From: Actinomycetota bacterium
Lineage (GTDB): Bacteria; Actinomycetota; Actinomycetes; Nanopelagicales; Nanopelagicaceae
NCBI GenBank assembly: GCA_016870795.1
Contig: VGAJ01000001.1
Location: 1-64,000, forward strand
Length of the DNA: 64,000 bases
Direction of reading: 5' to 3'
Position numbers and translations under genes: made by a program. This document shows positions 1-64,000 of this stretch, piece by piece (position 1 is the stretch's first letter; every line of letters begins with the position of its first letter). The notes beneath the pieces were generated by a model. The model was not told where the DNA came from and searched no databases. It saw only the letters and a program-made list of their open reading frames with translations.

Positions 1-238
1 TTGACATGACTCCAGCAATTAACGCCGTTGCTGCTGCAACGAGCGCTAAGTTTGGAACATCTCCGCCACCAAGGAATTTTCCATCGCCGTCTTTTGCAAG
101 ACCGATGATTAGTGGATTGAGAGCAACGATATAGGCCATCGTAAAGAAGGTGACTACACCGCCGCGGACTTCCTGGGCTACTGAGGAGCCCCGTTGTGAG
201 ATTTTGAAGTATGAATCGAGCATGCTCTTCCTTTTCAT
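1..238 (-). CDS. NCS2-family purine permease (AzgA/GhxP-like), N-terminal part only
   Basis: Partial gene running off the left edge of the window; only its first 79 codons are visible on the minus strand. The translated start (LDSYFKISQRGSSVAQEVRGG, then VVTFFTMAYIVALNP) is the characteristic N-terminus of guanine/hypoxanthine/adenine proton symporters of the AzgA branch of NCS2, followed by the first membrane segment. Start is either ATG at 238 or the in-frame ATG at 223, which matches family N-termini better. Unlike most operon-leading genes here there is no TANNNT box just upstream, so it probably has a real 5' leader (see the hairpins at 252-305). Role inferred: nucleobase uptake feeding the apt/tdk salvage genes nearby. 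Confidence 0.8.
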   Translation of the reverse strand, partial: MKRKSMLDSYFKISQRGSSVAQEVRGGVVTFFTMAYIVALNPLIIGLAKDGDGKFLGGGDVPNLALVAAATALIAGVMS

Positions 239-251
239 CCGGATGAAGGGA

Positions 252-305
252 TGTCGCTAATTTTTTAACGGTGGTGGTTGCGACACCGTGTGGATTCAGT
301 CCACA
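252..305 (-). promoter_or_regulatory. Structured leader upstream of the NCS2 permease, mutually exclusive hairpins
   Basis: On the minus strand this stretch holds a TGTGGA-CTGAA-TCCACA hairpin (305-289). It is followed by two pairings that share bases and exclude each other: CGGTG (288-284) with CACCG (273-269), or TGTCGC (285-280) with GCGACA (257-252). The second arm lies close to the permease start. The layout resembles a regulatory leader, but I do not recognise a known riboswitch family. Confidence 0.4.
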
Positions 306-334
306 AGCCGAGGGGAGTGACTTAAATCTATTAG

Positions 335-997
335 TTACCCCTTGGTAAGTCGGGAAACGACACCAAAACCTGCAGCAACCGCATATCCGATGAGCAGGGC
401 AAATAGCGCCGTTCCAGGCCCGATTCGGCCGCCTAAAGTCCACCCAGCAAGGAGAACTGAAACCTCAATCGCTGTTCTAACCCGCCCGACTGGAATTCCC
501 GTCCTTCTATGCAGGGAAGTCATCCAACCATCGCGGGGACCTGGACCAAGGGCGCAGGTGATGTAAAGAGCTGATCCAATGCCAATTAGTCCAATACCAA
601 TAAATACATAGAGAAGTTGAATGATAAATAAATCAGGAGTCCCAATAAAAGCAATTCCAACATCAATTCCAATAGCGATAACAACAATATTTGCAAGCGT
701 TCCAAAGCCGGGTTTCTCTTTTAATGGAATCCAAAGCAAGAGAACAAGGCAACTAATTAGAAACGTTGCACTGCCTATTGTGATATTACTTCTTGTTGCA
801 ACTCCCTGAGCAAGAACCGACCAAGGTGCATTACCGAGCTCTGAAATAATTATTAAGCTATCGCCGATTCCAAAAATAAAAAGACCAAGAGTGAGAATTG
901 AAACTCTAGATATAGAGAGATCCCAGCGATGGGAAGCGCTCCAAGGGGTTATTGGAATGGTTTTATGAGGCCTTAGCGCATCTATAAATCTCTTCAC
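335..997 (-). CDS. YczE/YyaS/YitT-family integral membrane protein
   Basis: 220-residue protein with about five or six hydrophobic segments and the family's conserved pieces: an N-terminal R-x-G-L-F-x-F-G-x-G segment, 'GNAPWSVLAQG' and 'LGPGPRDGWMTSL'. This is the YczE group of YitT-like membrane proteins, whose biochemical role is not established; some members sit beside transport or antibiotic genes. The GTG start at 997 is supported by a TAGCGT box (1009-1004) only six bases upstream and no Shine-Dalgarno, indicating a leaderless mRNA. It is divergent from the DUF554 gene across a 39-base gap. Confidence 0.8.
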   Translation of the reverse strand: MKRFIDALRPHKTIPITPWSASHRWDLSISRVSILTLGLFIFGIGDSLIIISELGNAPWSVLAQGVATRSNITIGSATFLISCLVLLLWIPLKEKPGFGTLANIVVIAIGIDVGIAFIGTPDLFIIQLLYVFIGIGLIGIGSALYITCALGPGPRDGWMTSLHRRTGIPVGRVRTAIEVSVLLAGWTLGGRIGPGTALFALLIGYAVAAGFGVVSRLTKG

Positions 998-1036
998 TTT
1001 CTAACGCTACACCATTGATACTCTAGACTTATCTTC

Positions 1037-1768
1037 ATGTTCGTCGGAGTCGGAACGCTGATCAATATAGTCGCAATCATTGCTGGAGCTGCGCTTGGTG
1101 TTTTGCTTGGAAATAAGATGGGTGAAAAGACCCGAAATCTTGTTATGGATGTGCTTGGCGCTATCACTTTAATTGCTGCGGCCGGGGCAATCAAAGCTCT
1201 TTGGGATGAAGATTTCAATAGATATCTGCCAGATGGCTCACCACTTCTAGTTGTACTTGCCTCACTTCTTGTGGGTGGATTACTTGGTTCTCTGCTAAAG
1301 ATTGAAGATCATCTCGAAGCAATGGGAATCAAATTAAGAGCGCGATTTGATAGAGATGGAAAATCGCCTTTTGTTGAGGGTTTTGTCAGCGCTTCGCTTC
1401 TCTTTGTAATAGGTCCACTCGCAATTTTAGGAAGCATTAGTGATGGAATGTCTACAGGTATTGAGCAACTAACGTTGAAAAGTATTCTCGACTTTTTCAC
1501 ATCTATTGCCTTTGCAGCAGCCCTTGGTTGGGGAGTAGCTTTATCAGCCTTGCCTGTTGGTATTTATCAATTTGCTTGGACCGGGGTTGGTTTTGCACTT
1601 GGAGCAATTCTTGAGCCGTATCAAGTCAGCGCTATGACAGCTACTGGCGGCGTTTTACTTCTAGGAATCGCTTTGAAACTTCTTAATATCAAGCAGATAG
1701 CAATCGGCAACCTCTTGCCAGCTTTAGCTCTTGCACCGCTCTTTGCCCTGTTAGCTAAAACGATTTAG
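1037..1768 (+). CDS. DUF554-family membrane protein (YdfK-like)
   Basis: 243-residue polytopic membrane protein with about six or seven hydrophobic segments. The N-terminus 'GTLINIVAIIAGAALGVLLG' followed by a charged loop, and the 'GPLAILGSISDG' segment in the middle, are typical of DUF554 proteins, whose function is unknown. The ATG is preceded by TAGACT at 1024-1029 with a seven-base gap, so the mRNA is probably leaderless. The gene converges on tdk with a single base between stop codons and no visible terminator. Confidence 0.85.
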   Translation: MFVGVGTLINIVAIIAGAALGVLLGNKMGEKTRNLVMDVLGAITLIAAAGAIKALWDEDFNRYLPDGSPLLVVLASLLVGGLLGSLLKIEDHLEAMGIKLRARFDRDGKSPFVEGFVSASLLFVIGPLAILGSISDGMSTGIEQLTLKSILDFFTSIAFAAALGWGVALSALPVGIYQFAWTGVGFALGAILEPYQVSAMTATGGVLLLGIALKLLNIKQIAIGNLLPALALAPLFALLAKTI

Positions 1769-1769
1769 A

Positions 1770-2411
1770 TTAATGAAATGGGAGTGGATCACTTGATTGA
1801 TGAGCTGCCCCTGAATTTCTAGCAGTCACTTTTCTCATATGGTGGCGACGACATAAAACCTCATAAGCCACTTCGTTGGCGGCATTTGTATCGCCCACAA
1901 CCACCTGCTCGCCTTCCGTAACCATAACCCCGCCAATAGTTCTAGCATTATGAGTTGCGCGCCTACCACACCAACAGAGGGCTTCAACTTGAAGGGTTTG
2001 AACGCGGTCAGCTAGCTCGATTAACCTGGCAGAGCCAGGGAATAGCTTGGTGCGAAAATCTGTAAGGATTCCAAAGGCATAAACTTCGATTCCAAGGCCA
2101 TCTGCAATTCGGGCTAATTGTTCAACCTGTTCAGGTGCGTAGAACTGGGCCTCATCGCAGATCACATAATCAATTCGCCTTCCCGTTGATAGCTGATCAA
2201 CTACAAACTTATGGAGATCCATCTCAAGTGAAACTTCGAGCGCCTCTGAAGTAAGCCCAAGGCGGGATGAAATCTTGCCACTTCCTGCTCGATCGCGATT
2301 CGTAAAGAGCAAGCCAGCTCTGCCGCGGCTTTGATGGTTGTGAGCGGTCTGAAGAGCTAGCGTTGATTTTCCGCTATCCATGGTTCCGCAGTAATAAATT
2401 AACTCGGCCAT
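1770..2411 (-). CDS. tdk: Thymidine kinase (type II)
   Basis: Cytosolic enzyme that phosphorylates thymidine (or deoxyuridine) with ATP in pyrimidine salvage. The 213-residue protein has the P-loop 'GTMDSGKST' at residues 9-17, the 'CDEAQF' Walker B/catalytic region near residue 85, and the paired Cys-rich zinc-binding segments 'CWCGRRATHN' and 'LCRRHH' of the TK1-like family. Length is normal. It lies 17 bases downstream of apt on the same strand, so the two salvage enzymes are probably cotranscribed. Confidence 0.95.
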   Translation of the reverse strand: MAELIYYCGTMDSGKSTLALQTAHNHQSRGRAGLLFTNRDRAGSGKISSRLGLTSEALEVSLEMDLHKFVVDQLSTGRRIDYVICDEAQFYAPEQVEQLARIADGLGIEVYAFGILTDFRTKLFPGSARLIELADRVQTLQVEALCWCGRRATHNARTIGGVMVTEGEQVVVGDTNAANEVAYEVLCRRHHMRKVTARNSGAAHQSSDPLPFH

Positions 2412-2428
2412 TTGATCGCCCCCAATAC

Positions 2429-2986
2429 CTATGCCTTAAGAAGCGAGATAATTCCAACCTCGCTATGGGTATCGCTAATCATTTTGCGTCCTTGCAGAAA
2501 TTCAATTTCGAGCATAAACAGATGCGCAACGACTTTAGCGCCAGTTATTTCAACTAGATCATGACAGGCAAGAGCTGTGCCGCCGGTTGCTAAAACATCA
2601 TCAACGATGATCACATTATCTGAGGGATCAAGAAGATCTTTATGAAGCTCTAGCGCATCAAAGCCATATTCCAGCGCGTACTCTTTTCGATAGACATCTC
2701 TTGGTAACTTGCCCGGTTTTCTTACCGTGACAAAACCGATCTCTAAAGCTTTAGCAATAGCCCCACCAAGAATAAAACCACGACTCTCAATTCCTACTAT
2801 CGCATCTACTTTCTTATCGAGCGAGCGAATAGATCTGGCAAATTCATCAATGACCACTCCAAAGCCAATTCCATCGGCAAGTAAAGGGGTTATGTCTTTG
2901 AAGAGAATCCCTGGTTTTGGATAATCAGGGACATCGGCGATGAGTGATAGAGCCCGCTCCAGCGGGGTTAGATTGCTTTGAGCCAC
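2429..2986 (-). CDS. apt: Adenine phosphoribosyltransferase
   Basis: Converts adenine plus PRPP to AMP. The 185-residue protein has the Apt N-terminus ('PDYPKPGILFKDITPLL'), the 'IVGIESRGFILGGAIA' loop, and the PRPP-binding motif 'VIIVDDVLATGGTA' at about residues 124-137. It starts at GTG 2986. A TACGCT box (2998-2993) six bases upstream indicates a leaderless transcript of its own even though tRNA-Leu lies immediately behind it. It likely works with the adjacent tdk and the NCS2 permease in nucleobase scavenging. Confidence 0.95.
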   Translation of the reverse strand: MAQSNLTPLERALSLIADVPDYPKPGILFKDITPLLADGIGFGVVIDEFARSIRSLDKKVDAIVGIESRGFILGGAIAKALEIGFVTVRKPGKLPRDVYRKEYALEYGFDALELHKDLLDPSDNVIIVDDVLATGGTALACHDLVEITGAKVVAHLFMLEIEFLQGRKMISDTHSEVGIISLLKA

Positions 2987-3009
2987 GGCGGGAGCGTATC
3001 TTTAAAACG

Positions 3010-3093
3010 TGTCCGAGAGGGGACTTGAACCCCTAATCCCTTGCGGGAACTAACACCTCAAGCTAGCGCGTCTGCCAATTCCGCCACCCGGAC
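3010..3093 (-). tRNA. tRNA-Leu (anticodon GAG)
   Basis: An 84-nt class II tRNA. The acceptor GTCCGGG pairs with CTCGGAC (one G-U), the D-arm carries TGGCAGA, and the anticodon loop TTGAGGT reads GAG. There is a long variable arm (TTCCCGCAAGGGA) and the T-loop GGTTCAAGTCC. The discriminator is A and the CCA end is not encoded (the next bases are CG). Confidence 0.95.
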
Positions 3094-3114
3094 AATGCGG
3101 GCATACTTTAGCCC

Positions 3115-4434
3115 ATGAAACTAACTGATGCCCAGCGCATAGAACTAGAAGAAGATGTAGTAAAGCTTTGCCAGGAATTGATTCAGATTCCAAGCGTCAA
3201 TTTTGGCGAAGGCAAAGGCGATGAGAAAGCTGCTGCTGAATATGTGGCTGCCAAGATGAAAGAAGTTGGAATTGAGAGCAAGATTTACGAAAGCGCTCCT
3301 AATCGCTGCTCAGTAGTTGCAAGAATTGAAGGCAAAGATAAATCAAGACCTGGTCTTGTCGTAAATGGTCATCTTGATGTGGTTCCAGCAAATGCAGCTG
3401 ATTGGTCGGTAGATCCATTCTCTGGCGCAATCAAAGATGGATGCATCTGGGGACGCGGCGCGGTTGATATGAAGAATATGGATGCCATGATTCTTGCAGT
3501 TATAAGACTTTGGGCTAGATACAAGTATCAACCAGAGCGCACCATCGTGATTGTCTTCTTTGGCGACGAAGAAGCTGGCGGCATATATGGATCAAGGTGG
3601 ATGGCTGAGAACCACCCAGAGGTATTTGCAGGATGTAGCGAAACGATTTCTGAGGTTGGAGGTTTCTCTTTAACTCTTGTCTCGGGTAAGCGTGTTTACG
3701 CAATCGAAGCTTCTCAAAAGGGAATTGAATGGATGAAGATTACTGCAGAGGGCGTTGCGGGTCATGGCTCGATGGTTAACAATGCAAATGCTGTAACCCG
3801 CCTAACCGAGGCGATAGCAAAGATTGGTAACTACACCTGGCCACAGAGAATTACTAAAACCAGTGATCTCTTCTTTCAGAAGATCTCAGAGCTTTCTGGA
3901 AAGCCATATGATAGAAGTAATCTGCAGCCGCTAATTGATGAAGTTGGCCCGATGGGCAAGATGATTGGCGCAACGCTTTGTAACACCACAAATCCCACGA
4001 TGCTTGAGGCCGGCTACAAAGCCAATGTGATTCCGCAGAGTGCAAGCGCAGTCGTTGATGGCAGAACGTTGCCAGGCTTTGAAAAAGAGCTTCTCGATAC
4101 TGTTAAATCCTTAGTGGGCGAGCATGTTAAGGTTGAAAGCCTTGTCTCTGATATCCCGCTAGAGGTTGAATTTGGCGGACCACTTGTAGATGCCATGATT
4201 GCAGCGATTAAGTCAGAAGATCCAGATGGAATTCCAATTCCATATCTATTAAGTGGTGGAACTGATAATAAAGCTTTAGCAAAACTTGGAATTGTTGGTT
4301 ATGGCTTTAGTCCGCTTAAGCTGCCGCCAGATCTAGATTTCACGGGGTTATTTCATGGAATTGATGAGAGAGTGCCGATAGATTCACTGCAATTTGGCGC
4401 AAGAACTCTCTTTCACTTCCTCGTTAATGCCTAG
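3115..4434 (+). CDS. M20/M25/M40-family zinc metallopeptidase
   Basis: 439-residue cytoplasmic enzyme of the M20 family (dipeptidases, acetylornithine and succinyl-diaminopimelate deacylases). Visible metal and catalytic motifs include 'NGHLDVVP', 'GRGAVDMKN' and 'FFGDEEAGG', with a dimerisation domain in the middle and a C-terminal His ('LFHGIDERV'). It is closest to the actinobacterial M20 peptidases found near mshC; the exact substrate cannot be told, and it need not be an ArgE or DapE. ATG at 3115 follows TACTTT (3104-3109) by five bases: leaderless. Its TAG stop overlaps the stop of the convergent aldo/keto reductase in a CTAG palindrome. Confidence 0.85.
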   Translation: MKLTDAQRIELEEDVVKLCQELIQIPSVNFGEGKGDEKAAAEYVAAKMKEVGIESKIYESAPNRCSVVARIEGKDKSRPGLVVNGHLDVVPANAADWSVDPFSGAIKDGCIWGRGAVDMKNMDAMILAVIRLWARYKYQPERTIVIVFFGDEEAGGIYGSRWMAENHPEVFAGCSETISEVGGFSLTLVSGKRVYAIEASQKGIEWMKITAEGVAGHGSMVNNANAVTRLTEAIAKIGNYTWPQRITKTSDLFFQKISELSGKPYDRSNLQPLIDEVGPMGKMIGATLCNTTNPTMLEAGYKANVIPQSASAVVDGRTLPGFEKELLDTVKSLVGEHVKVESLVSDIPLEVEFGGPLVDAMIAAIKSEDPDGIPIPYLLSGGTDNKALAKLGIVGYGFSPLKLPPDLDFTGLFHGIDERVPIDSLQFGARTLFHFLVNA

Positions 4435-5378
4435 ATAGCACTTATCTCATCAAGTGCTTCGCGAACTGGAACTGGCAGAGTCACCGACTCGGCGCTTAGG
4501 GCTCCGCGTAGCTGCGCTCCGGTTCTTGCTCCAATAATTGCCGAGGTAACTCCAGGACAATCTCTTACCCAGGCAAGTGAAACCTCAAGCGGTGATAATC
4601 CAAGGCCATCGGATGCAACCATTACCGCTTCAACTATCTTTCTCGAGCCCTGATCTAAATATGGCTCAATGAAGGATGAGAAGTGTGGCGAGGCTCCTCT
4701 GGAATCAGAGGGAAGTCCCGACCGGTATTTACCAGTTAATACTCCGCGACCTAGGGGAGACCAGGCGAGGACTCCAACGCCGAGCTCTCTGGATGCTGGC
4801 AAAATCTCTCTTTCAATTTTTCTATTGAGTAATGAGTACTCATTCTGAGTGCTGATAATCGGAGCTTTGCCAAAGATTGGATTCTGAAGCGTCACAGCTC
4901 TTGCTAATTGCCACCCAGCGAAATTAGAGATTCCTACATGCCTAGCTCTTCCAGTACTCACCGCGTAATCAAGAGCGCTTAATACTTCTTCTAGCGGCGT
5001 CTTTTCATCCCAGGTGTGAATCTGCCAGAGATCAACATAATCGGTTCTCAAATGCGATAGAGATCGATCAAGATCAGCAATAAGTGAAGTTCTTGAGTTA
5101 TCTACAACTCTTTCGCCACTCTTAAAAGATATCCCAGCCTTGGTTGCGATGATGATCTGATCCCTTGGGACCATAATCCCTAGAAATCCGCCTAAAACTC
5201 GCTCAGCATCACCATTGCCATAAACAGCTGCGGTATCAATGAAATTTCCGCCAGCATCTAAGTAGAAACGGAGTTGCTCTGCCGCTTCATGCTCATCGGT
5301 ATCCCGACCCCAGGTCATCGTTCCTAGGCCAAGGCGAGAGACCCTTACCCCACTACGACCTAACTGGCGCAACTCCAT
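4431..5378 (-). CDS. Aldo/keto reductase
   Basis: 315-residue NADPH-dependent oxidoreductase with a TIM-barrel fold. The N-terminal 'RQLGRSGVRVSRLGLGTMTWG' and the catalytic tetrad are present: Asp in 'FIDTAAVYG', Tyr in the same segment, Lys in 'IIATKAG' and His in 'LWQIHTWDE'. The C-terminal cofactor segment includes 'IIGART'. Physiological substrate unknown. ATG at 5378 is preceded by TAAGGT with a six-base gap, so it is probably leaderless. Convergent with the M20 gene and sharing the CTAG stop tetranucleotide; divergent from the histidine phosphatase. Confidence 0.88.
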   Translation of the reverse strand: MELRQLGRSGVRVSRLGLGTMTWGRDTDEHEAAEQLRFYLDAGGNFIDTAAVYGNGDAERVLGGFLGIMVPRDQIIIATKAGISFKSGERVVDNSRTSLIADLDRSLSHLRTDYVDLWQIHTWDEKTPLEEVLSALDYAVSTGRARHVGISNFAGWQLARAVTLQNPIFGKAPIISTQNEYSLLNRKIEREILPASRELGVGVLAWSPLGRGVLTGKYRSGLPSDSRGASPHFSSFIEPYLDQGSRKIVEAVMVASDGLGLSPLEVSLAWVRDCPGVTSAIIGARTGAQLRGALSAESVTLPVPVREALDEISAI

Positions 5379-5442
5379 GTATCGACCTTAGCAAAGATAC
5401 TTCGAAAAGAAGTGGAAGCTTTAAAGAGATAATCTTAAGGCT

Positions 5443-6108
5443 ATGACAACTTTCCTTCTTCTTCGTCATGCCCATTCAGTAGCAAACAATGCAGGAATAC
5501 TTGCAGGGCAGTTAGAGGGAATCGGGCTATCTAAAGATGGAACTGCTCAGGTCAAGAAACTTACCCTCTCTTTTGAAAATATCAAGATTGATCGAATAAT
5601 TTCAAGCCCGATGCAGCGCTGTCTTGAAACAGTTGAGGTTATCGCAAAATCCAAAAAAAAGCGGATATCTATTGATAAACGATTAATTGAAATGAATTAC
5701 GGTTCGTGGAGCGGAAAAAAGCTTTCTAAATTGAGTCGGATGAAAGATTGGAAAGTTATACAGACAAAGCCATCTGCATTCAGATTTCCGCAAGGGGAGA
5801 GCTTTGTAGAGCTCGAAAGAAGGATTGAATCCCTACTCAAAGATTTGTCTCGAAAATACCCCAAGGAAACAATCTTGCTTATCACCCATGGAGATGTCAT
5901 TAAGATTGCGGCAAGTCTGACTGTAGGTTGCCCTTTAGACAATTTTCAAAAGTTTGCAGTTGATCCATGTTCTTTAACAACACTTTCTTGGGGCCCAAAG
6001 AGTCGAATGTTGCTCACTTTCAATCAGAAGATTGTTTCCATCAAGTCAAGTAAGAAGAAAAAGAGAAGTGATCGCAATACTTTGGGTGGTTCAAAAGATG
6101 TCGCTTAG
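5443..6108 (+). CDS. Histidine phosphatase, MSMEG_4193-type putative phosphomutase
   Basis: 221-residue histidine phosphatase. The phosphohistidine motif 'LLRHAHS' is near residue 6, the second catalytic His is in 'LLITHGDV' at about residue 148, and 'RIISSPMQRCLETVE' follows the usual pattern. Its position as first gene before DUF3090, SCO1664-family and mshC is the arrangement typical of actinobacterial MSMEG_4193-type proteins; substrate unknown. The C-terminal tail is Lys/Arg/Ser-rich. TAATCT at 5430-5435, seven bases before the ATG, indicates a leaderless start. DUF3090 begins inside its last codons. Confidence 0.85.
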   Translation: MTTFLLLRHAHSVANNAGILAGQLEGIGLSKDGTAQVKKLTLSFENIKIDRIISSPMQRCLETVEVIAKSKKKRISIDKRLIEMNYGSWSGKKLSKLSRMKDWKVIQTKPSAFRFPQGESFVELERRIESLLKDLSRKYPKETILLITHGDVIKIAASLTVGCPLDNFQKFAVDPCSLTTLSWGPKSRMLLTFNQKIVSIKSSKKKKRSDRNTLGGSKDVA

Positions 6109-6631
6109 ACGAATCTATAACCTAGATGAAGTTGATCGATTCATTCTAGGCACTGTTGGCCAGCCCGGAGAGCGTGAGTTCTATATTCAAGTAAAGAAGG
6201 CTGGGCAAGTTTTCTCATTTGCCCTTGAAAAGGCGCAAGCTCAAGCACTTACTGATCGCTTCAAAGAGATGCTTCGAGAGGTAAAAAGCAGAGAGGGAGC
6301 AGCCCCGAAAGATATCGAAGCACTTGATATGCCAATAGATTCTGAATTCACTCTAGGTGTTATGGCTCTAACCTGGCAGATAGATTCTCAAATGATTAGA
6401 TTCGAAGGACAGGCAATTGCTGGGGATCAAGGCGAAGAAGTTATCTTTGATGAGCTAGCAAGCGATGAAACTGAGGGAGCACCAGCGATTCTAAGAATTC
6501 GCATTACCCCATCACAGGCCCGTAGTTTCATAGATCGGGCATCCAGTGTAATCAAAGCTGGACGACCACCTTGCATGTTCTGTGGAGCTCCAATAAATCC
6601 TGATGGTCACATCTGCCCCAGAATGAATTAA
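6098..6631 (+). CDS. DUF3090 family protein
   Basis: 177-residue cytoplasmic protein found almost only in actinobacteria. The N-terminal 'RIYNLDEVDRFILGTVGQPG' and the C-terminal zinc-ribbon-like 'CMFCGAPINPDGHICPR' (CxxC plus a later Cys) are diagnostic. I start it at ATG 6098 rather than the track's 6032 because homologues begin at this point and the upstream extension only reads the phosphatase tail in another frame. It overlaps the phosphatase by 11 bases and abuts the SCO1664-family gene, so the three are one transcription unit. Function unknown. Confidence 0.85.
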   Translation: MSLRRIYNLDEVDRFILGTVGQPGEREFYIQVKKAGQVFSFALEKAQAQALTDRFKEMLREVKSREGAAPKDIEALDMPIDSEFTLGVMALTWQIDSQMIRFEGQAIAGDQGEEVIFDELASDETEGAPAILRIRITPSQARSFIDRASSVIKAGRPPCMFCGAPINPDGHICPRMN

Positions 6632-7333
6632 ATGCTTAGTAGAGAAGAGCTTCTTTCAGGAGAATTGATAGTTGAAGGGCGATTGGTGGATGCATCAAAT
6701 GCCACACTTCTCGGGAGAGTCTTAACGGGTGATCAATCTAGTTTCGCTGTTGTCTATAAACCAATTGCTGGCGAGAGAGCGCTATGGGATTTTGCGGATG
6801 GCAACCTTGCTTCAAGAGAGGTGGCCTCGCATTTAATAAGCGAGGCAGGTCAATTTAATTGCGTCCCTCTAACCGTTATGCGAGATGGACCTTTTGGCCC
6901 AGGCGCCGTTCAGCAGTGGATCGATGTGGATCCAGATCTTGATTTGATAGCAATTGGTCAGCAGTCAACGCCTGCAATAAGAAATCTTGCCCTCTTTGAT
7001 GTTGTTATTAATAATACAGATAGAAAGTTTGGACATATTCTCCCCATTTCCGATTCCGAGATTCTCGGCTGTGATCATGGCTTAACCTTTCATGAAGAGT
7101 TCAAATTAAGAACGGTGTTATGGCAATACGCTGGCCAAGAACTAGCTAAGAATGAAGTAAGCAAGCTTGAGTCGCTAAAGCTTCGTATTAAAGGCGATAT
7201 TGGTTCCTCTCTTGGAGAGCTAATCACTCAAGATGAAATCGACTCTCTTCTTGAGAGAATCGATATGCTGATTTCAGAGGGGTTTCCTTATCCGTCGGAG
7301 CAATGGCCCGCGGTCCCGTGGCCTCCGGTTTAA
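6632..7333 (+). CDS. SCO1664-family protein (PI3K/PI4K-like kinase fold)
   Basis: 233-residue protein of an actinobacterial family of unknown function related to the PI3/PI4-kinase/HipA-like fold. Kinase-like landmarks: a Lys in 'AVVYKPIAGERALWDF', the catalytic-loop-like 'LFDVVINNTDRKFGHIL' (about residues 124-140) and the metal-binding-like 'LGCDHGLTFHEEFKLR' (about 148-163). Adjacent residues are conserved for nucleotide binding, so activity is plausible, but no substrate is known. It begins directly after the DUF3090 stop codon with no gap, which implies translational coupling. Confidence 0.82.
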   Translation: MLSREELLSGELIVEGRLVDASNATLLGRVLTGDQSSFAVVYKPIAGERALWDFADGNLASREVASHLISEAGQFNCVPLTVMRDGPFGPGAVQQWIDVDPDLDLIAIGQQSTPAIRNLALFDVVINNTDRKFGHILPISDSEILGCDHGLTFHEEFKLRTVLWQYAGQELAKNEVSKLESLKLRIKGDIGSSLGELITQDEIDSLLERIDMLISEGFPYPSEQWPAVPWPPV

Positions 7334-7372
7334 TCGTGGATATAGACCTGCAGAGATTTGTAGGCTAGGGCG

Positions 7373-8605
7373 ATGCTCTCTTGGCCAGATGTCTATATGC
7401 CGCCTGCTTTAGCTGGCATTAATCATCCAACCCTTGCGCTCTTTGATTCTTACAAAGGCAAAAAGGTGGAGATCACAGGGGAGCAAAACTCGATCTACGT
7501 TTGTGGGATTACTCCTTACGATGCAACTCATATGGGCCACGCGGCCACTTATCTGGCCTTTGATCTTGTTTATAGATATTTGAAAGCAAGCGGAAAGAAA
7601 GTTTCATTTGTTGAAAATATAACCGATATCGATGATCCACTTCTAGAACGAGCTGCGCGAGATAGCCAAGATTGGCAAGAGCTCGCCGCATCTCAAATCG
7701 ATCTCTTCCGTGAGGATATGACAGCACTTGCCGTAGTGCCACCAAATGCATATCGCGGCGTTATCGAATCAATGGATGAAATCATTTCGCTCGTTGAGCA
7801 GATGATTGCCACCGGCAAAACCTACGAACTTGAAGGAGATATCTATCTAGATTCGCAGCAAGTCGATGGAGCGATGCAAGATCTACCACTGCCACTTGAG
7901 AAAGCGCTAGTTATCTTTAAAGAGCGAGGGGGCGATCCGGAGAGAGTTGGTAAGAGGCATGCGCTAGATCCACTGCTCTGGAAAGCTAGAAAAGGAGATG
8001 ATCCCTACTGGAGTGCTCCATTTGGAGAAGGAAGACCCGGTTGGCATATTGAGTGCACTGCTATTGCGTTAAAGAATCTTCCAGAAACGAATCCAACTTC
8101 AATAACTTTGCAAGCTGGAGGTTCAGATTTAGTCTTCCCTCATCATTACATGACAGCCCTTCAAGCAAAGGCTCTCACGGGAATTGAGTTTGCAAGCTGC
8201 TATAGCCACGCAGGAATGATCGGCCTAGATGGCGAGAAGATGAGTAAGAGCAAAGGTAATTTAGTTTTCGTATCCACGCTTCGCCAAGATGGTGTTTCTC
8301 CAGCCTTGATCCGTCTTGCTTTGTTTGCAGATAAATACTCAAGTGATCGAATGTGGAGCAAAGAGCTATTAGATAGCGCAGATGTGCTACTAGATAGATT
8401 GCTTAGCGCTATATCAAGGCAAGAAGTTGCTCCGACTAATGAAGTGGTTCAAGAAATTGTAAACGCCCTTGCAGATGATTTAGATACGCCGAGGGTTTTT
8501 GTAGCTCTAAGTAATTGGTGTGCAAGAACTGAAGCAGGCCAAGTTGGAGGAAGCCCTGGTGAGATTTCAAGGGCCCTTGATACCTACCTTGGAATTACTC
8601 TTTAA
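7373..8605 (+). CDS. mshC: Cysteine--GlcN-Ins ligase, mycothiol biosynthesis
   Basis: ATP-dependent ligase that joins cysteine to GlcN-myo-inositol, the penultimate step of mycothiol synthesis in the cytoplasm. The 410-residue protein is a cysteinyl-tRNA synthetase relative: a HIGH-like 'THMGHAATY' follows 'CGITPYDA', 'PFGEGRPGWHIECTA' holds zinc/substrate ligands, and 'KMSKSKGN' starts at residue 289. It lacks the C-terminal anticodon-binding region of CysS, as MshC does. TAGGCT at 7361-7366, six bases before ATG, suggests it has its own leaderless promoter despite following the phosphatase-DUF3090-SCO1664 operon. It shares a TTAA stop overlap with the PAC2 gene. Confidence 0.95.
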   Translation: MLSWPDVYMPPALAGINHPTLALFDSYKGKKVEITGEQNSIYVCGITPYDATHMGHAATYLAFDLVYRYLKASGKKVSFVENITDIDDPLLERAARDSQDWQELAASQIDLFREDMTALAVVPPNAYRGVIESMDEIISLVEQMIATGKTYELEGDIYLDSQQVDGAMQDLPLPLEKALVIFKERGGDPERVGKRHALDPLLWKARKGDDPYWSAPFGEGRPGWHIECTAIALKNLPETNPTSITLQAGGSDLVFPHHYMTALQAKALTGIEFASCYSHAGMIGLDGEKMSKSKGNLVFVSTLRQDGVSPALIRLALFADKYSSDRMWSKELLDSADVLLDRLLSAISRQEVAPTNEVVQEIVNALADDLDTPRVFVALSNWCARTEAGQVGGSPGEISRALDTYLGITL

Positions 8606-9447
8606 ATTCCAGGATTCCTTCGCAGGAATCGCTCAACCTCTCTAGCGATACTCTCGCCAGAAATTTCCGGTAGCTCTGCTGAATCTTTTGAACTCTCAAG
8701 TTGTCTTACATAATCGCCAACCTCTGCATCATCTGCTGCCATTTGATCTACTTGTGCTTCCCAGAGTTTTGCTCTCTCTGGGAGGTCACCTTGAGGAAGG
8801 GAAACTTCAAGAAAATCCTCCAAAGCATTAATAAGTGCTAGCGCCGCCTTTGGACAAGGGGGAGTGGCAACGTAATGTGGAACTGCAGCCCAGAGAGATA
8901 TTGCATCAATCTCTCTTCTATAAGCGCCATCTTGAAGAACCCCGATAATTCCAGTTGGACCCTCATACTTTGAAATCTCTAGGCCAAAACGTTCCGAGAC
9001 TTCTGGGTGTGCCCCGCTTATCGCGACATTAAATGGACGCGAGTGCGGAGTATCTGCAAGGAGCGCGCCAATGGAGATAATCATTGAGACTTCATAATCA
9101 TCTGCAAGATCTAATAGATCTGCAATAAAACTCTTCCAGCGCATTGAAGGCTCTACGCCTCTCACAATCAAGAAGTCATTAGCGAGAGTTGGCGAACTAA
9201 CCGCATAGACAATAGTTCCGGGCCAGATAATCTCTCTGATATTGCTCTCATCGATTTTTATATGTGGTCGATTGACCTGAAAGTCGTAATATTCCTCGCT
9301 ATCTACAACAGCGATTTGTTGATGTGACCAAATGGTCAAAAGATGGGCTATTGCAGATGTTGCAGACTCAGCAGCATCATTCCAGCCTTCAAAAGCAGCG
9401 ATAAGAATGGGGCTTCTTAGGTTAAAGGAGCTCTCACTGAGATGCAT
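8602..9447 (-). CDS. PAC2 family protein
   Basis: 281-residue protein of the PAC2 (proteasome assembly chaperone 2-like) family, recognisable by 'LIAAFEGWNDAAESATSAI', 'IGALLADTPHSRP' and 'GIIGVLQDGA'. Bacterial members are common in actinobacteria near mshC and metH, but their function has not been defined. ATG at 9447 follows TAGGCT (9459-9454) with a six-base gap, a leaderless start. It is divergent from metH across only 28 bases, and its stop overlaps that of mshC. No proteasome genes occur in this window, so an assembly role is doubtful here. Confidence 0.88.
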   Translation of the reverse strand: MHLSESSFNLRSPILIAAFEGWNDAAESATSAIAHLLTIWSHQQIAVVDSEEYYDFQVNRPHIKIDESNIREIIWPGTIVYAVSSPTLANDFLIVRGVEPSMRWKSFIADLLDLADDYEVSMIISIGALLADTPHSRPFNVAISGAHPEVSERFGLEISKYEGPTGIIGVLQDGAYRREIDAISLWAAVPHYVATPPCPKAALALINALEDFLEVSLPQGDLPERAKLWEAQVDQMAADDAEVGDYVRQLESSKDSAELPEISGESIAREVERFLRRNPGI

Positions 9448-9453
9448 ATGCAG

Positions 9454-9468
9454 AGCCTACGATAAACT
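9454..9468. promoter_or_regulatory. Back-to-back leaderless promoters for PAC2 and metH
   Basis: The 28-base gap (9448-9475) holds two -10 boxes facing apart. TAGGCT (9459-9454, minus) is six bases from the PAC2 ATG, and TAAACT (9463-9468, plus) is seven bases from the metH GTG. With normal 17-base spacing both -35 regions would fall at or inside the opposite gene's start. No cobalamin riboswitch fits here. Confidence 0.6.
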
Positions 9469-9475
9469 CCCTTAA

Positions 9476-12400
9476 GTGAGCGCATCGAAAATTAAAGAGG
9501 CTAGTTCGCTCCGTCTTGCCCTTGGGAAAAGGGTAGTAATCGCAGATGGCGCCATGGGAACCATGATCCAGAGCGCTAACCCCTCTCTTGATGATTTTCA
9601 AGGACTTGAGGGCTGTAATGAGGTTTTAAACATTACCCGTCCAGAGTTAATCGCAGATATTCACAGGCAATATTTTAGTGCAGGAGTAGATGCAGTTGAG
9701 ACAAATACTTTTGGCGCCAATCTGGCTAATTTAGGTGAATATGACATTCCAGAGAGAATCTATGAGTTAGCCGAAGCAGGCGCTCGTATCGCTAGAGGCG
9801 TTGCAGATGAATTCACCATTTCAAGCGGTGAACCTAGATGGGTTCTAGGATCCCTTGGCCCTGGAACAAAACTTCCAACTCTTGGACACGCCACATATGA
9901 AGATCTTCGTGCTGCATATCAAGAAGCATCTCGGGGTCTTATTAATGGAGGATCAGATGCGCTACTAATTGAAACGACTCAAGATCTTCTCCAGGCAAAA
10001 GCTGCCGTTAATGGCGCTAGAGCAGCCGTTGATGATTGCGATAAAGACATTTTAATTATTGCTCAAGTCACTGTTGAAACAACTGGAACCATGCTCCTTG
10101 GATCTGAGATATCTGCCGCTCTATCTTCTCTCCAATCTTTAGGTGTTGACTTAATTGGAATGAATTGCGCAACGGGACCTGCTGAGATGAGCGAGCATTT
10201 AAGAACTTTAAGTAAGTGCAGCCCGATTGGCATTTCTGTTATGCCTAATGCAGGCCTTCCCATCTTGAAAGATGGTGGCGCTTATTACCCTCTTGGCCCA
10301 GATGAACTAGCTATCTCACTGGATCAATTTGTTAAAGATTACTCTGTTGGCCTTATCGGAGGTTGCTGCGGAACTACTCCTGAGCACCTTGCAGCGGTAG
10401 TAAGAAAAGTGCATGGAACTGCATTGAAAGAGAGAGCTTTTACCGACGAAGCCGGCGCATCATCGCTCTATCAATTTGTGCCATTTCGACAGCAGAACAC
10501 CTATCTCGCAATTGGCGAACGAACAAATGCCAATGGTTCAAGGGCCTTTAGAGATGCTCTTCTTGCAGAAGATTGGCAGAAGTGCGTCGATATCGCCAAA
10601 GATCAGGTTAGAGAAGGTGCTCATATGCTTGATCTCTCGGTCGATTATGTCGGCAGAGATGGCGTTAAAGATATGCGCGAGCTCGCCTCAAGATTTGCAA
10701 CAGCAACGACGCTTCCCATTGTCCTAGATTCGACAGAGCCAGCAGTAATTAAGGCTGGTCTTGAATCTCTTGGCGGGCGATGTGTAATCAACTCGGTCAA
10801 CTATGAAGATGGAGATGGTCCTGATTCTAGATTTGCAAGAATTATGCCTATTGCAAAAGAACATGGTGCAGCTCTTATCGCTCTAACAATTGATGAGGAA
10901 GGTCAAGCACGAAGCGCAGAATGGAAATTGCGAGTTGCTCGTCGTTTGATAAAGGATCTTAATGAAAAGTGGGGGATTAAAACCTCCGATATCATCATAG
11001 ATTGCTTAACTTTTCCCATTGCTACCGGACAAGAGGAGACCCGTAAAGACGGCCTTGAAACTATTAATGCTATTGCGCAACTAAAGAAAGAGTTCCCGCA
11101 GGTTCAGACCACACTTGGAATTAGTAATGTTTCCTTTGGGCTAAATCCAGCCGCCCGCATCGTTCTAAACTCAGTATTTCTTGCAGAAGCTGTTAAGGCT
11201 GGTCTTGATAGCGCAATTGTGCACCCGTCAAAGATCTCTCCTATCTCTCGAATCCCTGAGGAACAAAGAGAAGTGGCGTTTGATCTGATCTATGACAAGC
11301 GAAAATTTGAAGGCGATGACTGCGTCTATGACCCTCTATCAAAGCTTCTAGAGCTCTTTGCCGGTGTTGAGGTCGCCTCAACTCGTCAATCAAGAGCTGC
11401 CGAACTTGCAGCTCTTCCGGTAGAGCAACGTCTAGTAAGAAGAATTATCGATGGCGAGAAAGCTGGACTTGATGCAGATCTTGATCAAGCGCGCCTTGGC
11501 GGCATCGCCCCACTTGCAATTATTAACGATTATCTCCTTGACGGAATGAAAGAGGTGGGAGAGCTCTTTGGAAGAGGCGAGATGCAGCTTCCCTTTGTCC
11601 TTCAATCTGCTGAAGTCATGAAGAGCGCAGTTGCCTTGCTCGAGCCTCACATGGAGAAGAGCGATGCAAGTGATCGCGGATCTATTCTTCTTGCCACCGT
11701 AAAAGGCGATGTCCATGACATTGGGAAGAATTTGGTAGACATCATCTTGACCAATAATGGTTATCGCGTGGTAAATATTGGAATTAAGCAGACTATCAAT
11801 CAGATAATCGATGCGGCTCAGCAATCTTCAATCGATGTTATTGGCATGAGCGGCCTTTTAGTTAAGTCTACGGTAATAATGAAGGAGAATCTAGAAGAGC
11901 TTGAAAGAAGAGGTCTGGCAGAGAAGTGGCCGGTAATTCTTGGTGGAGCTGCTCTTACTAGAACCTTTGTTGAAAAAGATCTAGCAGAGGCATTCCCAGG
12001 TACGGTTCGATATGCAAGAGATGCCTTTGAGGGCCTCTCGCTAATGGACACCATGATGGGAGTTAAGAAAGGTGTTGAAGGAGTTTCGCTTCCACCTCTC
12101 AAGGAGCGACGAACTAGAGTCACATCAATTGATGCGCCGCTTACAACTGATACAACAAGAAGTGATGTGGCATCTGATAACCAAGTGCCTAAAGTGCCAT
12201 TCTTTGGCTCTCGGGTGGTCAAAGGAATCGCTTTGGCTGATTACAGTTCAATGCTTGATGAGCGAGCACTTTATGTTGGCCAATGGGGTCTTAAATCCGA
12301 GCGCGGAAAATATGAAGAGATGGTCGAAAATCAGGGAAGACCAAGGCTTCGCTCTCTGCTAAATGATGCAGTCTCTCAAGGATGGATCAATGCAGCCGTC

Positions 12401-12979
12401 GTATATGGATATTTTCCTTGCTATAGCGAGGGTAATGATTTAGTTATCTTGAATCATGAGGGGGACAAGAAAGATAGTGAGAGGCTTCGATTCACTTTCC
12501 CCCGTCAAAGGAGAGATAGAAGGCTCTGCTTAAGTGATTTCTTCAAGAGCAAAGAATCGGGGCAGATTGATGTTGTTGCTTTCCATGTTGTCACCATGGG
12601 GCAATCTGTTAGCCAGGCAACTGCAAAGCTCTTTGAAGCCAATGAATATCGAGAGTATCTAGAACTCCATGGGCTAAGTGTTCAACTAACAGAGGCACTT
12701 GCTGAACACTGGCATGCACGTATTAGATCTGAACTTGGTTTTGCTAGTGATGATAGTAGGGAGCTCTCTGAGATTCTCGATCAAGGCTATCGCGGCTCTA
12801 GATATAGTTTTGGTTATCCAGCTTGTCCAGATCTTGGCGCACAAGTTCAACTCTGTGAATTATTAGAGCCAGAGCGAATTGGCGTTGAGCTATCCGAGGA
12901 ATTTCAATTACATCCTGAACAGAGCACCTCGGCGATAATCGTTCATCATCCAGAGGCAAAGTACTTCAATGCCAATTAA
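9476..12979 (+). CDS. metH: Cobalamin-dependent methionine synthase
   Basis: Transfers a methyl group from 5-methyl-THF via methylcobalamin to homocysteine. The 1167-residue protein has all four modules. The homocysteine domain has zinc ligands C231 ('GMNCATGP') and C297/C298 ('GGCCGTTPEH'). The pterin-binding domain starts near 345 ('IGERTNANGS'). The B12-binding domain carries the axial His H747 in 'GDVHDIGKN', plus 'GMSGLLVKSTVIM'. The C-terminal AdoMet-dependent reactivation domain ends with 'GYPACPDL'. GTG start at 9476 with TAAACT seven bases upstream; leaderless, so no B12 riboswitch leader. Overlaps the HAD gene by 11 bases. Confidence 0.97.
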   Translation: MSASKIKEASSLRLALGKRVVIADGAMGTMIQSANPSLDDFQGLEGCNEVLNITRPELIADIHRQYFSAGVDAVETNTFGANLANLGEYDIPERIYELAEAGARIARGVADEFTISSGEPRWVLGSLGPGTKLPTLGHATYEDLRAAYQEASRGLINGGSDALLIETTQDLLQAKAAVNGARAAVDDCDKDILIIAQVTVETTGTMLLGSEISAALSSLQSLGVDLIGMNCATGPAEMSEHLRTLSKCSPIGISVMPNAGLPILKDGGAYYPLGPDELAISLDQFVKDYSVGLIGGCCGTTPEHLAAVVRKVHGTALKERAFTDEAGASSLYQFVPFRQQNTYLAIGERTNANGSRAFRDALLAEDWQKCVDIAKDQVREGAHMLDLSVDYVGRDGVKDMRELASRFATATTLPIVLDSTEPAVIKAGLESLGGRCVINSVNYEDGDGPDSRFARIMPIAKEHGAALIALTIDEEGQARSAEWKLRVARRLIKDLNEKWGIKTSDIIIDCLTFPIATGQEETRKDGLETINAIAQLKKEFPQVQTTLGISNVSFGLNPAARIVLNSVFLAEAVKAGLDSAIVHPSKISPISRIPEEQREVAFDLIYDKRKFEGDDCVYDPLSKLLELFAGVEVASTRQSRAAELAALPVEQRLVRRIIDGEKAGLDADLDQARLGGIAPLAIINDYLLDGMKEVGELFGRGEMQLPFVLQSAEVMKSAVALLEPHMEKSDASDRGSILLATVKGDVHDIGKNLVDIILTNNGYRVVNIGIKQTINQIIDAAQQSSIDVIGMSGLLVKSTVIMKENLEELERRGLAEKWPVILGGAALTRTFVEKDLAEAFPGTVRYARDAFEGLSLMDTMMGVKKGVEGVSLPPLKERRTRVTSIDAPLTTDTTRSDVASDNQVPKVPFFGSRVVKGIALADYSSMLDERALYVGQWGLKSERGKYEEMVENQGRPRLRSLLNDAVSQGWINAAVVYGYFPCYSEGNDLVILNHEGDKKDSERLRFTFPRQRRDRRLCLSDFFKSKESGQIDVVAFHVVTMGQSVSQATAKLFEANEYREYLELHGLSVQLTEALAEHWHARIRSELGFASDDSRELSEILDQGYRGSRYSFGYPACPDLGAQVQLCELLEPERIGVELSEEFQLHPEQSTSAIIVHHPEAKYFNAN

Positions 12980-13661
12980 CGAGTTTCCTTTTAAAGCAGT
13001 CTTATGGGATATGGATGGAACTCTAATAGATAGTGAACCAATTTGGATTGGTGAAGAGCGAAGGATTATGGAATCTCTTGGAGCAACTTGGAATGATGAA
13101 GATGCGCTCTACTGCATAGGTGGACCAATGGCACGTGTAGATGCCTATATGCGCTCCAAGTTGCCGGAGAAAAGACGTGAGGAGTTTGGCGAATATGCGC
13201 TTACAAAGATCCTTCTTGAATCGATGGCAGAGAGATTAAAGCAAAAAGTAGCTTTTGCGCCAGGTGCTAAAGCTTTGATTGAGCAGATGAATAAAGCAAA
13301 GATTCCAATGGCACTTGTTACAGCATCTAATAGAGCGATTATGGAAGGCGCTTTGGCAAGTATCGGAAAGCACTATTTCAGAACCACAATCTCAGATAAT
13401 GATGTTGAAAAATCTAAACCGGATCCACAGGGTTATCAATTAGCTGCCAATAGAATCGGCGTGCCTATCGAAGATTGTTTGATAATCGAGGATTCAATAA
13501 CTGGAGCGACGGCCGCAATTGCATCGGGAGCTTATCTGTTAGGCGTCACTCACTCAGGACCACTTCCGATGGATGAGAAAGTTTGCCACGTTGAAAACTT
13601 GATTGATTTAGAGCTATCAGGGATAGTTGAACTCTTTCAACCACTACTAGTAAAGAATTGA
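12969..13661 (+). CDS. HAD-superfamily hydrolase (beta-phosphoglucomutase-like)
   Basis: 230-residue HAD phosphatase. Motif I 'LWDMDGTLIDSEPIW' (nucleophile and acid Asp pair) is near residue 13, motif II Thr/Ser in 'ALVTASNR', motif III Lys in 'KSKPDPQGYQLAA', and motif IV in 'IIEDSITGATAAIASG'. An alpha-helical cap between motifs I and II places it in the PGM/phosphonatase-like subgroup. Substrate not predictable. It starts inside the last codons of metH (11-base overlap) and is followed by trmI after 7 bases, so the three appear cotranscribed. Confidence 0.88.
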   Translation: MPINEFPFKAVLWDMDGTLIDSEPIWIGEERRIMESLGATWNDEDALYCIGGPMARVDAYMRSKLPEKRREEFGEYALTKILLESMAERLKQKVAFAPGAKALIEQMNKAKIPMALVTASNRAIMEGALASIGKHYFRTTISDNDVEKSKPDPQGYQLAANRIGVPIEDCLIIEDSITGATAAIASGAYLLGVTHSGPLPMDEKVCHVENLIDLELSGIVELFQPLLVKN

Positions 13662-13668
13662 TGAGTAA

Positions 13669-14529
13669 ATGCAAGTTATAGGTTCAGGACCGTTCAAAGA
13701 GGGCGACCGGGTTCAATTGACCGATAGCAAGGGAAAGATGTACTCCCTCTATCTTTCAAAAGGTGGTCAATGGCACTCTCATAAAGGTTGGATTAATCAC
13801 GACTCCATCATCGGAGTAAGTGAGGGAACAACTCTTCTTAGTAGTAGTGGAACTCAGTATCAGGCTATGCGTCCGCTTCTCAATGACTATCTGCTCTCAA
13901 TGCCAAGAGGTGCAACGATTATCTATCCAAAGGATTCAGCGGTCATCGTTGGATATGCCGATATTTTTCCGGGAGCAAAGGTTTTGGAAGCTGGCGCAGG
14001 AAGTGGCGCTTTATCAATCTCACTTCTTAGAGCGATTGGCCAGAACGGGCAACTAACTTCCTACGAGGCCAGAGATGAGTTTCTGGAAAATGCTAAGAGC
14101 AATGTTAAGAATTACTTTGGAGAGCTACCTAATGCTTGGAAACTCATTCACGGCAGGGTTGAAGAAGCGCAATTTTCAGGGCAATTCGATCGAGTTATCT
14201 TTGACATGCTTGCTCCTTGGGATTGTTTAGAGAGCGCGTTTCAAGCTTTAATTCCAGGAGGAGTGCTTTGTTGCTATGTGGCAACAACTACTCAGCTTTC
14301 AAAGACAGCAGAGGCGCTAAAGGCCCGCGGTGATTTCTCAGAGCCAGAGAGTTTTGAAACTCTTCTTAGGTCTTGGCATCATGAAGGCCTGGCTGTTAGA
14401 CCGATGCACTCCATGAATGCTCACACCGGCTTTTTACTCTTTACTAGAAAATTGGCAGCGGGAAATGCGCCAATTAGAAGAAAGCGTAGACCTAGTAAGT
14501 CAGCTAGCGATTTAGTTGATGAGGCTTAA
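13669..14529 (+). CDS. trmI: tRNA (adenine-58-N1)-methyltransferase
   Basis: SAM-dependent enzyme that makes m1A58 in the T-loop of tRNAs, usually as a tetramer. The 286-residue protein has the N-terminal beta domain of TrmI/Rv2118c-type enzymes, then 'PRGATIIYPKDSAVIVGYAD', the SAM motif 'VLEAGAGSGALSISLL' (about residues 105-120) and 'VIFDMLAPWDCLE'. The C-terminus is Arg/Lys-rich. Its TAA overlaps the TAA of the convergent FKBP gene in a TTAA tetranucleotide. In many actinobacteria the Pup-proteasome cluster lies between trmI and pafB; here it does not. Confidence 0.93.
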   Translation: MQVIGSGPFKEGDRVQLTDSKGKMYSLYLSKGGQWHSHKGWINHDSIIGVSEGTTLLSSSGTQYQAMRPLLNDYLLSMPRGATIIYPKDSAVIVGYADIFPGAKVLEAGAGSGALSISLLRAIGQNGQLTSYEARDEFLENAKSNVKNYFGELPNAWKLIHGRVEEAQFSGQFDRVIFDMLAPWDCLESAFQALIPGGVLCCYVATTTQLSKTAEALKARGDFSEPESFETLLRSWHHEGLAVRPMHSMNAHTGFLLFTRKLAAGNAPIRRKRRPSKSASDLVDEA

Positions 14530-15050
14530 GCAACATCAATTAAGTCAACAACGAAGATCAGTGTTTCATTTGGCGCAATTGGTCCGCCACCAGCTGCTCC
14601 ATAACCTAGATCCGGCGGGATAACTAGAAGACGTCTTCCGCCAACTGCCATTCCAGGAATGCCTTGTTGCCAACCAAGAATTACTCCACTCAATGGAAAT
14701 TGCGCAGGCTCCCCGCTCCAGGAAGATTCGACGATTTCCCCTGTTGACCAAGCCATAAGGGTGTAATGAACTGTCAGAGTCGAATCTGCGCCGGCAACTT
14801 TTCCTGAGCCGACAATTACATCTTCTGTAACAAGAGTTGTTGGAGGAGTACCGTTAGGTGAGGAGATTGTGGGAGCTACGCCAGCTTCAGCACTTACCTC
14901 TACATACTGATTAGACAAGTTTCCTCCTGTTGATTGATTGCCTTGACCCCTTGGTCCATCTGATGGAGCCCCGCCATCTGTGGTGCAGGCAGTAAGAGAA
15001 ATTAGAAGGGTAAGACTTGAGAGAATTACGATTATTCGGCTTGGTTTCAT
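14526..15050 (-). CDS. FKBP-type peptidyl-prolyl isomerase lipoprotein
   Basis: 174-residue secreted prolyl isomerase. It has a signal peptide with lipobox 'LTAC' (Cys about residue 22), a Gly/Ser/Thr/Asn-rich linker, then one FKBP domain from about residue 75 ('SGKVAGADSTLTVHYTL', 'GWQQGIPGMAVGGRRLLVIPPDLGYG'). It is predicted to be anchored to the outer face of the membrane and helps fold exported proteins. FKBP genes are common at this site beside pafB. ATG 15050 follows TAGGCT (15062-15057) by six bases: leaderless. The lipidated Cys could be a substrate for the Lnt homologue at 22303. Confidence 0.92.
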   Translation of the reverse strand: MKPSRIIVILSSLTLLISLTACTTDGGAPSDGPRGQGNQSTGGNLSNQYVEVSAEAGVAPTISSPNGTPPTTLVTEDVIVGSGKVAGADSTLTVHYTLMAWSTGEIVESSWSGEPAQFPLSGVILGWQQGIPGMAVGGRRLLVIPPDLGYGAAGGGPIAPNETLIFVVDLIDVA

Positions 15051-15095
15051 GGTCCAAGCCTACCAATTAGCACCGAGCGCGCTAATCTCATCTCT

Positions 15096-16046
15096 ATGTC
15101 GAGTGCTAAAACCGAGCGTTTAGTCAATCTTACGATGGCTTTGCTCGCTACCTCACGCTATATGCAAAAGAGTGAAGTCTTTAGAAAAGTTGCTGGCTAT
15201 AGCGGAACTCAAGAAACTAGAGAGCGAATGTTTGAACGCGATAAGGATGATTTAAGAGCCCTTGGAATTGCGATTGAAGTCGCCTCTGCAGACCCGCTCT
15301 TTGAAGATGAGCCGGGTTATCGAATAAAACCTGAAACTTATCAAATGCCGATCAAATCATTTACTCCAGCAGAGATTGGGATTCTCTCTACCGCACTTGG
15401 CCTTTGGCTAGATAGTAGTTTGGAAGATATTGCAATGGGCGCTGTAAGAAGAGTTAATTCGACCGCCCTTCTTGATCCTGCACTTGAAATCAATTCACTT
15501 CGTACATTGAATTTTTCAGCTGAAGGGCTCCTTGATGTAACCAAGGCCCTTGCCAATAGATCAGAAATTGCCTTCTCCTATCGCAAGGCAGGGGCTGCTA
15601 AATCAGAAGACCGCCGTGTGAATCCCTTGGGATTAAGTGCTTGGAAGGGGCAGTGGTATTTGGTTGGGGAAGATTTGGATCGAAGCGATATCCGCACATT
15701 TAACTTCTCACGAATCAGCTCCAAGATAGATATCTCAAAGAAGCGCGATATGTATGAAATACCATCTGATTTCAACATTAAAGATTATTTGATCATGCAT
15801 AACGCCGAAGGTATCGAGATTAGAGCGAAGGTTAAAAAAGCCCAAGCGGAAGCCCTTCGAGCAAAGGCCCTTGAAATGAAAAACTTTGATGAAGAGTGGG
15901 ATGAGATCTCCTACCGAAGCGAGTCAAGTGCTGCTGCCCTCCAAGAGGCGCTCTGGTATTGCGATAGTTTAATTATTGAGCAACCAGAGGGATTAAGGTC
16001 TTTAGTTGTTGCGTCACTAGAGAAAGTAGCGAAATCTCATGGTTGA
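15096..16046 (+). CDS. pafB: WYL-domain transcriptional regulator PafB
   Basis: 316-residue protein with an N-terminal winged helix ('RLVNLTMALLATSRYMQKSEV') and a WYL domain (about 140-230, 'RRVNPLGLSAWKGQWYLVGED'). In mycobacteria PafB and PafC form the activator of the LexA-independent DNA-damage response and recognise a RecA-NDp type promoter. Start ATG 15096 is supported by TAATCT at 15083-15088 with a seven-base gap, a leaderless arrangement. It overlaps pafC by 8 bases, consistent with the obligate PafBC partnership. Despite the name it is not itself part of the proteasome. Confidence 0.93.
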   Translation: MSSAKTERLVNLTMALLATSRYMQKSEVFRKVAGYSGTQETRERMFERDKDDLRALGIAIEVASADPLFEDEPGYRIKPETYQMPIKSFTPAEIGILSTALGLWLDSSLEDIAMGAVRRVNSTALLDPALEINSLRTLNFSAEGLLDVTKALANRSEIAFSYRKAGAAKSEDRRVNPLGLSAWKGQWYLVGEDLDRSDIRTFNFSRISSKIDISKKRDMYEIPSDFNIKDYLIMHNAEGIEIRAKVKKAQAEALRAKALEMKNFDEEWDEISYRSESSAAALQEALWYCDSLIIEQPEGLRSLVVASLEKVAKSHG

Positions 16047-16956
16047 AAATGCTGCACTTCGTGCAATTCGCTTGCTGGATCTCGTTCCATACATTGTTGC
16101 TCATCCAGGAATTTCCATTACTGAGCTGGCCAAAGAGTTCTCTATCAGCCGCGATGAGGTGCTAAAGGATTTAAACCTTCTCTTTCTATGCGGACTTCCA
16201 GGATATACGCCATTGGAACTCATTGATATCTCATTTGATGAAGAGAGCGTTGTGATAAGAGATCCTCAAAACCTAGCAGCTCCAAGAAATCTGAATGAGT
16301 CTGAGGCTTTGATAGCAAGAATTGCGCTAGCTGCTCTGGAAGAGAGCACACCGAAAACTGCAGCAGCCTATCCAAAAATCATTGCCCTGCGAGAGAAGAT
16401 CGCAAAGGCTTTCAGTAGCTCTATCCCAGCCTCAGCTATTACCTTCACACTTGATAAAGAAAGAGCAACGCTAGAGGCAATTGAAGGCGCGATAAAGCAT
16501 GAATTTGATTTAGAGATAACTTATAACAACGTGACAAAAGATTCATCATCTAGAAGAAGCATCACCCCGATTTCGATTATCGCGGAAGATACGAGAACGC
16601 TAGTGAGTGCTTACTGCCACAGCGCAAAAGCACTTAGAACATTTAATCTTGCGCAAATCTCAGAGGTTTCAACCAAAGAGAGGAGTACGCGCACAGACTT
16701 AGAGCGGCTTGAGGATTCTCGCGGGTCAAGTGCTGAGGTAATTATCAAAGGCGAAGCTGCTAGTTTCTTAAGAGAAAATGCATCATCGCTTAAGGAGCTT
16801 TCAAATTCTTGTTATCAAATCGATATCTTTCAGCCAGAGTGGATAGTTCGATCCGTTCTAGCTGGCGCTGATTCACTTGAACTGGCTAAACCTCTTGAAC
16901 TAAGAGCCGAGATTGCAGAGCGGGCTCATAGAGCGCTTCTGGCCTACAAGGGGTAG
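16039..16956 (+). CDS. pafC: WYL-domain transcriptional regulator PafC
   Basis: 305-residue paralogue of PafB. It has an N-terminal HTH ('GISITELAKEFSISRDEVLKDL'), then a WYL domain (about 155-215, with 'RRSITPISIIAEDTRTLVSAYC') and a WCX-type C-terminal extension. Its start lies inside pafB, suggesting translational coupling and a fixed stoichiometry for the heterodimeric DNA-damage activator. It leads into tatA after a short gap, the usual actinobacterial order. Confidence 0.92.
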   Translation: MVENAALRAIRLLDLVPYIVAHPGISITELAKEFSISRDEVLKDLNLLFLCGLPGYTPLELIDISFDEESVVIRDPQNLAAPRNLNESEALIARIALAALEESTPKTAAAYPKIIALREKIAKAFSSSIPASAITFTLDKERATLEAIEGAIKHEFDLEITYNNVTKDSSSRRSITPISIIAEDTRTLVSAYCHSAKALRTFNLAQISEVSTKERSTRTDLERLEDSRGSSAEVIIKGEAASFLRENASSLKELSNSCYQIDIFQPEWIVRSVLAGADSLELAKPLELRAEIAERAHRALLAYKG

Positions 16957-17040
16957 CAAGACAGGGTGATTTTGCGCGTGGTAGCGTATGGCTCTAAGCC
17001 TTACGTAATAGTGGGCCTGATTGCTGGAAAGGTTGATCTC

Positions 17041-17229
17041 ATGTTCGGTCGTAATCCACAAATGTGGCTCTTAGTAATTCTGGTCGTTGTCATACTCTTT
17101 GGCGCAAAGCGTCTACCAGATTCAGCACGCTCTCTTGGTCGCTCACTTAGAATTTTCAAGAGTGAGGTAAAGGAATTAAATAAGGATGAGAAGAAGAGCG
17201 AAGAAGGCGATACTTCAGCTAAATCCTAA
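17041..17229 (+). CDS. tatA: Sec-independent translocase subunit TatA
   Basis: 62-residue twin-arginine translocase pore subunit: one N-terminal membrane helix ('[19 protein letters not shown]'), the conserved FG-K-LP hinge, an amphipathic helix ('[19 protein letters not shown]') and an acidic/Lys tail. The track's longer ORF from 16966 is not the real start: ATG 17041 begins the conserved region and is preceded by a good Shine-Dalgarno (GGAAAGG about eight bases upstream). Works with tatC just downstream; no tatB seen, as usual when TatA is bifunctional or TatB lies elsewhere. Confidence 0.94.
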
Positions 17230-17265
17230 GTTGAAATCTTGATTTCAACGGGTGCCTACTTCTCG
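17230..17265 (+). repeat. Hairpin-forming inverted repeats between tatA and tatC
   Basis: Immediately after the tatA stop comes a perfect 9-base inverted repeat, GTTGAAATC-TT-GATTTCAAC (17230-17249). A second hairpin, CCTAC-TTCTC-GTAGG, lies within the next 20 bases. There is no U-run, so these are not classic terminators; they could stabilise tatA mRNA 3' ends and set the tatA:tatC ratio. Confidence 0.5.
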
Positions 17266-17304
17266 TAGGGGAGAGATTAATACTCTTTAGGTAAACGGAG
17301 CGAT

Positions 17305-18135
17305 ATGGCAGCCAGAGAACGCGGCACGATGCCTCTATTGGATCATTTGCGTGAACTACGCAAGAGAATCATCCGGGCCGCTTTTTTCATTTTAATATTC
17401 TCCGTTCTCGGCTTTGTTTATTACAACCAGATCATTACCACCCTGGCTGAACCAGTATGTGACTTGAAGCTGGCTCAAAGTAGTGGTTCAAACAACTGCG
17501 GTTCTCTTTTTATCAGCGGCGTATTAGGTCCACTAAATCTTCAAGTCAAAGTTGCATTCTTAACTGGCGTCATTATCTCTGCGCCATTCTGGCTCTATCA
17601 GCTCTGGGCTTTTATTGCCCCTGCTTTACATAGGAAAGAAAGGCGCAAATCTGTTCTTTTCATCATCGCAGCTACCCCTTTCTTTACACTAGGCGCTGCT
17701 CTTGCCTATTACATCCTGCCTATTGCTATCAGAGTTCTCTTTGGTTTCACCCCAGATAGCTTAAATAACCTAGTTCGATTCGATGATTACTTGAGTTTCG
17801 TGCTTCGAATCATTCTAATTTTTGGGCTAGCATTTGAGCTCCCGGTTTTTCTAGTCTCGCTCAATTTAATTGGGGTCCTTTCTGGAAAGGCAATACTTAA
17901 GCCTTGGCGCTTTGCAATATTTGTCATCACCGTTTTTGTTGCTGCTTTCTCGCCAACTGCAGATCCACTCTCCATGGCCGCTCTTGCTCTGCCCCTCATT
18001 GTCTTCTATTTTGGAGCTGGAGGAATTGCGCTCCTAGTCGATAAAAAGCGAGATAAAAAATCTAAGCAAATTGGCGATAATCAAGCAGCAGACATTGATC
18101 AAGCATCACCAATTGATGAACCTCTTCCTGAATAG
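17305..18135 (+). CDS. tatC: Sec-independent translocase subunit TatC
   Basis: 276-residue polytopic membrane protein, the twin-arginine signal-peptide receptor. Recognised by 'MPLLDHLRELRKRIIRA' at the N-terminus, 'APFWLYQLWAFIAPALHRKERR' after the second helix, and 'FGLAFELPVFLVSLNLIGVL'; six membrane helices are expected. The C-terminal tail is charged (KKRDKKSK then an acidic stretch). Lies 75 bases after tatA. Confidence 0.96.
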   Translation: MAARERGTMPLLDHLRELRKRIIRAAFFILIFSVLGFVYYNQIITTLAEPVCDLKLAQSSGSNNCGSLFISGVLGPLNLQVKVAFLTGVIISAPFWLYQLWAFIAPALHRKERRKSVLFIIAATPFFTLGAALAYYILPIAIRVLFGFTPDSLNNLVRFDDYLSFVLRIILIFGLAFELPVFLVSLNLIGVLSGKAILKPWRFAIFVITVFVAAFSPTADPLSMAALALPLIVFYFGAGGIALLVDKKRDKKSKQIGDNQAADIDQASPIDEPLPE

Positions 18136-18149
18136 ATTGATCTTTTCTA

Positions 18150-19019
18150 ATGTGGCTCCTGCTGATAAATCCCAAATCAGGAAATGGACGCGGGAATAAA
18201 GTCGGAAAACTCGTAAAACAAGAATTGAATGCTTTCGGTATTGAATATATAGATGTCTCAGCCGATAGCGCTCAACAGTCCCAGGTGAATCTAAAGAGTA
18301 AATTAGGTGGAAGCCAGAAATTCGAAGGCCTATTCCTCATTGGTGGCGATGGAACCGTTAACCTCGCAGTACAAGAGTTAGTGGGCAGTGGTCTTGGGAT
18401 TGCCCTAATACCGGCTGGAACTGGAAATGATTTCGCCAGAACGCTCGATCTAAAACTAAAGAACCCTGAACAATTAATCAAGCATTACCTCTCAAGCCGA
18501 CCTTCATTAATCGATGTTGGACAGGTAGGAAAAAAGTATTTCGTAGATGTCCTTAGCACAGGCTTTGATTCAATGGTTAATGAACGAGCTAATGCTATGA
18601 AGAGAATTAAGGGAAGAGCTAAATACAATATTTCAATACTATTGGTTTTATCAACCTTTAAACCGAAAAGCTATAGATTCAGTATCGATGGATTCTCTTT
18701 CGAAAGTCAAGCAATGCTTATAGCTGTTTCTAATGGAATCTGTTATGGGGGAGGGATGAAGGTCACCCCTAATGCAAAAATCGATGACGGACTATTTGAC
18801 ATTCTAATTCTCAGCCCAGTATCTAAATTTGAATTTCTAAAAGTTTTTCCAAAGGTTTTCTCCGGAAAGCACACCACACACCCCGCAGTGAAAATTTCGC
18901 GGGGTCGAAGCGTTGAAATTGATTCTGATGCCGTGGCCTATGCCGATGGAGAGCGAGTTGGGCCACTTCCAGTTAAAGCGCGCGTAATAGAGCGCGGCCT
19001 ACTAACGTGGCGCATGTGA
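18150..19019 (+). CDS. Diacylglycerol/lipid kinase (YegS/DagK type)
   Basis: 289-residue soluble lipid kinase. The nucleotide-binding 'INPKSGNGRG' at the N-terminus, the 'LIGGDGTVNLAVQEL' glycine-rich loop near residue 70, 'LIPAGTGNDFART' and the C-terminal 'DGLFDILIL' and 'YADGERVGPLPV' are the DAGK catalytic-domain signatures. Probably phosphorylates diacylglycerol or a related lipid to recycle phosphatidate at the membrane. Starts 14 bases after tatC and its TGA overlaps the start of helY as GTGA. Confidence 0.9.
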   Translation: MWLLLINPKSGNGRGNKVGKLVKQELNAFGIEYIDVSADSAQQSQVNLKSKLGGSQKFEGLFLIGGDGTVNLAVQELVGSGLGIALIPAGTGNDFARTLDLKLKNPEQLIKHYLSSRPSLIDVGQVGKKYFVDVLSTGFDSMVNERANAMKRIKGRAKYNISILLVLSTFKPKSYRFSIDGFSFESQAMLIAVSNGICYGGGMKVTPNAKIDDGLFDILILSPVSKFEFLKVFPKVFSGKHTTHPAVKISRGRSVEIDSDAVAYADGERVGPLPVKARVIERGLLTWRM

Positions 19020-21397
19020 GCACTCTATCTCCTGCGGAAAGATATGCCGCTGCAAAGAAACGAAGTTCGCACCCTCTCACAACTGAATTTATGTCTAACT
19101 ACGACTTTGGTTTTGATGAGTTTCAAAGCCTAGGCTGCCATCATCTAGAGGATGGCAAGAGCGTATTAGTTGCAGCGCCCACAGGAGCTGGAAAGACAAT
19201 TGTTGGAGAGTTTGCGACGTTTCTGGCAGAAAAGAATGGCAATCGTTGCTTCTACACCACGCCAATTAAAGCGCTATCAAATCAGAAATATCAGGACTTG
19301 GTAAAACTTTATGGAGATTCTGAAGTGGGTCTTCTTACTGGCGATTCATCCATTAATAGTGAGGCTCGCATCGTCGTTATGACCACTGAAGTTTTGCGAA
19401 ACATGATCTATGCCGGATCAGATGCAGTAGATGATCTTGGCTATGTCGTTATGGATGAAGTTCATTATCTAGCAGATAAGTTTCGAGGGGCGGTCTGGGA
19501 GGAGATCCTGATTCATCTTCCAGAGCGAATACAGATAGTTTCACTATCAGCTACTGTTTCAAATGCCGAGGAATTTGGAGATTGGCTAAAGACCGTGCGC
19601 GGCGAAACAGAAGTAGTGCTTAGTGAGATCAGGCCCGTTCCGCTCTATCAGCACATCTTGATCGGAAATCGAATTCTTGATCTCTTTGTCGATGAAGGTC
19701 GGGTGAATCCGGAGATCCTGCGAATTGAGAAGAATTCGATTAAGAAGGTGCCTGGCGGGAGCAAGAGTTGGAAAGAGAGCAAATTTAGCTCTATTAAATC
19801 TCTTACGAGACCAGAAGTGGTTGAAAAGCTTTCAGAGCGCGGTTTTCTTCCGGCAATATTCTTCATCTTCTCTCGGGCTGGATGTGATGGCGCTGTAGCA
19901 TCGTGTATTCGCGAGGGGTTATCGCTAACCAATTCGCTTGAGAAAGAGGAGATAAGGCGAGTCATTGCTCTAAAAACTCATGAACTACCTTCGGAGGATT
20001 TTGGAGTTCTTGGTTTTCACGAGTGGGCCCAAGCTCTAGAGCGAGGTATTGCTGCTCATCACGCAGGGCTACTTCCGATGTTTAAGGAAACTATTGAGGA
20101 GCTCTTTCAGCGAGGTCTTCTAAAGATCGTTTTCGCAACTGAAACCCTGGCTCTTGGAATCAATATGCCAGCAAGAAGTGTGGTTTTAGAAAAACTCGTA
20201 AAGTGGAATGGTGAAAGCCATGTCAATGTTTCACCAGGGGAGTACACCCAACTAACTGGAAGAGCTGGCAGGCGAGGAATAGATATTGAAGGCAATGCTC
20301 TAATTCTTTGGAATGAACAGATGGATAGCTCTATTGCGGCAGGACTTGCAAGCACAAGAACCTATCCGCTTCGTTCATCTTTTTCTCCAACCTATAACAT
20401 GAGCGCTAATTTGATTTCAAGATTCGGCCATGAGCGAGCAAGAAAGTCACTTGGTTTCTCCTTCGCCCAGTTTCAAGCAGATAAAGCTGTTGTTGGTTTA
20501 GCTAGACAGATTGCGAAAAATGAAGTTGCAATCAAAGCTCTAATTGAAGGATCTCAGAGCGATCTTGGCGATATGGGTGAGTATATGAAGGCGCGCTTTG
20601 CAATTAAAGAGATGGAGGCTCAATTCTCATCTAGAAGAATTACTGGTGGTAGCCGGAGAAAACACCATGAAAATATCGAAGAGCAGATAAGCGAACATCG
20701 AAGATTTCTCAAACACCATCCATGTCATAGCTGTCCGAATCGCGAGAGTAATGCCCGTGGTTTTGAAAAAGCAGCGAGGCTTGAAAAGGAGTCAGCGGGA
20801 CTTAAAGCGCGCATGGAGGGCAGAACTAACGTAATTCCTCGAACTTTTGATCGCGTAAGTGAGGTGCTAAAAGAACTCAACTATTTAAGAGATGATCAAT
20901 TAACTCCTAAGGGAGGAGTACTTACCAAGATATATGCAGAAAGTGATCTGCTGTTATCCGAGCTAATTAGCTCTGACTTGCTTAACCAATACTCTCCTGC
21001 AGATCTTGTTGGGTTGCTATCAGCGCTGGTCTATGACGGAAGAGGCGAGCGTAGTAGGAGTCCAAGACTTCCAAAGACCCTTGATGTCTCAATTCCAATG
21101 GTGATGAAAGTTTGGCTAAATATCGTAAAGCTCGAAGAAGATTATGGAATTACGCCACAGCGGGAGCCGAATTTTGATCTAGCATGGAGCGCATATCGTT
21201 GGGCTAATGGCCATAGCCTTCAAACTATTTTGAGAGAGACTGAAATAACTGTGGGAGACTTTGTTAGAGCAATCCGTCAGATAATTGACCTACTTGGACA
21301 ATTACTAAATGCCAATCCACAGATGGCTCCAACGGTTAGAGAAGCAGTGAAGAAAATCGATAGGGGAGTTATCGCCTACTCCGCGGTGGTGGCATGA
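19016..21397 (+). CDS. helY: Ski2-like DEAD/DEAH-box RNA helicase HelY
   Basis: About 793-residue superfamily 2 helicase. Motif I 'APTGAGKTIVGEF', motif II 'VMDEVHYL', motif III 'SLSATVSN', and motif VI 'QLTGRAGRRGID' are present, followed by a Ski2-type helical C-terminal region with 'HHPCHSCPNRE'. This is the HelY family next to tatC in actinobacteria; a role in RNA processing is likely but not settled. I prefer the GTG at 19016, which overlaps the lipid kinase stop as GTGA; the track's GTG at 19007 adds three residues. It ends in an ATGA overlap with the exonuclease. Confidence 0.92.
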   Translation: MSTLSPAERYAAAKKRSSHPLTTEFMSNYDFGFDEFQSLGCHHLEDGKSVLVAAPTGAGKTIVGEFATFLAEKNGNRCFYTTPIKALSNQKYQDLVKLYGDSEVGLLTGDSSINSEARIVVMTTEVLRNMIYAGSDAVDDLGYVVMDEVHYLADKFRGAVWEEILIHLPERIQIVSLSATVSNAEEFGDWLKTVRGETEVVLSEIRPVPLYQHILIGNRILDLFVDEGRVNPEILRIEKNSIKKVPGGSKSWKESKFSSIKSLTRPEVVEKLSERGFLPAIFFIFSRAGCDGAVASCIREGLSLTNSLEKEEIRRVIALKTHELPSEDFGVLGFHEWAQALERGIAAHHAGLLPMFKETIEELFQRGLLKIVFATETLALGINMPARSVVLEKLVKWNGESHVNVSPGEYTQLTGRAGRRGIDIEGNALILWNEQMDSSIAAGLASTRTYPLRSSFSPTYNMSANLISRFGHERARKSLGFSFAQFQADKAVVGLARQIAKNEVAIKALIEGSQSDLGDMGEYMKARFAIKEMEAQFSSRRITGGSRRKHHENIEEQISEHRRFLKHHPCHSCPNRESNARGFEKAARLEKESAGLKARMEGRTNVIPRTFDRVSEVLKELNYLRDDQLTPKGGVLTKIYAESDLLLSELISSDLLNQYSPADLVGLLSALVYDGRGERSRSPRLPKTLDVSIPMVMKVWLNIVKLEEDYGITPQREPNFDLAWSAYRWANGHSLQTILRETEITVGDFVRAIRQIIDLLGQLLNANPQMAPTVREAVKKIDRGVIAYSAVVA

Positions 21398-22299
21398 GCC
21401 TACTTTTAATTGATAGCGCATCACTTTGGTATCGCGCCTATTACGGAATGCCAGATACCTTGCTCTCGCCTCAAGGAGAGCCAATAAATGCAGTAAAAGG
21501 TTTTATCGATATGAGCGCAAGGCTGATTAATCAGTACAAGCCAAATCGTTTAGCTCTCTGCCTAGATGGCGATTGGAGACCGTCTTGGAGAGTGGAGCTC
21601 TATCCCGGTTATAAACTCAATCGCTTAGATGATGATGGCGAAGGTGAAGAGGAGCCAGATCTCTTAACTCCGCAAGTACCTCTAATCCTTGATTTCTTTG
21701 AAGCTGCAGGGATAGCAATCGTTGGAATGGATGATTATGAAGCAGATGATGTCATCGCAACATTTGCAACCAGGGAGAGCGGTCCGATTCGCATTGCAAC
21801 TGGCGATCGAGACTTATTTCAATTAGTTGATGAAGAGCGCGATGTAAAAGTCGCCTACCTTGCTAAAGGAATTAGTAATCATGATCTGGTAAATCACTCA
21901 TGGATAGAGAAGAAGTATGTAATACCAGGTGAGAGATACGCTCTCTTTGCAATGATCAGGGGAGATGCCTCTGATGGGTTACCAGGCATTAGAGGCATTG
22001 GTGAAAAGGGAGCTGCTGAAATTGCAAAGAACTATTCCAGTATGGCTGATCTAATTAAGGCTGCTAAGTCCGAAGATCCTAAACTCTCTCCAAATCATCG
22101 CAAGAAATTACTCGCAGACCTTGATTATGCCGCTGTGGCAGATCGTCTCGTGCGATGTGCAAGAGATGTGAACCTTCCAGAGATTAATTTGAGTATTCCA
22201 AGTTCTCCAAAGAACGCTAAATACCTTGAAACTATGAAGAGCGATTATGGACTTGGAGCAAGCGTTGATCGTCTTCTATCTGCTCTTAATTGGTCATAA
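21394..22299 (+). CDS. Stand-alone 5'-3' exonuclease (FEN/PolA N-terminal-like)
   Basis: 301-residue flap endonuclease/exonuclease related to the N-terminal domain of DNA polymerase I. Metal-binding acidic motifs are visible: 'LLIDSASLWYRAYYG' at the start, 'DDYEADDVIATFA', and 'IATGDRDLFQLV', then the helix-3-turn DNA-binding motif 'LPGIRGIGEKGAAEI'. Independent of a polymerase domain. It could process Okazaki fragments or flaps beside PolA. ATGA overlap with helY. Confidence 0.92.
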   Translation: MSLLLIDSASLWYRAYYGMPDTLLSPQGEPINAVKGFIDMSARLINQYKPNRLALCLDGDWRPSWRVELYPGYKLNRLDDDGEGEEEPDLLTPQVPLILDFFEAAGIAIVGMDDYEADDVIATFATRESGPIRIATGDRDLFQLVDEERDVKVAYLAKGISNHDLVNHSWIEKKYVIPGERYALFAMIRGDASDGLPGIRGIGEKGAAEIAKNYSSMADLIKAAKSEDPKLSPNHRKKLLADLDYAAVADRLVRCARDVNLPEINLSIPSSPKNAKYLETMKSDYGLGASVDRLLSALNWS

Positions 22300-22302
22300 A
22301 GA

Positions 22303-23709
22303 ATGAGAAAACTCGCCCTTGCCCTAATTTCTGGCTTACTACTTTTTGCCGCTTTTCCACCCGTCGAATTTTGGCCAGCAGCATTTCTTGGAGCTGGATT
22401 ACTTTTTCTTCTCCTGGCCGAGGAGAGGCTAGGCGCAAGATTTCGAATCGCGCTTCTAGCTGGGGGAGCCTTCTTTGCGCCACTTCTGCATTGGAGCTCT
22501 ATCTACGTAGGAGCTCTACCCTGGTTGATATTGGTTCTGGGGGAGAGCCTGATTTTTGCCCTTATTGCTCTAGCGCCGATTCGAAAAAATGCTTATGGCG
22601 CAATCGCTTTCGCCTCTTCTTTCGCCTTAATTGAGTTATTGAGAATGAAAGCGCCATTTGGAGGGTTTGGATGGGGTCGTATCGGATTTACCCAAGTTGA
22701 TTCGCTGCAATTTCTCTATCCTTTTATTGGAGTAGTAGGAATCAGCTTCTTTGCGATATCACTTGCGGCGATTATTGTTGTTAAACCAATATTTTCACTC
22801 GCCTTTATTCCTGTAATTATTTTGAGTTTTTTTAATTTGAATATCAATACCTCATCAGAAAAGAAAATTAAAGTTATAGCCGTGCAAGGATCGGTGCAAC
22901 AATTAGGTTTGGAGTTTAATCAAAGAGCGCTTGCAGTTCTCAATAATCATATAGATGCAACACCGAAACGAAACGGCGCCGATGTAATCATCTGGCCTGA
23001 GAACGCCTCAGATGTCGACCCGATAACCAATTTGAAAGCCCGTCAGGGGATAGGTAAGTTGCTAAGTGAGATACAAAAGCCCCTGCTAATTGGCGCTGTA
23101 GAACAAAGAAGCTCTGGGCCTCTTAACTCCAGCCTTTTATTTGACGCAGATGGACAATTGCTCTCACGATACATAAAGCAAGATTTAGCTCCTTTTGGAG
23201 AATATATTCCGCTCAGGTCAATCTCTGAGTCGATTACACCCCTAGCAAAGCAAGTTCGTGATTTCATCCCGGGAGATAATTGGGTAAAGCACAAAATAGA
23301 TGGCATAGAGTTCCAATCTTTTATCTGCTTTGAAGTCCTAGATGATGATCACACTCAAGCTGGTGCAGATGGGGCAGAATTTCTCGTTGCTCAGACCAAT
23401 AACGCCACCTTTGGCGATAGTTATCAAGCAGCTCAGCAACTTCAAATAACTAGAGCAAGAGCTGCAGAACTATCACGGCAATTTGCAGTTGTTAGCACCA
23501 CTGGATACACCGCTCATATTGATCAAAATGGAGAAGTTTTGGATATCGCCGAACAGTTCAAACCAATCGCTTTGCAAATGGAAATTGAAACCTTTAAAGA
23601 TCGAGCAACAACGATCAGGGGAAGCCTTCTTTGGACGGGTGTTTTGGGTGTTTTATGGCTTTTGAGCGTATTTGGAGAGAGGCGTTCACTCTCGGGTTTT
23701 AGCCGATAA
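22303..23709 (+). CDS. lnt: Apolipoprotein N-acyltransferase
   Basis: 468-residue membrane enzyme that adds the third acyl chain to the lipidated Cys of lipoproteins. The N-terminal half has several membrane segments; the periplasmic nitrilase-like domain carries the catalytic triad: Glu233 in 'IIWPENASD', a Lys in 'RYIKQDLAPFGEYIP', and Cys342 in 'FICFEVL', with a final C-terminal helix. Three bases after the exonuclease gene, likely cotranscribed. Convergent with gcvP. The FKBP lipoprotein upstream is a candidate substrate. Confidence 0.93.
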   Translation: MRKLALALISGLLLFAAFPPVEFWPAAFLGAGLLFLLLAEERLGARFRIALLAGGAFFAPLLHWSSIYVGALPWLILVLGESLIFALIALAPIRKNAYGAIAFASSFALIELLRMKAPFGGFGWGRIGFTQVDSLQFLYPFIGVVGISFFAISLAAIIVVKPIFSLAFIPVIILSFFNLNINTSSEKKIKVIAVQGSVQQLGLEFNQRALAVLNNHIDATPKRNGADVIIWPENASDVDPITNLKARQGIGKLLSEIQKPLLIGAVEQRSSGPLNSSLLFDADGQLLSRYIKQDLAPFGEYIPLRSISESITPLAKQVRDFIPGDNWVKHKIDGIEFQSFICFEVLDDDHTQAGADGAEFLVAQTNNATFGDSYQAAQQLQITRARAAELSRQFAVVSTTGYTAHIDQNGEVLDIAEQFKPIALQMEIETFKDRATTIRGSLLWTGVLGVLWLLSVFGERRSLSGFSR

Positions 23710-23729
23710 TCTACATTATGTAAACTAAT

Positions 23730-26573
23730 CTAGTTTATTGCCAAGCTCTCAATCGGCTGGCAGGCACAAACTAAATTCCTATCCCCGTGTGCTCCATCAA
23801 CCCTTCCAACCGTTGGCCAATACTTTCCTCGTCTCCCCATCCCAACCTCACTGCCCATGGGTAGCGCAGCATCCTGACGGCTATATGGCCTATCCCAAGT
23901 ATCACTCACCAAAGCTTCAACGGTATGCGGAGCGTTTCGTAGCGGCGAATCATCTATCGAAATCTCCCCCGATTCAATTGCCTTAATCTCCTTGGCAATA
24001 GATCCTAGGGCGGCAATGAAGCGATCTATTTCGGTTATATCTTCAGATTCTGTTGGTTCGATCATTAGCGTGCCTGGAACTGGGAAACTCATCGTTGGTG
24101 CGTGGAACCCATAATCCATCAAACGCTTAGCAATATCATCAACGCTTACACCACTTCGCTTGGTAATTTCTCTGATGTCAATAATGCATTCATGAGCAAT
24201 TAAGTCATTCTTTCCGGTGTATAAAGTTGGGTAATCAGGAGCTAGTTTCTTTGCGATGTAATTTGCAGAAAGGATTGCTACCTGCGTTGCTTTTGTTAGA
24301 CCCTCTGCCCCCATCATCCTTATATACGCCCAAGAGATAGGCAGAATTAACGCTGATCCAAAAGGAGCGCCGCTAATTGGCCCTAGTCCGGTTAACGGTC
24401 CTGCTAATGAGTCAAGTGGATGATTTGGTAAGAAAGGCCCAAGATGTTTCTTAGTAATTACCGGACCAACACCAGGACCTCCCCCGCCATGTGGAATGCA
24501 GAATGTTTTATGAAGATTAAGATGTGAGACATCAGCTCCAAATTTTCCAGGTTGAGCAAGTCCTACTAAAGCATTCAAATTAGCACCATCAACATAAACC
24601 TGGCCACCTGCATCATGGATTAGAGCGCAGATTTGGCTTATCTCTGATTCAAAGACTCCATGGGTCGATGGATAAGTGACCATTAAAGCTGCCAATTGCT
24701 CGCCATATTCGGCAATTTTGGCCTTGAGATCGTCAAGTGAAACATTTCCAGCTTCATCGCAGGCGATTACAACAACTCTCATTCCTGCCATAACAGCGCT
24801 TGCCGCATTTGTTCCATGGGCACTTGATGGAATCAAGCAGATATCGCGCTGACTCTGACCTATTGAATCGAGATAATTTCTAATCGCAAGAAGTCCTGCA
24901 AACTCTCCTTGAGAGCCGGCATTTGGCTGAAGTGATACTGCGTCATATCCGGTGATATCAATAAGCCACTTAGAGAGCTCAGAGATGATTTTTCTTGTTC
25001 CGAGCGACTGATTACTTGGCGCAAAGGGATGAAGATCTGCAAATTCAGGCCAGGTAATAGCCTCCATCTCGGTTGTGGCATTTAATTTCATTGTGCAAGA
25101 ACCAAGCGGAATCATCGTTCTATCAAGTGCTAGATCTCGATCTGAGAGAGTCCTGATGTAGCGAAGCATCGCTGTTTCTGAGTGATAAGAATTGAAAACT
25201 GGATGTTGCATATAGGAAGTTGCTCGAAGCGATGCGATCGCGCCATATGGTTCAGAGCTACTTTGCTTCAAACCCCAAGCACGAATCAATTTCTCAACAG
25301 TTGCACTAGTGCTTACCTCATCAAAGGCAACACTTACTCCCCCGCTGATCTTTCTAACATTAATTCCAGCTTTTAGCGCAGCATCAATTAGGGCATCGCT
25401 ATTACTTGCAAGAAATGAAACTGTGTCAAAGAAATTCGGGCTATAAAGTTCAAAGCCGCTCTCTTTCAGAGAGCCGGCAAGCTTTCTTGCAAGTTGATGC
25501 GTTCTTACTGCAATTTCCTTTAAACCTTCTGGTCCGTGCCATGCTCCATAAAAGGCAGAAATGACAGCTAGAAGAACTTGAGCAGTGCAGATATTGCTTG
25601 TTGCCTTATCGCGCCTAATATGTTGCTCTCTAGTCTGAAGAGCTAGACGCAGGGCTGGATTTCCATGGCTATCAATACTCTGTCCAACAAGCCTTCCTGG
25701 AAGGGATCTTTCAAGACCCTCTCTTACTGCAAGAAAACCTGCATGCGGTCCACCAAATCCCATAGGAACGCCAAATCTCTGAGCAGAACCAACTGCGATA
25801 TCTGCTCCCCACTCCCCCGGAGATTTAATTAATGTAAGCGCAAGTAGATCACTTGCCATAATTACTAACGCCCCACGGCTATGTGCCTTTGCAATTGCAT
25901 CAGAGAAATCATTTAATGAACCGAAAGTATCTGGATATTGGAGAAGGACTCCAAAGCAATTACTCAAATCAACACCACTACTTAAATCAAGAACTTCACA
26001 ATTTATCTTTAACGGCTTAGCCCTTGTCATCACCACTGCTTGAGTCTGCGGATGAACCCTTGAATCAATTACAAATCGTGCTTCGTCGCCAAGTTTGCTG
26101 CTTCGCCTTGCCAGTGTCATTGCCTCTGCTGCAGCTGTTGGTTCATCAAGCATTGAGGCGTTACAGATTGGCAGGCCCGTTAGATCGCTAACCATTGTTT
26201 GGAATGTAAAGAGAGCTTCAAGTCTTCCCTGGCTTATCTCTGGTTGATAAGGGGTATACGCGGTATACCAAGCTGGATTTTCCAAAACATTTCTAAGCAC
26301 TACTGGCGGAGTAATGCTTGCGTAATATCCGAGGCCGATTAAAGATTCCATCTTTCGATTTTCTAAAGCTAACTTTCTTAACTCCGCAATTACTTCCACC
26401 TCTGATATTGGTTTTGGAAGTAGCGGGCCGAACTTAGCAGTTAACTTGATTGAATCTGGGAGAACAGCCTGCGTAAAAGATTCTAAATCGCTATAGCCAA
26501 GCTCAAGGAGCATGGTTGAGATCTCATCACCTGATGGACCTATATGCCGATCTGAAAATTCCGCTCGCGCCAT
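23730..26573 (-). CDS. gcvP: Glycine dehydrogenase (decarboxylating), P-protein
   Basis: 947-residue single-chain P-protein of the glycine cleavage system: decarboxylates glycine using PLP and loads aminomethyl onto lipoyl-GcvH. Residue Lys689 in '[18 protein letters not shown]' is the PLP lysine. The N-terminal half ('[10 protein letters not shown]') is the inactive-like lobe. Partner gcvH lies at 29344 on the same strand with regulators in between, as in mycobacteria; gcvT is not in the window. ATG 26573 follows TATCCT (26586-26581) by seven bases: leaderless promoter distinct from the MerR gene upstream. Confidence 0.97.
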
Positions 26574-26601
26574 GGCGGAAAGGATAGAGGCTGGGCTTTA
26601 C

Positions 26602-27117
26602 TTACGCCCCTCTAAGTTTACGTCTTGCAGCCAGCTCATCTGAATCAGTTCGGGTAGATATCGCTCCATCGCTTAAATTCTCTGCTTGAAGGTGAGAGAG
26701 CGAGCCTTCAACTTCATTCCAAACTTTGCCAATGGCGATACCAAATACTCCTTGGCCTCCTTGAAGCAGATCGAAGATCTCCTCAGAGCTAGTGCACTCA
26801 TAGATTGAGGCTCCATCGCTCATTAGAGTAATTCTTGCTAGATCCTCTACCCCGCGTTCGCGAAGATGGGTAACAGCGCTTCTAATGTTTTGCAGCGATA
26901 CGCCAGTATCAAGAAGGCGCTTAACAATTTTTAGAACCAAGATGTCTTTAAACCCATAGAGCCTTGAACTTCCAGAACCGCTTGCTCCCCTCACAGTTGG
27001 TTCAACCAAACCAGTTCTTGCCCAGTAATCAAGTTGTCGGTATGAGATTCCGGCTGCTGAGCAGGCAGATGCGCCGCGATAACCAAGTTCTAGAGAACTC
27101 AATTGATCCTCTTCCAT
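26602..27117 (-). CDS. MerR-family transcriptional regulator (Rv1830-like)
   Basis: 171-residue regulator with a MerR-type winged helix at residues 19-85 ('GISYRQLDYWARTGLVEPTV', 'RLYGFKDILVLKIVKRLLDTGVSLQNI') and a short C-terminal part of unknown ligand. In actinobacteria this MerR sits between the bifunctional nuclease gene and gcvP, matching the location of mycobacterial Rv1830. It may control gcvP or its own promoter. A 17-base inverted repeat (AACCT-N7-AGGTT) lies about 95 bases upstream of the start. Confidence 0.85.
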   Translation of the reverse strand: MEEDQLSSLELGYRGASACSAAGISYRQLDYWARTGLVEPTVRGASGSGSSRLYGFKDILVLKIVKRLLDTGVSLQNIRSAVTHLRERGVEDLARITLMSDGASIYECTSSEEIFDLLQGGQGVFGIAIGKVWNEVEGSLSHLQAENLSDGAISTRTDSDELAARRKLRGA

Positions 27118-27210
27118 TTGCGCGCCTCGCGATTCAATCAGGGAAGTTCTGCGGGTAAGGAAGTAACGGTAAGGCTAGCGATGCTTGGAATCAATGACCG
27201 ACACTCTCCA

Positions 27211-27227
27211 AACCTAAAGTTGAGGTT
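27211..27227 (-). promoter_or_regulatory. Inverted repeat, possible MerR-type operator
   Basis: AACCT-AAAGTTG-AGGTT (plus strand) in the 108-base gap upstream of the MerR gene and running over the 3' end of the membrane-protein ORF. Short dyads of this size are typical MerR operators; assignment to the adjacent regulator is inference. Confidence 0.35.
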
Positions 27228-27624
27228 AATGGTTTCGCCTTCTTCCTCTCAATCCATAGATATAGGCCAGAGTAAAGAGAGCGCCCACAAGGGAGTAGGC
27301 CACCTTGCCTATCCCCCATGGGGCGGGCGTAAGGAACGTAAGCAGGGTTAAAAGGGTGCATATACCAACCATCAAAACTCCAACTTGTCGTAGCGCCCGC
27401 TCTGGAGCAAAGGCGGCAACTAAAGGCATCATCACTGAGGCTATGAGAAGACAGACGCCAATCATTCTCATCGCCCAGACTAATTCATCGCTATAGCCAA
27501 CTGGGCCTATCTCTATTTTAAGAAACTGAAGAAATGATTGCGGAGCGGCAACAAGAGCTAGAGCTGAGAGGGCAAAAACTATCGCGCCCATACGAAGAGT
27601 TAAAGCCAGGCGCCTTGCCAACAT
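27226..27624 (-). CDS. Small four-helix membrane protein, unrecognised
   Basis: 132-residue protein made almost entirely of four hydrophobic segments, with a short Arg-rich N-terminus ('MLARRLALTLR') and a positive C-terminus ('GLRGRRRNH'), giving a likely cytoplasmic location of both ends. No enzymatic motif and no family I recognise. It lies 8 bases after the bifunctional nuclease gene on the same strand, so it may be the last gene of the garA-ftsR-bfn unit. Confidence 0.65.
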   Translation of the reverse strand: MLARRLALTLRMGAIVFALSALALVAAPQSFLQFLKIEIGPVGYSDELVWAMRMIGVCLLIASVMMPLVAAFAPERALRQVGVLMVGICTLLTLLTFLTPAPWGIGKVAYSLVGALFTLAYIYGLRGRRRNH

Positions 27625-27632
27625 CTCTTCTC

Positions 27633-28103
27633 CTATCCCAGAAAATCCTCTGGATTAATCTGATCTAGAAACTCCTTAAACTTTTCAACTTCATCATCTG
27701 ATTGATCGGGAATCTCGATGCCAGCATCACTAAGAAGAGCCTCGCTTGCAAGAATGGGAGAACCAGTTCGCAAAGCGAGTGCAATAGCATCACTGGGTCT
27801 AGATGAGACGCTGATTCCTCCTTGCAGATTGATAAGCGAGTAGAAGATTCCATCTCTCAGCTCAGTTAAATGGATGGAATCGATAGAAACTTGCAGCGAG
27901 GCTAGAAGATCCTTCATAAGATCATGAGTCAGCGGCCTAGGCGGTGTTACTTCTTGCTGCGCAAAAGCGATAGCGGTTGCCTCAACGGCGCCAATCCAAA
28001 TAGGTAAATATCTCTCGCCACCAATTTCTTTCAAAAGAACAATTGGTTGATTAGAGGGCATCTCAACTCTCACCCCGATTACATCAAGGGCGTGAAAATT
28101 CAT
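27633..28103 (-). CDS. Bifunctional nuclease (DUF151) family protein
   Basis: 156-residue member of the BFN/DUF151 family, homologue of mycobacterial Rv1829. Visible family pieces: 'GVRVEMPSNQPIVLLKE', 'LPIWIGAVEATAIAFA', 'RPLTHDLMKDLL', and 'SSRPSDAIALALRTGSPI'. Plant and archaeal relatives have nuclease activity; bacterial function is poorly known. ATGA overlap with ftsR (28100-28103) indicates coupled translation. Confidence 0.9.
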   Translation of the reverse strand: MNFHALDVIGVRVEMPSNQPIVLLKEIGGERYLPIWIGAVEATAIAFAQQEVTPPRPLTHDLMKDLLASLQVSIDSIHLTELRDGIFYSLINLQGGISVSSRPSDAIALALRTGSPILASEALLSDAGIEIPDQSDDEVEKFKEFLDQINPEDFLG

Positions 28104-28813
28104 CTTGCGCGATTCAAACCAGAGCGAACTAGCGCTGCGTGAAGTCTCACAGATAGAGATGCTATCTCTCTTGAAACTTCTTGCGCTCTTGCTTTTGAAT
28201 CAGGATTCTTTTGACGAAGAAGTGGGGTGATTACTTGCTCAACCAATCCAACTTCTCGATCAGCAGCGGTTTTAAAGGCTCTTAGATGCCTTCCTTCAAT
28301 ACCGAAGCCAGAGATTTCAGCAACAACCTTTGCAACAGTTAGCGCATCGCCATCATAGTGACGACCTTTTAGCTCGATAAGACCATATCCTTCAAGCTCT
28401 ACCAATTGCTCCTCACTAATTCCTGAATTTGAAATGAGCTCATCTCTGGAGAGTTTCATCTCGCTCTGCTCAATGAAGGCAGAGGCAGATAGGGCGCTAT
28501 CTACACTTGATAGTCGGGCTATTGGAGCGCCATTAACGCTAGCTGCTGGTTCAAGGCCTCTGTCAAGGGCATCAAGATTATCTTTGATTACCTTAAGCGG
28601 CAGATATTGATCACGCTGAGCAAGAAGAACATAGCGAAGACGCTCTAGATCAACTGATGTGAACTTTCGATATCCAGAGGGAGTCCGCTGCGGCTCAATG
28701 AGCCCCTCTGATTCTAGAAAGCGAATCTTTGAGATAGTCACATCTGGAAAATCTGAACGCAACTTTCCTAATACCTCACCAATACTTAAGTATGCTCTAG
28801 CTGGAACACTCAT
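28100..28813 (-). CDS. ftsR: MerR-family regulator FtsR (Rv1828-like)
   Basis: 237-residue regulator: N-terminal winged helix of MerR type ('LSIGEVLGKLRSDFPDVTISKIRFLESEGLIEPQRTPSG' region), then a helical C-terminal domain. It matches the actinobacterial FtsR family that in corynebacteria activates ftsZ transcription, and the locus order garA-ftsR-bfn matches mycobacteria (Rv1827-Rv1828-Rv1829). It overlaps both neighbours by ATGA. Confidence 0.88.
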   Translation of the reverse strand: MSVPARAYLSIGEVLGKLRSDFPDVTISKIRFLESEGLIEPQRTPSGYRKFTSVDLERLRYVLLAQRDQYLPLKVIKDNLDALDRGLEPAASVNGAPIARLSSVDSALSASAFIEQSEMKLSRDELISNSGISEEQLVELEGYGLIELKGRHYDGDALTVAKVVAEISGFGIEGRHLRAFKTAADREVGLVEQVITPLLRQKNPDSKARAQEVSREIASLSVRLHAALVRSGLNRAR

Positions 28814-29253
28814 CCTCTAACCCTTCCGCCGATAAAGAAATGCAAACGATATTTTCCAATATGTAACTCTGAACCATCATGTAGCTCGCCCTGATCACTT
28901 ATCTTTCCATCAAGGTAAGTTCCATTTAAACTTCCGCTATCTTTAAAGCTATAGCTTTTGCCATTTCTAATAACTTCAGCATGTTTTCTAGATACTGTTA
29001 CATCATCTAAGAAAATATCGCAATCAACTGCTCGACCAATCACAGTTCGATCTGAATTAATTAAAAAACGAGCGCCTTTTCCCGGACCGCTTAATGAAAT
29101 TAACATGGCAGAACCCTCGTCAAGTGCGTTGATTACATCTCGCTCTTCTTGGCTGGTTTTATCAAGCAGTAGCGAGAGCTGATCTGAAACTGGTCTTAGC
29201 GAGCCCATATTGATAGTTCGAGTTAGGTCGCGCTGGTTATCTTCTTGCTCCAC
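28810..29253 (-). CDS. garA: FHA-domain metabolic regulator, GarA/OdhI-like
   Basis: 147-residue FHA protein. The fork-head-associated domain spans about residues 48-143 with the phosphothreonine-binding residues in 'VIGRAVDCDIFLDDVTVSRKHAEV' (Arg74, Ser88, His91) and 'DSGSLNGTYLDG'. GarA/OdhI inhibits 2-oxoglutarate dehydrogenase and controls glutamate metabolism depending on phosphorylation of an N-terminal ETTS motif. Here that motif is missing and the N-terminus reads 'LTRTINMGSL' (Thr11/Thr13). GTG start with a strong Shine-Dalgarno (AAGGAGG), so this gene does have a leader. ATGA overlap with ftsR. Confidence 0.9.
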   Translation of the reverse strand: MEQEDNQRDLTRTINMGSLRPVSDQLSLLLDKTSQEERDVINALDEGSAMLISLSGPGKGARFLINSDRTVIGRAVDCDIFLDDVTVSRKHAEVIRNGKSYSFKDSGSLNGTYLDGKISDQGELHDGSELHIGKYRLHFFIGGRVRG

Positions 29254-29294
29254 AGCGCCTCCTTACTCTCAACCAAAGGCTAAGGCTCAAGAGA

Positions 29295-29315
29295 GCCTCA
29301 CCGTTATCTTGAGGC
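29295..29315. promoter_or_regulatory. Inverted repeat GCCTCA-N9-TGAGGC upstream of garA
   Basis: Perfect 6-base arms spaced by nine bases, about 40-60 bases before the garA start codon in the garA/gcvH gap. It has no U-run, so an operator is more likely than a terminator. Candidate for control of the garA-ftsR-bfn unit, possibly by the encoded MerR proteins; unproven. Confidence 0.4.
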
Positions 29316-29343
29316 TGACACTAGGCGCGAGATAAGGGTTGAG

Positions 29344-29727
29344 TCAAGCGGTGAGTGAGGCGTAATCCCCTGCTGAGAGCAAGCTTTCTAGCTCACTGGG
29401 AGTTGAAATCTCAACTTCAAAGATCCATCCCGCACCATAAGGCTCCTTATTCAAAACCTCTGGGGCGCTATCTAATGAGTCATTAATTAATATAACTTTT
29501 CCAGTTAATGGGGCATAGATCTCAGAGACGCTCTTAGTTGATTCCACTTCGCCGCAGACCTTGCCAGCACCGATTTCATCGCCGAGTTTTGGCAATTGAA
29601 TATAGACAATGTCGCCGAGTGCTAATTGAGCATAATCAGTAATTCCAACCCGGTAGCGATTAGTTGAAACTTCGCTAACCCACTCATGCTCTTTGGTATA
29701 TCTCAACAGATCTGGAATGTTTGTCAC
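29344..29727 (-). CDS. gcvH: Glycine cleavage system H protein
   Basis: 127-residue lipoyl carrier protein. The lipoylation lysine is K65 in 'GEVESTKSVSEIYAP', within a normal H-protein fold ('YTKEHEWV' at the N-terminus, 'PYGAGWIFEVEIS' near the C-terminus). Shuttles the aminomethyl group between GcvP, GcvT and the lipoamide dehydrogenase. Two bases after the phosphatidyltransferase stop codon, so it is likely cotranscribed with it and tRNA-Pro. Confidence 0.96.
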   Translation of the reverse strand: MTNIPDLLRYTKEHEWVSEVSTNRYRVGITDYAQLALGDIVYIQLPKLGDEIGAGKVCGEVESTKSVSEIYAPLTGKVILINDSLDSAPEVLNKEPYGAGWIFEVEISTPSELESLLSAGDYASLTA

Positions 29728-29729
29728 AA

Positions 29730-30278
29730 CTATCCCCTCTTTAAGCTCTTAATACCTGAGCGAGCGTAACTTAAACCAGTTAATAGGTATAACCCAATTC
29801 CCCATCCTGCAAAGCCCCATCCAAAGATATAAGCGGCATCAGAGATCGACCCTGAAGTGGAATCGGTAAGTAGCAGTAAGGGAAGGGCATAGAGCAAGTT
29901 AAAAGTTGCTGCCTTTCCTAAATAGGTAACCTTAAAAGGCGGTATGGCCTTTGATTTCATCACTATTAGAAGAAGACCCAGCAGAATATCTCTACCGGCA
30001 ATCAAAGCTAATACCCATAGGGGAACCACTTGGGTTGCAAACATTGCTATAAGAACCGAGATTATGTAGAGGCGATCAACAGCTGGATCCATTAACTCGC
30101 CTAGTCGAGATTCTTGGTTCCAGGCCCGAGCAAGCTTTCCATCAAAATAATCAGTAGCTCCAGCAATAACTAGGGTGAGAATCGCAAGGCCCATCTCTTC
30201 TCGCACTAGAACCAAATAGAGAAAAACCGGGATGCCCAAGGCGCGGGCCATCGTTAATAGATTTGGAATGGTAAACAC
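29730..30278 (-). CDS. CDP-alcohol phosphatidyltransferase family protein (PgsA-like)
   Basis: 182-residue integral membrane enzyme. The family motif D-x2-D-G-x2-A-R-x8-G-x3-D-x3-D is intact as 'DYFDGKLARAWNQESRLGEL' then 'MDPAVD'. The N-terminal 'IPNLLTMARALGIPVFLYLVL' is typical of phosphatidylglycerophosphate or cardiolipin synthases; mycobacterial pgsA2 (Rv1822) is in this neighbourhood. The alcohol acceptor is not certain. The GTG start lies one base beyond the 3' end of tRNA-Pro, so release of the tRNA would give an mRNA beginning at or one base before GUG. Confidence 0.85.
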   Translation of the reverse strand: MFTIPNLLTMARALGIPVFLYLVLVREEMGLAILTLVIAGATDYFDGKLARAWNQESRLGELMDPAVDRLYIISVLIAMFATQVVPLWVLALIAGRDILLGLLLIVMKSKAIPPFKVTYLGKAATFNLLYALPLLLLTDSTSGSISDAAYIFGWGFAGWGIGLYLLTGLSYARSGIKSLKRG

Positions 30279-30279
30279 G

Positions 30280-30353
30280 TCGGGACGAGAGGATTTGAAC
30301 CTCCGACCACATGACCCCCAGCCATGTGCGCTACCAAGCTGCGCTACGTCCCG
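30280..30353 (-). tRNA. tRNA-Pro (anticodon GGG)
   Basis: 74-nt tRNA: acceptor CGGGACG pairs perfectly with CGTCCCG, D-arm contains AGCTTGGTAGC, the anticodon loop CTGGGGG reads GGG, and the T-loop GGTTCAAATCC is standard. Discriminator A at 30280; CCA is not encoded. It ends one base before the GTG of the downstream pgsA-like gene. Confidence 0.96.
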
Positions 30354-30387
30354 CAGAAACTTAGACAGATTCTACTTAATTTGCTTC

Positions 30388-32358
30388 TTAACGCTCTCTT
30401 ATGCGAACAGAGACTCTAATTGGTGAGCCTGAAAACCCAAATTCTTCACGTAGGCGTCTTTCAATAAATCGACGATAAGAGGCTTCAAGAAATTCTGTCG
30501 CAAAGATAACGAAGGTAGGCGGCGCAATTCCAGCCTGAGTCGCAAAAAGAATTTTTGGTTGTTTCCCGCCTCTTAGAGGTGGTGGGGTGCTGCCTACTAG
30601 TTGCCCTAAGAAAGAATTAAGCCTTCCGGTTGGAACTCTTGCCTCCCAGCTTTCAAGAGATCTTTGAATAGCAGGAAGCAATTTATCTTTATGCCAACCT
30701 GTCTTTGCTGAAATATTGACCCGCTCGGCCCACTCCACTTGGTCAAAATTTCGCTCAGTTTCTTTATCTAAAACTACTCGCCGATCTTCATCAACTAGAT
30801 CCCACTTATTTAATCCAATGACTAAAGCTTTTCCTGAATCTTCAACCATAGTAATGATTCTTAAATCCTGCTCAGTAATAGGCGTTGCGGCATCGATAAT
30901 CATGATGACCACCTCAGCATTTTCAATGGCTCTCTCAGTTCGAAGGGCAGCGTAATACTCAGAGCCTGAGGCTTGATGAGCCCTTCTTCTAATGCCTGCT
31001 GTATCAATAAAGCGCCAGGTCTTATCGCCTAAATCAATTAGCTCATCTACTGGATCTCTTGTCGTTCCTTCTGCGTCATCAACTAGTGAGCGAGTAGAGC
31101 CAGCAAAGGAATTTAGAAGGCTGCTCTTACCAACGTTTGGCCTTCCAACAATTGCGATCCTTCGATATCCATCATCAATTCGGCTTGCTCCAACTTCTGG
31201 CAGCTGTGAAACTATAAGATCTAGTAGGTCTCCGCTTCCTCTGCCATGTGCCGCTGAGATGAAGTGAGGCTCACCTAAACCTAGATTCCATAAAGAATGG
31301 GCATCAAGTTCATCTTTCTCAGAATCAACTTTATTGGCAATCAACATCACAGGTTTCTTTGATTTGCGAAGCACGGATATCAGAGCGTCATCATCTGATT
31401 GCTGACCAACTTGAGCATCAACTACAAAGAGAACTAGATCAGCATCTGAGATGGCAGACTCCGCAGCATCTGAGATTTTTAGCGCAATACCTTCAGAAGT
31501 TGGCTCCCATCCTCCGGTATCGATGACCATAAAGGTCTTGCCATTCCACTCTGCCTCATAGCTAACTCGATCTCTTGTTACACCTGGGGTATCTTCAATA
31601 ATCGCCTCACGAGAGCCGATAATTCGATTAACTAGAGTGGATTTACCAACATTTGGCCTTCCAACTATCACAACTCTTGGAAGGCCAATAAGTCTTCTGC
31701 TCTTTAGAATATTCCAGATATAGGCAACAGTTTCATCAAGAGTTAGATTCGTTGAATCAACGATGATGGCATCCTCTGCCTTTCTAAGTGGAGATACTGC
31801 GCGGGTGCTATCAACTTGATCCCTATTTGATAAAGATGCAGCAACGCTATCTGGGGAGCTAGTCTCTAAACCCCTTGATTTATCCTCTAAATCACGCCTT
31901 ATTGCTCTAGCGTTAATATCAGCTTGTAGCCATATCTTTAAGCTTGCAGTAGGTGCGACAACAGTTCCTATATCTCTGCCTTCAACAACGATTCCATTCT
32001 TAGCGCTCTCAATAATAACTCTCTGCAACGCTACTAATTCTTTTCTTAGCTCCGGCCAACTACTGACCCTTGAAACAGCTGAGGTAACTTCCGCACTTCT
32101 TATCGCCTCAGATACATCTACTCCCCCGCAAAGCGTGATCGGATTGCTTGGGTCAGTTTTAAAGAGAATTGGAGAACTTTTAAGAGCAATTAATAATTTA
32201 TCTGCGCTATCAATAGCATTCTCAATTGCAAGCCATGTAGCAGCGCGATAAAGCGCGCCCGTGTCTAAATATAGCCAACCAGCTCGCTTAGCGATAGCTT
32301 TTGCAGTGGATGATTTTCCAGATCCACTTGGACCATCCATCGCAACTACTACTGTCAT
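30388..32358 (-). CDS. cmk-der: Fused cytidylate kinase / GTPase Der
   Basis: 656-residue fusion typical of many actinobacteria. Residues about 1-220 are cytidylate kinase ('[17 protein letters not shown]' P-loop, '[10 protein letters not shown]', '[10 protein letters not shown]', '[14 protein letters not shown]'). The rest is the double-GTPase ribosome-assembly factor Der: G-domain 1 '[14 protein letters not shown]', G-domain 2 '[14 protein letters not shown]' with 'NKWDLVD', and a C-terminal KH-like domain. I start at ATG 32358, which forms an ATGA overlap with the tyrA stop; the track's extra six residues are upstream. Links CMP/dCMP phosphorylation with 50S subunit maturation. Confidence 0.94.
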
Positions 32359-33443
32359 CGGCGATGAACCTTCCAATCTTGATTCTTGAGGTGAGCTTCA
32401 ACTCGCTCGCCATCTTCAGGAGAGAAGGCTAGTGTGATTAAACCACTTTCTTGACCGGGTGAATGCTCAATCGATAAATCTTCAATATTGGCTTTGATAT
32501 GAGCGCATTCAGTAAATAATTGACTAAGAGCTCCTGGTTCATCTTTGATGACTACTAATAGGTGGAGATAATTTCTTGGTTTAGCGCCATGTTTGCCAGA
32601 AACTTTTGCTCGTCCTGAATTTCCCTTGAGAAAGAGAGTCTTAATCTCTTCTTGTTTAGATTCAGAAATTGCGCCTTTAAGTGTGAGAGCTTTGGAAATA
32701 AATTGATCGAGAGTGCTTAAAACTTCATCTTTATTTTCTAAAAGTATCTCACTCCAAAGCGCCCCATCACTTCCAGCAATTCTGGTCATATCTCTAAGGC
32801 CCTGCCCTGAGAGCTCAAGACCTGCGCCTATATCTTGAATTTCACTTGCTATTAGCGTGGATGCGATTTGAGGAAGGTGTGAGATTCTGGCCATTAAATG
32901 ATCGTGCTCTTTAGCGCTCATTTCATAGCTACTTGCCCCAAGAGCCTGAATTAGCTCTTTTGCCATTACAATGGCGCGGGCAGAAGTCTTGGCAGTTGGA
33001 GTAATGATCCACGCCCTACCATTGAAAAGATCTGCTTGAGCTGAAGATGCTCCTGAAACTTCGCGACCAGCCATTGGATGAGTTCCAACAAATTGCTCTG
33101 CAAGCACCGGTAATACTTCTATCTCTTGTATAAGGTTAGTTTTAACACTGCTAACATCTATAAATATTGATTTAGAGTTTGCAGCAAATTCGGCTTTTAG
33201 CGCAGATACAGTAGATGCTGGCGGAGTTGCGATGATAACTAGATCGAACTCCCTTCTCTCTTCCCCTTCTGCCTTTAGATACGGCGCCAGGAGATCTTTG
33301 GCAAGAGCCAAAGCTTTCTGATCGGCATCATCTATGGATACAAAGACCCCTTGATGCGCTAGAGCTAGCGCGATTGAGGTACCAATTAAGCCAGCACCTA
33401 CGATCCTTACTGATTGAATCTGAGGAGAAGCCTGCGCATTCAT
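32355..33443 (-). CDS. tyrA: Prephenate dehydrogenase with C-terminal ACT domain
   Basis: 362-residue NAD-dependent enzyme of tyrosine biosynthesis. It has the Rossmann motif '[18 protein letters not shown]' at residues 15-32, '[16 protein letters not shown]' around the catalytic His, and '[13 protein letters not shown]'. A C-terminal ACT domain (about 290-362, '[16 protein letters not shown]') is a probable site for tyrosine feedback. It follows aroH with a one-base overlap: the two consecutive steps chorismate to prephenate to 4-hydroxyphenylpyruvate are cotranscribed. Confidence 0.94.
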
Positions 33444-33805
33444 TACTGAGCTATATCTTTGCGAAGAGTGACCGCGCCGCGAAGGTAAATATGTGAAATT
33501 TGATCCTGGTTCAGCTCTGTGTGGCAGTGGAGCATCAAACGAATAGTTCTTGGAAGGCTTGTTGGCACAGCCATTTCGACCGCGCAGATTAAAGGGACTT
33601 TTTCAAGGCCCATGGCTCTGGCTGAAGCAGCCGGAAAGTCGCTAACCAGATCTGGGGTGCAGGTAAAAAGCATAGAGATCAGATCGGTAGTATTGAGCTT
33701 ATTGGCCTCGAGAACTTTTGAAACTAGTTCCACGACAGCTTCTTGCATCAAGACCGGATCATCACGGTCTATCTGAATAGCTCCTCGTATTGCTCGCACG
33801 AACAC
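33443..33805 (-). CDS. aroH: Chorismate mutase (AroH type)
   Basis: 120-residue trimeric mutase of the B. subtilis AroH fold: 'RAIRGAIQIDRD' with the substrate Arg at the N-terminus, 'CAVEMAVPTSLPRTIRLMLH' holding the active-site Glu and Arg, and 'IYLRGAVTLRKD' at the C-terminus. Converts chorismate to prephenate. Starts at GTG 33805, with TAAAAT (33817-33812) six bases upstream and no Shine-Dalgarno: leaderless. The unusual AT-rich palindromic spacer lies directly upstream. Confidence 0.94.
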   Translation of the reverse strand: MFVRAIRGAIQIDRDDPVLMQEAVVELVSKVLEANKLNTTDLISMLFTCTPDLVSDFPAASARAMGLEKVPLICAVEMAVPTSLPRTIRLMLHCHTELNQDQISHIYLRGAVTLRKDIAQ

Positions 33806-34088
33806 TTTCAGATTTTACCCGTCTTGCCCTCTCTCCCGTGGGAAGCCGTCATAGTGTTTTATCGACTTATAGTTATCTCTATTTCAGCGATTTCGCGAAG
33901 AATTGTCGACAATTACCCGCAGACTAGGGGTTCGGTAGTAAAAGCTATATATCGACTTTTATGAGAAGGCGTAAGGCTAGAAAAGTCGATATATTAACTA
34001 TTCATATCCATGCAAAAAAACGTTATATCAATAAAGCGGTATTTACTAATATTAATAAAAACATATAACTATTAAACAATTAAACCGT
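33806..34088. promoter_or_regulatory. AT-rich spacer with palindromes upstream of aroH
   Basis: The largest non-rRNA gap in the window. It has a perfect 14-base palindrome AATTGTCGACAATT (33901-33914), a perfect 14-base inverted repeat ATATATCGACTTTT / AAAAGTCGATATAT (33947-33960 and 33981-33994, 20-base loop), another TCGACTT at 33862-33868, and a very AT-rich half (about 33990-34088). The aroH -10 box is at its lower end. No convincing gene; the 62-73-codon ORFs here have no family resemblance. Plausibly regulator sites for aromatic amino acid genes and the end of the rluB transcript. Confidence 0.5.
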
Positions 34089-34802
34089 TTATAGATTTAT
34101 GACTTCGACTTCATTTAGCGCTCGCCATTTGCCACTAGGTAGCTCCCCCAGCTTTATCGAACCAAAGGCTGTTCTGATCAAGCGAGTTACTGGAAATCCA
34201 ATCTCATCAAAGATTCTTCTAACCACGTGATTTCTTCCCTCATGGATGACGAGTTCGATAAAACCACCGAAACGGTTGACTGCCAAAGGGCGAGCTAAAC
34301 CATCATCCAATTCAACCCCCCTAGAGAGAAGATCGAGTGCTGCCCTTGGCAGAGCTTCCTCGGTGGCAACGAGATAGGTCTTCTTCACTTCAAAAGATGG
34401 ATGTGTGGCTTCATGGGCCCATTGGCCGTCATTGGTAACAATGATCAATCCTTCACTCTCCTTATCTAAGCGCCCTACATGAAATAGCCGTTCCTGCCAG
34501 TCAAGAAAATAGTCACTGAGACAGGGGCGACCTTCTGGGTCTGACATGGTGGACAAAACACCTGTAGGTTTATGGAACGCGAGATAAGTTTTGGTCTTTA
34601 CTGCTGTAATCGTTTCATTATCAACTTCAACTTTAGTCTTTATCGGGTCTATTTTCAGTCCTTGAGTGCGAATTACCTTGCCATCAACCTTAACCCGGCC
34701 CTGCTCGATGAGTTCTTCGCAGGCTCTACGGCTAGCTACGCCACAGTCGGCCATAAACTTTTGAAGTCTTACTAGTTCGGCCATAGCGGCCATCCTACTC
34801 AC
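34089..34802 (-). CDS. rluB: 23S rRNA pseudouridine synthase (RluB/RsuA family)
   Basis: 237-residue RNA-modifying enzyme: N-terminal S4 domain ('VRLQKFMADCGVASRRACEELI') followed by the pseudouridine synthase domain with catalytic Asp in 'HVGRLDKESEGLIIVTNDG' and a C-terminal 'IHEGRNHVVRRIFDEIG'. GTG at 34802 overlaps the scpB stop as GTGA; ATGs at 34793 and 34784 are possible alternative starts closer to the homologous N-terminus. Conserved neighbour of scpAB in actinobacteria. Confidence 0.92.
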   Translation of the reverse strand: MSRMAAMAELVRLQKFMADCGVASRRACEELIEQGRVKVDGKVIRTQGLKIDPIKTKVEVDNETITAVKTKTYLAFHKPTGVLSTMSDPEGRPCLSDYFLDWQERLFHVGRLDKESEGLIIVTNDGQWAHEATHPSFEVKKTYLVATEEALPRAALDLLSRGVELDDGLARPLAVNRFGGFIELVIHEGRNHVVRRIFDEIGFPVTRLIRTAFGSIKLGELPSGKWRALNEVEVINL

Positions 34803-35356
34803 TCAGTAAGAGAAGCAATTACCTCATCTAGGCCATCTATACTAGGCAAGAAGGGCGCTAAAGCTGGAAGATCTTCAACGCTATTGAGTCCAATTCTTTC
34901 TAGGAAGTAGTGGGTAGTTCGATAGAGAATCGCTCCACTCTCATGCTCAATTCCGCACTCCTCCACTAAACCTCTAGTCACAAGAGTCTTCATAACAGCT
35001 TCCACATTAACCCCGCGGATTGCAGAGACTCGAGCCCTTGAAATTGGTTGGCGATATGCAATCACAGCAAGTGTTTCCAGAGCTGCCTGTGAGAGTTTTG
35101 CTTGCTGGCCATCCAAAACGAATTTTTCAACTAATGGCGCCAAGTCAGGATGGCTATAAAAACGCCACCCGCCAGAGATCTGCTTGAGAGTGAAGCCCCT
35201 GGCCTGCTCCTCATAGGAGGCTGCAAGGGCATTGAGCGATTCAAGAATCTGCTCAGTTGGCGCTTCGATTATCTGGGCAAGGACTACTTCTGAGACGGGT
35301 TCTTCGACAACCATCAAGATAGCTTCAATTGAACGTTCCAGTTCGCGATTAGACAT
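34799..35356 (-). CDS. scpB: Segregation and condensation protein B
   Basis: 185-residue winged-helix kleisin partner: 'LERSIEAILMVVEEPVSEVVLA' and 'ALETLAVIAYRQPISRARVSAIRGVN' are diagnostic. With ScpA and SMC it forms the chromosome condensation complex; smc itself is not in the window. Overlaps scpA by 8 bases and rluB by 4. Confidence 0.94.
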   Translation of the reverse strand: MSNRELERSIEAILMVVEEPVSEVVLAQIIEAPTEQILESLNALAASYEEQARGFTLKQISGGWRFYSHPDLAPLVEKFVLDGQQAKLSQAALETLAVIAYRQPISRARVSAIRGVNVEAVMKTLVTRGLVEECGIEHESGAILYRTTHYFLERIGLNSVEDLPALAPFLPSIDGLDEVIASLTE

Positions 35357-36257
35357 TTTCGCCCCCTTCTTCTACCCCGTCTTCGCCTGATTCAACTAGA
35401 GCTGGGCGATCAAACTCATCACTAACTCTAATTTCACCTTCAACGCTGCCAACCCAGGTGATCTGTAGTTCGCCTAGAGCAACCACCTGCTCAAATCTCA
35501 CTGAACCCTCTTTAAAGAGTTCAAGCAGAGCTAGAAATCTAGCAACCACAACTAAGGTATTTGCTGCATCACTTACCAAGGCCCTAAAACTCATTGTTTT
35601 ATGCCTTCTCAAAGCTGATACAACCCCGAGGGCCTCAGCGGCCACACTAACTAGCGGCAGATGGAGGTGCTCCACAGAGAGGGTTGGCGCGGTTTTGGGA
35701 GTGAGAACGCGGTTTGCGATAGCTGCAAATCTCTCTGGAGTAACGCCTATTAAAACCTCAGGTAGTAGAGCTGCGAAAACTGGATCAAGTGAGACTGAGC
35801 GGGCAAAGGTCTTTTCCTGTTCAAGAATTCGTTCGGAGAGGATCGATGCAATCTCTTTGAAGGCGCGATACTGCAAGAGGCGAGCAAAGAGCAGATCGCG
35901 AGCTTCAAGAAGTGCGAGATCTTCTTCATCATCAATCTGGCCAGATGGCAATAATCGAGCTGCTTTAAGGTCCAATAAAGTAGCGGCAACAACTACGAAT
36001 TCACTAGCATGATCTAATTTCCAGCCAGCTTCAGTTTTTTCTAATTCGCGAATATAGCTAATAAATTCATCTGTAACTGTGGCAATAGCGACATCGGTGA
36101 TATCCATTCGATGTCTTGAAATGAGCTGTAGCAATAAATCAAAAGGTCCATCGAAGTTTTCTAAGTGAACCGAGAAGCCAGCAACTCTTCCCTCACTAAT
36201 ACTTTGCGCAGGGGAGGCTAAAGTATTACTTGAGGGTTGCGCAGAAACTTCATCCAT
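35349..36257 (-). CDS. scpA: Segregation and condensation protein A (kleisin)
   Basis: 302-residue kleisin. The N-terminal SMC-neck-binding part has 'FSVHLENFDGPFDLLLQLISRHRMDITDVAI', followed by 'LDHASEFVVVAATLLDLKAARLLP' and a C-terminal winged helix ending in an acidic tail. ATG 36257 follows TAGACT (36272-36267) by nine bases; it is divergent from parA over 62 bases. Together with scpB it loads SMC. Confidence 0.93.
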   Translation of the reverse strand: MDEVSAQPSSNTLASPAQSISEGRVAGFSVHLENFDGPFDLLLQLISRHRMDITDVAIATVTDEFISYIRELEKTEAGWKLDHASEFVVVAATLLDLKAARLLPSGQIDDEEDLALLEARDLLFARLLQYRAFKEIASILSERILEQEKTFARSVSLDPVFAALLPEVLIGVTPERFAAIANRVLTPKTAPTLSVEHLHLPLVSVAAEALGVVSALRRHKTMSFRALVSDAANTLVVVARFLALLELFKEGSVRFEQVVALGELQITWVGSVEGEIRVSDEFDRPALVESGEDGVEEGGENV

Positions 36258-36266
36258 AGTCTGGCA

Positions 36267-36313
36267 AGTCTATGCGTGTCGCAGCCAATATCTCCATAAG
36301 CGGTGGTTAAAGT
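36267..36313. promoter_or_regulatory. Divergent leaderless promoters for scpA and parA
   Basis: In the 62-base gap, TAGACT (36272-36267, minus) lies nine bases from the scpA ATG and TAAAGT (36308-36313, plus) six bases from the parA ATG. Neither gene has a Shine-Dalgarno. No other element seen. Confidence 0.5.
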
Positions 36314-36319
36314 CTGGTC

Positions 36320-37237
36320 ATGGCAAAAAGTGCTTCAGAGATATCTCGCTTGAACGCTAAATCGACATTTTCAAAAGCTGATTCTGAAATTGTTACATCA
36401 TCTTCAGTATTGGGAAAGCCTGATAGGGATTTCCCTTATCCAGCGCCATTAACAGAACATGGCAATGCAAAGATAATTTCAGTTGTTAATCAAAAAGGTG
36501 GCGTTGGCAAAACCACAACAACGATTAATCTCGGCGCTGCTTTTGCAGAGCTTGGAAGACGAGTTCTATTAATTGATTTTGATCCACAGCACTCACTTTC
36601 GATTGGGCTTAATGTTTCAACCAGAGATATCGAAGGTTCTGTCTATAACCTGCTTATGGATGAATCAACGCAGGTATCTGATTTCCTTTTAAAAACCAGC
36701 GTTCCTGGCATGGATATGATCCCAGCTCATGAGGATCTATCTGGCGCCGAAGGTGGCTTGGTAAATGTAATTGCTCGCGAAAAGATTCTAAAGCGAGTTC
36801 TTTCTACTGTCACTGATTTCTACGATGTTATTCTCATTGATTGCCAGCCATCACTTGGCCTTCTAACCGTAAATGCCCTAACCGCATCGCACTGGGTTCT
36901 AGTGCCCCTGGAATGTGAGTATTTTGCGCTTAGAGGTGTGGCTCTCCTTGATGACATAATCAAGAAAGTAAAGGCCAATACCAATCCAGATATCGAGCTT
37001 CTCGGAATCTTGCCAACGATGTTTGATAGAAAGACTGTTCATAGTCGCGAGGTTTTAGAACGAATCAGTGAAGCCTTCCCAACTAAAGTATTTGATACCA
37101 CAATTGCTAGAACCGTTAGATTCCCAGAGACAACTGTTGCTGGCGAGCCCATAACTTCCTATGCCAGCTCCTCAGTTGGAGCTGCTTCTTATCGCAGACT
37201 TGCAAGAGAAATAATTGCTAACGGAGGGGTTCGATGA
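36320..37237 (+). CDS. ParA-family ATPase
   Basis: 305-residue Walker-type ATPase with the deviant Walker A 'VVNQKGGVGKTTTTINLGAA' at about residues 55-75, 'VLLIDFDPQHSLS', and 'VILIDCQPSLGLLTVNAL'. This is the orphan ParA next to scpA in actinobacteria (mycobacterial Rv1708-like), distinct from the parAB pair at the origin. It is cotranscribed with the small downstream gene (ATGA overlap) and, unusually, is on the opposite strand to scpAB and xerD. Confidence 0.92.
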   Translation: MAKSASEISRLNAKSTFSKADSEIVTSSSVLGKPDRDFPYPAPLTEHGNAKIISVVNQKGGVGKTTTTINLGAAFAELGRRVLLIDFDPQHSLSIGLNVSTRDIEGSVYNLLMDESTQVSDFLLKTSVPGMDMIPAHEDLSGAEGGLVNVIAREKILKRVLSTVTDFYDVILIDCQPSLGLLTVNALTASHWVLVPLECEYFALRGVALLDDIIKKVKANTNPDIELLGILPTMFDRKTVHSREVLERISEAFPTKVFDTTIARTVRFPETTVAGEPITSYASSSVGAASYRRLAREIIANGGVR

Positions 37238-37650
37238 CAAGACGTATTAGTTTGCCGGGAGCAGATGAGTTATTTAGAAAGACAACTCTAAGCGCTGTTC
37301 CAGATCAAAGCGTTGAAGAAGTTGAAGTTGCTCACACCAACCGGCCAACAACTGCCACCGTTGCAAAAGCAGCTCCAAAGTCAACTGGCGTTAGACAGAC
37401 TCCAAGACGTCGCGCAACTGGTTTGGATAAAGGACCATCAGGACGAGAGAAACATGATGAAAAAATTACGGTTTATCTATCTCCTGAAGAGCTCTTTGAT
37501 TTAGAGCAAGCAAGACTTCACTTGAGAGGAGATCTTGGCCTTGCAGTTGATAGAGGTCGAATCGTCCGTGAATCTCTTGCAATTGTTATTGCAGATTTAG
37601 AGGCAAAGGGCGATCAATCAATTATCGCTAGAAGACTTAGAGGCAGATAG
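37234..37650 (+). CDS. Small ParA partner, possible ribbon-helix-helix-like protein
   Basis: 138-residue protein with a disordered, basic N-terminal half (Thr/Lys/Arg-rich) and a C-terminal block 'ITVYLSPEELFDLEQARLHL' then 'VDRGRIVRESLAIVIADLEAKG' that looks like a ribbon-helix-helix DNA-binding fold (beta strand, then two helices). Overlap with parA by ATGA suggests it is the DNA-binding or adaptor partner of this orphan ParA; this role is inferred from position, not from a recognised family. Ends two bases before the convergent xerD stop. Confidence 0.75.
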   Translation: MTRRISLPGADELFRKTTLSAVPDQSVEEVEVAHTNRPTTATVAKAAPKSTGVRQTPRRRATGLDKGPSGREKHDEKITVYLSPEELFDLEQARLHLRGDLGLAVDRGRIVRESLAIVIADLEAKGDQSIIARRLRGR

Positions 37651-37652
37651 CT

Positions 37653-38561
37653 CTACTTTGATCTTGGGTGAGCGCTTGCATAGCTCTCACGCAATTTATC
37701 GATTGTTACCAAGGTATAGATCTGGGTTGTTGTTACCGAGGCATGTCCCAAAAGTTCTTGCACCACTCTTATATCTGCTCCCCCATCAAGTAGATGGGTG
37801 GCAAAAGAATGCCTAAATCCATGCGGAGAAATCGCCTCATCTAGCCCCGATCTCTTTGCGGCATCAATAACAATCTGCCAGGCGCTCTGACGCGAAAGGC
37901 GAGTTCCTCTTTTTTCATTAAGAAAGAGAGCTTCTTCCTTAAGATTCTTAGCAAAGACTGGACGGGATCTGGTTAGATACTGATCCAAAGCCAATCTGGC
38001 ATAACTTCCAACCGGAACTAAACGCTCCTTTCCCCCTTTGCCACGGACTCGAATAGTTATTGCCTCAACGCCCTCTTGGCTATTTTGAGAAATATCTGAT
38101 CGATTCAAAGCAATAATCTCGCTAACTCTTGCCCCCGTTGCATAGAGCAGCTCCAATATCGCCCTATCTCTAATTCCCGATAAGTCATCGGCGCAGCTAT
38201 TAATCAGTCTTGCAATCTGATCAATACTTAAGGCTTTAGGTAATCTCTTAGCACTCCTTGGCACAAGAATCTCTTTAGCAATACTTTCAACGCCACTTTC
38301 TTTAGCTAGAAATGCAAAGAGACTTCTCAAGGCAACAGCATTTCTAGCGATACTTGATTCGTTTAGATTTGCCTCTCTTAGAGTGTGAAGAAAGGCAGCT
38401 ACATCACTTGGATTGATACTAGTAAGTGTCTTCTGGCTTTTATTTAGATAGTTAAGAAACTTCTCTAAATCTCTTCTATAAGATGAAAGAGAATTCTTAG
38501 CCAGCCCTCGCTCTATTGCGCAGTGATTGAGGAATATTTCAATCGAAGATCTATCATCCAC
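37653..38561 (-). CDS. xerD: Tyrosine recombinase XerD
   Basis: 302-residue site-specific recombinase for chromosome dimer resolution. The N-terminal core-binding domain ('[22 protein letters not shown]') is followed by a catalytic domain with Arg in '[13 protein letters not shown]', His-x-x-Arg in '[16 protein letters not shown]', the second His in '[14 protein letters not shown]' and the Tyr nucleophile there. Location after pyrG is the normal actinobacterial one; it is a housekeeping recombinase, not a phage integrase. Overlaps pyrG by 8 bases. Confidence 0.93.
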
Positions 38562-40194
38562 GTTCTAGCGCGGCCTTAATTAAGCCAGCAAAGAGTGGAT
38601 GGGCTCTAGTCGGCCTTGATCTAAATTCTGGGTGAGCCTGAGTTCCAACATAAAATGGATGGACCTCTCTTGGAAGCTCAACAAATTCAACTAAATTCTC
38701 ATCTGGCGATGTTCCGCTAAAAACTAACCCTGCCCCACTTAGCTCTTTGCGATAGGAATTATTGACCTCATAGCGATGTCTATGACGCTCAGATATTTCA
38801 GGGGCTTGATAACAGCTCTCAACAATTGAGCCTTTGGCAAAAATTGCTTTATAGAGTCCAAGACGCATCGTTCCGCCCATATCAGCTTCACCATTTACGA
38901 TCTTTACCTGACTTGCCATAGTTGCAATAACTGGAGCATCAGTATCAGGATCAAATTCAGCAGAGTTAGCCCGCTTTAAACCGAGGATATTTCTAGCTAT
39001 CTCAATGACCATGCATTGCAAACCTAAACAAAGACCTAGCGCTGGAATCTTGTTTTCTCGTACATACTTAAGAGCTCCGAGCTTTCCTTCAATGCCTCTG
39101 ACTCCAAAGCCGCCCGGAACACAGATTGCATCTACCTCGCTTAAGTTTGCTTTTGCTCCAGCTTCTGTTGCGCATTCATCACTTGCAACCCATTTAATTT
39201 CAACCCTAGCGTTATTAGCAAAGCCCCCAGCTCTTAGCGCTTCAGTGACCGAGAGATAAGCATCTGGAAGATCAACGTACTTTCCAACTAGAGCAACCTT
39301 TACGCTTTTGGCGGGGTTATGCACTCGCTCAAGTAGTGAATCCCATTGCCCCCACTTAACTCCATGGGCCTTTAGATCAAGCCTTCTGACAATATAGGAA
39401 TCAAGCCCCTCGCTATGGAGCACTTTAGGGATGTCATAAATTGAGGGAGCATCAACTGCTGCAACTACGGCTTCTAGATCAACATCGCACATCAGTGAAA
39501 TCTTCTTCTTAACACCTTGCGGGATTGCTCGATCTGAGCGAAGAACAATGCCATCTGGAGATATTCCAATAGAGCGGAGAGCTTGGACTGAGTGCTGCGT
39601 GGGTTTTGTCTTTAACTCGCCTGATGGACCAATATATGGAACCAGTGAGACATGAAGATAAAAGACGTTATCTCTACCAACTTCTTGCCGGATCTGTCTT
39701 GCTGCCTCCAAAAATGGCAGAGACTCAATATCGCCAACAGTTCCACCAACTTCAGTGATGACTAGATCGATATCGGGAGCTGCCATTGCTCGAATGCGCT
39801 CTTTAATCTCATTGGTGATATGAGGAATAACTTGCACCGTTTCACCTAGATATTCGCCATGGCGCTCTCTTGCAATAACTCTTTGGTAAATCTGACCAGT
39901 TGTGACATTGGCTGACCCATGAAGATTGGTATCAAGGAATCTCTCATAATGGCCGATATCTAAATCTGTCTCTGCTCCATCATCGGTAACAAATACTTCG
40001 CCATGCTGGAAAGGATTCATTGTCCCTGGATCCACATTGATGTAGGGATCAAGCTTTTGCATTGTGACTCTAATGCCGCGGGCTACAAGCAGGCGACCTA
40101 AACTAGATGCGGTAAGGCCTTTACCAAGACTTGAGGCGACTCCGCCGGTGACAAAGAGATGTTTGGTCACATGAGGGGCGGTCATGGAGGGCAA
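38554..40194 (-). CDS. pyrG: CTP synthase
   Basis: 546-residue amidotransferase that makes CTP from UTP, ATP and glutamine. The N-terminal synthetase domain has '[17 protein letters not shown]' (P-loop) and '[23 protein letters not shown]'; the C-terminal glutaminase has the nucleophile Cys in '[14 protein letters not shown]' and His-x-Glu in '[12 protein letters not shown]'. Five bases after recN. Together with cmk it supplies cytidine nucleotides. Confidence 0.97.
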
Positions 40195-40199
40195 ACTTA

Positions 40200-41951
40200 T
40201 CAGCCAACATCGCTGAAGCGTAAATTGAGCAGCTCCCGAGCGTGATCTTGGGCGTGTTCTGATTCTTCAATGCCAGAGAGCATTCGAGCTATCTCAATCT
40301 CGCGCTCTTGATCACTTAGGGATTTGATTGAGGTAGATGACAGAAGACCGTTGCTATCTTTCTCAACCAAGATGTGATTATCGGCCCAGAGCGCAACCTG
40401 AGGCAGATGGGTAACCACAATAACTTGTGAATTCATAGCAAGCTTTCTAAGCCTCTTTCCCACTTCAAGAGCTGCTCTACCGCCAACACCAGCATCAACT
40501 TCATCAAAGACATATGTGCCAAGTGGATAAGAGCCAGCTAGCACAACTTCAAGTGCCAACATCAAACGAGATAGTTCTCCACCACTTGCAGCCTTTGATA
40601 CTGGAAGCAATTCTCCGCCGCTATGAGCGGTAAAGAACATAAAGACTTCATCTAGCCCAAAGAGTGAAAAATGCTCATCGCTACTTCCATCTCTACTTTC
40701 CATTTTTACTTCAAAAAGCGCTTTAGCCATAGCAAGTTCCACTAACTCTTTAGTGACAGATGAGGAGAGCTTTTTTGCCGATTGTGCTCTAAGGGCGCTC
40801 AAAGTTTTTGCTTCATCTAGCAGCTTTGCGCGCAACCCTTCCAGCTCTCTGCCCATTTCGGCTAAGCGATCATCTCCCCCACTCAAATCCCTAATGCGAT
40901 TCTTTGCTCCCTCTGCTTTCACAACAGCTTCAGCTAGCGCCTCATTCTTATCACTTGAGTTGCCATACTTTTTGGCAAAAGAGCTCAAAGCAGCTCTACG
41001 GTCTTGAGCCAACTCCAGCGCTTGAGGATCCGCCGAGAGTGAATCTAAATACCGATCAAGATCTGAGGCTGCATCAATTAAATCAAAGAGTTTCTCTGAG
41101 ATGGCATCTGCAATTTGGTCTAATTGAGCATCTCGACCTTTGGCACCAGTTAGAGATTTCTTAGCGCTATGCAATGAATTTAAAGCTCCCGCTTCTTCAT
41201 CTGAGAGCGCTTGTTGGGCACCAAGTGAGGCAATCCTTAAATCTTCAACACTTTCTAGCTTTGAAATTTGAGCCTCCAGCTGGGATAGCTCAGAGCTTTG
41301 TGGCTTTAATTTGGCAAAATCACCTACGAGCTCTTCGAGTGATTTAATCTCGCTATCTCTATCACCTAGAGCTTTCTTTAGCTCCGCTATCTCTTTGCGC
41401 AGCACCTGATAGTTCTTCAGCGCCTCTTGATAAGCAAGGAGAGCTGTAGAAAGTTCTTGACCAGCAAATATATCTAGAATCTCTCGCTGCTTATTTGCTT
41501 TTGTTAGTACTAAATTTGTATGCTGGCCATGAATTTCGATTAGTTGATCTGCAAAAGAAATTAGAGTGCTAGCCGTTGTAGCAGAGCCTGATAGTTGAGC
41601 TTTTGATTTTCCATCTCTGCCCAGCTGTCTTGAAAGAAGGATTGCTGATTCTTCAATTTCAGGTTCATGCTCATCAATTAGCGCGCTTAACTCTTCACTA
41701 ATTTTCTCTGGCAATCTAAAACGACCACTTACCACTGCTCTATCTTGACCCTGCCTAATGTAATCAGCATCGGCCTTCTGTCCCAGGATCAGTGCCAGGG
41801 CATTTAGAAGCATTGTTTTACCAGCTCCAGTTTCACCGGTAATTACATTAAAGCCTTCTTTAAACTCAATCGTTGCGCTATCAATTAGCCCAAGTGAGCG
41901 GATATTGATTTCTTCTAAGAGTGAGCCTTTACGCTCGCCCTTTTTACTCAC
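40200..41951 (-). CDS. recN: DNA repair protein RecN
   Basis: About 583-residue SMC-like ATPase of double-strand-break repair. Walker A '[19 protein letters not shown]' near the N-terminus, long coiled coil in the middle, ABC signature '[17 protein letters not shown]' and Walker B '[16 protein letters not shown]' with the H-loop '[14 protein letters not shown]'. The track start at 41990 lies within nadK; I prefer GTG 41951, which overlaps the nadK stop by 8 bases. Confidence 0.93.
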
Positions 41952-42813
41952 CGCGCCAGCCATCAACCGGTAATTTAAATTTGGCAACAAGGCGATCAGT
42001 AAATGGCGCTGCGTCGATATGGGCTAGGTTTATATAGCTTTTATCCGAGGTTAGTACGACGCGATCCTTTTCTTTCAAGGCAAACTTGCGAAGACCATCT
42101 GCGGATAGAACGCCCTCATCACTTTCAACATCGATGGCAATTTCTGAATCTGCGCCAATAACCATTGGGTCTGAGAAGAGGGCGTGAGCTGCAAGTGGCA
42201 GAAGAACTAGGGCTTCAACCTCTGGCCAAACAACTGGACCGCCTGCGCTAAAGGCATAAGCAGTTGATCCTGTTGGCGTTGCACAGATAACTGCGTCGCA
42301 GCCCCATCTTGAAAGAGGTCTGTGATCAACTTGAACAAAAAGCTCAATCATTGCCTCAGTGCTTCGCTCAACTGTTACTTCATTAAGCGCCCACCCTTTA
42401 GTAACTAACTCATCGGCTCTAAATACTTGATATGCCAGCGTCATACGCTTTTCAGTCTTATATTTCTTATCTCTAATGGCCGAGATAATCTTTTCTTGAC
42501 TTGGTTTTCCAATCTCTGCAAGAAAACCAACATGTCCTAGATTGATTCCTAGCACTGGGATATTTGATCCATGTATCTGTTCTGCTCCACGCAAAATAGT
42601 TCCATCGCCGCCAAGAACTAAAACGAGTTCAATCTCGCCATATCGCTGCCTTACTTGCTCGCTTCCAACTTGAGTGACGCCAGATACTCCAGTATCTGCA
42701 CTTGAGATAAAGGCAAAGCCTTCAGAGCGAAGAGTCTTAACAATAGATCCCGCAAGCTCTTTTGCTTCAGGGCGAGTTGGATGTAGGACAAGTAGAACTT
42801 CACGCTTTATCAT
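41944..42813 (-). CDS. nadK: NAD kinase
   Basis: 289-residue ATP-NAD kinase. The 'LGGDGTILRGAE' motif near residue 68, 'GINLGHVGFLAE', 'NEVTVER' and 'CATPTGSTAYAFSAGGPVV' are the conserved catalytic and NAD-binding segments. Supplies NADP. Directly after tlyA with no gap; classic tlyA-nadK-recN order. Confidence 0.96.
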   Translation of the reverse strand: MIKREVLLVLHPTRPEAKELAGSIVKTLRSEGFAFISSADTGVSGVTQVGSEQVRQRYGEIELVLVLGGDGTILRGAEQIHGSNIPVLGINLGHVGFLAEIGKPSQEKIISAIRDKKYKTEKRMTLAYQVFRADELVTKGWALNEVTVERSTEAMIELFVQVDHRPLSRWGCDAVICATPTGSTAYAFSAGGPVVWPEVEALVLLPLAAHALFSDPMVIGADSEIAIDVESDEGVLSADGLRKFALKEKDRVVLTSDKSYINLAHIDAAPFTDRLVAKFKLPVDGWRGE

Positions 42814-43602
42814 CTACTGCGGTCCTTTCGCTATCGCCTGATCTAACTCTTTATCTGAAATCATCTCTGCTCCAGATTTAAGCCAGAGAAAATATTCAAC
42901 ATTTCCAGAAGGTCCCGGAAGGCAGCTGGCCACTACTCCAACGGTACCCAAACCTGCATCAAAGGCGCTCCTTGCAATATCGCTAACTGCAGCTTTTCTT
43001 AGCTCTGGATCTCGTACAACTCCCCCTGCTCCCAATCGCTCTCGTCCAACTTCGAATTGAGGCTTAACCATAAGAAGAAAATCTGCTTCGCTCTTGCTCA
43101 CTGAAAGCAGGGCGGGGATAACCAGGGCTAGTGAAATAAAGGAGAGATCAGCGACCACTAAATCAACGCTCTCTTTGATGATCTCGCTACTTAGAGTGCG
43201 CACATTGGTGCGATCATGTATCTCAACTCTTGCATCATTGCGAAGCTCCCAAGCAAGCTGTCCATATCCAACATCAACAGCTATGACCTTTGCTGCCCCC
43301 TTCTTAAGTAAGACATCAGTAAACCCACCAGTTGATGCTCCGGCATCAAGAGCGGTAACTCCGCTAACTCTTATCTCCTTGAAGGCCTCAAGTGCTCCAG
43401 CTAATTTATAGCCGCCTCTTGAAACATAATCATCTCTCTTGCCTGCAAGTGTTATTGAGGTCTCTGGATCGACCTGCGTAGCTGGCTTTGATGCCGGGAT
43501 TCCTCGAACTAGAACTGATCTTGCCTCAATTAAATCAACTGCATCTTCTCTAGATCTTGCAAGGCCTCGTCTAACTAACTCAGCATCTAGGCGGGTTCTC
43601 AT
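42814..43602 (-). CDS. tlyA: 16S/23S rRNA (cytidine-2'-O)-methyltransferase TlyA
   Basis: 262-residue enzyme with an N-terminal S4 RNA-binding domain ('RLDAELVRRGLARSREDAVDLI') and an FtsJ-like SAM domain ('VTALDAGASTGGFTDVLLKKGA', 'LVVADLSFISLA', 'MVKPQFEVGRE'). In mycobacteria TlyA modifies both subunits and is required for capreomycin sensitivity. It precedes nadK without a gap. Confidence 0.93.
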   Translation of the reverse strand: MRTRLDAELVRRGLARSREDAVDLIEARSVLVRGIPASKPATQVDPETSITLAGKRDDYVSRGGYKLAGALEAFKEIRVSGVTALDAGASTGGFTDVLLKKGAAKVIAVDVGYGQLAWELRNDARVEIHDRTNVRTLSSEIIKESVDLVVADLSFISLALVIPALLSVSKSEADFLLMVKPQFEVGRERLGAGGVVRDPELRKAAVSDIARSAFDAGLGTVGVVASCLPGPSGNVEYFLWLKSGAEMISDKELDQAIAKGPQ

Positions 43603-43642
43603 TTTTCTAGCTGATCTAAATAGATAAGGTAGTTAGAACTTC

Positions 43643-43813
43643 TTAAGCTTGACTCTGGCTAGAGATACCTTCAACATGAGTTAGCGCTGCTGATAAATCT
43701 TGGTTAACTTGATCAAATAGCGCGCCATGTTCGGACAAGGGAGCAAAGGCAATCTCATTAATTCTCTTCTTTATAGCTGAGATCTGCTCGAGATTTTCAA
43801 TATTTTCACTCAT
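43643..43813 (-). CDS. 56-residue acidic microprotein, unrecognised
   Basis: An ORF too short for the track: ATG at 43813 and TAA at 43645-43643, encoding 56 residues beginning 'MSENIENLEQISAIKKRINE' and ending 'HVEGISSQSQA'. Predicted mostly helical with an amphipathic heptad-like pattern. Its start overlaps the upstream gene's stop as ATGA, the same coupling used by real genes here, and it fills the tlyA-phasin-like gap where actinobacteria commonly encode a small conserved protein. Function unknown. Confidence 0.7.
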   Translation of the reverse strand: MSENIENLEQISAIKKRINEIAFAPLSEHGALFDQVNQDLSAALTHVEGISSQSQA

Positions 43814-44133
43814 TTTTTCTTACTCGCACTCTTCTTAGCAGCGCTCTTTTTTACTGGAGATTTCTTCTTTGCTGGCTTTGAAGTCCTAGGGGTTGTAACA
43901 AGCCTTGTTTTTAGTAATTCAACTTCCCTTGCGAGTCGATCTAAATCGTCTTGTTTTGCAAAACCCATCTTCTTAACACTTGTCTTTACCTCTTCTTCAA
44001 CGCGAGTTTTAATCGCCTCGCCACTTTCCTTCGCCCATTGATTCAAGGCTGCAGCTACCTCCTGCGGACTCTTCTCACCTGATGAGAGCTTGGTGAGATA
44101 GGTGCGAAGTGCTGATAAGAGATCATTTGCCAT
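43810..44133 (-). CDS. Small coiled-coil protein with Lys-rich histone-like tail
   Basis: 107-residue protein. Residues 1-80 are predicted alpha-helical with a coiled-coil segment ('FAKQDDLDRLAREVELLKTRL'), similar in layout to phasin-like or accessory helical proteins. The last 25 residues are a Lys/Ala/Ser/Pro tail ('PAKKKSPVKKSAAKKSASKK') like histone H1-type tails, suggesting binding to nucleic acid or another polyanion. No assigned family by sight. Overlaps the 56-residue gene by ATGA. Confidence 0.7.
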   Translation of the reverse strand: MANDLLSALRTYLTKLSSGEKSPQEVAAALNQWAKESGEAIKTRVEEEVKTSVKKMGFAKQDDLDRLAREVELLKTRLVTTPRTSKPAKKKSPVKKSAAKKSASKKK

Positions 44134-44161
44134 AGGAGAAAGATAGCCAATTGGCTAGCTC

Positions 44162-44998
44162 TTAGCCCTTTGATTCTTCAGAGGGTTCATTCTTTTGATA
44201 CTTAACTCTAAATTCTTCAGCCTCACCTGCGCGCCCGGCTGCAATTAAGGCCTGGATATATGCGCCTTGAAGTTTGGCAGCAAAGCTGGCATCGCTAAGT
44301 GTTAGCTCAGGACAGGTTAGCGTCACAACAGCTGCCTCACTTTGACCAAGAGCGCTTCTTGCCCCGGCAGCGGCAATACGCAGCTCGACTCGCTCGCCTT
44401 GGCTTAGTAATTTGGGATCGATAGAGCCGGCAATTTCAAGGGTTTTTCGGGGATTTCCCAGGGCAAGCTCTGCTTGGGCTAGATATGGCAGGGCAGATTG
44501 AGAGCCTGAAATTCTTATCGCCGCTCTTAACTCTTTCTGAGCAACTTCATATTTCTCAAAATTCAGCGCAGCAATTCCAGCCCGCTCTCTAACAATTGCA
44601 ACTCTTCCCGCTCTAAATACTGCTGCCTGGCCATGCCAGAATGCTCGCTCTGGATTACTCTCAAGAAATAGATTTATGCAGACTAAATGCTTTGCAACAA
44701 CTTCTCCGTTTTCAGCAGCGAGTGTGCCGAGTGCAAATGCATCTCTCTTCTCTAACTCTTTTCCAGTTACTTCTATTGGAATATCAGGTTCTGCAAATTT
44801 TCTTACTCTTCTGTTTTCATCTCGTAAATCATTTCTCTCGCGACCAACACCGCCTCTTGCAAGCCTTGGACCGCTTCTATCAGAACCTCTGCGATCGCTT
44901 GGTTTTCTATCGCTAGGTTTTCTATCGCTAGGTTTTCTGGAAGAAGGCCTGCGATCAGAGCTCTTGTGATAGGAAGGACGTGCAGGTCTTTCAACCAT
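44162..44998 (-). CDS. TPR-like protein with Arg/Ser/Asp-rich repeat N-terminus
   Basis: 278-residue protein. The first 60 residues are low complexity with tandem RKPSD pentapeptides (from a 15-base DNA repeat at 44894-44938) and many Arg/Ser/Asp. The rest is helical with tetratricopeptide-like features ('EKRDAFALGTLAAENGEVVAKH', 'LGNPRKTLEIAGSIDPKLL'). It resembles the TPR protein between tyrS and tlyA in other actinobacteria (Rv1691 region). ATG 44998 is chosen over 45016 because AAGGAGGAG lies just upstream. Function unknown; the basic repeat may bind RNA. Confidence 0.78.
   Translation of the reverse strand: MVERPARPSYHKSSDRRPSSRKPSDRKPSDRKPSDRRGSDRSGPRLARGGVGRERNDLRDENRRVRKFAEPDIPIEVTGKELEKRDAFALGTLAAENGEVVAKHLVCINLFLESNPERAFWHGQAAVFRAGRVAIVRERAGIAALNFEKYEVAQKELRAAIRISGSQSALPYLAQAELALGNPRKTLEIAGSIDPKLLSQGERVELRIAAAGARSALGQSEAAVVTLTCPELTLSDASFAAKLQGAYIQALIAAGRAGEAEEFRVKYQKNEPSEESKG
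44894..44938 (-). repeat. Three tandem 15-base repeats coding RKPSD
   Basis: Units ATCGCTTGGTTTTCT, ATCGCTAGGTTTTCT, ATCGCTAGGTTTTCT (plus strand): the last two identical, the first with one change. In-frame with the TPR protein gene (five codons per unit), so copy number can change by slippage without a frameshift. Confidence 0.9.
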
Positions 44999-45041
44999 TA
45001 GCTCCTCCTTAACCAATATCTTGAAGTCTATGTTAGAGATG

Positions 45042-45076
45042 AAAAGAAAAAAGGGGCCGCAGTAAACTGCAACCCC
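45042..45076 (-). terminator. Rho-independent terminator of the rrn operon
   Basis: Minus-strand GGGGTTGCAG-TTTA-CTGCGGCCCC hairpin (10-base stem with two G-U pairs) followed by TTTTTTC and further T-rich sequence, starting 15 bases after the 5S gene and ahead of the TPR gene's Shine-Dalgarno. Confidence 0.9.
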
Positions 45077-45090
45077 TCGTTTCTAATATA

Positions 45091-45208
45091 AGTCCGGCGG
45101 CGTTCTACTCTCCCACAAGGTGACCCGTGCAGTACCATCGACGCTGAGAGGCTTAACTTCCGGGTTCGGAATGGGACCGGGTGTTTCCCTCTCGCTATGA
45201 CCGCCGAA
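45091..45208 (-). rRNA. rrf: 5S ribosomal RNA
   Basis: 118-base 5S gene: 5' TTCGGCGGTCATAGCGAGAG, the loop CCCATTCCGAACCCGGAAGTT and 3' end pairing CCGCCGG. Last gene of the operon. Ends approximate to a few bases. Confidence 0.95.
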
Positions 45209-45285
45209 ACGCTATTGAGATGTCAATCAAAACCATCAAATATCTTTCGATCTTTGATTTGGTTCCCGACCGTATCTCGGGAACC

Positions 45286-45299
45286 ACACAGTGGACGCG
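45286..45299 (-). other. 23S processing stem, 3' arm
   Basis: ACACAGTGGACGCG (plus strand) is the exact complement of 48416-48429. Together the two arms make a 14-base-pair stem bracketing 23S, the expected RNase III-type processing stem. Confidence 0.75.
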
Positions 45300-45309
45300 T
45301 AGCAACTTT

Positions 45310-50122
<4,813 letters not shown>

Positions 50123-50370
50123 TTGATTCAACGAGACGTTGATTCCGGCGAAAGACATAACAAACTGTCGTTTATTTATTGTCTTTGACCAATTGATTTA
50201 TTTACAAAGGATTCGACGGGCATGGCAATAAAGCCATACCTCATCGAGGTAATTGGCATTGACTTTTGGCACGCTGTTGAGTTCTCAAGGTACGGGTGCG
50301 CACCGATTCCGGGCCTTACAGCCGTTGGCAGGGCACAACCAATCCGCCCCTTTTACAGGGCAGAAGGAGA
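50123..50370 (-). other. 16S leader with boxA and processing arm
   Basis: Leader of about 250 bases on the minus strand, no ORF. It has the palindromic boxA-like TTGAGAACTCAA (plus 50277-50288) next to GGCACGCTGTTG (50268-50279), the 5' arm of a 12-base stem with 48521-48532. The rest (50140-50230) is AT-rich with no feature I recognise. Confidence 0.7.
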
Positions 50371-50399
50371 AACTTAGGCCTTTAATCACTTAGGGTCAA
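50371..50399 (-). promoter_or_regulatory. Main rrn promoter
   Basis: TTGACC (50399-50394), exactly 17 bases, TAAGTT (50376-50371) on the minus strand. This gives a transcript about 250 bases ahead of 16S. The tyrS gene ends about 170 bases upstream and has its own apparent terminator. Confidence 0.75.
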
Positions 50400-50439
50400 A
50401 TCACCCCCTGCAAAACCCAAAAAATGGGGCGCAGAGGCC

Positions 50440-50466
50440 AAAAAACCTTGATAAATAAGGGTTTTA
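50440..50466 (-). terminator. Probable terminator of the arg-tyrS operon
   Basis: Minus strand AAAACCCTT-ATTTATC-AAGGTTTTTT: a short stem (AACC-CTT/AAGGTT, one bulge) with a run of six T. Weak but well placed between tyrS and the rrn promoter. A nearby CCCATTTTTTGGG hairpin may add to it. Confidence 0.5.
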
Positions 50467-50569
50467 GCTTCTAGGGAAGTTCTTGCTCGACTACTCGGCC
50501 TGGTGTTGAAGTCCGATTTCGTAGCGAGGAAGCCAAGGATAACGCTCTTTTTTAAGGGGTGCAAGTCCT

Positions 50570-51844
50570 CTAATCGGTGATTTCTACCGCAACCAGATCG
50601 CGTTTTCCTTTACGGAGCAAGAGAAATTGACCATGAAGCAGATCAGAACTCTTTGGAGCGAAATCCTCGCCAGTAATTTTCTCATTATTTAAATATGCCC
50701 CGCCCTCTTTGATAACTCTTCGCGCAGCAGACTTAGATTCCACCACTCCAGAGCTAGCAATTAGATCTACCCAGGAAGGAATCTCTGCTCCCTTTTTAAT
50801 TCTTGCCTTTGGAAGCTCTGCTAGCGCCGACTTTAAAGTTTCAATGTCGAGATCTCTTATCTCGCCCTGACCAAATAGAGCTTTCGCTGCAGCTTCTACC
50901 TTTCTTGCTTGATCAGCGCCATGAAGAAGCGTTGTTACCTCTCTGGCAAGTTCTCGATGGGCCTCTCTTGCCCCAGGATTTGTTTTGAGAGATTCAAAGA
51001 GCGCCTCGAGCTCCCCGCGAGACTTAAATGAAAATGTCTTTAACAATTGTTCAACATCTCTATCATCAGAATTTAAGAAAAATTGAAAGAGCGCATAGGC
51101 CGAGGTCATAGTGGGATCTAGCCAAATTGCTCCCTCTGCAGTTTTGCCAAACTTTGTTCCATCAGCTTTTGCAAGAAGAGGGATTGTTAGGGCGTGCGCG
51201 CTCTTTGCTTCCACGCGACGAATTAGATCAACGCCTGCAACAATATTTCCCCACTGATCGCTGCCACCAATTTGTAGTGCGCAGTTATGTCTTCTAAAAA
51301 GTTCCAGATAATCAAAGGCCTGCATCACTTGATAAGAAAATTCAGTATAGGAAATGCCACCTGATTCAAGGCGAGAGGCCACTGAATCCTTAGCTAGCAT
51401 CTGATTGACACTAAAGTGTTTTCCAATATCTCTTAGGAATTCAATTGCTGAAACAGGCGCCGTCCAATCAAAATTATTTGCCATAATCGCCGCGTTCTTG
51501 CCAGTGAAATCAAGAAAGCCCTCTAATTGCTTTCTGATTCGCTCAACCCAATCAGCAACTAAATCAGCTTCATTTAGGCTTCGCTCAGCGCTTCGCCCAC
51601 TTGGATCTCCTACTAAACCTGTGGCTCCCCCAACAAGTGCTATCGGTTTATAACCAGCTAATTGAAACCTGCGAAGCAGCGTTAGAGCAACTAAATTTCC
51701 AATGTGAAGACTTGGAGCAGTTGGATCAAATCCAAGATAAAGACTTGCTCCAGGGTTAGATAGATACTTCTCTAACTCAGCTCTATCTGTACTCTGAGCG
51801 ATAGAGCCGCGCCAAGTTAAATCATCTAGTAGCGCTTTGCTCAT
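50570..51844 (-). CDS. tyrS: Tyrosyl-tRNA synthetase
   Basis: 424-residue class I synthetase: HIGH motif 'PSLHIGNLVALTLLRRF' near residue 45, 'YTEFSYQVMQAFDY' (tyrosine site), a KMSKS-like 'TKFGKTAEGAIWLD', and a C-terminal S4 domain ('SKSAARRVIKEGGAYLN'). It is the last gene of the arg operon with an ATGA overlap with argH, so its expression may fall under ArgR control unless an internal promoter exists. Confidence 0.96.
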   Translation of the reverse strand: MSKALLDDLTWRGSIAQSTDRAELEKYLSNPGASLYLGFDPTAPSLHIGNLVALTLLRRFQLAGYKPIALVGGATGLVGDPSGRSAERSLNEADLVADWVERIRKQLEGFLDFTGKNAAIMANNFDWTAPVSAIEFLRDIGKHFSVNQMLAKDSVASRLESGGISYTEFSYQVMQAFDYLELFRRHNCALQIGGSDQWGNIVAGVDLIRRVEAKSAHALTIPLLAKADGTKFGKTAEGAIWLDPTMTSAYALFQFFLNSDDRDVEQLLKTFSFKSRGELEALFESLKTNPGAREAHRELAREVTTLLHGADQARKVEAAAKALFGQGEIRDLDIETLKSALAELPKARIKKGAEIPSWVDLIASSGVVESKSAARRVIKEGGAYLNNEKITGEDFAPKSSDLLHGQFLLLRKGKRDLVAVEITD

Positions 51845-53268
51845 TGGTCCATCATGCCTGAAAATCTCTTCCGCTCGCCGGCAAATTCGCTAGCGTCAGC
51901 AGAAATTTTCACTCGTAAATTAGCAATCTGTTTCTTAACGCTCTCAGGGGCGGTTCCACTTGCGCTAGCTCTAGCAGTCAAGGCTGCATCAAGATTAAGA
52001 CGGCTTCGAATCTCGCCACTTAAGAGTGGATGAATACTCTTAAGATCTAAATCATTTAATTGATCAAGTTCAATTGAAAGCTCTTCACATCTTCTAACCG
52101 CTTTACCTGCGGCATCGTGGGCGATAGGAAAAGCCACTCCCTTAAGAACTAGAAAGTCGGCAATCTCAGTAGCAAGGGAAAAACCAAGGGGCGCTGCTGC
52201 TCTCATCTTCTCTCTATCAAATTTACTAGTTGCAACCATCCCAGTAATTGCGGGAAGCAATAGCAGGAGATTCTCTACTGCATCAAATGTCAGCTCTTTA
52301 TCCTCTTGCAAGTCGCGGTTATAGGCAAAGGGCAAACCTTTTAGAACGGTTAATAATCCAGTTAGTGATCCAATAAATCGCCCAGCTTTTCCTCTCGCAA
52401 GTTCTGCTGCATCGGGATTTTTCTTCTGCGGCATAATCGAAGAGCCTGTTGCATAAGCATCATCTAATTCAACCCAAGCAAATTCACTACTTGCATAAAG
52501 GCTCCACTCCTCACCGATTCTTGAGAGATGAATACCGATTAACGAAATAACAAAGAGAGCCTCTGCGACAAAATCTCTATCGCTAACTGCATCAATGCTA
52601 TTTGCTATTGCTCCGCTAAATCCAAGCTCCTTAGCACTTGATTCAGGATTCAGTGGAAGTGATGATCCGGCTAGCGCGCCTGCGCCAAGGGGTGAGAGAT
52701 TACTCCTGGTCAGCCAATCTGAGATTCTTGAAACATCCCTACTTAGACTGTGAGCATGCTTAGCTAACTCATGACCAAATGAAACTGGTTGAGCATGTTG
52801 AAGATGGGTAAAGCCAGGTGAAACATCGCCTGCATATTCACCTGCTAGATCGGTGATAGCGCTACTAAGTTTTAGAGTCTCTAGTGCAATTTCAATCATG
52901 TGATCAATTAAGTAGAGTCGAAAATCGGTAGCTACTTGATCATTTCGTGATCGACCAGCTCTTATTGCTCCACCTTCTGCGCCAAGTTTTTCTATAAGTC
53001 CTCGCTCAAGTGCTGAATGGACATCTTCATCGCTAGCAATCGGAGCAAATTTGCCACTTGCTACTTCACTTTGTAGCTCTTTGATTGCACTTCTTATTTT
53101 GGCCGCTAGGGCTTTATCGATTATGGCACTTGCCTCTAAAGAATTAAGGTGAGCTAGCGAACTTCTTAAGTCATAGGAAGCAAGGCGCCAATCAAAGTGG
53201 ACGCTCCTTGAGAGTGCAAACATCGCCTCTCCAGCCTCTTTTGAGAACCTGCCGCCCCAAAGCGCCAT
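51841..53268 (-). CDS. argH: Argininosuccinate lyase
   Basis: 475-residue fumarase/aspartase-superfamily enzyme that splits argininosuccinate to arginine and fumarate. Signature 'TGSSIMPQKKNPDAAELARGKAG' and the 'RAGRSRNDQVATDFRLY' and 'FTHLQHAQPVSFGHEL' segments are intact. One-base overlap with argR, ATGA with tyrS. Its normal partner argG (argininosuccinate synthase) is not in the cluster. Confidence 0.95.
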   Translation of the reverse strand: MALWGGRFSKEAGEAMFALSRSVHFDWRLASYDLRSSLAHLNSLEASAIIDKALAAKIRSAIKELQSEVASGKFAPIASDEDVHSALERGLIEKLGAEGGAIRAGRSRNDQVATDFRLYLIDHMIEIALETLKLSSAITDLAGEYAGDVSPGFTHLQHAQPVSFGHELAKHAHSLSRDVSRISDWLTRSNLSPLGAGALAGSSLPLNPESSAKELGFSGAIANSIDAVSDRDFVAEALFVISLIGIHLSRIGEEWSLYASSEFAWVELDDAYATGSSIMPQKKNPDAAELARGKAGRFIGSLTGLLTVLKGLPFAYNRDLQEDKELTFDAVENLLLLLPAITGMVATSKFDREKMRAAAPLGFSLATEIADFLVLKGVAFPIAHDAAGKAVRRCEELSIELDQLNDLDLKSIHPLLSGEIRSRLNLDAALTARASASGTAPESVKKQIANLRVKISADASEFAGERKRFSGMMDQ

Positions 53269-53801
53269 TACCTTCTCGCCTTCTTTGACTTGCTCGTTTT
53301 CCGAGCGTTACTTGAAAACTCAGAAGCAATGTAATCACGAAGCTCGGCAGCGAGAAGCTTTCCTCCGCTTGCGTTTCGTGAAATAACTAAAACTGTGTCA
53401 TCTCCTGCGATAGTTCCTATTGCATTTGAAAGCTCTGAGCTCTCCGAAGCGCGATCAAGGGCGCTAGCAAGTAGTTGCGCTCCCCCTGGTGGAGTCTTTA
53501 TAACAACGATATTTCCGCTAGCGGTGATACTCAATAAAAGTTGATCAGAGACTCGGGCCATTCTAGCCAAAGGTTCCACGCTTGAATCGAGAAATTGATA
53601 GCGCATTACCCCAGAGGCATCTTTACCTCTAACCGCTCCAACATCATCGAGGTCTCGACTTGCAGTTGCCTGCGTTACTTCAATACCTTCATCAGCCAAA
53701 AGCTCCACTAAATCGCCTTGCGAATGAACAAGGCCTTGGTTAACAAAATTGACTACAAGCGCCCGTCTTGCATTAGAGGAGAGAGTTCCACGTTTAGCCA
53801 C
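53268..53801 (-). CDS. argR: Arginine repressor
   Basis: 177-residue ArgR: N-terminal winged helix ('NARRALVVNFVNQGLVHSQGDL', 'ATASRDLDDVGAVRG') and C-terminal hexamerisation/arginine-binding domain ('IVVIKTPPGGAQLLASALD', 'TIAGDDTVLVISRNA'). C-terminus is Lys/Arg-rich. GTG 53801 is chosen over the track start 53840 because AGGAGA lies just upstream and homologues begin with 'AKRGTLSSNAR'-like sequence. Expected to bind the double box at 57933-57966. Confidence 0.92.
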   Translation of the reverse strand: MAKRGTLSSNARRALVVNFVNQGLVHSQGDLVELLADEGIEVTQATASRDLDDVGAVRGKDASGVMRYQFLDSSVEPLARMARVSDQLLLSITASGNIVVIKTPPGGAQLLASALDRASESSELSNAIGTIAGDDTVLVISRNASGGKLLAAELRDYIASEFSSNARKTSKSKKARR

Positions 53802-54975
53802 GATAAATCTCCTCACAACTTGAATTAAAAGCAGTGACAAAAGACATGATCTGCTTTTCGCTTACTACGTAAGCTGGAGCAATTCTAATTACATCAGCGC
53901 TGGCAGCATTTACTAGAAACCCTCTAGATTGCATATCGGCTGCAATCTTCTTAGCTTTATTCTCCTTTATACAAATACCTATTAGTAAGCCTTTGCCTCG
54001 AACTTGTTCCACTCCAATGATTGGCGAGATCAAGTTTCGTATTAGCGCTCCCTTTACAGTATTTAGCGCCAGATAATTCTTCTTCTCAATCTCATCAATA
54101 ACTGCAATCGCTGCAGCAGCAGCAACAGGATTTCCTCCAAAGGTGCTGCCATGCGAACCCGCTTTAAAAAGTTCAGATGCTTTGCCTAACGTGATCATTG
54201 CTGCCAATGGAAGTCCGCCCCCTAAGCCTTTTGCAATTGTGATTAGATCTGGCTTTATTCCTTCATCTTCATATCCAAACCAACTTCCGCAGCGACCCAT
54301 ACCGGTCTGCACTGCATCTATTGCAAGCAGAGCGCCATTTTCATCACAGATCTGCCTTGCTGCCTTTAAGTAGCCAATTGGAGGAGTTACTACCCCGGCC
54401 TCGCCCATAATGGGCTCAAGAATTACCATGGAAGTTCTCTTATTAACTACCCTTTTTAAAGCTTTGATATCGCCATACTTCACATGCTTAACTCCAGGAA
54501 GCAATGGCTTGAAAGCATCCTTCTTAGAACTCTGTCCAGTTAGCGAAAGTGCTCCCATGGTTCTTCCGTGAAATGCCCCAGTTGCGGCAACTATTCTCTT
54601 GCCGCGATGAAGACGAGCAATTTTTATAGCTGCTTCATTTGCCTCAGCTCCTGAATTGCAGAAGAAAACTCTTGCGCTCCTATCTGACGTCATTTTCTGA
54701 AGTTTCCCAGCAAGCTCTAGCGCCACAGGATGTGCATAGAAGTTACTAACATGGCTTAATTGCCTAATCTGCTTTGAGACAGCGGCCACTATGGCTGGAT
54801 GGTTATGGCCCAGAAGATTTGTTGCAATACCTCCCAGGAAGTCTAGGTATTTGACCCCATCTAAATCCCAGACTTCAATACCTTTACCTTTTGAAAGAGA
54901 GATGCTGGGGGTTCCATAATTGCTCTGCATTACAGAGTTCCATTTTCTCAGTGATTCTTTATTACTTTTCTTCAT
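53794..54975 (-). CDS. argD: Acetylornithine aminotransferase
   Basis: 393-residue PLP enzyme of arginine synthesis (class III aminotransferase). The PLP lysine is in 'LITIAKGLGGGLPLAAMI', with 'FCNSGAEANEAAIKIARLH' and 'GSTFGGNPVAAAAAIA' also present. ATGA overlap with argB, 8-base overlap with argR. Confidence 0.95.
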   Translation of the reverse strand: MKKSNKESLRKWNSVMQSNYGTPSISLSKGKGIEVWDLDGVKYLDFLGGIATNLLGHNHPAIVAAVSKQIRQLSHVSNFYAHPVALELAGKLQKMTSDRSARVFFCNSGAEANEAAIKIARLHRGKRIVAATGAFHGRTMGALSLTGQSSKKDAFKPLLPGVKHVKYGDIKALKRVVNKRTSMVILEPIMGEAGVVTPPIGYLKAARQICDENGALLAIDAVQTGMGRCGSWFGYEDEGIKPDLITIAKGLGGGLPLAAMITLGKASELFKAGSHGSTFGGNPVAAAAAIAVIDEIEKKNYLALNTVKGALIRNLISPIIGVEQVRGKGLLIGICIKENKAKKIAADMQSRGFLVNAASADVIRIAPAYVVSEKQIMSFVTAFNSSCEEIYRG

Positions 54976-55730
54976 GGCTTTACCAACGTTCCACCATCGC
55001 CGCTTAAGGCATCAATAAATGCCGGAAGTGATGTGCCATCAATAACCCTTGCAGATGATGCTCCAGATTCAATCGCGTTGATTACCGCTTCAACCTTTGG
55101 AACCATTCCACCTTCAAATGAGATCTTCTTCAAATCAGAGATAGTGATCTCTGTTATCAATGAAGAGCGATCTGGCCATGCGCTATAGATGCCAGGGACA
55201 TCGGTAAGAAAAAGAGCCTCATTTGCTCGAAGTGAGCCTGCAATAGCCCCTGCTGCGATATCTGCATTTACATTAAGGGCCCTAGTTGAACTGTCATTGG
55301 CAACTGGAGATATGACAGGTAAATATCCCATATCTAGTAAATCATTAATGATCTTTGGATTCACTTTTTTAATCTTTCCAACCAGGCCAAACTTAGCCTC
55401 ATCCCTTAATTCAACTTCTAGTAATTGGTTATCACTTCCTGTGATTCCAACTGCAGGAAATCCAGCAGCGATTAAATCTCTAACGACCGAGCGCAGCACA
55501 CTTCCGGTTAGGACAAATTCAACAACCTCCATAATTTCAGGAGTTGTAATGCGAAAGCCGTTGACGCTTGATTTTTCAATACCGCGTCTTGCAAGCTCCT
55601 TATCTATCTGCGGTCCACCGCCATGGACGATTACAAATCTCTCCCCTAATTCAAAGCGGCTAGCAATCTCGCTCGCCCATTTTCTGGAGTGCTCCCCCAT
55701 GGCATGACCACCAAATTTAATAACGATCAT
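54972..55730 (-). CDS. argB: Acetylglutamate kinase, short form
   Basis: 252-residue amino-acid kinase: 'VIKFGGHAMGEHSRKWASEI', 'VIVHGGGPQIDKELARRG', 'VNGFRITTPEIMEVVEFVLTG', 'NVNADIAAGAIAGSLRA' and the C-terminal 'SGDGGTLVKP'. It lacks the N-terminal helix (25 or more residues) of the arginine-sensitive hexameric type and is close in length to the dimeric, arginine-insensitive E. coli enzyme (258 residues). ATGA overlap with argJ fixes the start. Confidence 0.92.
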   Translation of the reverse strand: MIVIKFGGHAMGEHSRKWASEIASRFELGERFVIVHGGGPQIDKELARRGIEKSSVNGFRITTPEIMEVVEFVLTGSVLRSVVRDLIAAGFPAVGITGSDNQLLEVELRDEAKFGLVGKIKKVNPKIINDLLDMGYLPVISPVANDSSTRALNVNADIAAGAIAGSLRANEALFLTDVPGIYSAWPDRSSLITEITISDLKKISFEGGMVPKVEAVINAIESGASSARVIDGTSLPAFIDALSGDGGTLVKP

Positions 55731-56896
55731 GTTGAGTAAGCCGAATTCTCGTGAACATATGAAGCAGTTAAGTCATTGGTCCAGATAGTTGCCGAGGAGC
55801 TGCCTACCTTTAAATCAATCAGAATCTCTAGCAATTCCCCAGTCATATCTACCTTAGCTCTATCCTCCCCTGGCGAGCTTGACTTACAAACCTTTACTCC
55901 ATTTAGATCAACATCAATATTGAGTGGATCAATTACCGCATTGGTTGTTCCAATCGCTGCTAAAACTCGACCCCAATTAGGATCTTCTCCGCCAAGTGCG
56001 CACTTAAGAAGGTTATTCCTTGCACATGCTCTACCCACCTCGACGGCATCTCTCTCACTCTTAGCATTTATTGTGGTGATTGAAATGATCTTTGAGTGTC
56101 CTTCAGCATCAGCAATTAGCTGCTTTGAAAGACTTGCAGCAACGGCAAATAGCGCACGCTCAAGCTGCTCATCTAATATCTCAACTCCTGAAGCAGCAGA
56201 TGAAAGAAAGAGAACTGTGTCATTAGTTGATGTGCACCCATCTGAATCAATTCGATTAAAAGTCTTCTCACAAACTTTGGCGAAAATCTCATCGGCCACT
56301 GCCTTATCCACTTTTGCATCAGTCATTACTACCGAAAGCATGGTGGCAAGTGATGGCGCAAGCATTCCGGCTCCCTTGGCTATTCCGGTAAAACTAACAC
56401 CTGAGCTCTCATAGGTAGCGATCTTTGGTTTTGAATCAGTAGTCATAATTGCTCTTGCGAGATCTTCGGTTGAATTACTGCTCAAAGCAGAGTGGGCGAT
56501 TTTGACTCCTGCAAGTAATTTCTCCATATCAAGTCTTACGCCAATTAATCCAGTGGAACAGATAGCGACATCAGAGGATGAAATCGATAGCAAACTAGCT
56601 ACCTCTTCTGCTGATTTATGGGTATCAGCAAAGCCATCAGGGCCAGTGGCGGCATTTGCTCCACCACTATTTAGTAAGACTGCGGAGACTTGGTTATCTT
56701 TTAGAACTTGCCGGCTCCAGATAACAGGAGCTGCTACAACTTGATTGGTAGTAAAGACTGCACTTGCGAAATTATCAGGTCCATCATTAACAATGAGAGC
56801 TATATCTTTAGCCCCAGAGCTTTTAAGCCCGGCACTAACTCCAGATCCCCTAAAGCCCTTGGGAAGGCTCTGGCTATATTCACTCTTTAGAGTCAT
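55727..56896 (-). CDS. argJ: Glutamate N-acetyltransferase / amino-acid acetyltransferase
   Basis: 389-residue self-cleaving ornithine acetyltransferase. The cleavage site and nucleophile are in 'KGAGMLAPSLATMLSVVM' with Thr185 as the catalytic residue of the beta chain. It recycles the acetyl group between acetylornithine and glutamate, and may also act as a first-step synthase. Coupled to argC and argB by ATGA overlaps. Confidence 0.95.
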   Translation of the reverse strand: MTLKSEYSQSLPKGFRGSGVSAGLKSSGAKDIALIVNDGPDNFASAVFTTNQVVAAPVIWSRQVLKDNQVSAVLLNSGGANAATGPDGFADTHKSAEEVASLLSISSSDVAICSTGLIGVRLDMEKLLAGVKIAHSALSSNSTEDLARAIMTTDSKPKIATYESSGVSFTGIAKGAGMLAPSLATMLSVVMTDAKVDKAVADEIFAKVCEKTFNRIDSDGCTSTNDTVLFLSSAASGVEILDEQLERALFAVAASLSKQLIADAEGHSKIISITTINAKSERDAVEVGRACARNNLLKCALGGEDPNWGRVLAAIGTTNAVIDPLNIDVDLNGVKVCKSSSPGEDRAKVDMTGELLEILIDLKVGSSSATIWTNDLTASYVHENSAYST

Positions 56897-57912
56897 TGCC
56901 CTATGCCCAATGCTGATAGTCCAGTTGTCTCGACAAGTCCTGAAATTAAATTAGCGTTTTGAATAGCTTGTCCTGCCGCCCCTTTTCCTAAATTATCAAT
57001 GGCAACAGAGACGATTAATCTAGAAGTATGGGTGTCAACAGCTACTTGCATCTGAACTGAATTGGAACCAGTAAGTGAAGAAGTCTCAGGAAGTTGACCC
57101 TTTGAAAGTAAGTGAACGAATGGTTCATCTTGATACATTTTTACATAGCTTTTACGAATCTCATCTTCCGAAACAGTTGTTTTGGCAGTGACAGTCGCAA
57201 GTATTCCTCTTGGCATGGGCGCCAAAATTGGGGTAAATGAAATTTTCACTTCTTTTGAACCAAGCTCTGCAAGCGTTTGTTCAATCTCAGGAGTATGTTG
57301 ATGTACTCCGCCAAATTTATAAGAGACCATCGAATTCATTATCTCGCTCGCACTTAGGCTTACCTTGGTGCTTCTTCCTGCTCCAGTTGTTCCACTTGCT
57401 GCAACAACAACAATGTCACCTGCATCTACTCCACCTGCCAGCACGGCAGGAGCGGCTGCCAGTGCTATAGCGGTGGCGTAGCATCCAGGGTTTGCAACCC
57501 TTGAAGACTTCTTTATTAACTCACGCTTTCCAGGCAGTTCTGGCAATCCATAAGCCCAAGCTCCTGCATAACTATCGTTGTAATACTGTTTCCAGGCTTG
57601 TTCTGATTTCAAACGAAAATCGGCACCTAAGTCAACAATCTTTACTTTTTCATCTATCTGCTTAACTATCTCAGCAGATTGGCCGTGAGGAAGGGCAAGA
57701 AAAATCAAGTCACAATTATTGATTGCGCCAATATCTGTACTAGCAAATCTCTGATCGCCATAGGTGATTAGATGTGAATGGAGATCAGTAATCTTCTCTC
57801 CCGCATTTGAACCTGCGGCGATGTAGCTAACTTCAAAATCTGGGTGCCCAGACAGCAAACGCAACAGCTCGCCCCCGGCATAGCCGCTAGCCCCAAGGAC
57901 TCCGATTTTCAT
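56893..57912 (-). CDS. argC: N-acetyl-gamma-glutamyl-phosphate reductase
   Basis: 339-residue NADPH-dependent reductase. N-terminal 'IGVLGASGYAGGELLRLLSGHP', catalytic Cys in 'VANPGCYATAIALA', and 'HQHTPEIEQTLAEL' are conserved. First gene of the arg operon. ATG 57912 follows TAACCT (57924-57919) by six bases, so the operon mRNA is leaderless. Confidence 0.95.
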   Translation of the reverse strand: MKIGVLGASGYAGGELLRLLSGHPDFEVSYIAAGSNAGEKITDLHSHLITYGDQRFASTDIGAINNCDLIFLALPHGQSAEIVKQIDEKVKIVDLGADFRLKSEQAWKQYYNDSYAGAWAYGLPELPGKRELIKKSSRVANPGCYATAIALAAAPAVLAGGVDAGDIVVVAASGTTGAGRSTKVSLSASEIMNSMVSYKFGGVHQHTPEIEQTLAELGSKEVKISFTPILAPMPRGILATVTAKTTVSEDEIRKSYVKMYQDEPFVHLLSKGQLPETSSLTGSNSVQMQVAVDTHTSRLIVSVAIDNLGKGAAGQAIQNANLISGLVETTGLSALGIGQ

Positions 57913-57918
57913 GGAGGC

Positions 57919-57966
57919 AGGTTAGCCTTTGGTGCATAGTTATGCAAATCCCTGCATAATTATGCA
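57919..57966 (-). promoter_or_regulatory. argC promoter overlapped by two ArgR boxes
   Basis: Minus strand TTGCAT (57947-57942), 17-base spacer, TAACCT (57924-57919), six bases from the argC ATG. Two near-identical boxes, TGCATAGTTATGCA (57933-57946) and the perfect palindrome TGCATAATTATGCA (57953-57966), lie 20 bases apart on centre. The first covers the -35 and part of the spacer. Fits tandem ARG boxes bound by an ArgR hexamer. Confidence 0.82.
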
Positions 57967-60444
57967 CTATGTGCGTATCTGGGCTCCGCACTTCTTGCTG
58001 GCCATCGCCCCGGCCTTTGCGCGAAGTTCTGAAACTTCATCAGAGGTAAGAGTTCGATCTGCGGCTCTAAATACTAGAGAAAAAGCGAGCGAAACCTGAG
58101 CCTCTCCCTCCTTCTGATATCTATCAAAAAGCGCAATGCTCTCCAGTAGTTCACCTGCGCCCTCTCGAAGGGCGGCTTCAACTTTTTCTGCTGGCACCTT
58201 CTGGTCAACAAAGAGGGAGATGTCTTGGATGGCAGCTGGCATAACACTTATTGGACTGGCCTTAAAATTATCTGGAAATTTTAGAGCGTCAACGATGAGA
58301 GCAAACGCCACAGTTGCATCAGGAAGAGCAAGCGTTGAGGTTACTCGTGGATGAATCTGGCCGGCATGCGCCACAGCTTTTCCATCAACTTTAAATTCAG
58401 CGCATCTTCCAGGGTGCCAAGGCGCAAGATCCACTGCTTCAATTGAATAGTCATTTCCAGAATCTTCAATCAACTCTCTTACTAGATCAACAGCATCGCT
58501 CCACTCAACAACTCTTCCCTTGCCCCACCAACCAGAGTTTGTCATCTCTCCCGCAATTACTCCTGCAATATGAAGAGGTTGCTTAGGTACGCTCTGATAA
58601 ATCTGTTTTATCTGCAACTCTGTCGGTCTCTTACTGACTGAAACACTTCCTGCTGGCTTTAAGGTTTCAATGTTTCTAAATATCGCACCACTTTCAAAGA
58701 GTGCTACCGATTTTTCTCCCCTAGAGAGGTTTCTTGCAGCTGCAGCCAGAAGTCCAGGGGTTAGATGAGTTCTTAAGTAGGGATATTCATCAGACATTGG
58801 GTTAGCAATCTTGAAAGTCTTTGCGCGATCTCCAGTGAAACCAAAGAGATCCATTTGGGATTGGCTTACAAAAGGATAGTTATGAACTTCGACCAGCCCT
58901 CTATTGGCCAATTTCAAACTCATTGATCTGCGACGCTTTTGCATAGGGGTAAGTCCTGAACTTCCATTACTTGCCAATTTCACTGGCGGAAGTTGAGAAG
59001 GAATGCGGTCATATCCAAAGAATCTAGCAATCTCTTCTGCAAGATCTGGAAGTTCGTTTAGATCTGGGCGCCAGGATGGCGGGGTAACAACCCATTTCTT
59101 TCCACTCTTTCTTAAGCTAGCGCCAATCGCCTTTAGCGATTTTTCAATTTCTTTGTCGCTATAAGTTGTTCCGATAAGTGATGAAATTTCAGAGGCAGAA
59201 ATAGTGATGCTTCTCTTCTTTAGCGGAGTTTTCTTTACTGAGCTTCCGTTATAGATAGCTCCTGCATATTCGATAAGTAGTAGCGCTGCCCGAGCAGAAG
59301 CCAACTCAGCAAGCAATGGATCTACTCCACGCTCAAATCGACGCGAAGCCTCTGAACTTAGAATATGGCTCCTTGAATTACGCGCAATTGACATTGGATC
59401 AAAGTGGGCCGCCTCTAAAGTGATGCCAACAGTAAATTCACTCACTTCGCTATCAAGCCCGCCCATAGTCCCAGCTAGAGCTAGTACTTTTTTATCATCT
59501 GTTATTAGAAGATTATCCTTAGCAAGCTTTCTTTTGACCTTATCAAGGGTTATCAATTCGGTGAATTTTCCCGCTCTTGCAACTCTTAAAGTTCCAGAAA
59601 TCTTGGCGCTATCAAAAGCATGTAGCGGCTGACCCAGCTCTAACATCACATAGTTGGTGATATCTACTGCAATAGATATTGGGCGCATCCCTGCTTGAGA
59701 TAGACGTCTTGCCATCCACTGCGGTGTTGGCCTTAGCGGATCTACATTACTTAAGCTTCGCAGGTAGATTTGATCTGCTCCAGTTTTATCTGAAATCTGT
59801 ACTGGAATTATCTTTCCCCGCTTCTTCTTTTTCTCAAGTGATGCAATTAAGGACTTTGAAGAAATATCCTTGAAGTTAAGCCCTAGCACCATTGCAAGCT
59901 CTCTTGCAGCGCCGCGAACGCTCATCGCATAACCGCGGTCGGGGTTTACTGCGATATCAATAATTGGATCATCTGCTCCTAAAACCCTAAGTGCTGGGCT
60001 ACCAATCTTTGCTTTGCCATCTAGAACGATTATTCCTGAATGGTCATCTCCTAGGCCAAGTTCCTTTGAACTACAGATCATTCCATTGCTGGTCTTGCCA
60101 TATGTTTCACGGGCTGAAATTGCAAAGTTTCCTGGCAGGATCGCGCCAGGGAGAGCTGCGACAACTAGATCTCCAGCAACAAAATTAGTAGCACCACAGA
60201 TTACATATCTTGTTTTAGCTTCCCCGCAATCAAGCCCGACATAGCGTATGGGCTTTTTATGTCCGGTTAGCTCCTCAATAGTGAGAACTTTTCCAACAAG
60301 TAGTGGACCTTTGATTTTCTCGGCTGGATTATCGATTGACTCTACTTCAAAACCCACTTTCACAAATCCAGCGGCAATATCTGCTACTGAAATGGTTTTA
60401 GGGAAGTCAACAAACTCCGAGAGCCAAGATAATGGAAGCTTCAT
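57967..60444 (-). CDS. pheT: Phenylalanyl-tRNA synthetase beta subunit
   Basis: 825-residue subunit with the usual modules: N-terminal EMAP-like tRNA-binding domain (about 40-150, 'LLVGKVLTIEELTG'), B3/B4 editing domain (about 215-390), B5 DNA-binding-like domain (about 405-480), catalytic-like core, and C-terminal FDX-ACB anticodon-binding domain (about 735-825, 'QDISLFVDQKVPAEKVEAAL'). Works with pheS as an alpha2-beta2 enzyme; ATGA overlap with pheS. Its stop codon abuts the ArgR operator. Confidence 0.96.
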   Translation of the reverse strand: MKLPLSWLSEFVDFPKTISVADIAAGFVKVGFEVESIDNPAEKIKGPLLVGKVLTIEELTGHKKPIRYVGLDCGEAKTRYVICGATNFVAGDLVVAALPGAILPGNFAISARETYGKTSNGMICSSKELGLGDDHSGIIVLDGKAKIGSPALRVLGADDPIIDIAVNPDRGYAMSVRGAARELAMVLGLNFKDISSKSLIASLEKKKKRGKIIPVQISDKTGADQIYLRSLSNVDPLRPTPQWMARRLSQAGMRPISIAVDITNYVMLELGQPLHAFDSAKISGTLRVARAGKFTELITLDKVKRKLAKDNLLITDDKKVLALAGTMGGLDSEVSEFTVGITLEAAHFDPMSIARNSRSHILSSEASRRFERGVDPLLAELASARAALLLIEYAGAIYNGSSVKKTPLKKRSITISASEISSLIGTTYSDKEIEKSLKAIGASLRKSGKKWVVTPPSWRPDLNELPDLAEEIARFFGYDRIPSQLPPVKLASNGSSGLTPMQKRRRSMSLKLANRGLVEVHNYPFVSQSQMDLFGFTGDRAKTFKIANPMSDEYPYLRTHLTPGLLAAAARNLSRGEKSVALFESGAIFRNIETLKPAGSVSVSKRPTELQIKQIYQSVPKQPLHIAGVIAGEMTNSGWWGKGRVVEWSDAVDLVRELIEDSGNDYSIEAVDLAPWHPGRCAEFKVDGKAVAHAGQIHPRVTSTLALPDATVAFALIVDALKFPDNFKASPISVMPAAIQDISLFVDQKVPAEKVEAALREGAGELLESIALFDRYQKEGEAQVSLAFSLVFRAADRTLTSDEVSELRAKAGAMASKKCGAQIRT

Positions 60445-61457
60445 CGCCCACCACTTCCGAACTGCCTTGAGAAGCGGACATCTCCCTCAACGATGTCATG
60501 CATATCTGTGATCCCATATTTCACCATCAAGGTTCTTTCAAGGCCCATTCCAAATGCAAATCCAGTATAAATATCGGTATCAATTCCTGCTGCCTGCAAA
60601 ACTTTTCGATTAACCATACCGCAGCCGCCCCACTCAACCCAGCGACCGTTGTAGAAGAAATCAACTTCTGCACTTGGCTCAGTAAATGGAAAGAAAGATG
60701 GCCTAATTCTTGTTGTAACCCCTGGGCCAAATATCTTTGCCGCAAAGTGGTCCAGAGTTCCTTTTAGATGGGCCATCGTTATGCCCTTATCAACTACTAA
60801 ACCTTCTACTTGATTAAATACTGGGGTATGAGTTGCATCTAACTCATCAGCTCGATAAGTACGACCTGGACAGATCACATAGATTGGAGGTTTATTTTCC
60901 AACATAGTTCTGATCTGAACTGGCGAGGTATGGGTTCGCATTACAAGACCTGATGCGAGCGGTTCGATAAAAAATGTATCTTGCATAGTTCTAGCCGGAT
61001 GATCTTCAGCAATGTTAAGGGCATCGAAGTTAAGCCAAGAAGCCTCCAGCTCTGGCCCCTCTTGCACTTTGTATCCCATGCCAACAAAAAGATCAGAAAT
61101 CTCATAAGTTAGAAGTGTTAAAGGATGTAGCGCTCCACGAGGATTTCTATTACTAGCAAGGGTTACATCAACTCTTTCATTGCTTAAAGCTCTGCTATCT
61201 CTTAGCGCAGTTAACTCTTTTTCTTTATCATCAAATGCTTGATTGATATTAGCGCGGGCTGTCCCAATCAATTTTCCCATCGCTGCTCGTTTTTCAATCT
61301 CAATCTCTGCAAGTCCTTGATTAGCCCTTGCTATTGGCGAGCGATCTCCGACATGAGCAATTCTTACCTCACGCAGCTCATCTAGGGATTGAGAACTTTT
61401 TATTGCAGCGAGCGCAACGGCCTTAATCTGCTCAATACTTGCGTTATCTAACGACAC
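60441..61457 (-). CDS. pheS: Phenylalanyl-tRNA synthetase alpha subunit
   Basis: 338-residue class II catalytic subunit: N-terminal coiled-coil, motif 2 around 'IYVICPGRTYRADELDATHTPVF', motif 3 'GMGLERTLMVKYGI', and 'FTEPSAEVDFFYNGRWVEWGGCGM'. Usually preceded in the operon by the rRNA methyltransferase, as here (35-base gap). Confidence 0.96.
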   Translation of the reverse strand: MSLDNASIEQIKAVALAAIKSSQSLDELREVRIAHVGDRSPIARANQGLAEIEIEKRAAMGKLIGTARANINQAFDDKEKELTALRDSRALSNERVDVTLASNRNPRGALHPLTLLTYEISDLFVGMGYKVQEGPELEASWLNFDALNIAEDHPARTMQDTFFIEPLASGLVMRTHTSPVQIRTMLENKPPIYVICPGRTYRADELDATHTPVFNQVEGLVVDKGITMAHLKGTLDHFAAKIFGPGVTTRIRPSFFPFTEPSAEVDFFYNGRWVEWGGCGMVNRKVLQAAGIDTDIYTGFAFGMGLERTLMVKYGITDMHDIVEGDVRFSRQFGSGGR

Positions 61458-61492
61458 TTGGGAATTCTACTAATCCAAGTGGCAAGAAGTGG

Positions 61493-62296
61493 TTATTTTC
61501 GAGCTGCCGATACGGCATACATCACCACTGAGGCAGCGGTAGCGAGATTCAGGCTCTCTGCGTTGCCTGAAATAGGAATTGCCACTTGCTTGGCTCCCAG
61601 TGTTGAGATCACCTTCGCCTCAAGGCCTCTAGCCTCATTGCCAAATACCCAGATTGCAGAGCGATTCTTTGATTCATTAGCTGCCTCTAATAGTTCAAGT
61701 CCCCCACTTGCATCAGTTCCATAGATATCAAAGGCCTTGCCATAGAGCTGTGTTTTAAGTTCCCCTTCGGAAATTGAAGTAAATAGAGGAATATGCCAGT
61801 GCGAACCTGCACTGGAGCGAACTACTTTCGGGCTATAGATATCAACGCTGTTGTCAGAGAAAATCACTGCATCAAAACCAAAAGCATCCGCAGCTCGGAT
61901 CACCGTCCCAGCATTTCCTGGATCTTGAATCTGCCAGAAGTAAGCAATCTTTAACTCACTCTTTGACGCTGCAAGAAAATCTGCAAATGAATTCTCTGGA
62001 ATCTGAGCGATAGCTAATAAACCTTGTGGTGTGACGGTATCAGTCATTGCTTTCATGACTTCAGCTGAGACCTCAACAATTTCAAAATAGCCCTCAGGAA
62101 TTGTTGCCAGTCTGCTCATGCCATCGCTAGTTAAATAGAGGGTTGTGATTTCTTCTGGAGAAGAATCAAGGGCCTCTTTAATGCATGAGAGCCCTTCAAT
62201 TACATATTGCCCATTCTCTTTTCTTGCTTTACCGCCCCGAGAACCTAAAAGAGCCTTCACTGCCTCAACATGAGGCGAATGAAGGCTCGTAATCAT
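61493..62296 (-). CDS. TrmH-family (SpoU) RNA 2'-O-methyltransferase
   Basis: 267-residue SPOUT methyltransferase. Knot motifs: 'YFWQIQDPGNAGTVIRAADAFGFDAVIFS' (motif 1), 'IWVFGNEARGLE' (motif 2) and 'ISGNAESLNLATAASVVMYA' (motif 3), with an N-terminal L30e-like RNA-binding part. The Tsr/TrmH-like gene lies between rplT and pheS in actinobacteria; target RNA not predictable from sequence. 19 bases after rplT. Confidence 0.9.
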   Translation of the reverse strand: MITSLHSPHVEAVKALLGSRGGKARKENGQYVIEGLSCIKEALDSSPEEITTLYLTSDGMSRLATIPEGYFEIVEVSAEVMKAMTDTVTPQGLLAIAQIPENSFADFLAASKSELKIAYFWQIQDPGNAGTVIRAADAFGFDAVIFSDNSVDIYSPKVVRSSAGSHWHIPLFTSISEGELKTQLYGKAFDIYGTDASGGLELLEAANESKNRSAIWVFGNEARGLEAKVISTLGAKQVAIPISGNAESLNLATAASVVMYAVSAARK

Positions 62297-62315
62297 CGCT
62301 TTCTAACGCGAGACT

Positions 62316-62678
62316 TTAGGAAACTTTTACATTCTTGCGCGCTACTTCAACCAATGCGGTGAAAGCAGCAGGATCATTAGTTGCAAGCTCTGATAGAACG
62401 CGACGATCTACCTCAACTCCTGCAGACTTTAATCCTTGGATAAAACGGTTGTAGGTAATTCCATTAGCGCGACTTGCCGCATTGATACGGGTAATCCAGA
62501 GCTGGCGGAAATCACCTTTCTTATCTTTACGATCATTGAAGGCATAGACCAGAGAGTGAGTTACTTGCTCTTTTGCCTTTGTGAAAAGACGGGAGCGTTG
62601 TCCGCGATAGCCACTAGCTCTCTCAAGTGTGGTGCGGCGCTTCTTTGCGGCATGAACACCGCGTTTTACTCTTGCCAT
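62316..62678 (-). CDS. rplT: 50S ribosomal protein L20
   Basis: 120-residue L20: '[20 protein letters not shown]', '[21 protein letters not shown]' and '[21 protein letters not shown]' are conserved. It binds 23S rRNA early in 50S assembly and in several bacteria represses its own operon by binding the leader. 12 bases after rpmI. Confidence 0.97.
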
Positions 62679-62690
62679 TATTGCTCCCCC

Positions 62691-62888
62691 TTACTTCATT
62701 CCAAGCAAACGCTTGGCAGAAAAAGTGTTTCGATCATTGGCCGTCTGATCCTTTGAAAGGCGACGGGTTACTCGAGAAGATTTACGCTCCAAGAGGTGGC
62801 GCTTGCCAGCGCGCTCGTGCACGATCTTTCCGCTTCCGGTGACGCGAAAGGTTTTCTTGGCGCCACTATGTGTCTTCATTTTCGGCAT
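62691..62888 (-). CDS. rpmI: 50S ribosomal protein L35
   Basis: 65-residue basic protein, '[20 protein letters not shown]' at the start and the Arg/Lys-rich middle ('[20 protein letters not shown]') typical of L35. Between infC (23 bases) and rplT (12 bases), the standard order. Confidence 0.96.
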
Positions 62889-62911
62889 TTCTTTCCTCCT
62901 GTTGTCTTTAC

Positions 62912-63508
62912 TTAAACTTCTTTAGCCTTAGAGGCGCGGGCGCGCTTTGCTTCAGCAAGTGCTTCGCTCTTTTTGCGCACTGGTCCAAGCACCATCGTCA
63001 TGCTTCTACCCTCGCGCTTTGGAGCAAATTCGACAAATCCCGAAGTCGCTACATCTTCTGCAAGACGTTGCAATAATCGAAATCCCATCTCTGGTCTTGT
63101 CTGTTCCCGTCCTTTGAATTGAACAGTTACCTTCACCTTATCTCCGCTAAGTAAGAACTTTTCAATATGGTTCTTCTTAGTCTCGTAATCATGGTTCTCA
63201 ATCTTTAAACCCAATCGGATTTCCTTAACCACAATGTGGGTCTGGTTAGCCCGGGCCTCTCGCGCTTTCTGAGCAATTTCGTACTTATATTTTCCGAAAT
63301 CCATAATCTTGCATACTGGTGGAACTGCTTCAGGTGCGATCTCGACTAAATCAAGACCTGCTTCATCAGCCATCTTTAGCGCTTTATCAATCGCTACGAC
63401 GCCAACTTGCTCACCTAATGCTCCAATCAGACGAATTTCTGGAACGCGAATTCGATCGTTGATACGAGGATCAGTGGTGCTGATAACTCTTCCCTTCACT
63501 AAAAGCAT
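62912..63508 (-). CDS. infC: Translation initiation factor IF-3
   Basis: About 198 residues: N-terminal domain with '[27 protein letters not shown]', the linker '[20 protein letters not shown]', and C-terminal domain '[19 protein letters not shown]'. The C-terminus is extended and Lys/Arg-rich. The start is uncertain: the track uses TTG 63538; ATG 63508 or GTG 63499 are closer to homologous N-termini, and I list ATG 63508. No clear Shine-Dalgarno; the structured leader may control translation, as IF-3 does in other bacteria. Confidence 0.9.
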
Positions 63509-63531
63509 GATGGAAGTCAGCCGCCAGAATG

Positions 63532-63627
63532 AGACCAATATTTTGGTCTTGCTCTTGTTGACCAGCTCACCTAAGAGTGAGGTAGGTGGGAGCGGCTAGC
63601 TCCACTTCATGTTGGTCATTTGACCAA
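63532..63627 (-). promoter_or_regulatory. Structured 5' leader of infC-rpmI-rplT
   Basis: From the transcription start (near 63628) to infC there are about 120 bases with several hairpins on the minus strand: TTGGTCA-AA-TGACCAA (63627-63612), GGAGC-TAGCC-GCTCC (63603-63589), CTCAC-TCTTAG-GTGAG (about 63580-63565) and AGACCAA-AATA-TTGGTCT (63549-63532). The first and last share the TTGGTC/GACCAA sequence, so they could also pair with each other. Consistent with autoregulatory control of r-protein/IF-3 expression. Confidence 0.6.
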
Positions 63628-63634
63628 GGGCTAG

Positions 63635-63663
63635 ATACTAGCGAGTGCGAAAATGAAGGTCAA
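63635..63663 (-). promoter_or_regulatory. infC operon promoter
   Basis: TTGACC (63663-63658), exactly 17 bases, TAGTAT (63640-63635), minus strand. This is a close match to the sigma-70/sigma-A consensus and identical at -35 to the rrn promoter. Confidence 0.78.
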
Positions 63664-63698
63664 AATGCGCTTATTGTCTATCCCATCTACGCTTAGCT

Positions 63699-63998
63699 AT
63701 GGCCTTAAAGCGTTGGAATCTGGCGATGCCTAAGAGGCGCAATTATCAAAACATTACCGAGGCAGGCGCTGCCCTCTCTGATGATCTTCCCTCAAGACAG
63801 AAGCGCTATTTCATTTCGATGATGATAAGAACTGCTTGTTTTCTCCTAGCAGTTTTTACGCCAAGTCCTTATCGCTGGTTCTTTCTAGTTGGAGCAGTGA
63901 CCCTCCCCTACATCTCAGTGATTATGGCAAATGGTGGCAGGGAGACCATTAGAGGCAGGAGCGCAGTGCTAAGAAGCAAACAACGCGAAATAGGTTAA
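63699..63998 (+). CDS. DUF3099 family membrane protein
   Basis: 99-residue protein of the actinobacterial DUF3099 family: basic cytoplasmic N-terminus with 'ITEAGAALSDDLPSRQKRY', two membrane segments ('MMIRTACFLLAVFT', 'WFFLVGAVTLPYISVIMAN'), and a basic C-terminus. Function unknown. ATG 63699 is supported by TACGCT (63688-63693) five bases upstream, a leaderless start; ATG 63726 would be an alternative. Ends two bases before the window edge. Confidence 0.82.
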   Translation: MALKRWNLAMPKRRNYQNITEAGAALSDDLPSRQKRYFISMMIRTACFLLAVFTPSPYRWFFLVGAVTLPYISVIMANGGRETIRGRSAVLRSKQREIG

Positions 63999-64000
63999 GT

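Follow-up and report, generated by a model that had tools for sequence, protein, structure and literature searches.

What is the AT-rich spacer between rluB and aroH in this Nanopelagicaceae genome (assembly GCA_016870795.1), and to which of its neighboring genes does it belong functionally? In the window, by which we mean the whole 64,000-nt stretch of contig VGAJ01000001.1 that was analyzed, the spacer occupies positions 33806–34088 (283 nt, bounded by the stop codon of rluB and the GTG start codon of aroH, assigned to neither strand) and is flanked by two genes that both lie on the minus strand. An earlier note had drawn attention to positions 33850–34088; the spacer it described is real, but its true extent is larger and the elements singled out are only a corner of it. 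Nor is it the only non-coding, non-rRNA stretch above 200 bases, as had been claimed, since a crude ORF cover (ORFs of at least 70 aa) also leaves 6109–6631 and 43603–43809. From its sequence and that of its relatives, the spacer is very probably a cluster of binding sites, a candidate centromere-like array, for a second DNA-positioning system composed of a ParA and a small DNA-binding partner and situated near the replication terminus.

Structurally, the spacer comprises five to seven copies of one ~20-bp, TCGA-centered site with the consensus AWA-CNNTTTATCGAYAAW: site 1 (ATAGTGTTTTATCGACTTATAG; 33851–33872, plus strand, 19.8 bits), site 2 (33899–33920, minus strand, 10.5 bits), site 3 (33941–33962, plus strand, 18.4 bits), site 4 (33979–34000, minus strand, 13.4 bits), site 5 (ATACCGCTTTATTGATATAACG; 34021–34042, minus strand, 20.0 bits, the top score of all sites), and two weak sites, 6 (34045–34066, minus strand, 10.4 bits) and 7 (34081–34102, plus strand, 12.1 bits), the last overlapping the rluB stop. 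The elements reported earlier are all present. The 14-base palindrome AATTGTCGACAATT (33901–33914, a single copy in the genome) is included in site 2 and is thus one weak site and not central to the array; the inverted repeat of 14+14 bases, ATATATCGACTTTT/AAAAGTCGATATAT (33947–33960/33981–33994, with a 20-base loop) is two sites in opposite orientation, sites 3 and 4 being its left and right arms; the extra TCGACTT copy is TATCGACTT at 33860–33868; and the roughly 90 AT-rich bases (33995–34088) hold sites as well, site 5 among them. An isolated strong copy (21495–21516, 16.4 bits) lies within an ORF, 2.2 kb beyond the dif-like site described below. At the aroH end, a −10 box, TAAAAT (33812–33817, minus strand), stands 12 nt before the GTG and occupies the same place across the genus spacers (TAAAAT in 16/18, TAAACT in 2/18), so that the aroH transcript is probably leaderless and the promoter takes the last ~60 nt of the spacer, with the sites standing behind it.

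Evolutionarily, the place and the sites are retained. We collected 17 spacers from the same genus, one more that was shortened because rluB was matched only in part, and six from the family's other genera (Nanopelagicaceae, as assigned from record titles). Their position was constant and their length mostly 240–288 nt, while the intervening sequence has mostly drifted. A matrix of 22 bp settled on AWA-C-NN-TTTATCGAYAAW and recovered 152 sites in 23 spacers versus 6–12 in shuffles. When the matrix was re-trained only on the other genera and then applied to the genus (cut-off at least 12 bits), it found 69 sites in the 17 genus spacers versus 0–2 in twenty Markov-shuffled sets, and a single site in the 63.5 kb of the window outside the spacer, which places the array far beyond chance. 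Across 76 family spacers (median length 270 nt), there were 4.0 strong sites each in a conserved place, most frequently spaced 41–43 bp apart; no helical period stood out (R about 0.31–0.37 at all periods tried), and we claim no phasing. The orientation of the sites varies between relatives, and the inverted-repeat hairpin is therefore not kept, which argues for recognition as DNA rather than as an RNA hairpin. In most relatives the sites are concentrated at one locus, and the site core is not enriched genome-wide (12 genome matches versus 17 for a reversed control), a count on which a genome-wide regulon was rejected; a phage origin of the spacer was rejected too, with no similar DNA among 50,697 phage records. 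The earlier note had proposed that decaying DNA would show no conservation in close relatives, and the opposite was found, the array being kept across the family; on these sequence comparisons, its functional conservation appears almost certain.

An array-type site also occurs in the gene for the Walker-type ParA ATPase (parA, 36320–37237, plus strand; AAA_31, 3.2e-58), about 31–52 nt into the coding sequence (36351–36372, plus strand) and at the same offset in 94/104 loci. The motif is fixed in parA codons 14–16 (AAA TCG ACA, frozen across the family), synonymous positions included: in 87 family sequences, TCG encodes Ser15 in 100% and ACA encodes Thr16 in 96%, whereas codons agree in a median of 41% across the 77 columns that can be compared. 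One relative (L105) has changed the Thr to Ile, yet retains TCGAYAAA. Elsewhere in the family alignment, codon 302 is Gly GGA in 95% of cases, just ahead of the start of the next gene, and is probably the ribosome-binding site of that gene.

The next gene (37234–37650, plus strand) shares 4 bp with the end of parA, the two being co-transcribed, and encodes a 138-aa protein with an N-terminal MTRRISLPGADELFR motif and a C-terminal, probable ribbon-helix-helix (RHH) domain. Around this pair lie a xerD-like recombinase (37653–38561, minus strand; a syntenic neighbor, named from sequence and synteny), scpA (35349–36257, minus strand), scpB (34799–35356, minus strand), rluB (34089–34802, minus strand; S4 plus pseudouridine synthase), and the chorismate mutase gene aroH (33443–33805, minus strand). 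The order xerD-parA-RHH-scpA-scpB-rluB-aroH-tyrA is preserved by synteny throughout the class (in this group the parA-RHH pair is inverted), and parA matches outside the genus are mostly 54–65% identical. The array thus lies ~2.2 kb from the par operon, past scpA-scpB-rluB, and the parA start carries a single site only.

The N-terminal peptide of the RHH protein, M[ST]RRxSLPGADELFR, is nearly invariant and its C-terminal domain is highly conserved. In the AlphaFold model, the N-terminus has low pLDDT, and the C-terminal domain (pLDDT 90.7) consists of an extended segment followed by helices H19–34 and H42–63, the pattern of a probable RHH monomer. Foldseek with this model gave no significant match (best E > 1); among the few weak matches with a target-normalized TM-score >0.5 were 3no7 (TMt 0.54), the plasmid centromere-binding RHH protein ParB of pCXC100, and 5zkt, a TCP domain that we take to be RHH-like, and the RHH assignment rests on the pattern and these two weak matches. 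By sequence, nothing meaningful matched among solved structures and solved centromere-binding proteins (CBPs), and the protein matched no Pfam or NCBIfam family. The gene was found in 191/395 class genomes sampled, beside parA in the loci examined; the family is thus without a Pfam or NCBIfam model despite its presence in about half of the sampled class.

Sites and RHH gene tend to occur together. We compared loci of high GC content, in which chance would rarely produce so AT-rich a motif, and found at least one site in 15/33 RHH-bearing loci versus 0/20 RHH-less ones (Fisher 3e-4, with phylogenetic dependence uncorrected). The GC-rich loci held 26 sites, 12 in the rluB-aroH spacer and 14 elsewhere, and nine of these 14 fell between −313 and +69 relative to the start of parA (p about 1e-8 for a region that makes up 5.7% of the DNA). 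RHH-less genomes have spacers of 24–396 nt, mostly <200, without a site, even in the few of lower GC. Two supposed RHH-less cases were rejected: for L093 (GC 0.50), the one seeming exception to this rule, the same-genus contig stops short of the RHH gene, and the gene is present elsewhere in the genome (G014); the G285 contig starts at scpB, so that its RHH gene lies beyond the contig edge. Array and RHH gene are not fully coupled, since most Streptomyces-like, f17, f26, and other GC-rich RHH-bearing genomes have a spacer without a recognizable array; in the Streptomyces-like, f17, and f26 genomes, the sites may be elsewhere or diverged. Several records that carry a Nanopelagicaceae-type locus look mislabeled, seven under Bifidobacterium breve titles (L124, L132, L146, L169, L172, L173, and L181) and others as Fonsibacter (L175), Streptomycetaceae (L187), and Clavibacter sp. 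BS5 (L189); the L189/G005 copy of the RHH gene is broken into two frames.

Where on the chromosome does this locus lie? A dif-like site, AGCCGATAATCTACATTATGTAAA (23701–23724, plus strand), overlaps a 20-bp convergent gap (23710–23729), and the GC skew changes sign there, between two bins meeting at 24000; the window thus spans the replication terminus, with 10 kb between array and dif-like site. The array neighborhood lies at 0.47–0.50 of the chromosome from dnaA and 9.6–13.5 kb from the dif-like site in all 17 family genomes that are complete, with a single contig each (some distances were taken to the RHH gene rather than to aroH, and some chromosome lengths were rounded to 0.1 Mb). The cluster is near the terminus in RHH-less genomes too (0.47 in G048 and G066), and its location may therefore be inherited gene order. 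A 16S-23S-5S rRNA operon at 45092–50119, about 21–26 kb from the dif-like site, is in an unusual place for rRNA genes.

Canonical ParABS appears to be a separate matter. ParB was found in all near-complete relatives tested, with parS-like sites in most of them, near ParB; neither was seen in the window's own assembly (79% complete), presumably through incompleteness. The canonical parS, TGTTTCACGTGAAACA, was considered as the identity of the array and rejected, being absent from the spacer, and in relatives one parS lies near ParB. Likewise, no ParB N-domain (PF02195) was found in the partner protein, the true ParB being encoded elsewhere in relatives. This separation argues that the array belongs to a second system rather than to ParABS.

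Thus, we posit as the best reading, and a fairly probable one, a second ParA-RHH-centromere system located at the terminus, whose array would be bound by the RHH protein. The parts of this reading differ in strength: the RHH protein is quite likely to be the binder of the array sites, whereas for ParA as the driver of terminus positioning we see the balance as even or tipped slightly in favor. Mechanistically, the product of the small RHH gene downstream of parA would bind the five to seven sites, coating the array with RHH dimers, and its conserved N-terminal peptide would engage nucleoid-bound ParA and stimulate its ATPase. The array's distance of ~10 kb from dif leads us to propose sister termini, rather than origins, as the cargo, which would be moved or tethered during XerCD resolution, SMC-ScpAB action, and septation; through the parA-start site, the RHH protein would also repress its own operon. 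Among the functions that had been guessed at earlier, the evidence most favors a structural or segregation site beside scpAB-parA (through conservation, the parA site, RHH co-occurrence, and dif proximity), and an operator set survives in a limited sense, with one site at the parA start and the array upstream of the aroH promoter. More tentatively, and with slightly less than even confidence, many actinobacteria may have such a dedicated terminus centromere besides their origin ParABS, with dif and the terminus as cargo, the 'orphan' ParA (PldP/Rv1708) being its motor after partner loss.

Of the alternatives, the one that survives best, though unlikely, has the RHH protein bind the array and the parA operator without any ParA-driven partition, either condensing the terminus as a MatP-like organizer or setting ParA levels as a plain autoregulator. 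The 9.6–13.5 kb distance to dif, the operator at the parA start, and the adjoining scpAB and xerD would all suit it, but copies of the motif are not scattered around the terminus (the core counts were below those of the control), and the N-terminal motif, the operon shared with ParA, and the iterated sites are better suited to a ParA partner. Less probable again is an operator array through which another regulator would control aroH-tyrA and hence aromatic amino acids: the array does end ~57 nt upstream of aroH, directly behind the conserved −10 box, but parA itself contains a site, sites precede the gene in other families, RHH-less genomes that retain aroH-tyrA have no site, and 4–7 sites over 220 bp are excessive for a simple operator. 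A landing or loading site for some other terminus or SMC factor (ScpAB-SMC, or an XerCD/FtsK accessory) is, in our estimate, a little more improbable still; scpAB and xerD are adjacent and dif is ~10 kb off, yet the RHH-less loci examined have scpAB, and mostly xerD and parA, without a site, and both the parA-start site and the co-occurrence follow the RHH gene. A structured or small RNA, as the earlier note had also suggested, or decaying intergenic DNA is very improbable, because the perfect 14+14 inverted repeat is two inverted site copies whose orientations vary among relatives so that no hairpin is kept, no Rfam match exceeded the gathering score, and place, length, and sites are conserved across the whole family.

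Returning to the terminus-located ParA-RHH system, its interest lies in the ParA-like protein found beside scpAB throughout actinobacteria, major pathogens and antibiotic producers included, which has been called an orphan without a partner. New here are a candidate partner, which belongs to an RHH family so far uncatalogued, together with the DNA site of this partner and a candidate centromere; our search of open-access published articles found none on the RHH partner or the array. The role of this ParA is now directly testable in culturable relatives, and, if the reading is true, terminus segregation would be coupled to XerCD, SMC-ScpAB, and septation. To our knowledge, bacterial partition systems are not normally located at the replication terminus.

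Among known systems, type Ib plasmid partition combines a ParA ATPase, a small CBP with a flexible N-terminus, iterated centromere sites, and, at the operon itself, a site for the CBP (PMC5016525). Like ParF-ParG of TP228, delta-omega of pSM19035, and ParA-ParB of pCXC100, the present locus has a ParA-type ATPase with a small candidate CBP (N-terminus probably flexible, C-terminus probably RHH), iterated direct and inverted sites, and a site at its own operon; unlike them, it is chromosomal and conserved over a bacterial class, its array is not directly upstream of the par operon but ~2.2 kb off and near dif, and sequence searches matched its candidate CBP to none of the solved CBPs. Archaeal SegAB pairs a chromosomal ParA orthologue with a small RHH protein whose palindromic sites precede the cassette (PMC12284271). 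The likeness to this Sulfolobales system, a chromosomal ParA and a small, probable RHH protein with sites, is one of anatomy with another domain of life, and SegB sites spread chromosome-wide and are mostly intragenic, whereas here there are one terminus array and one operator. Closer to home, the orphan ParA, PldP, has been described as having no ParB partner at all, as forming foci at nascent septa, and as giving minicell phenotypes (PMC3989709), and the orphan-type ParA of mycobacteria binds ScpA and ParB (PMC10482377). The present ParA, with its gene likewise beside scpA-scpB-rluB, very probably belongs to the lineage of PldP (C. glutamicum Cg1610), M. tuberculosis Rv1708, and S. coelicolor SCO1772, as judged by synteny and literature; unlike an orphan, it has a candidate partner gene and sites, at least outside lineages that lost or lack the RHH gene. 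With canonical ParABS, the proposed system would share a ParA motor, a DNA-bound partner, and a centromere, and it differs in that the partner is not a ParB CTPase, the spacer has no parS, and the location is the terminus rather than the origin. In E. coli, the RHH-type protein MatP acts at the terminus near dif through many dispersed matS sites and without a ParA. The present locus resembles MatP-matS in its probable RHH-type protein and its proximity to the terminus and dif, and differs from it in having its sites clustered at one locus and a ParA beside them.
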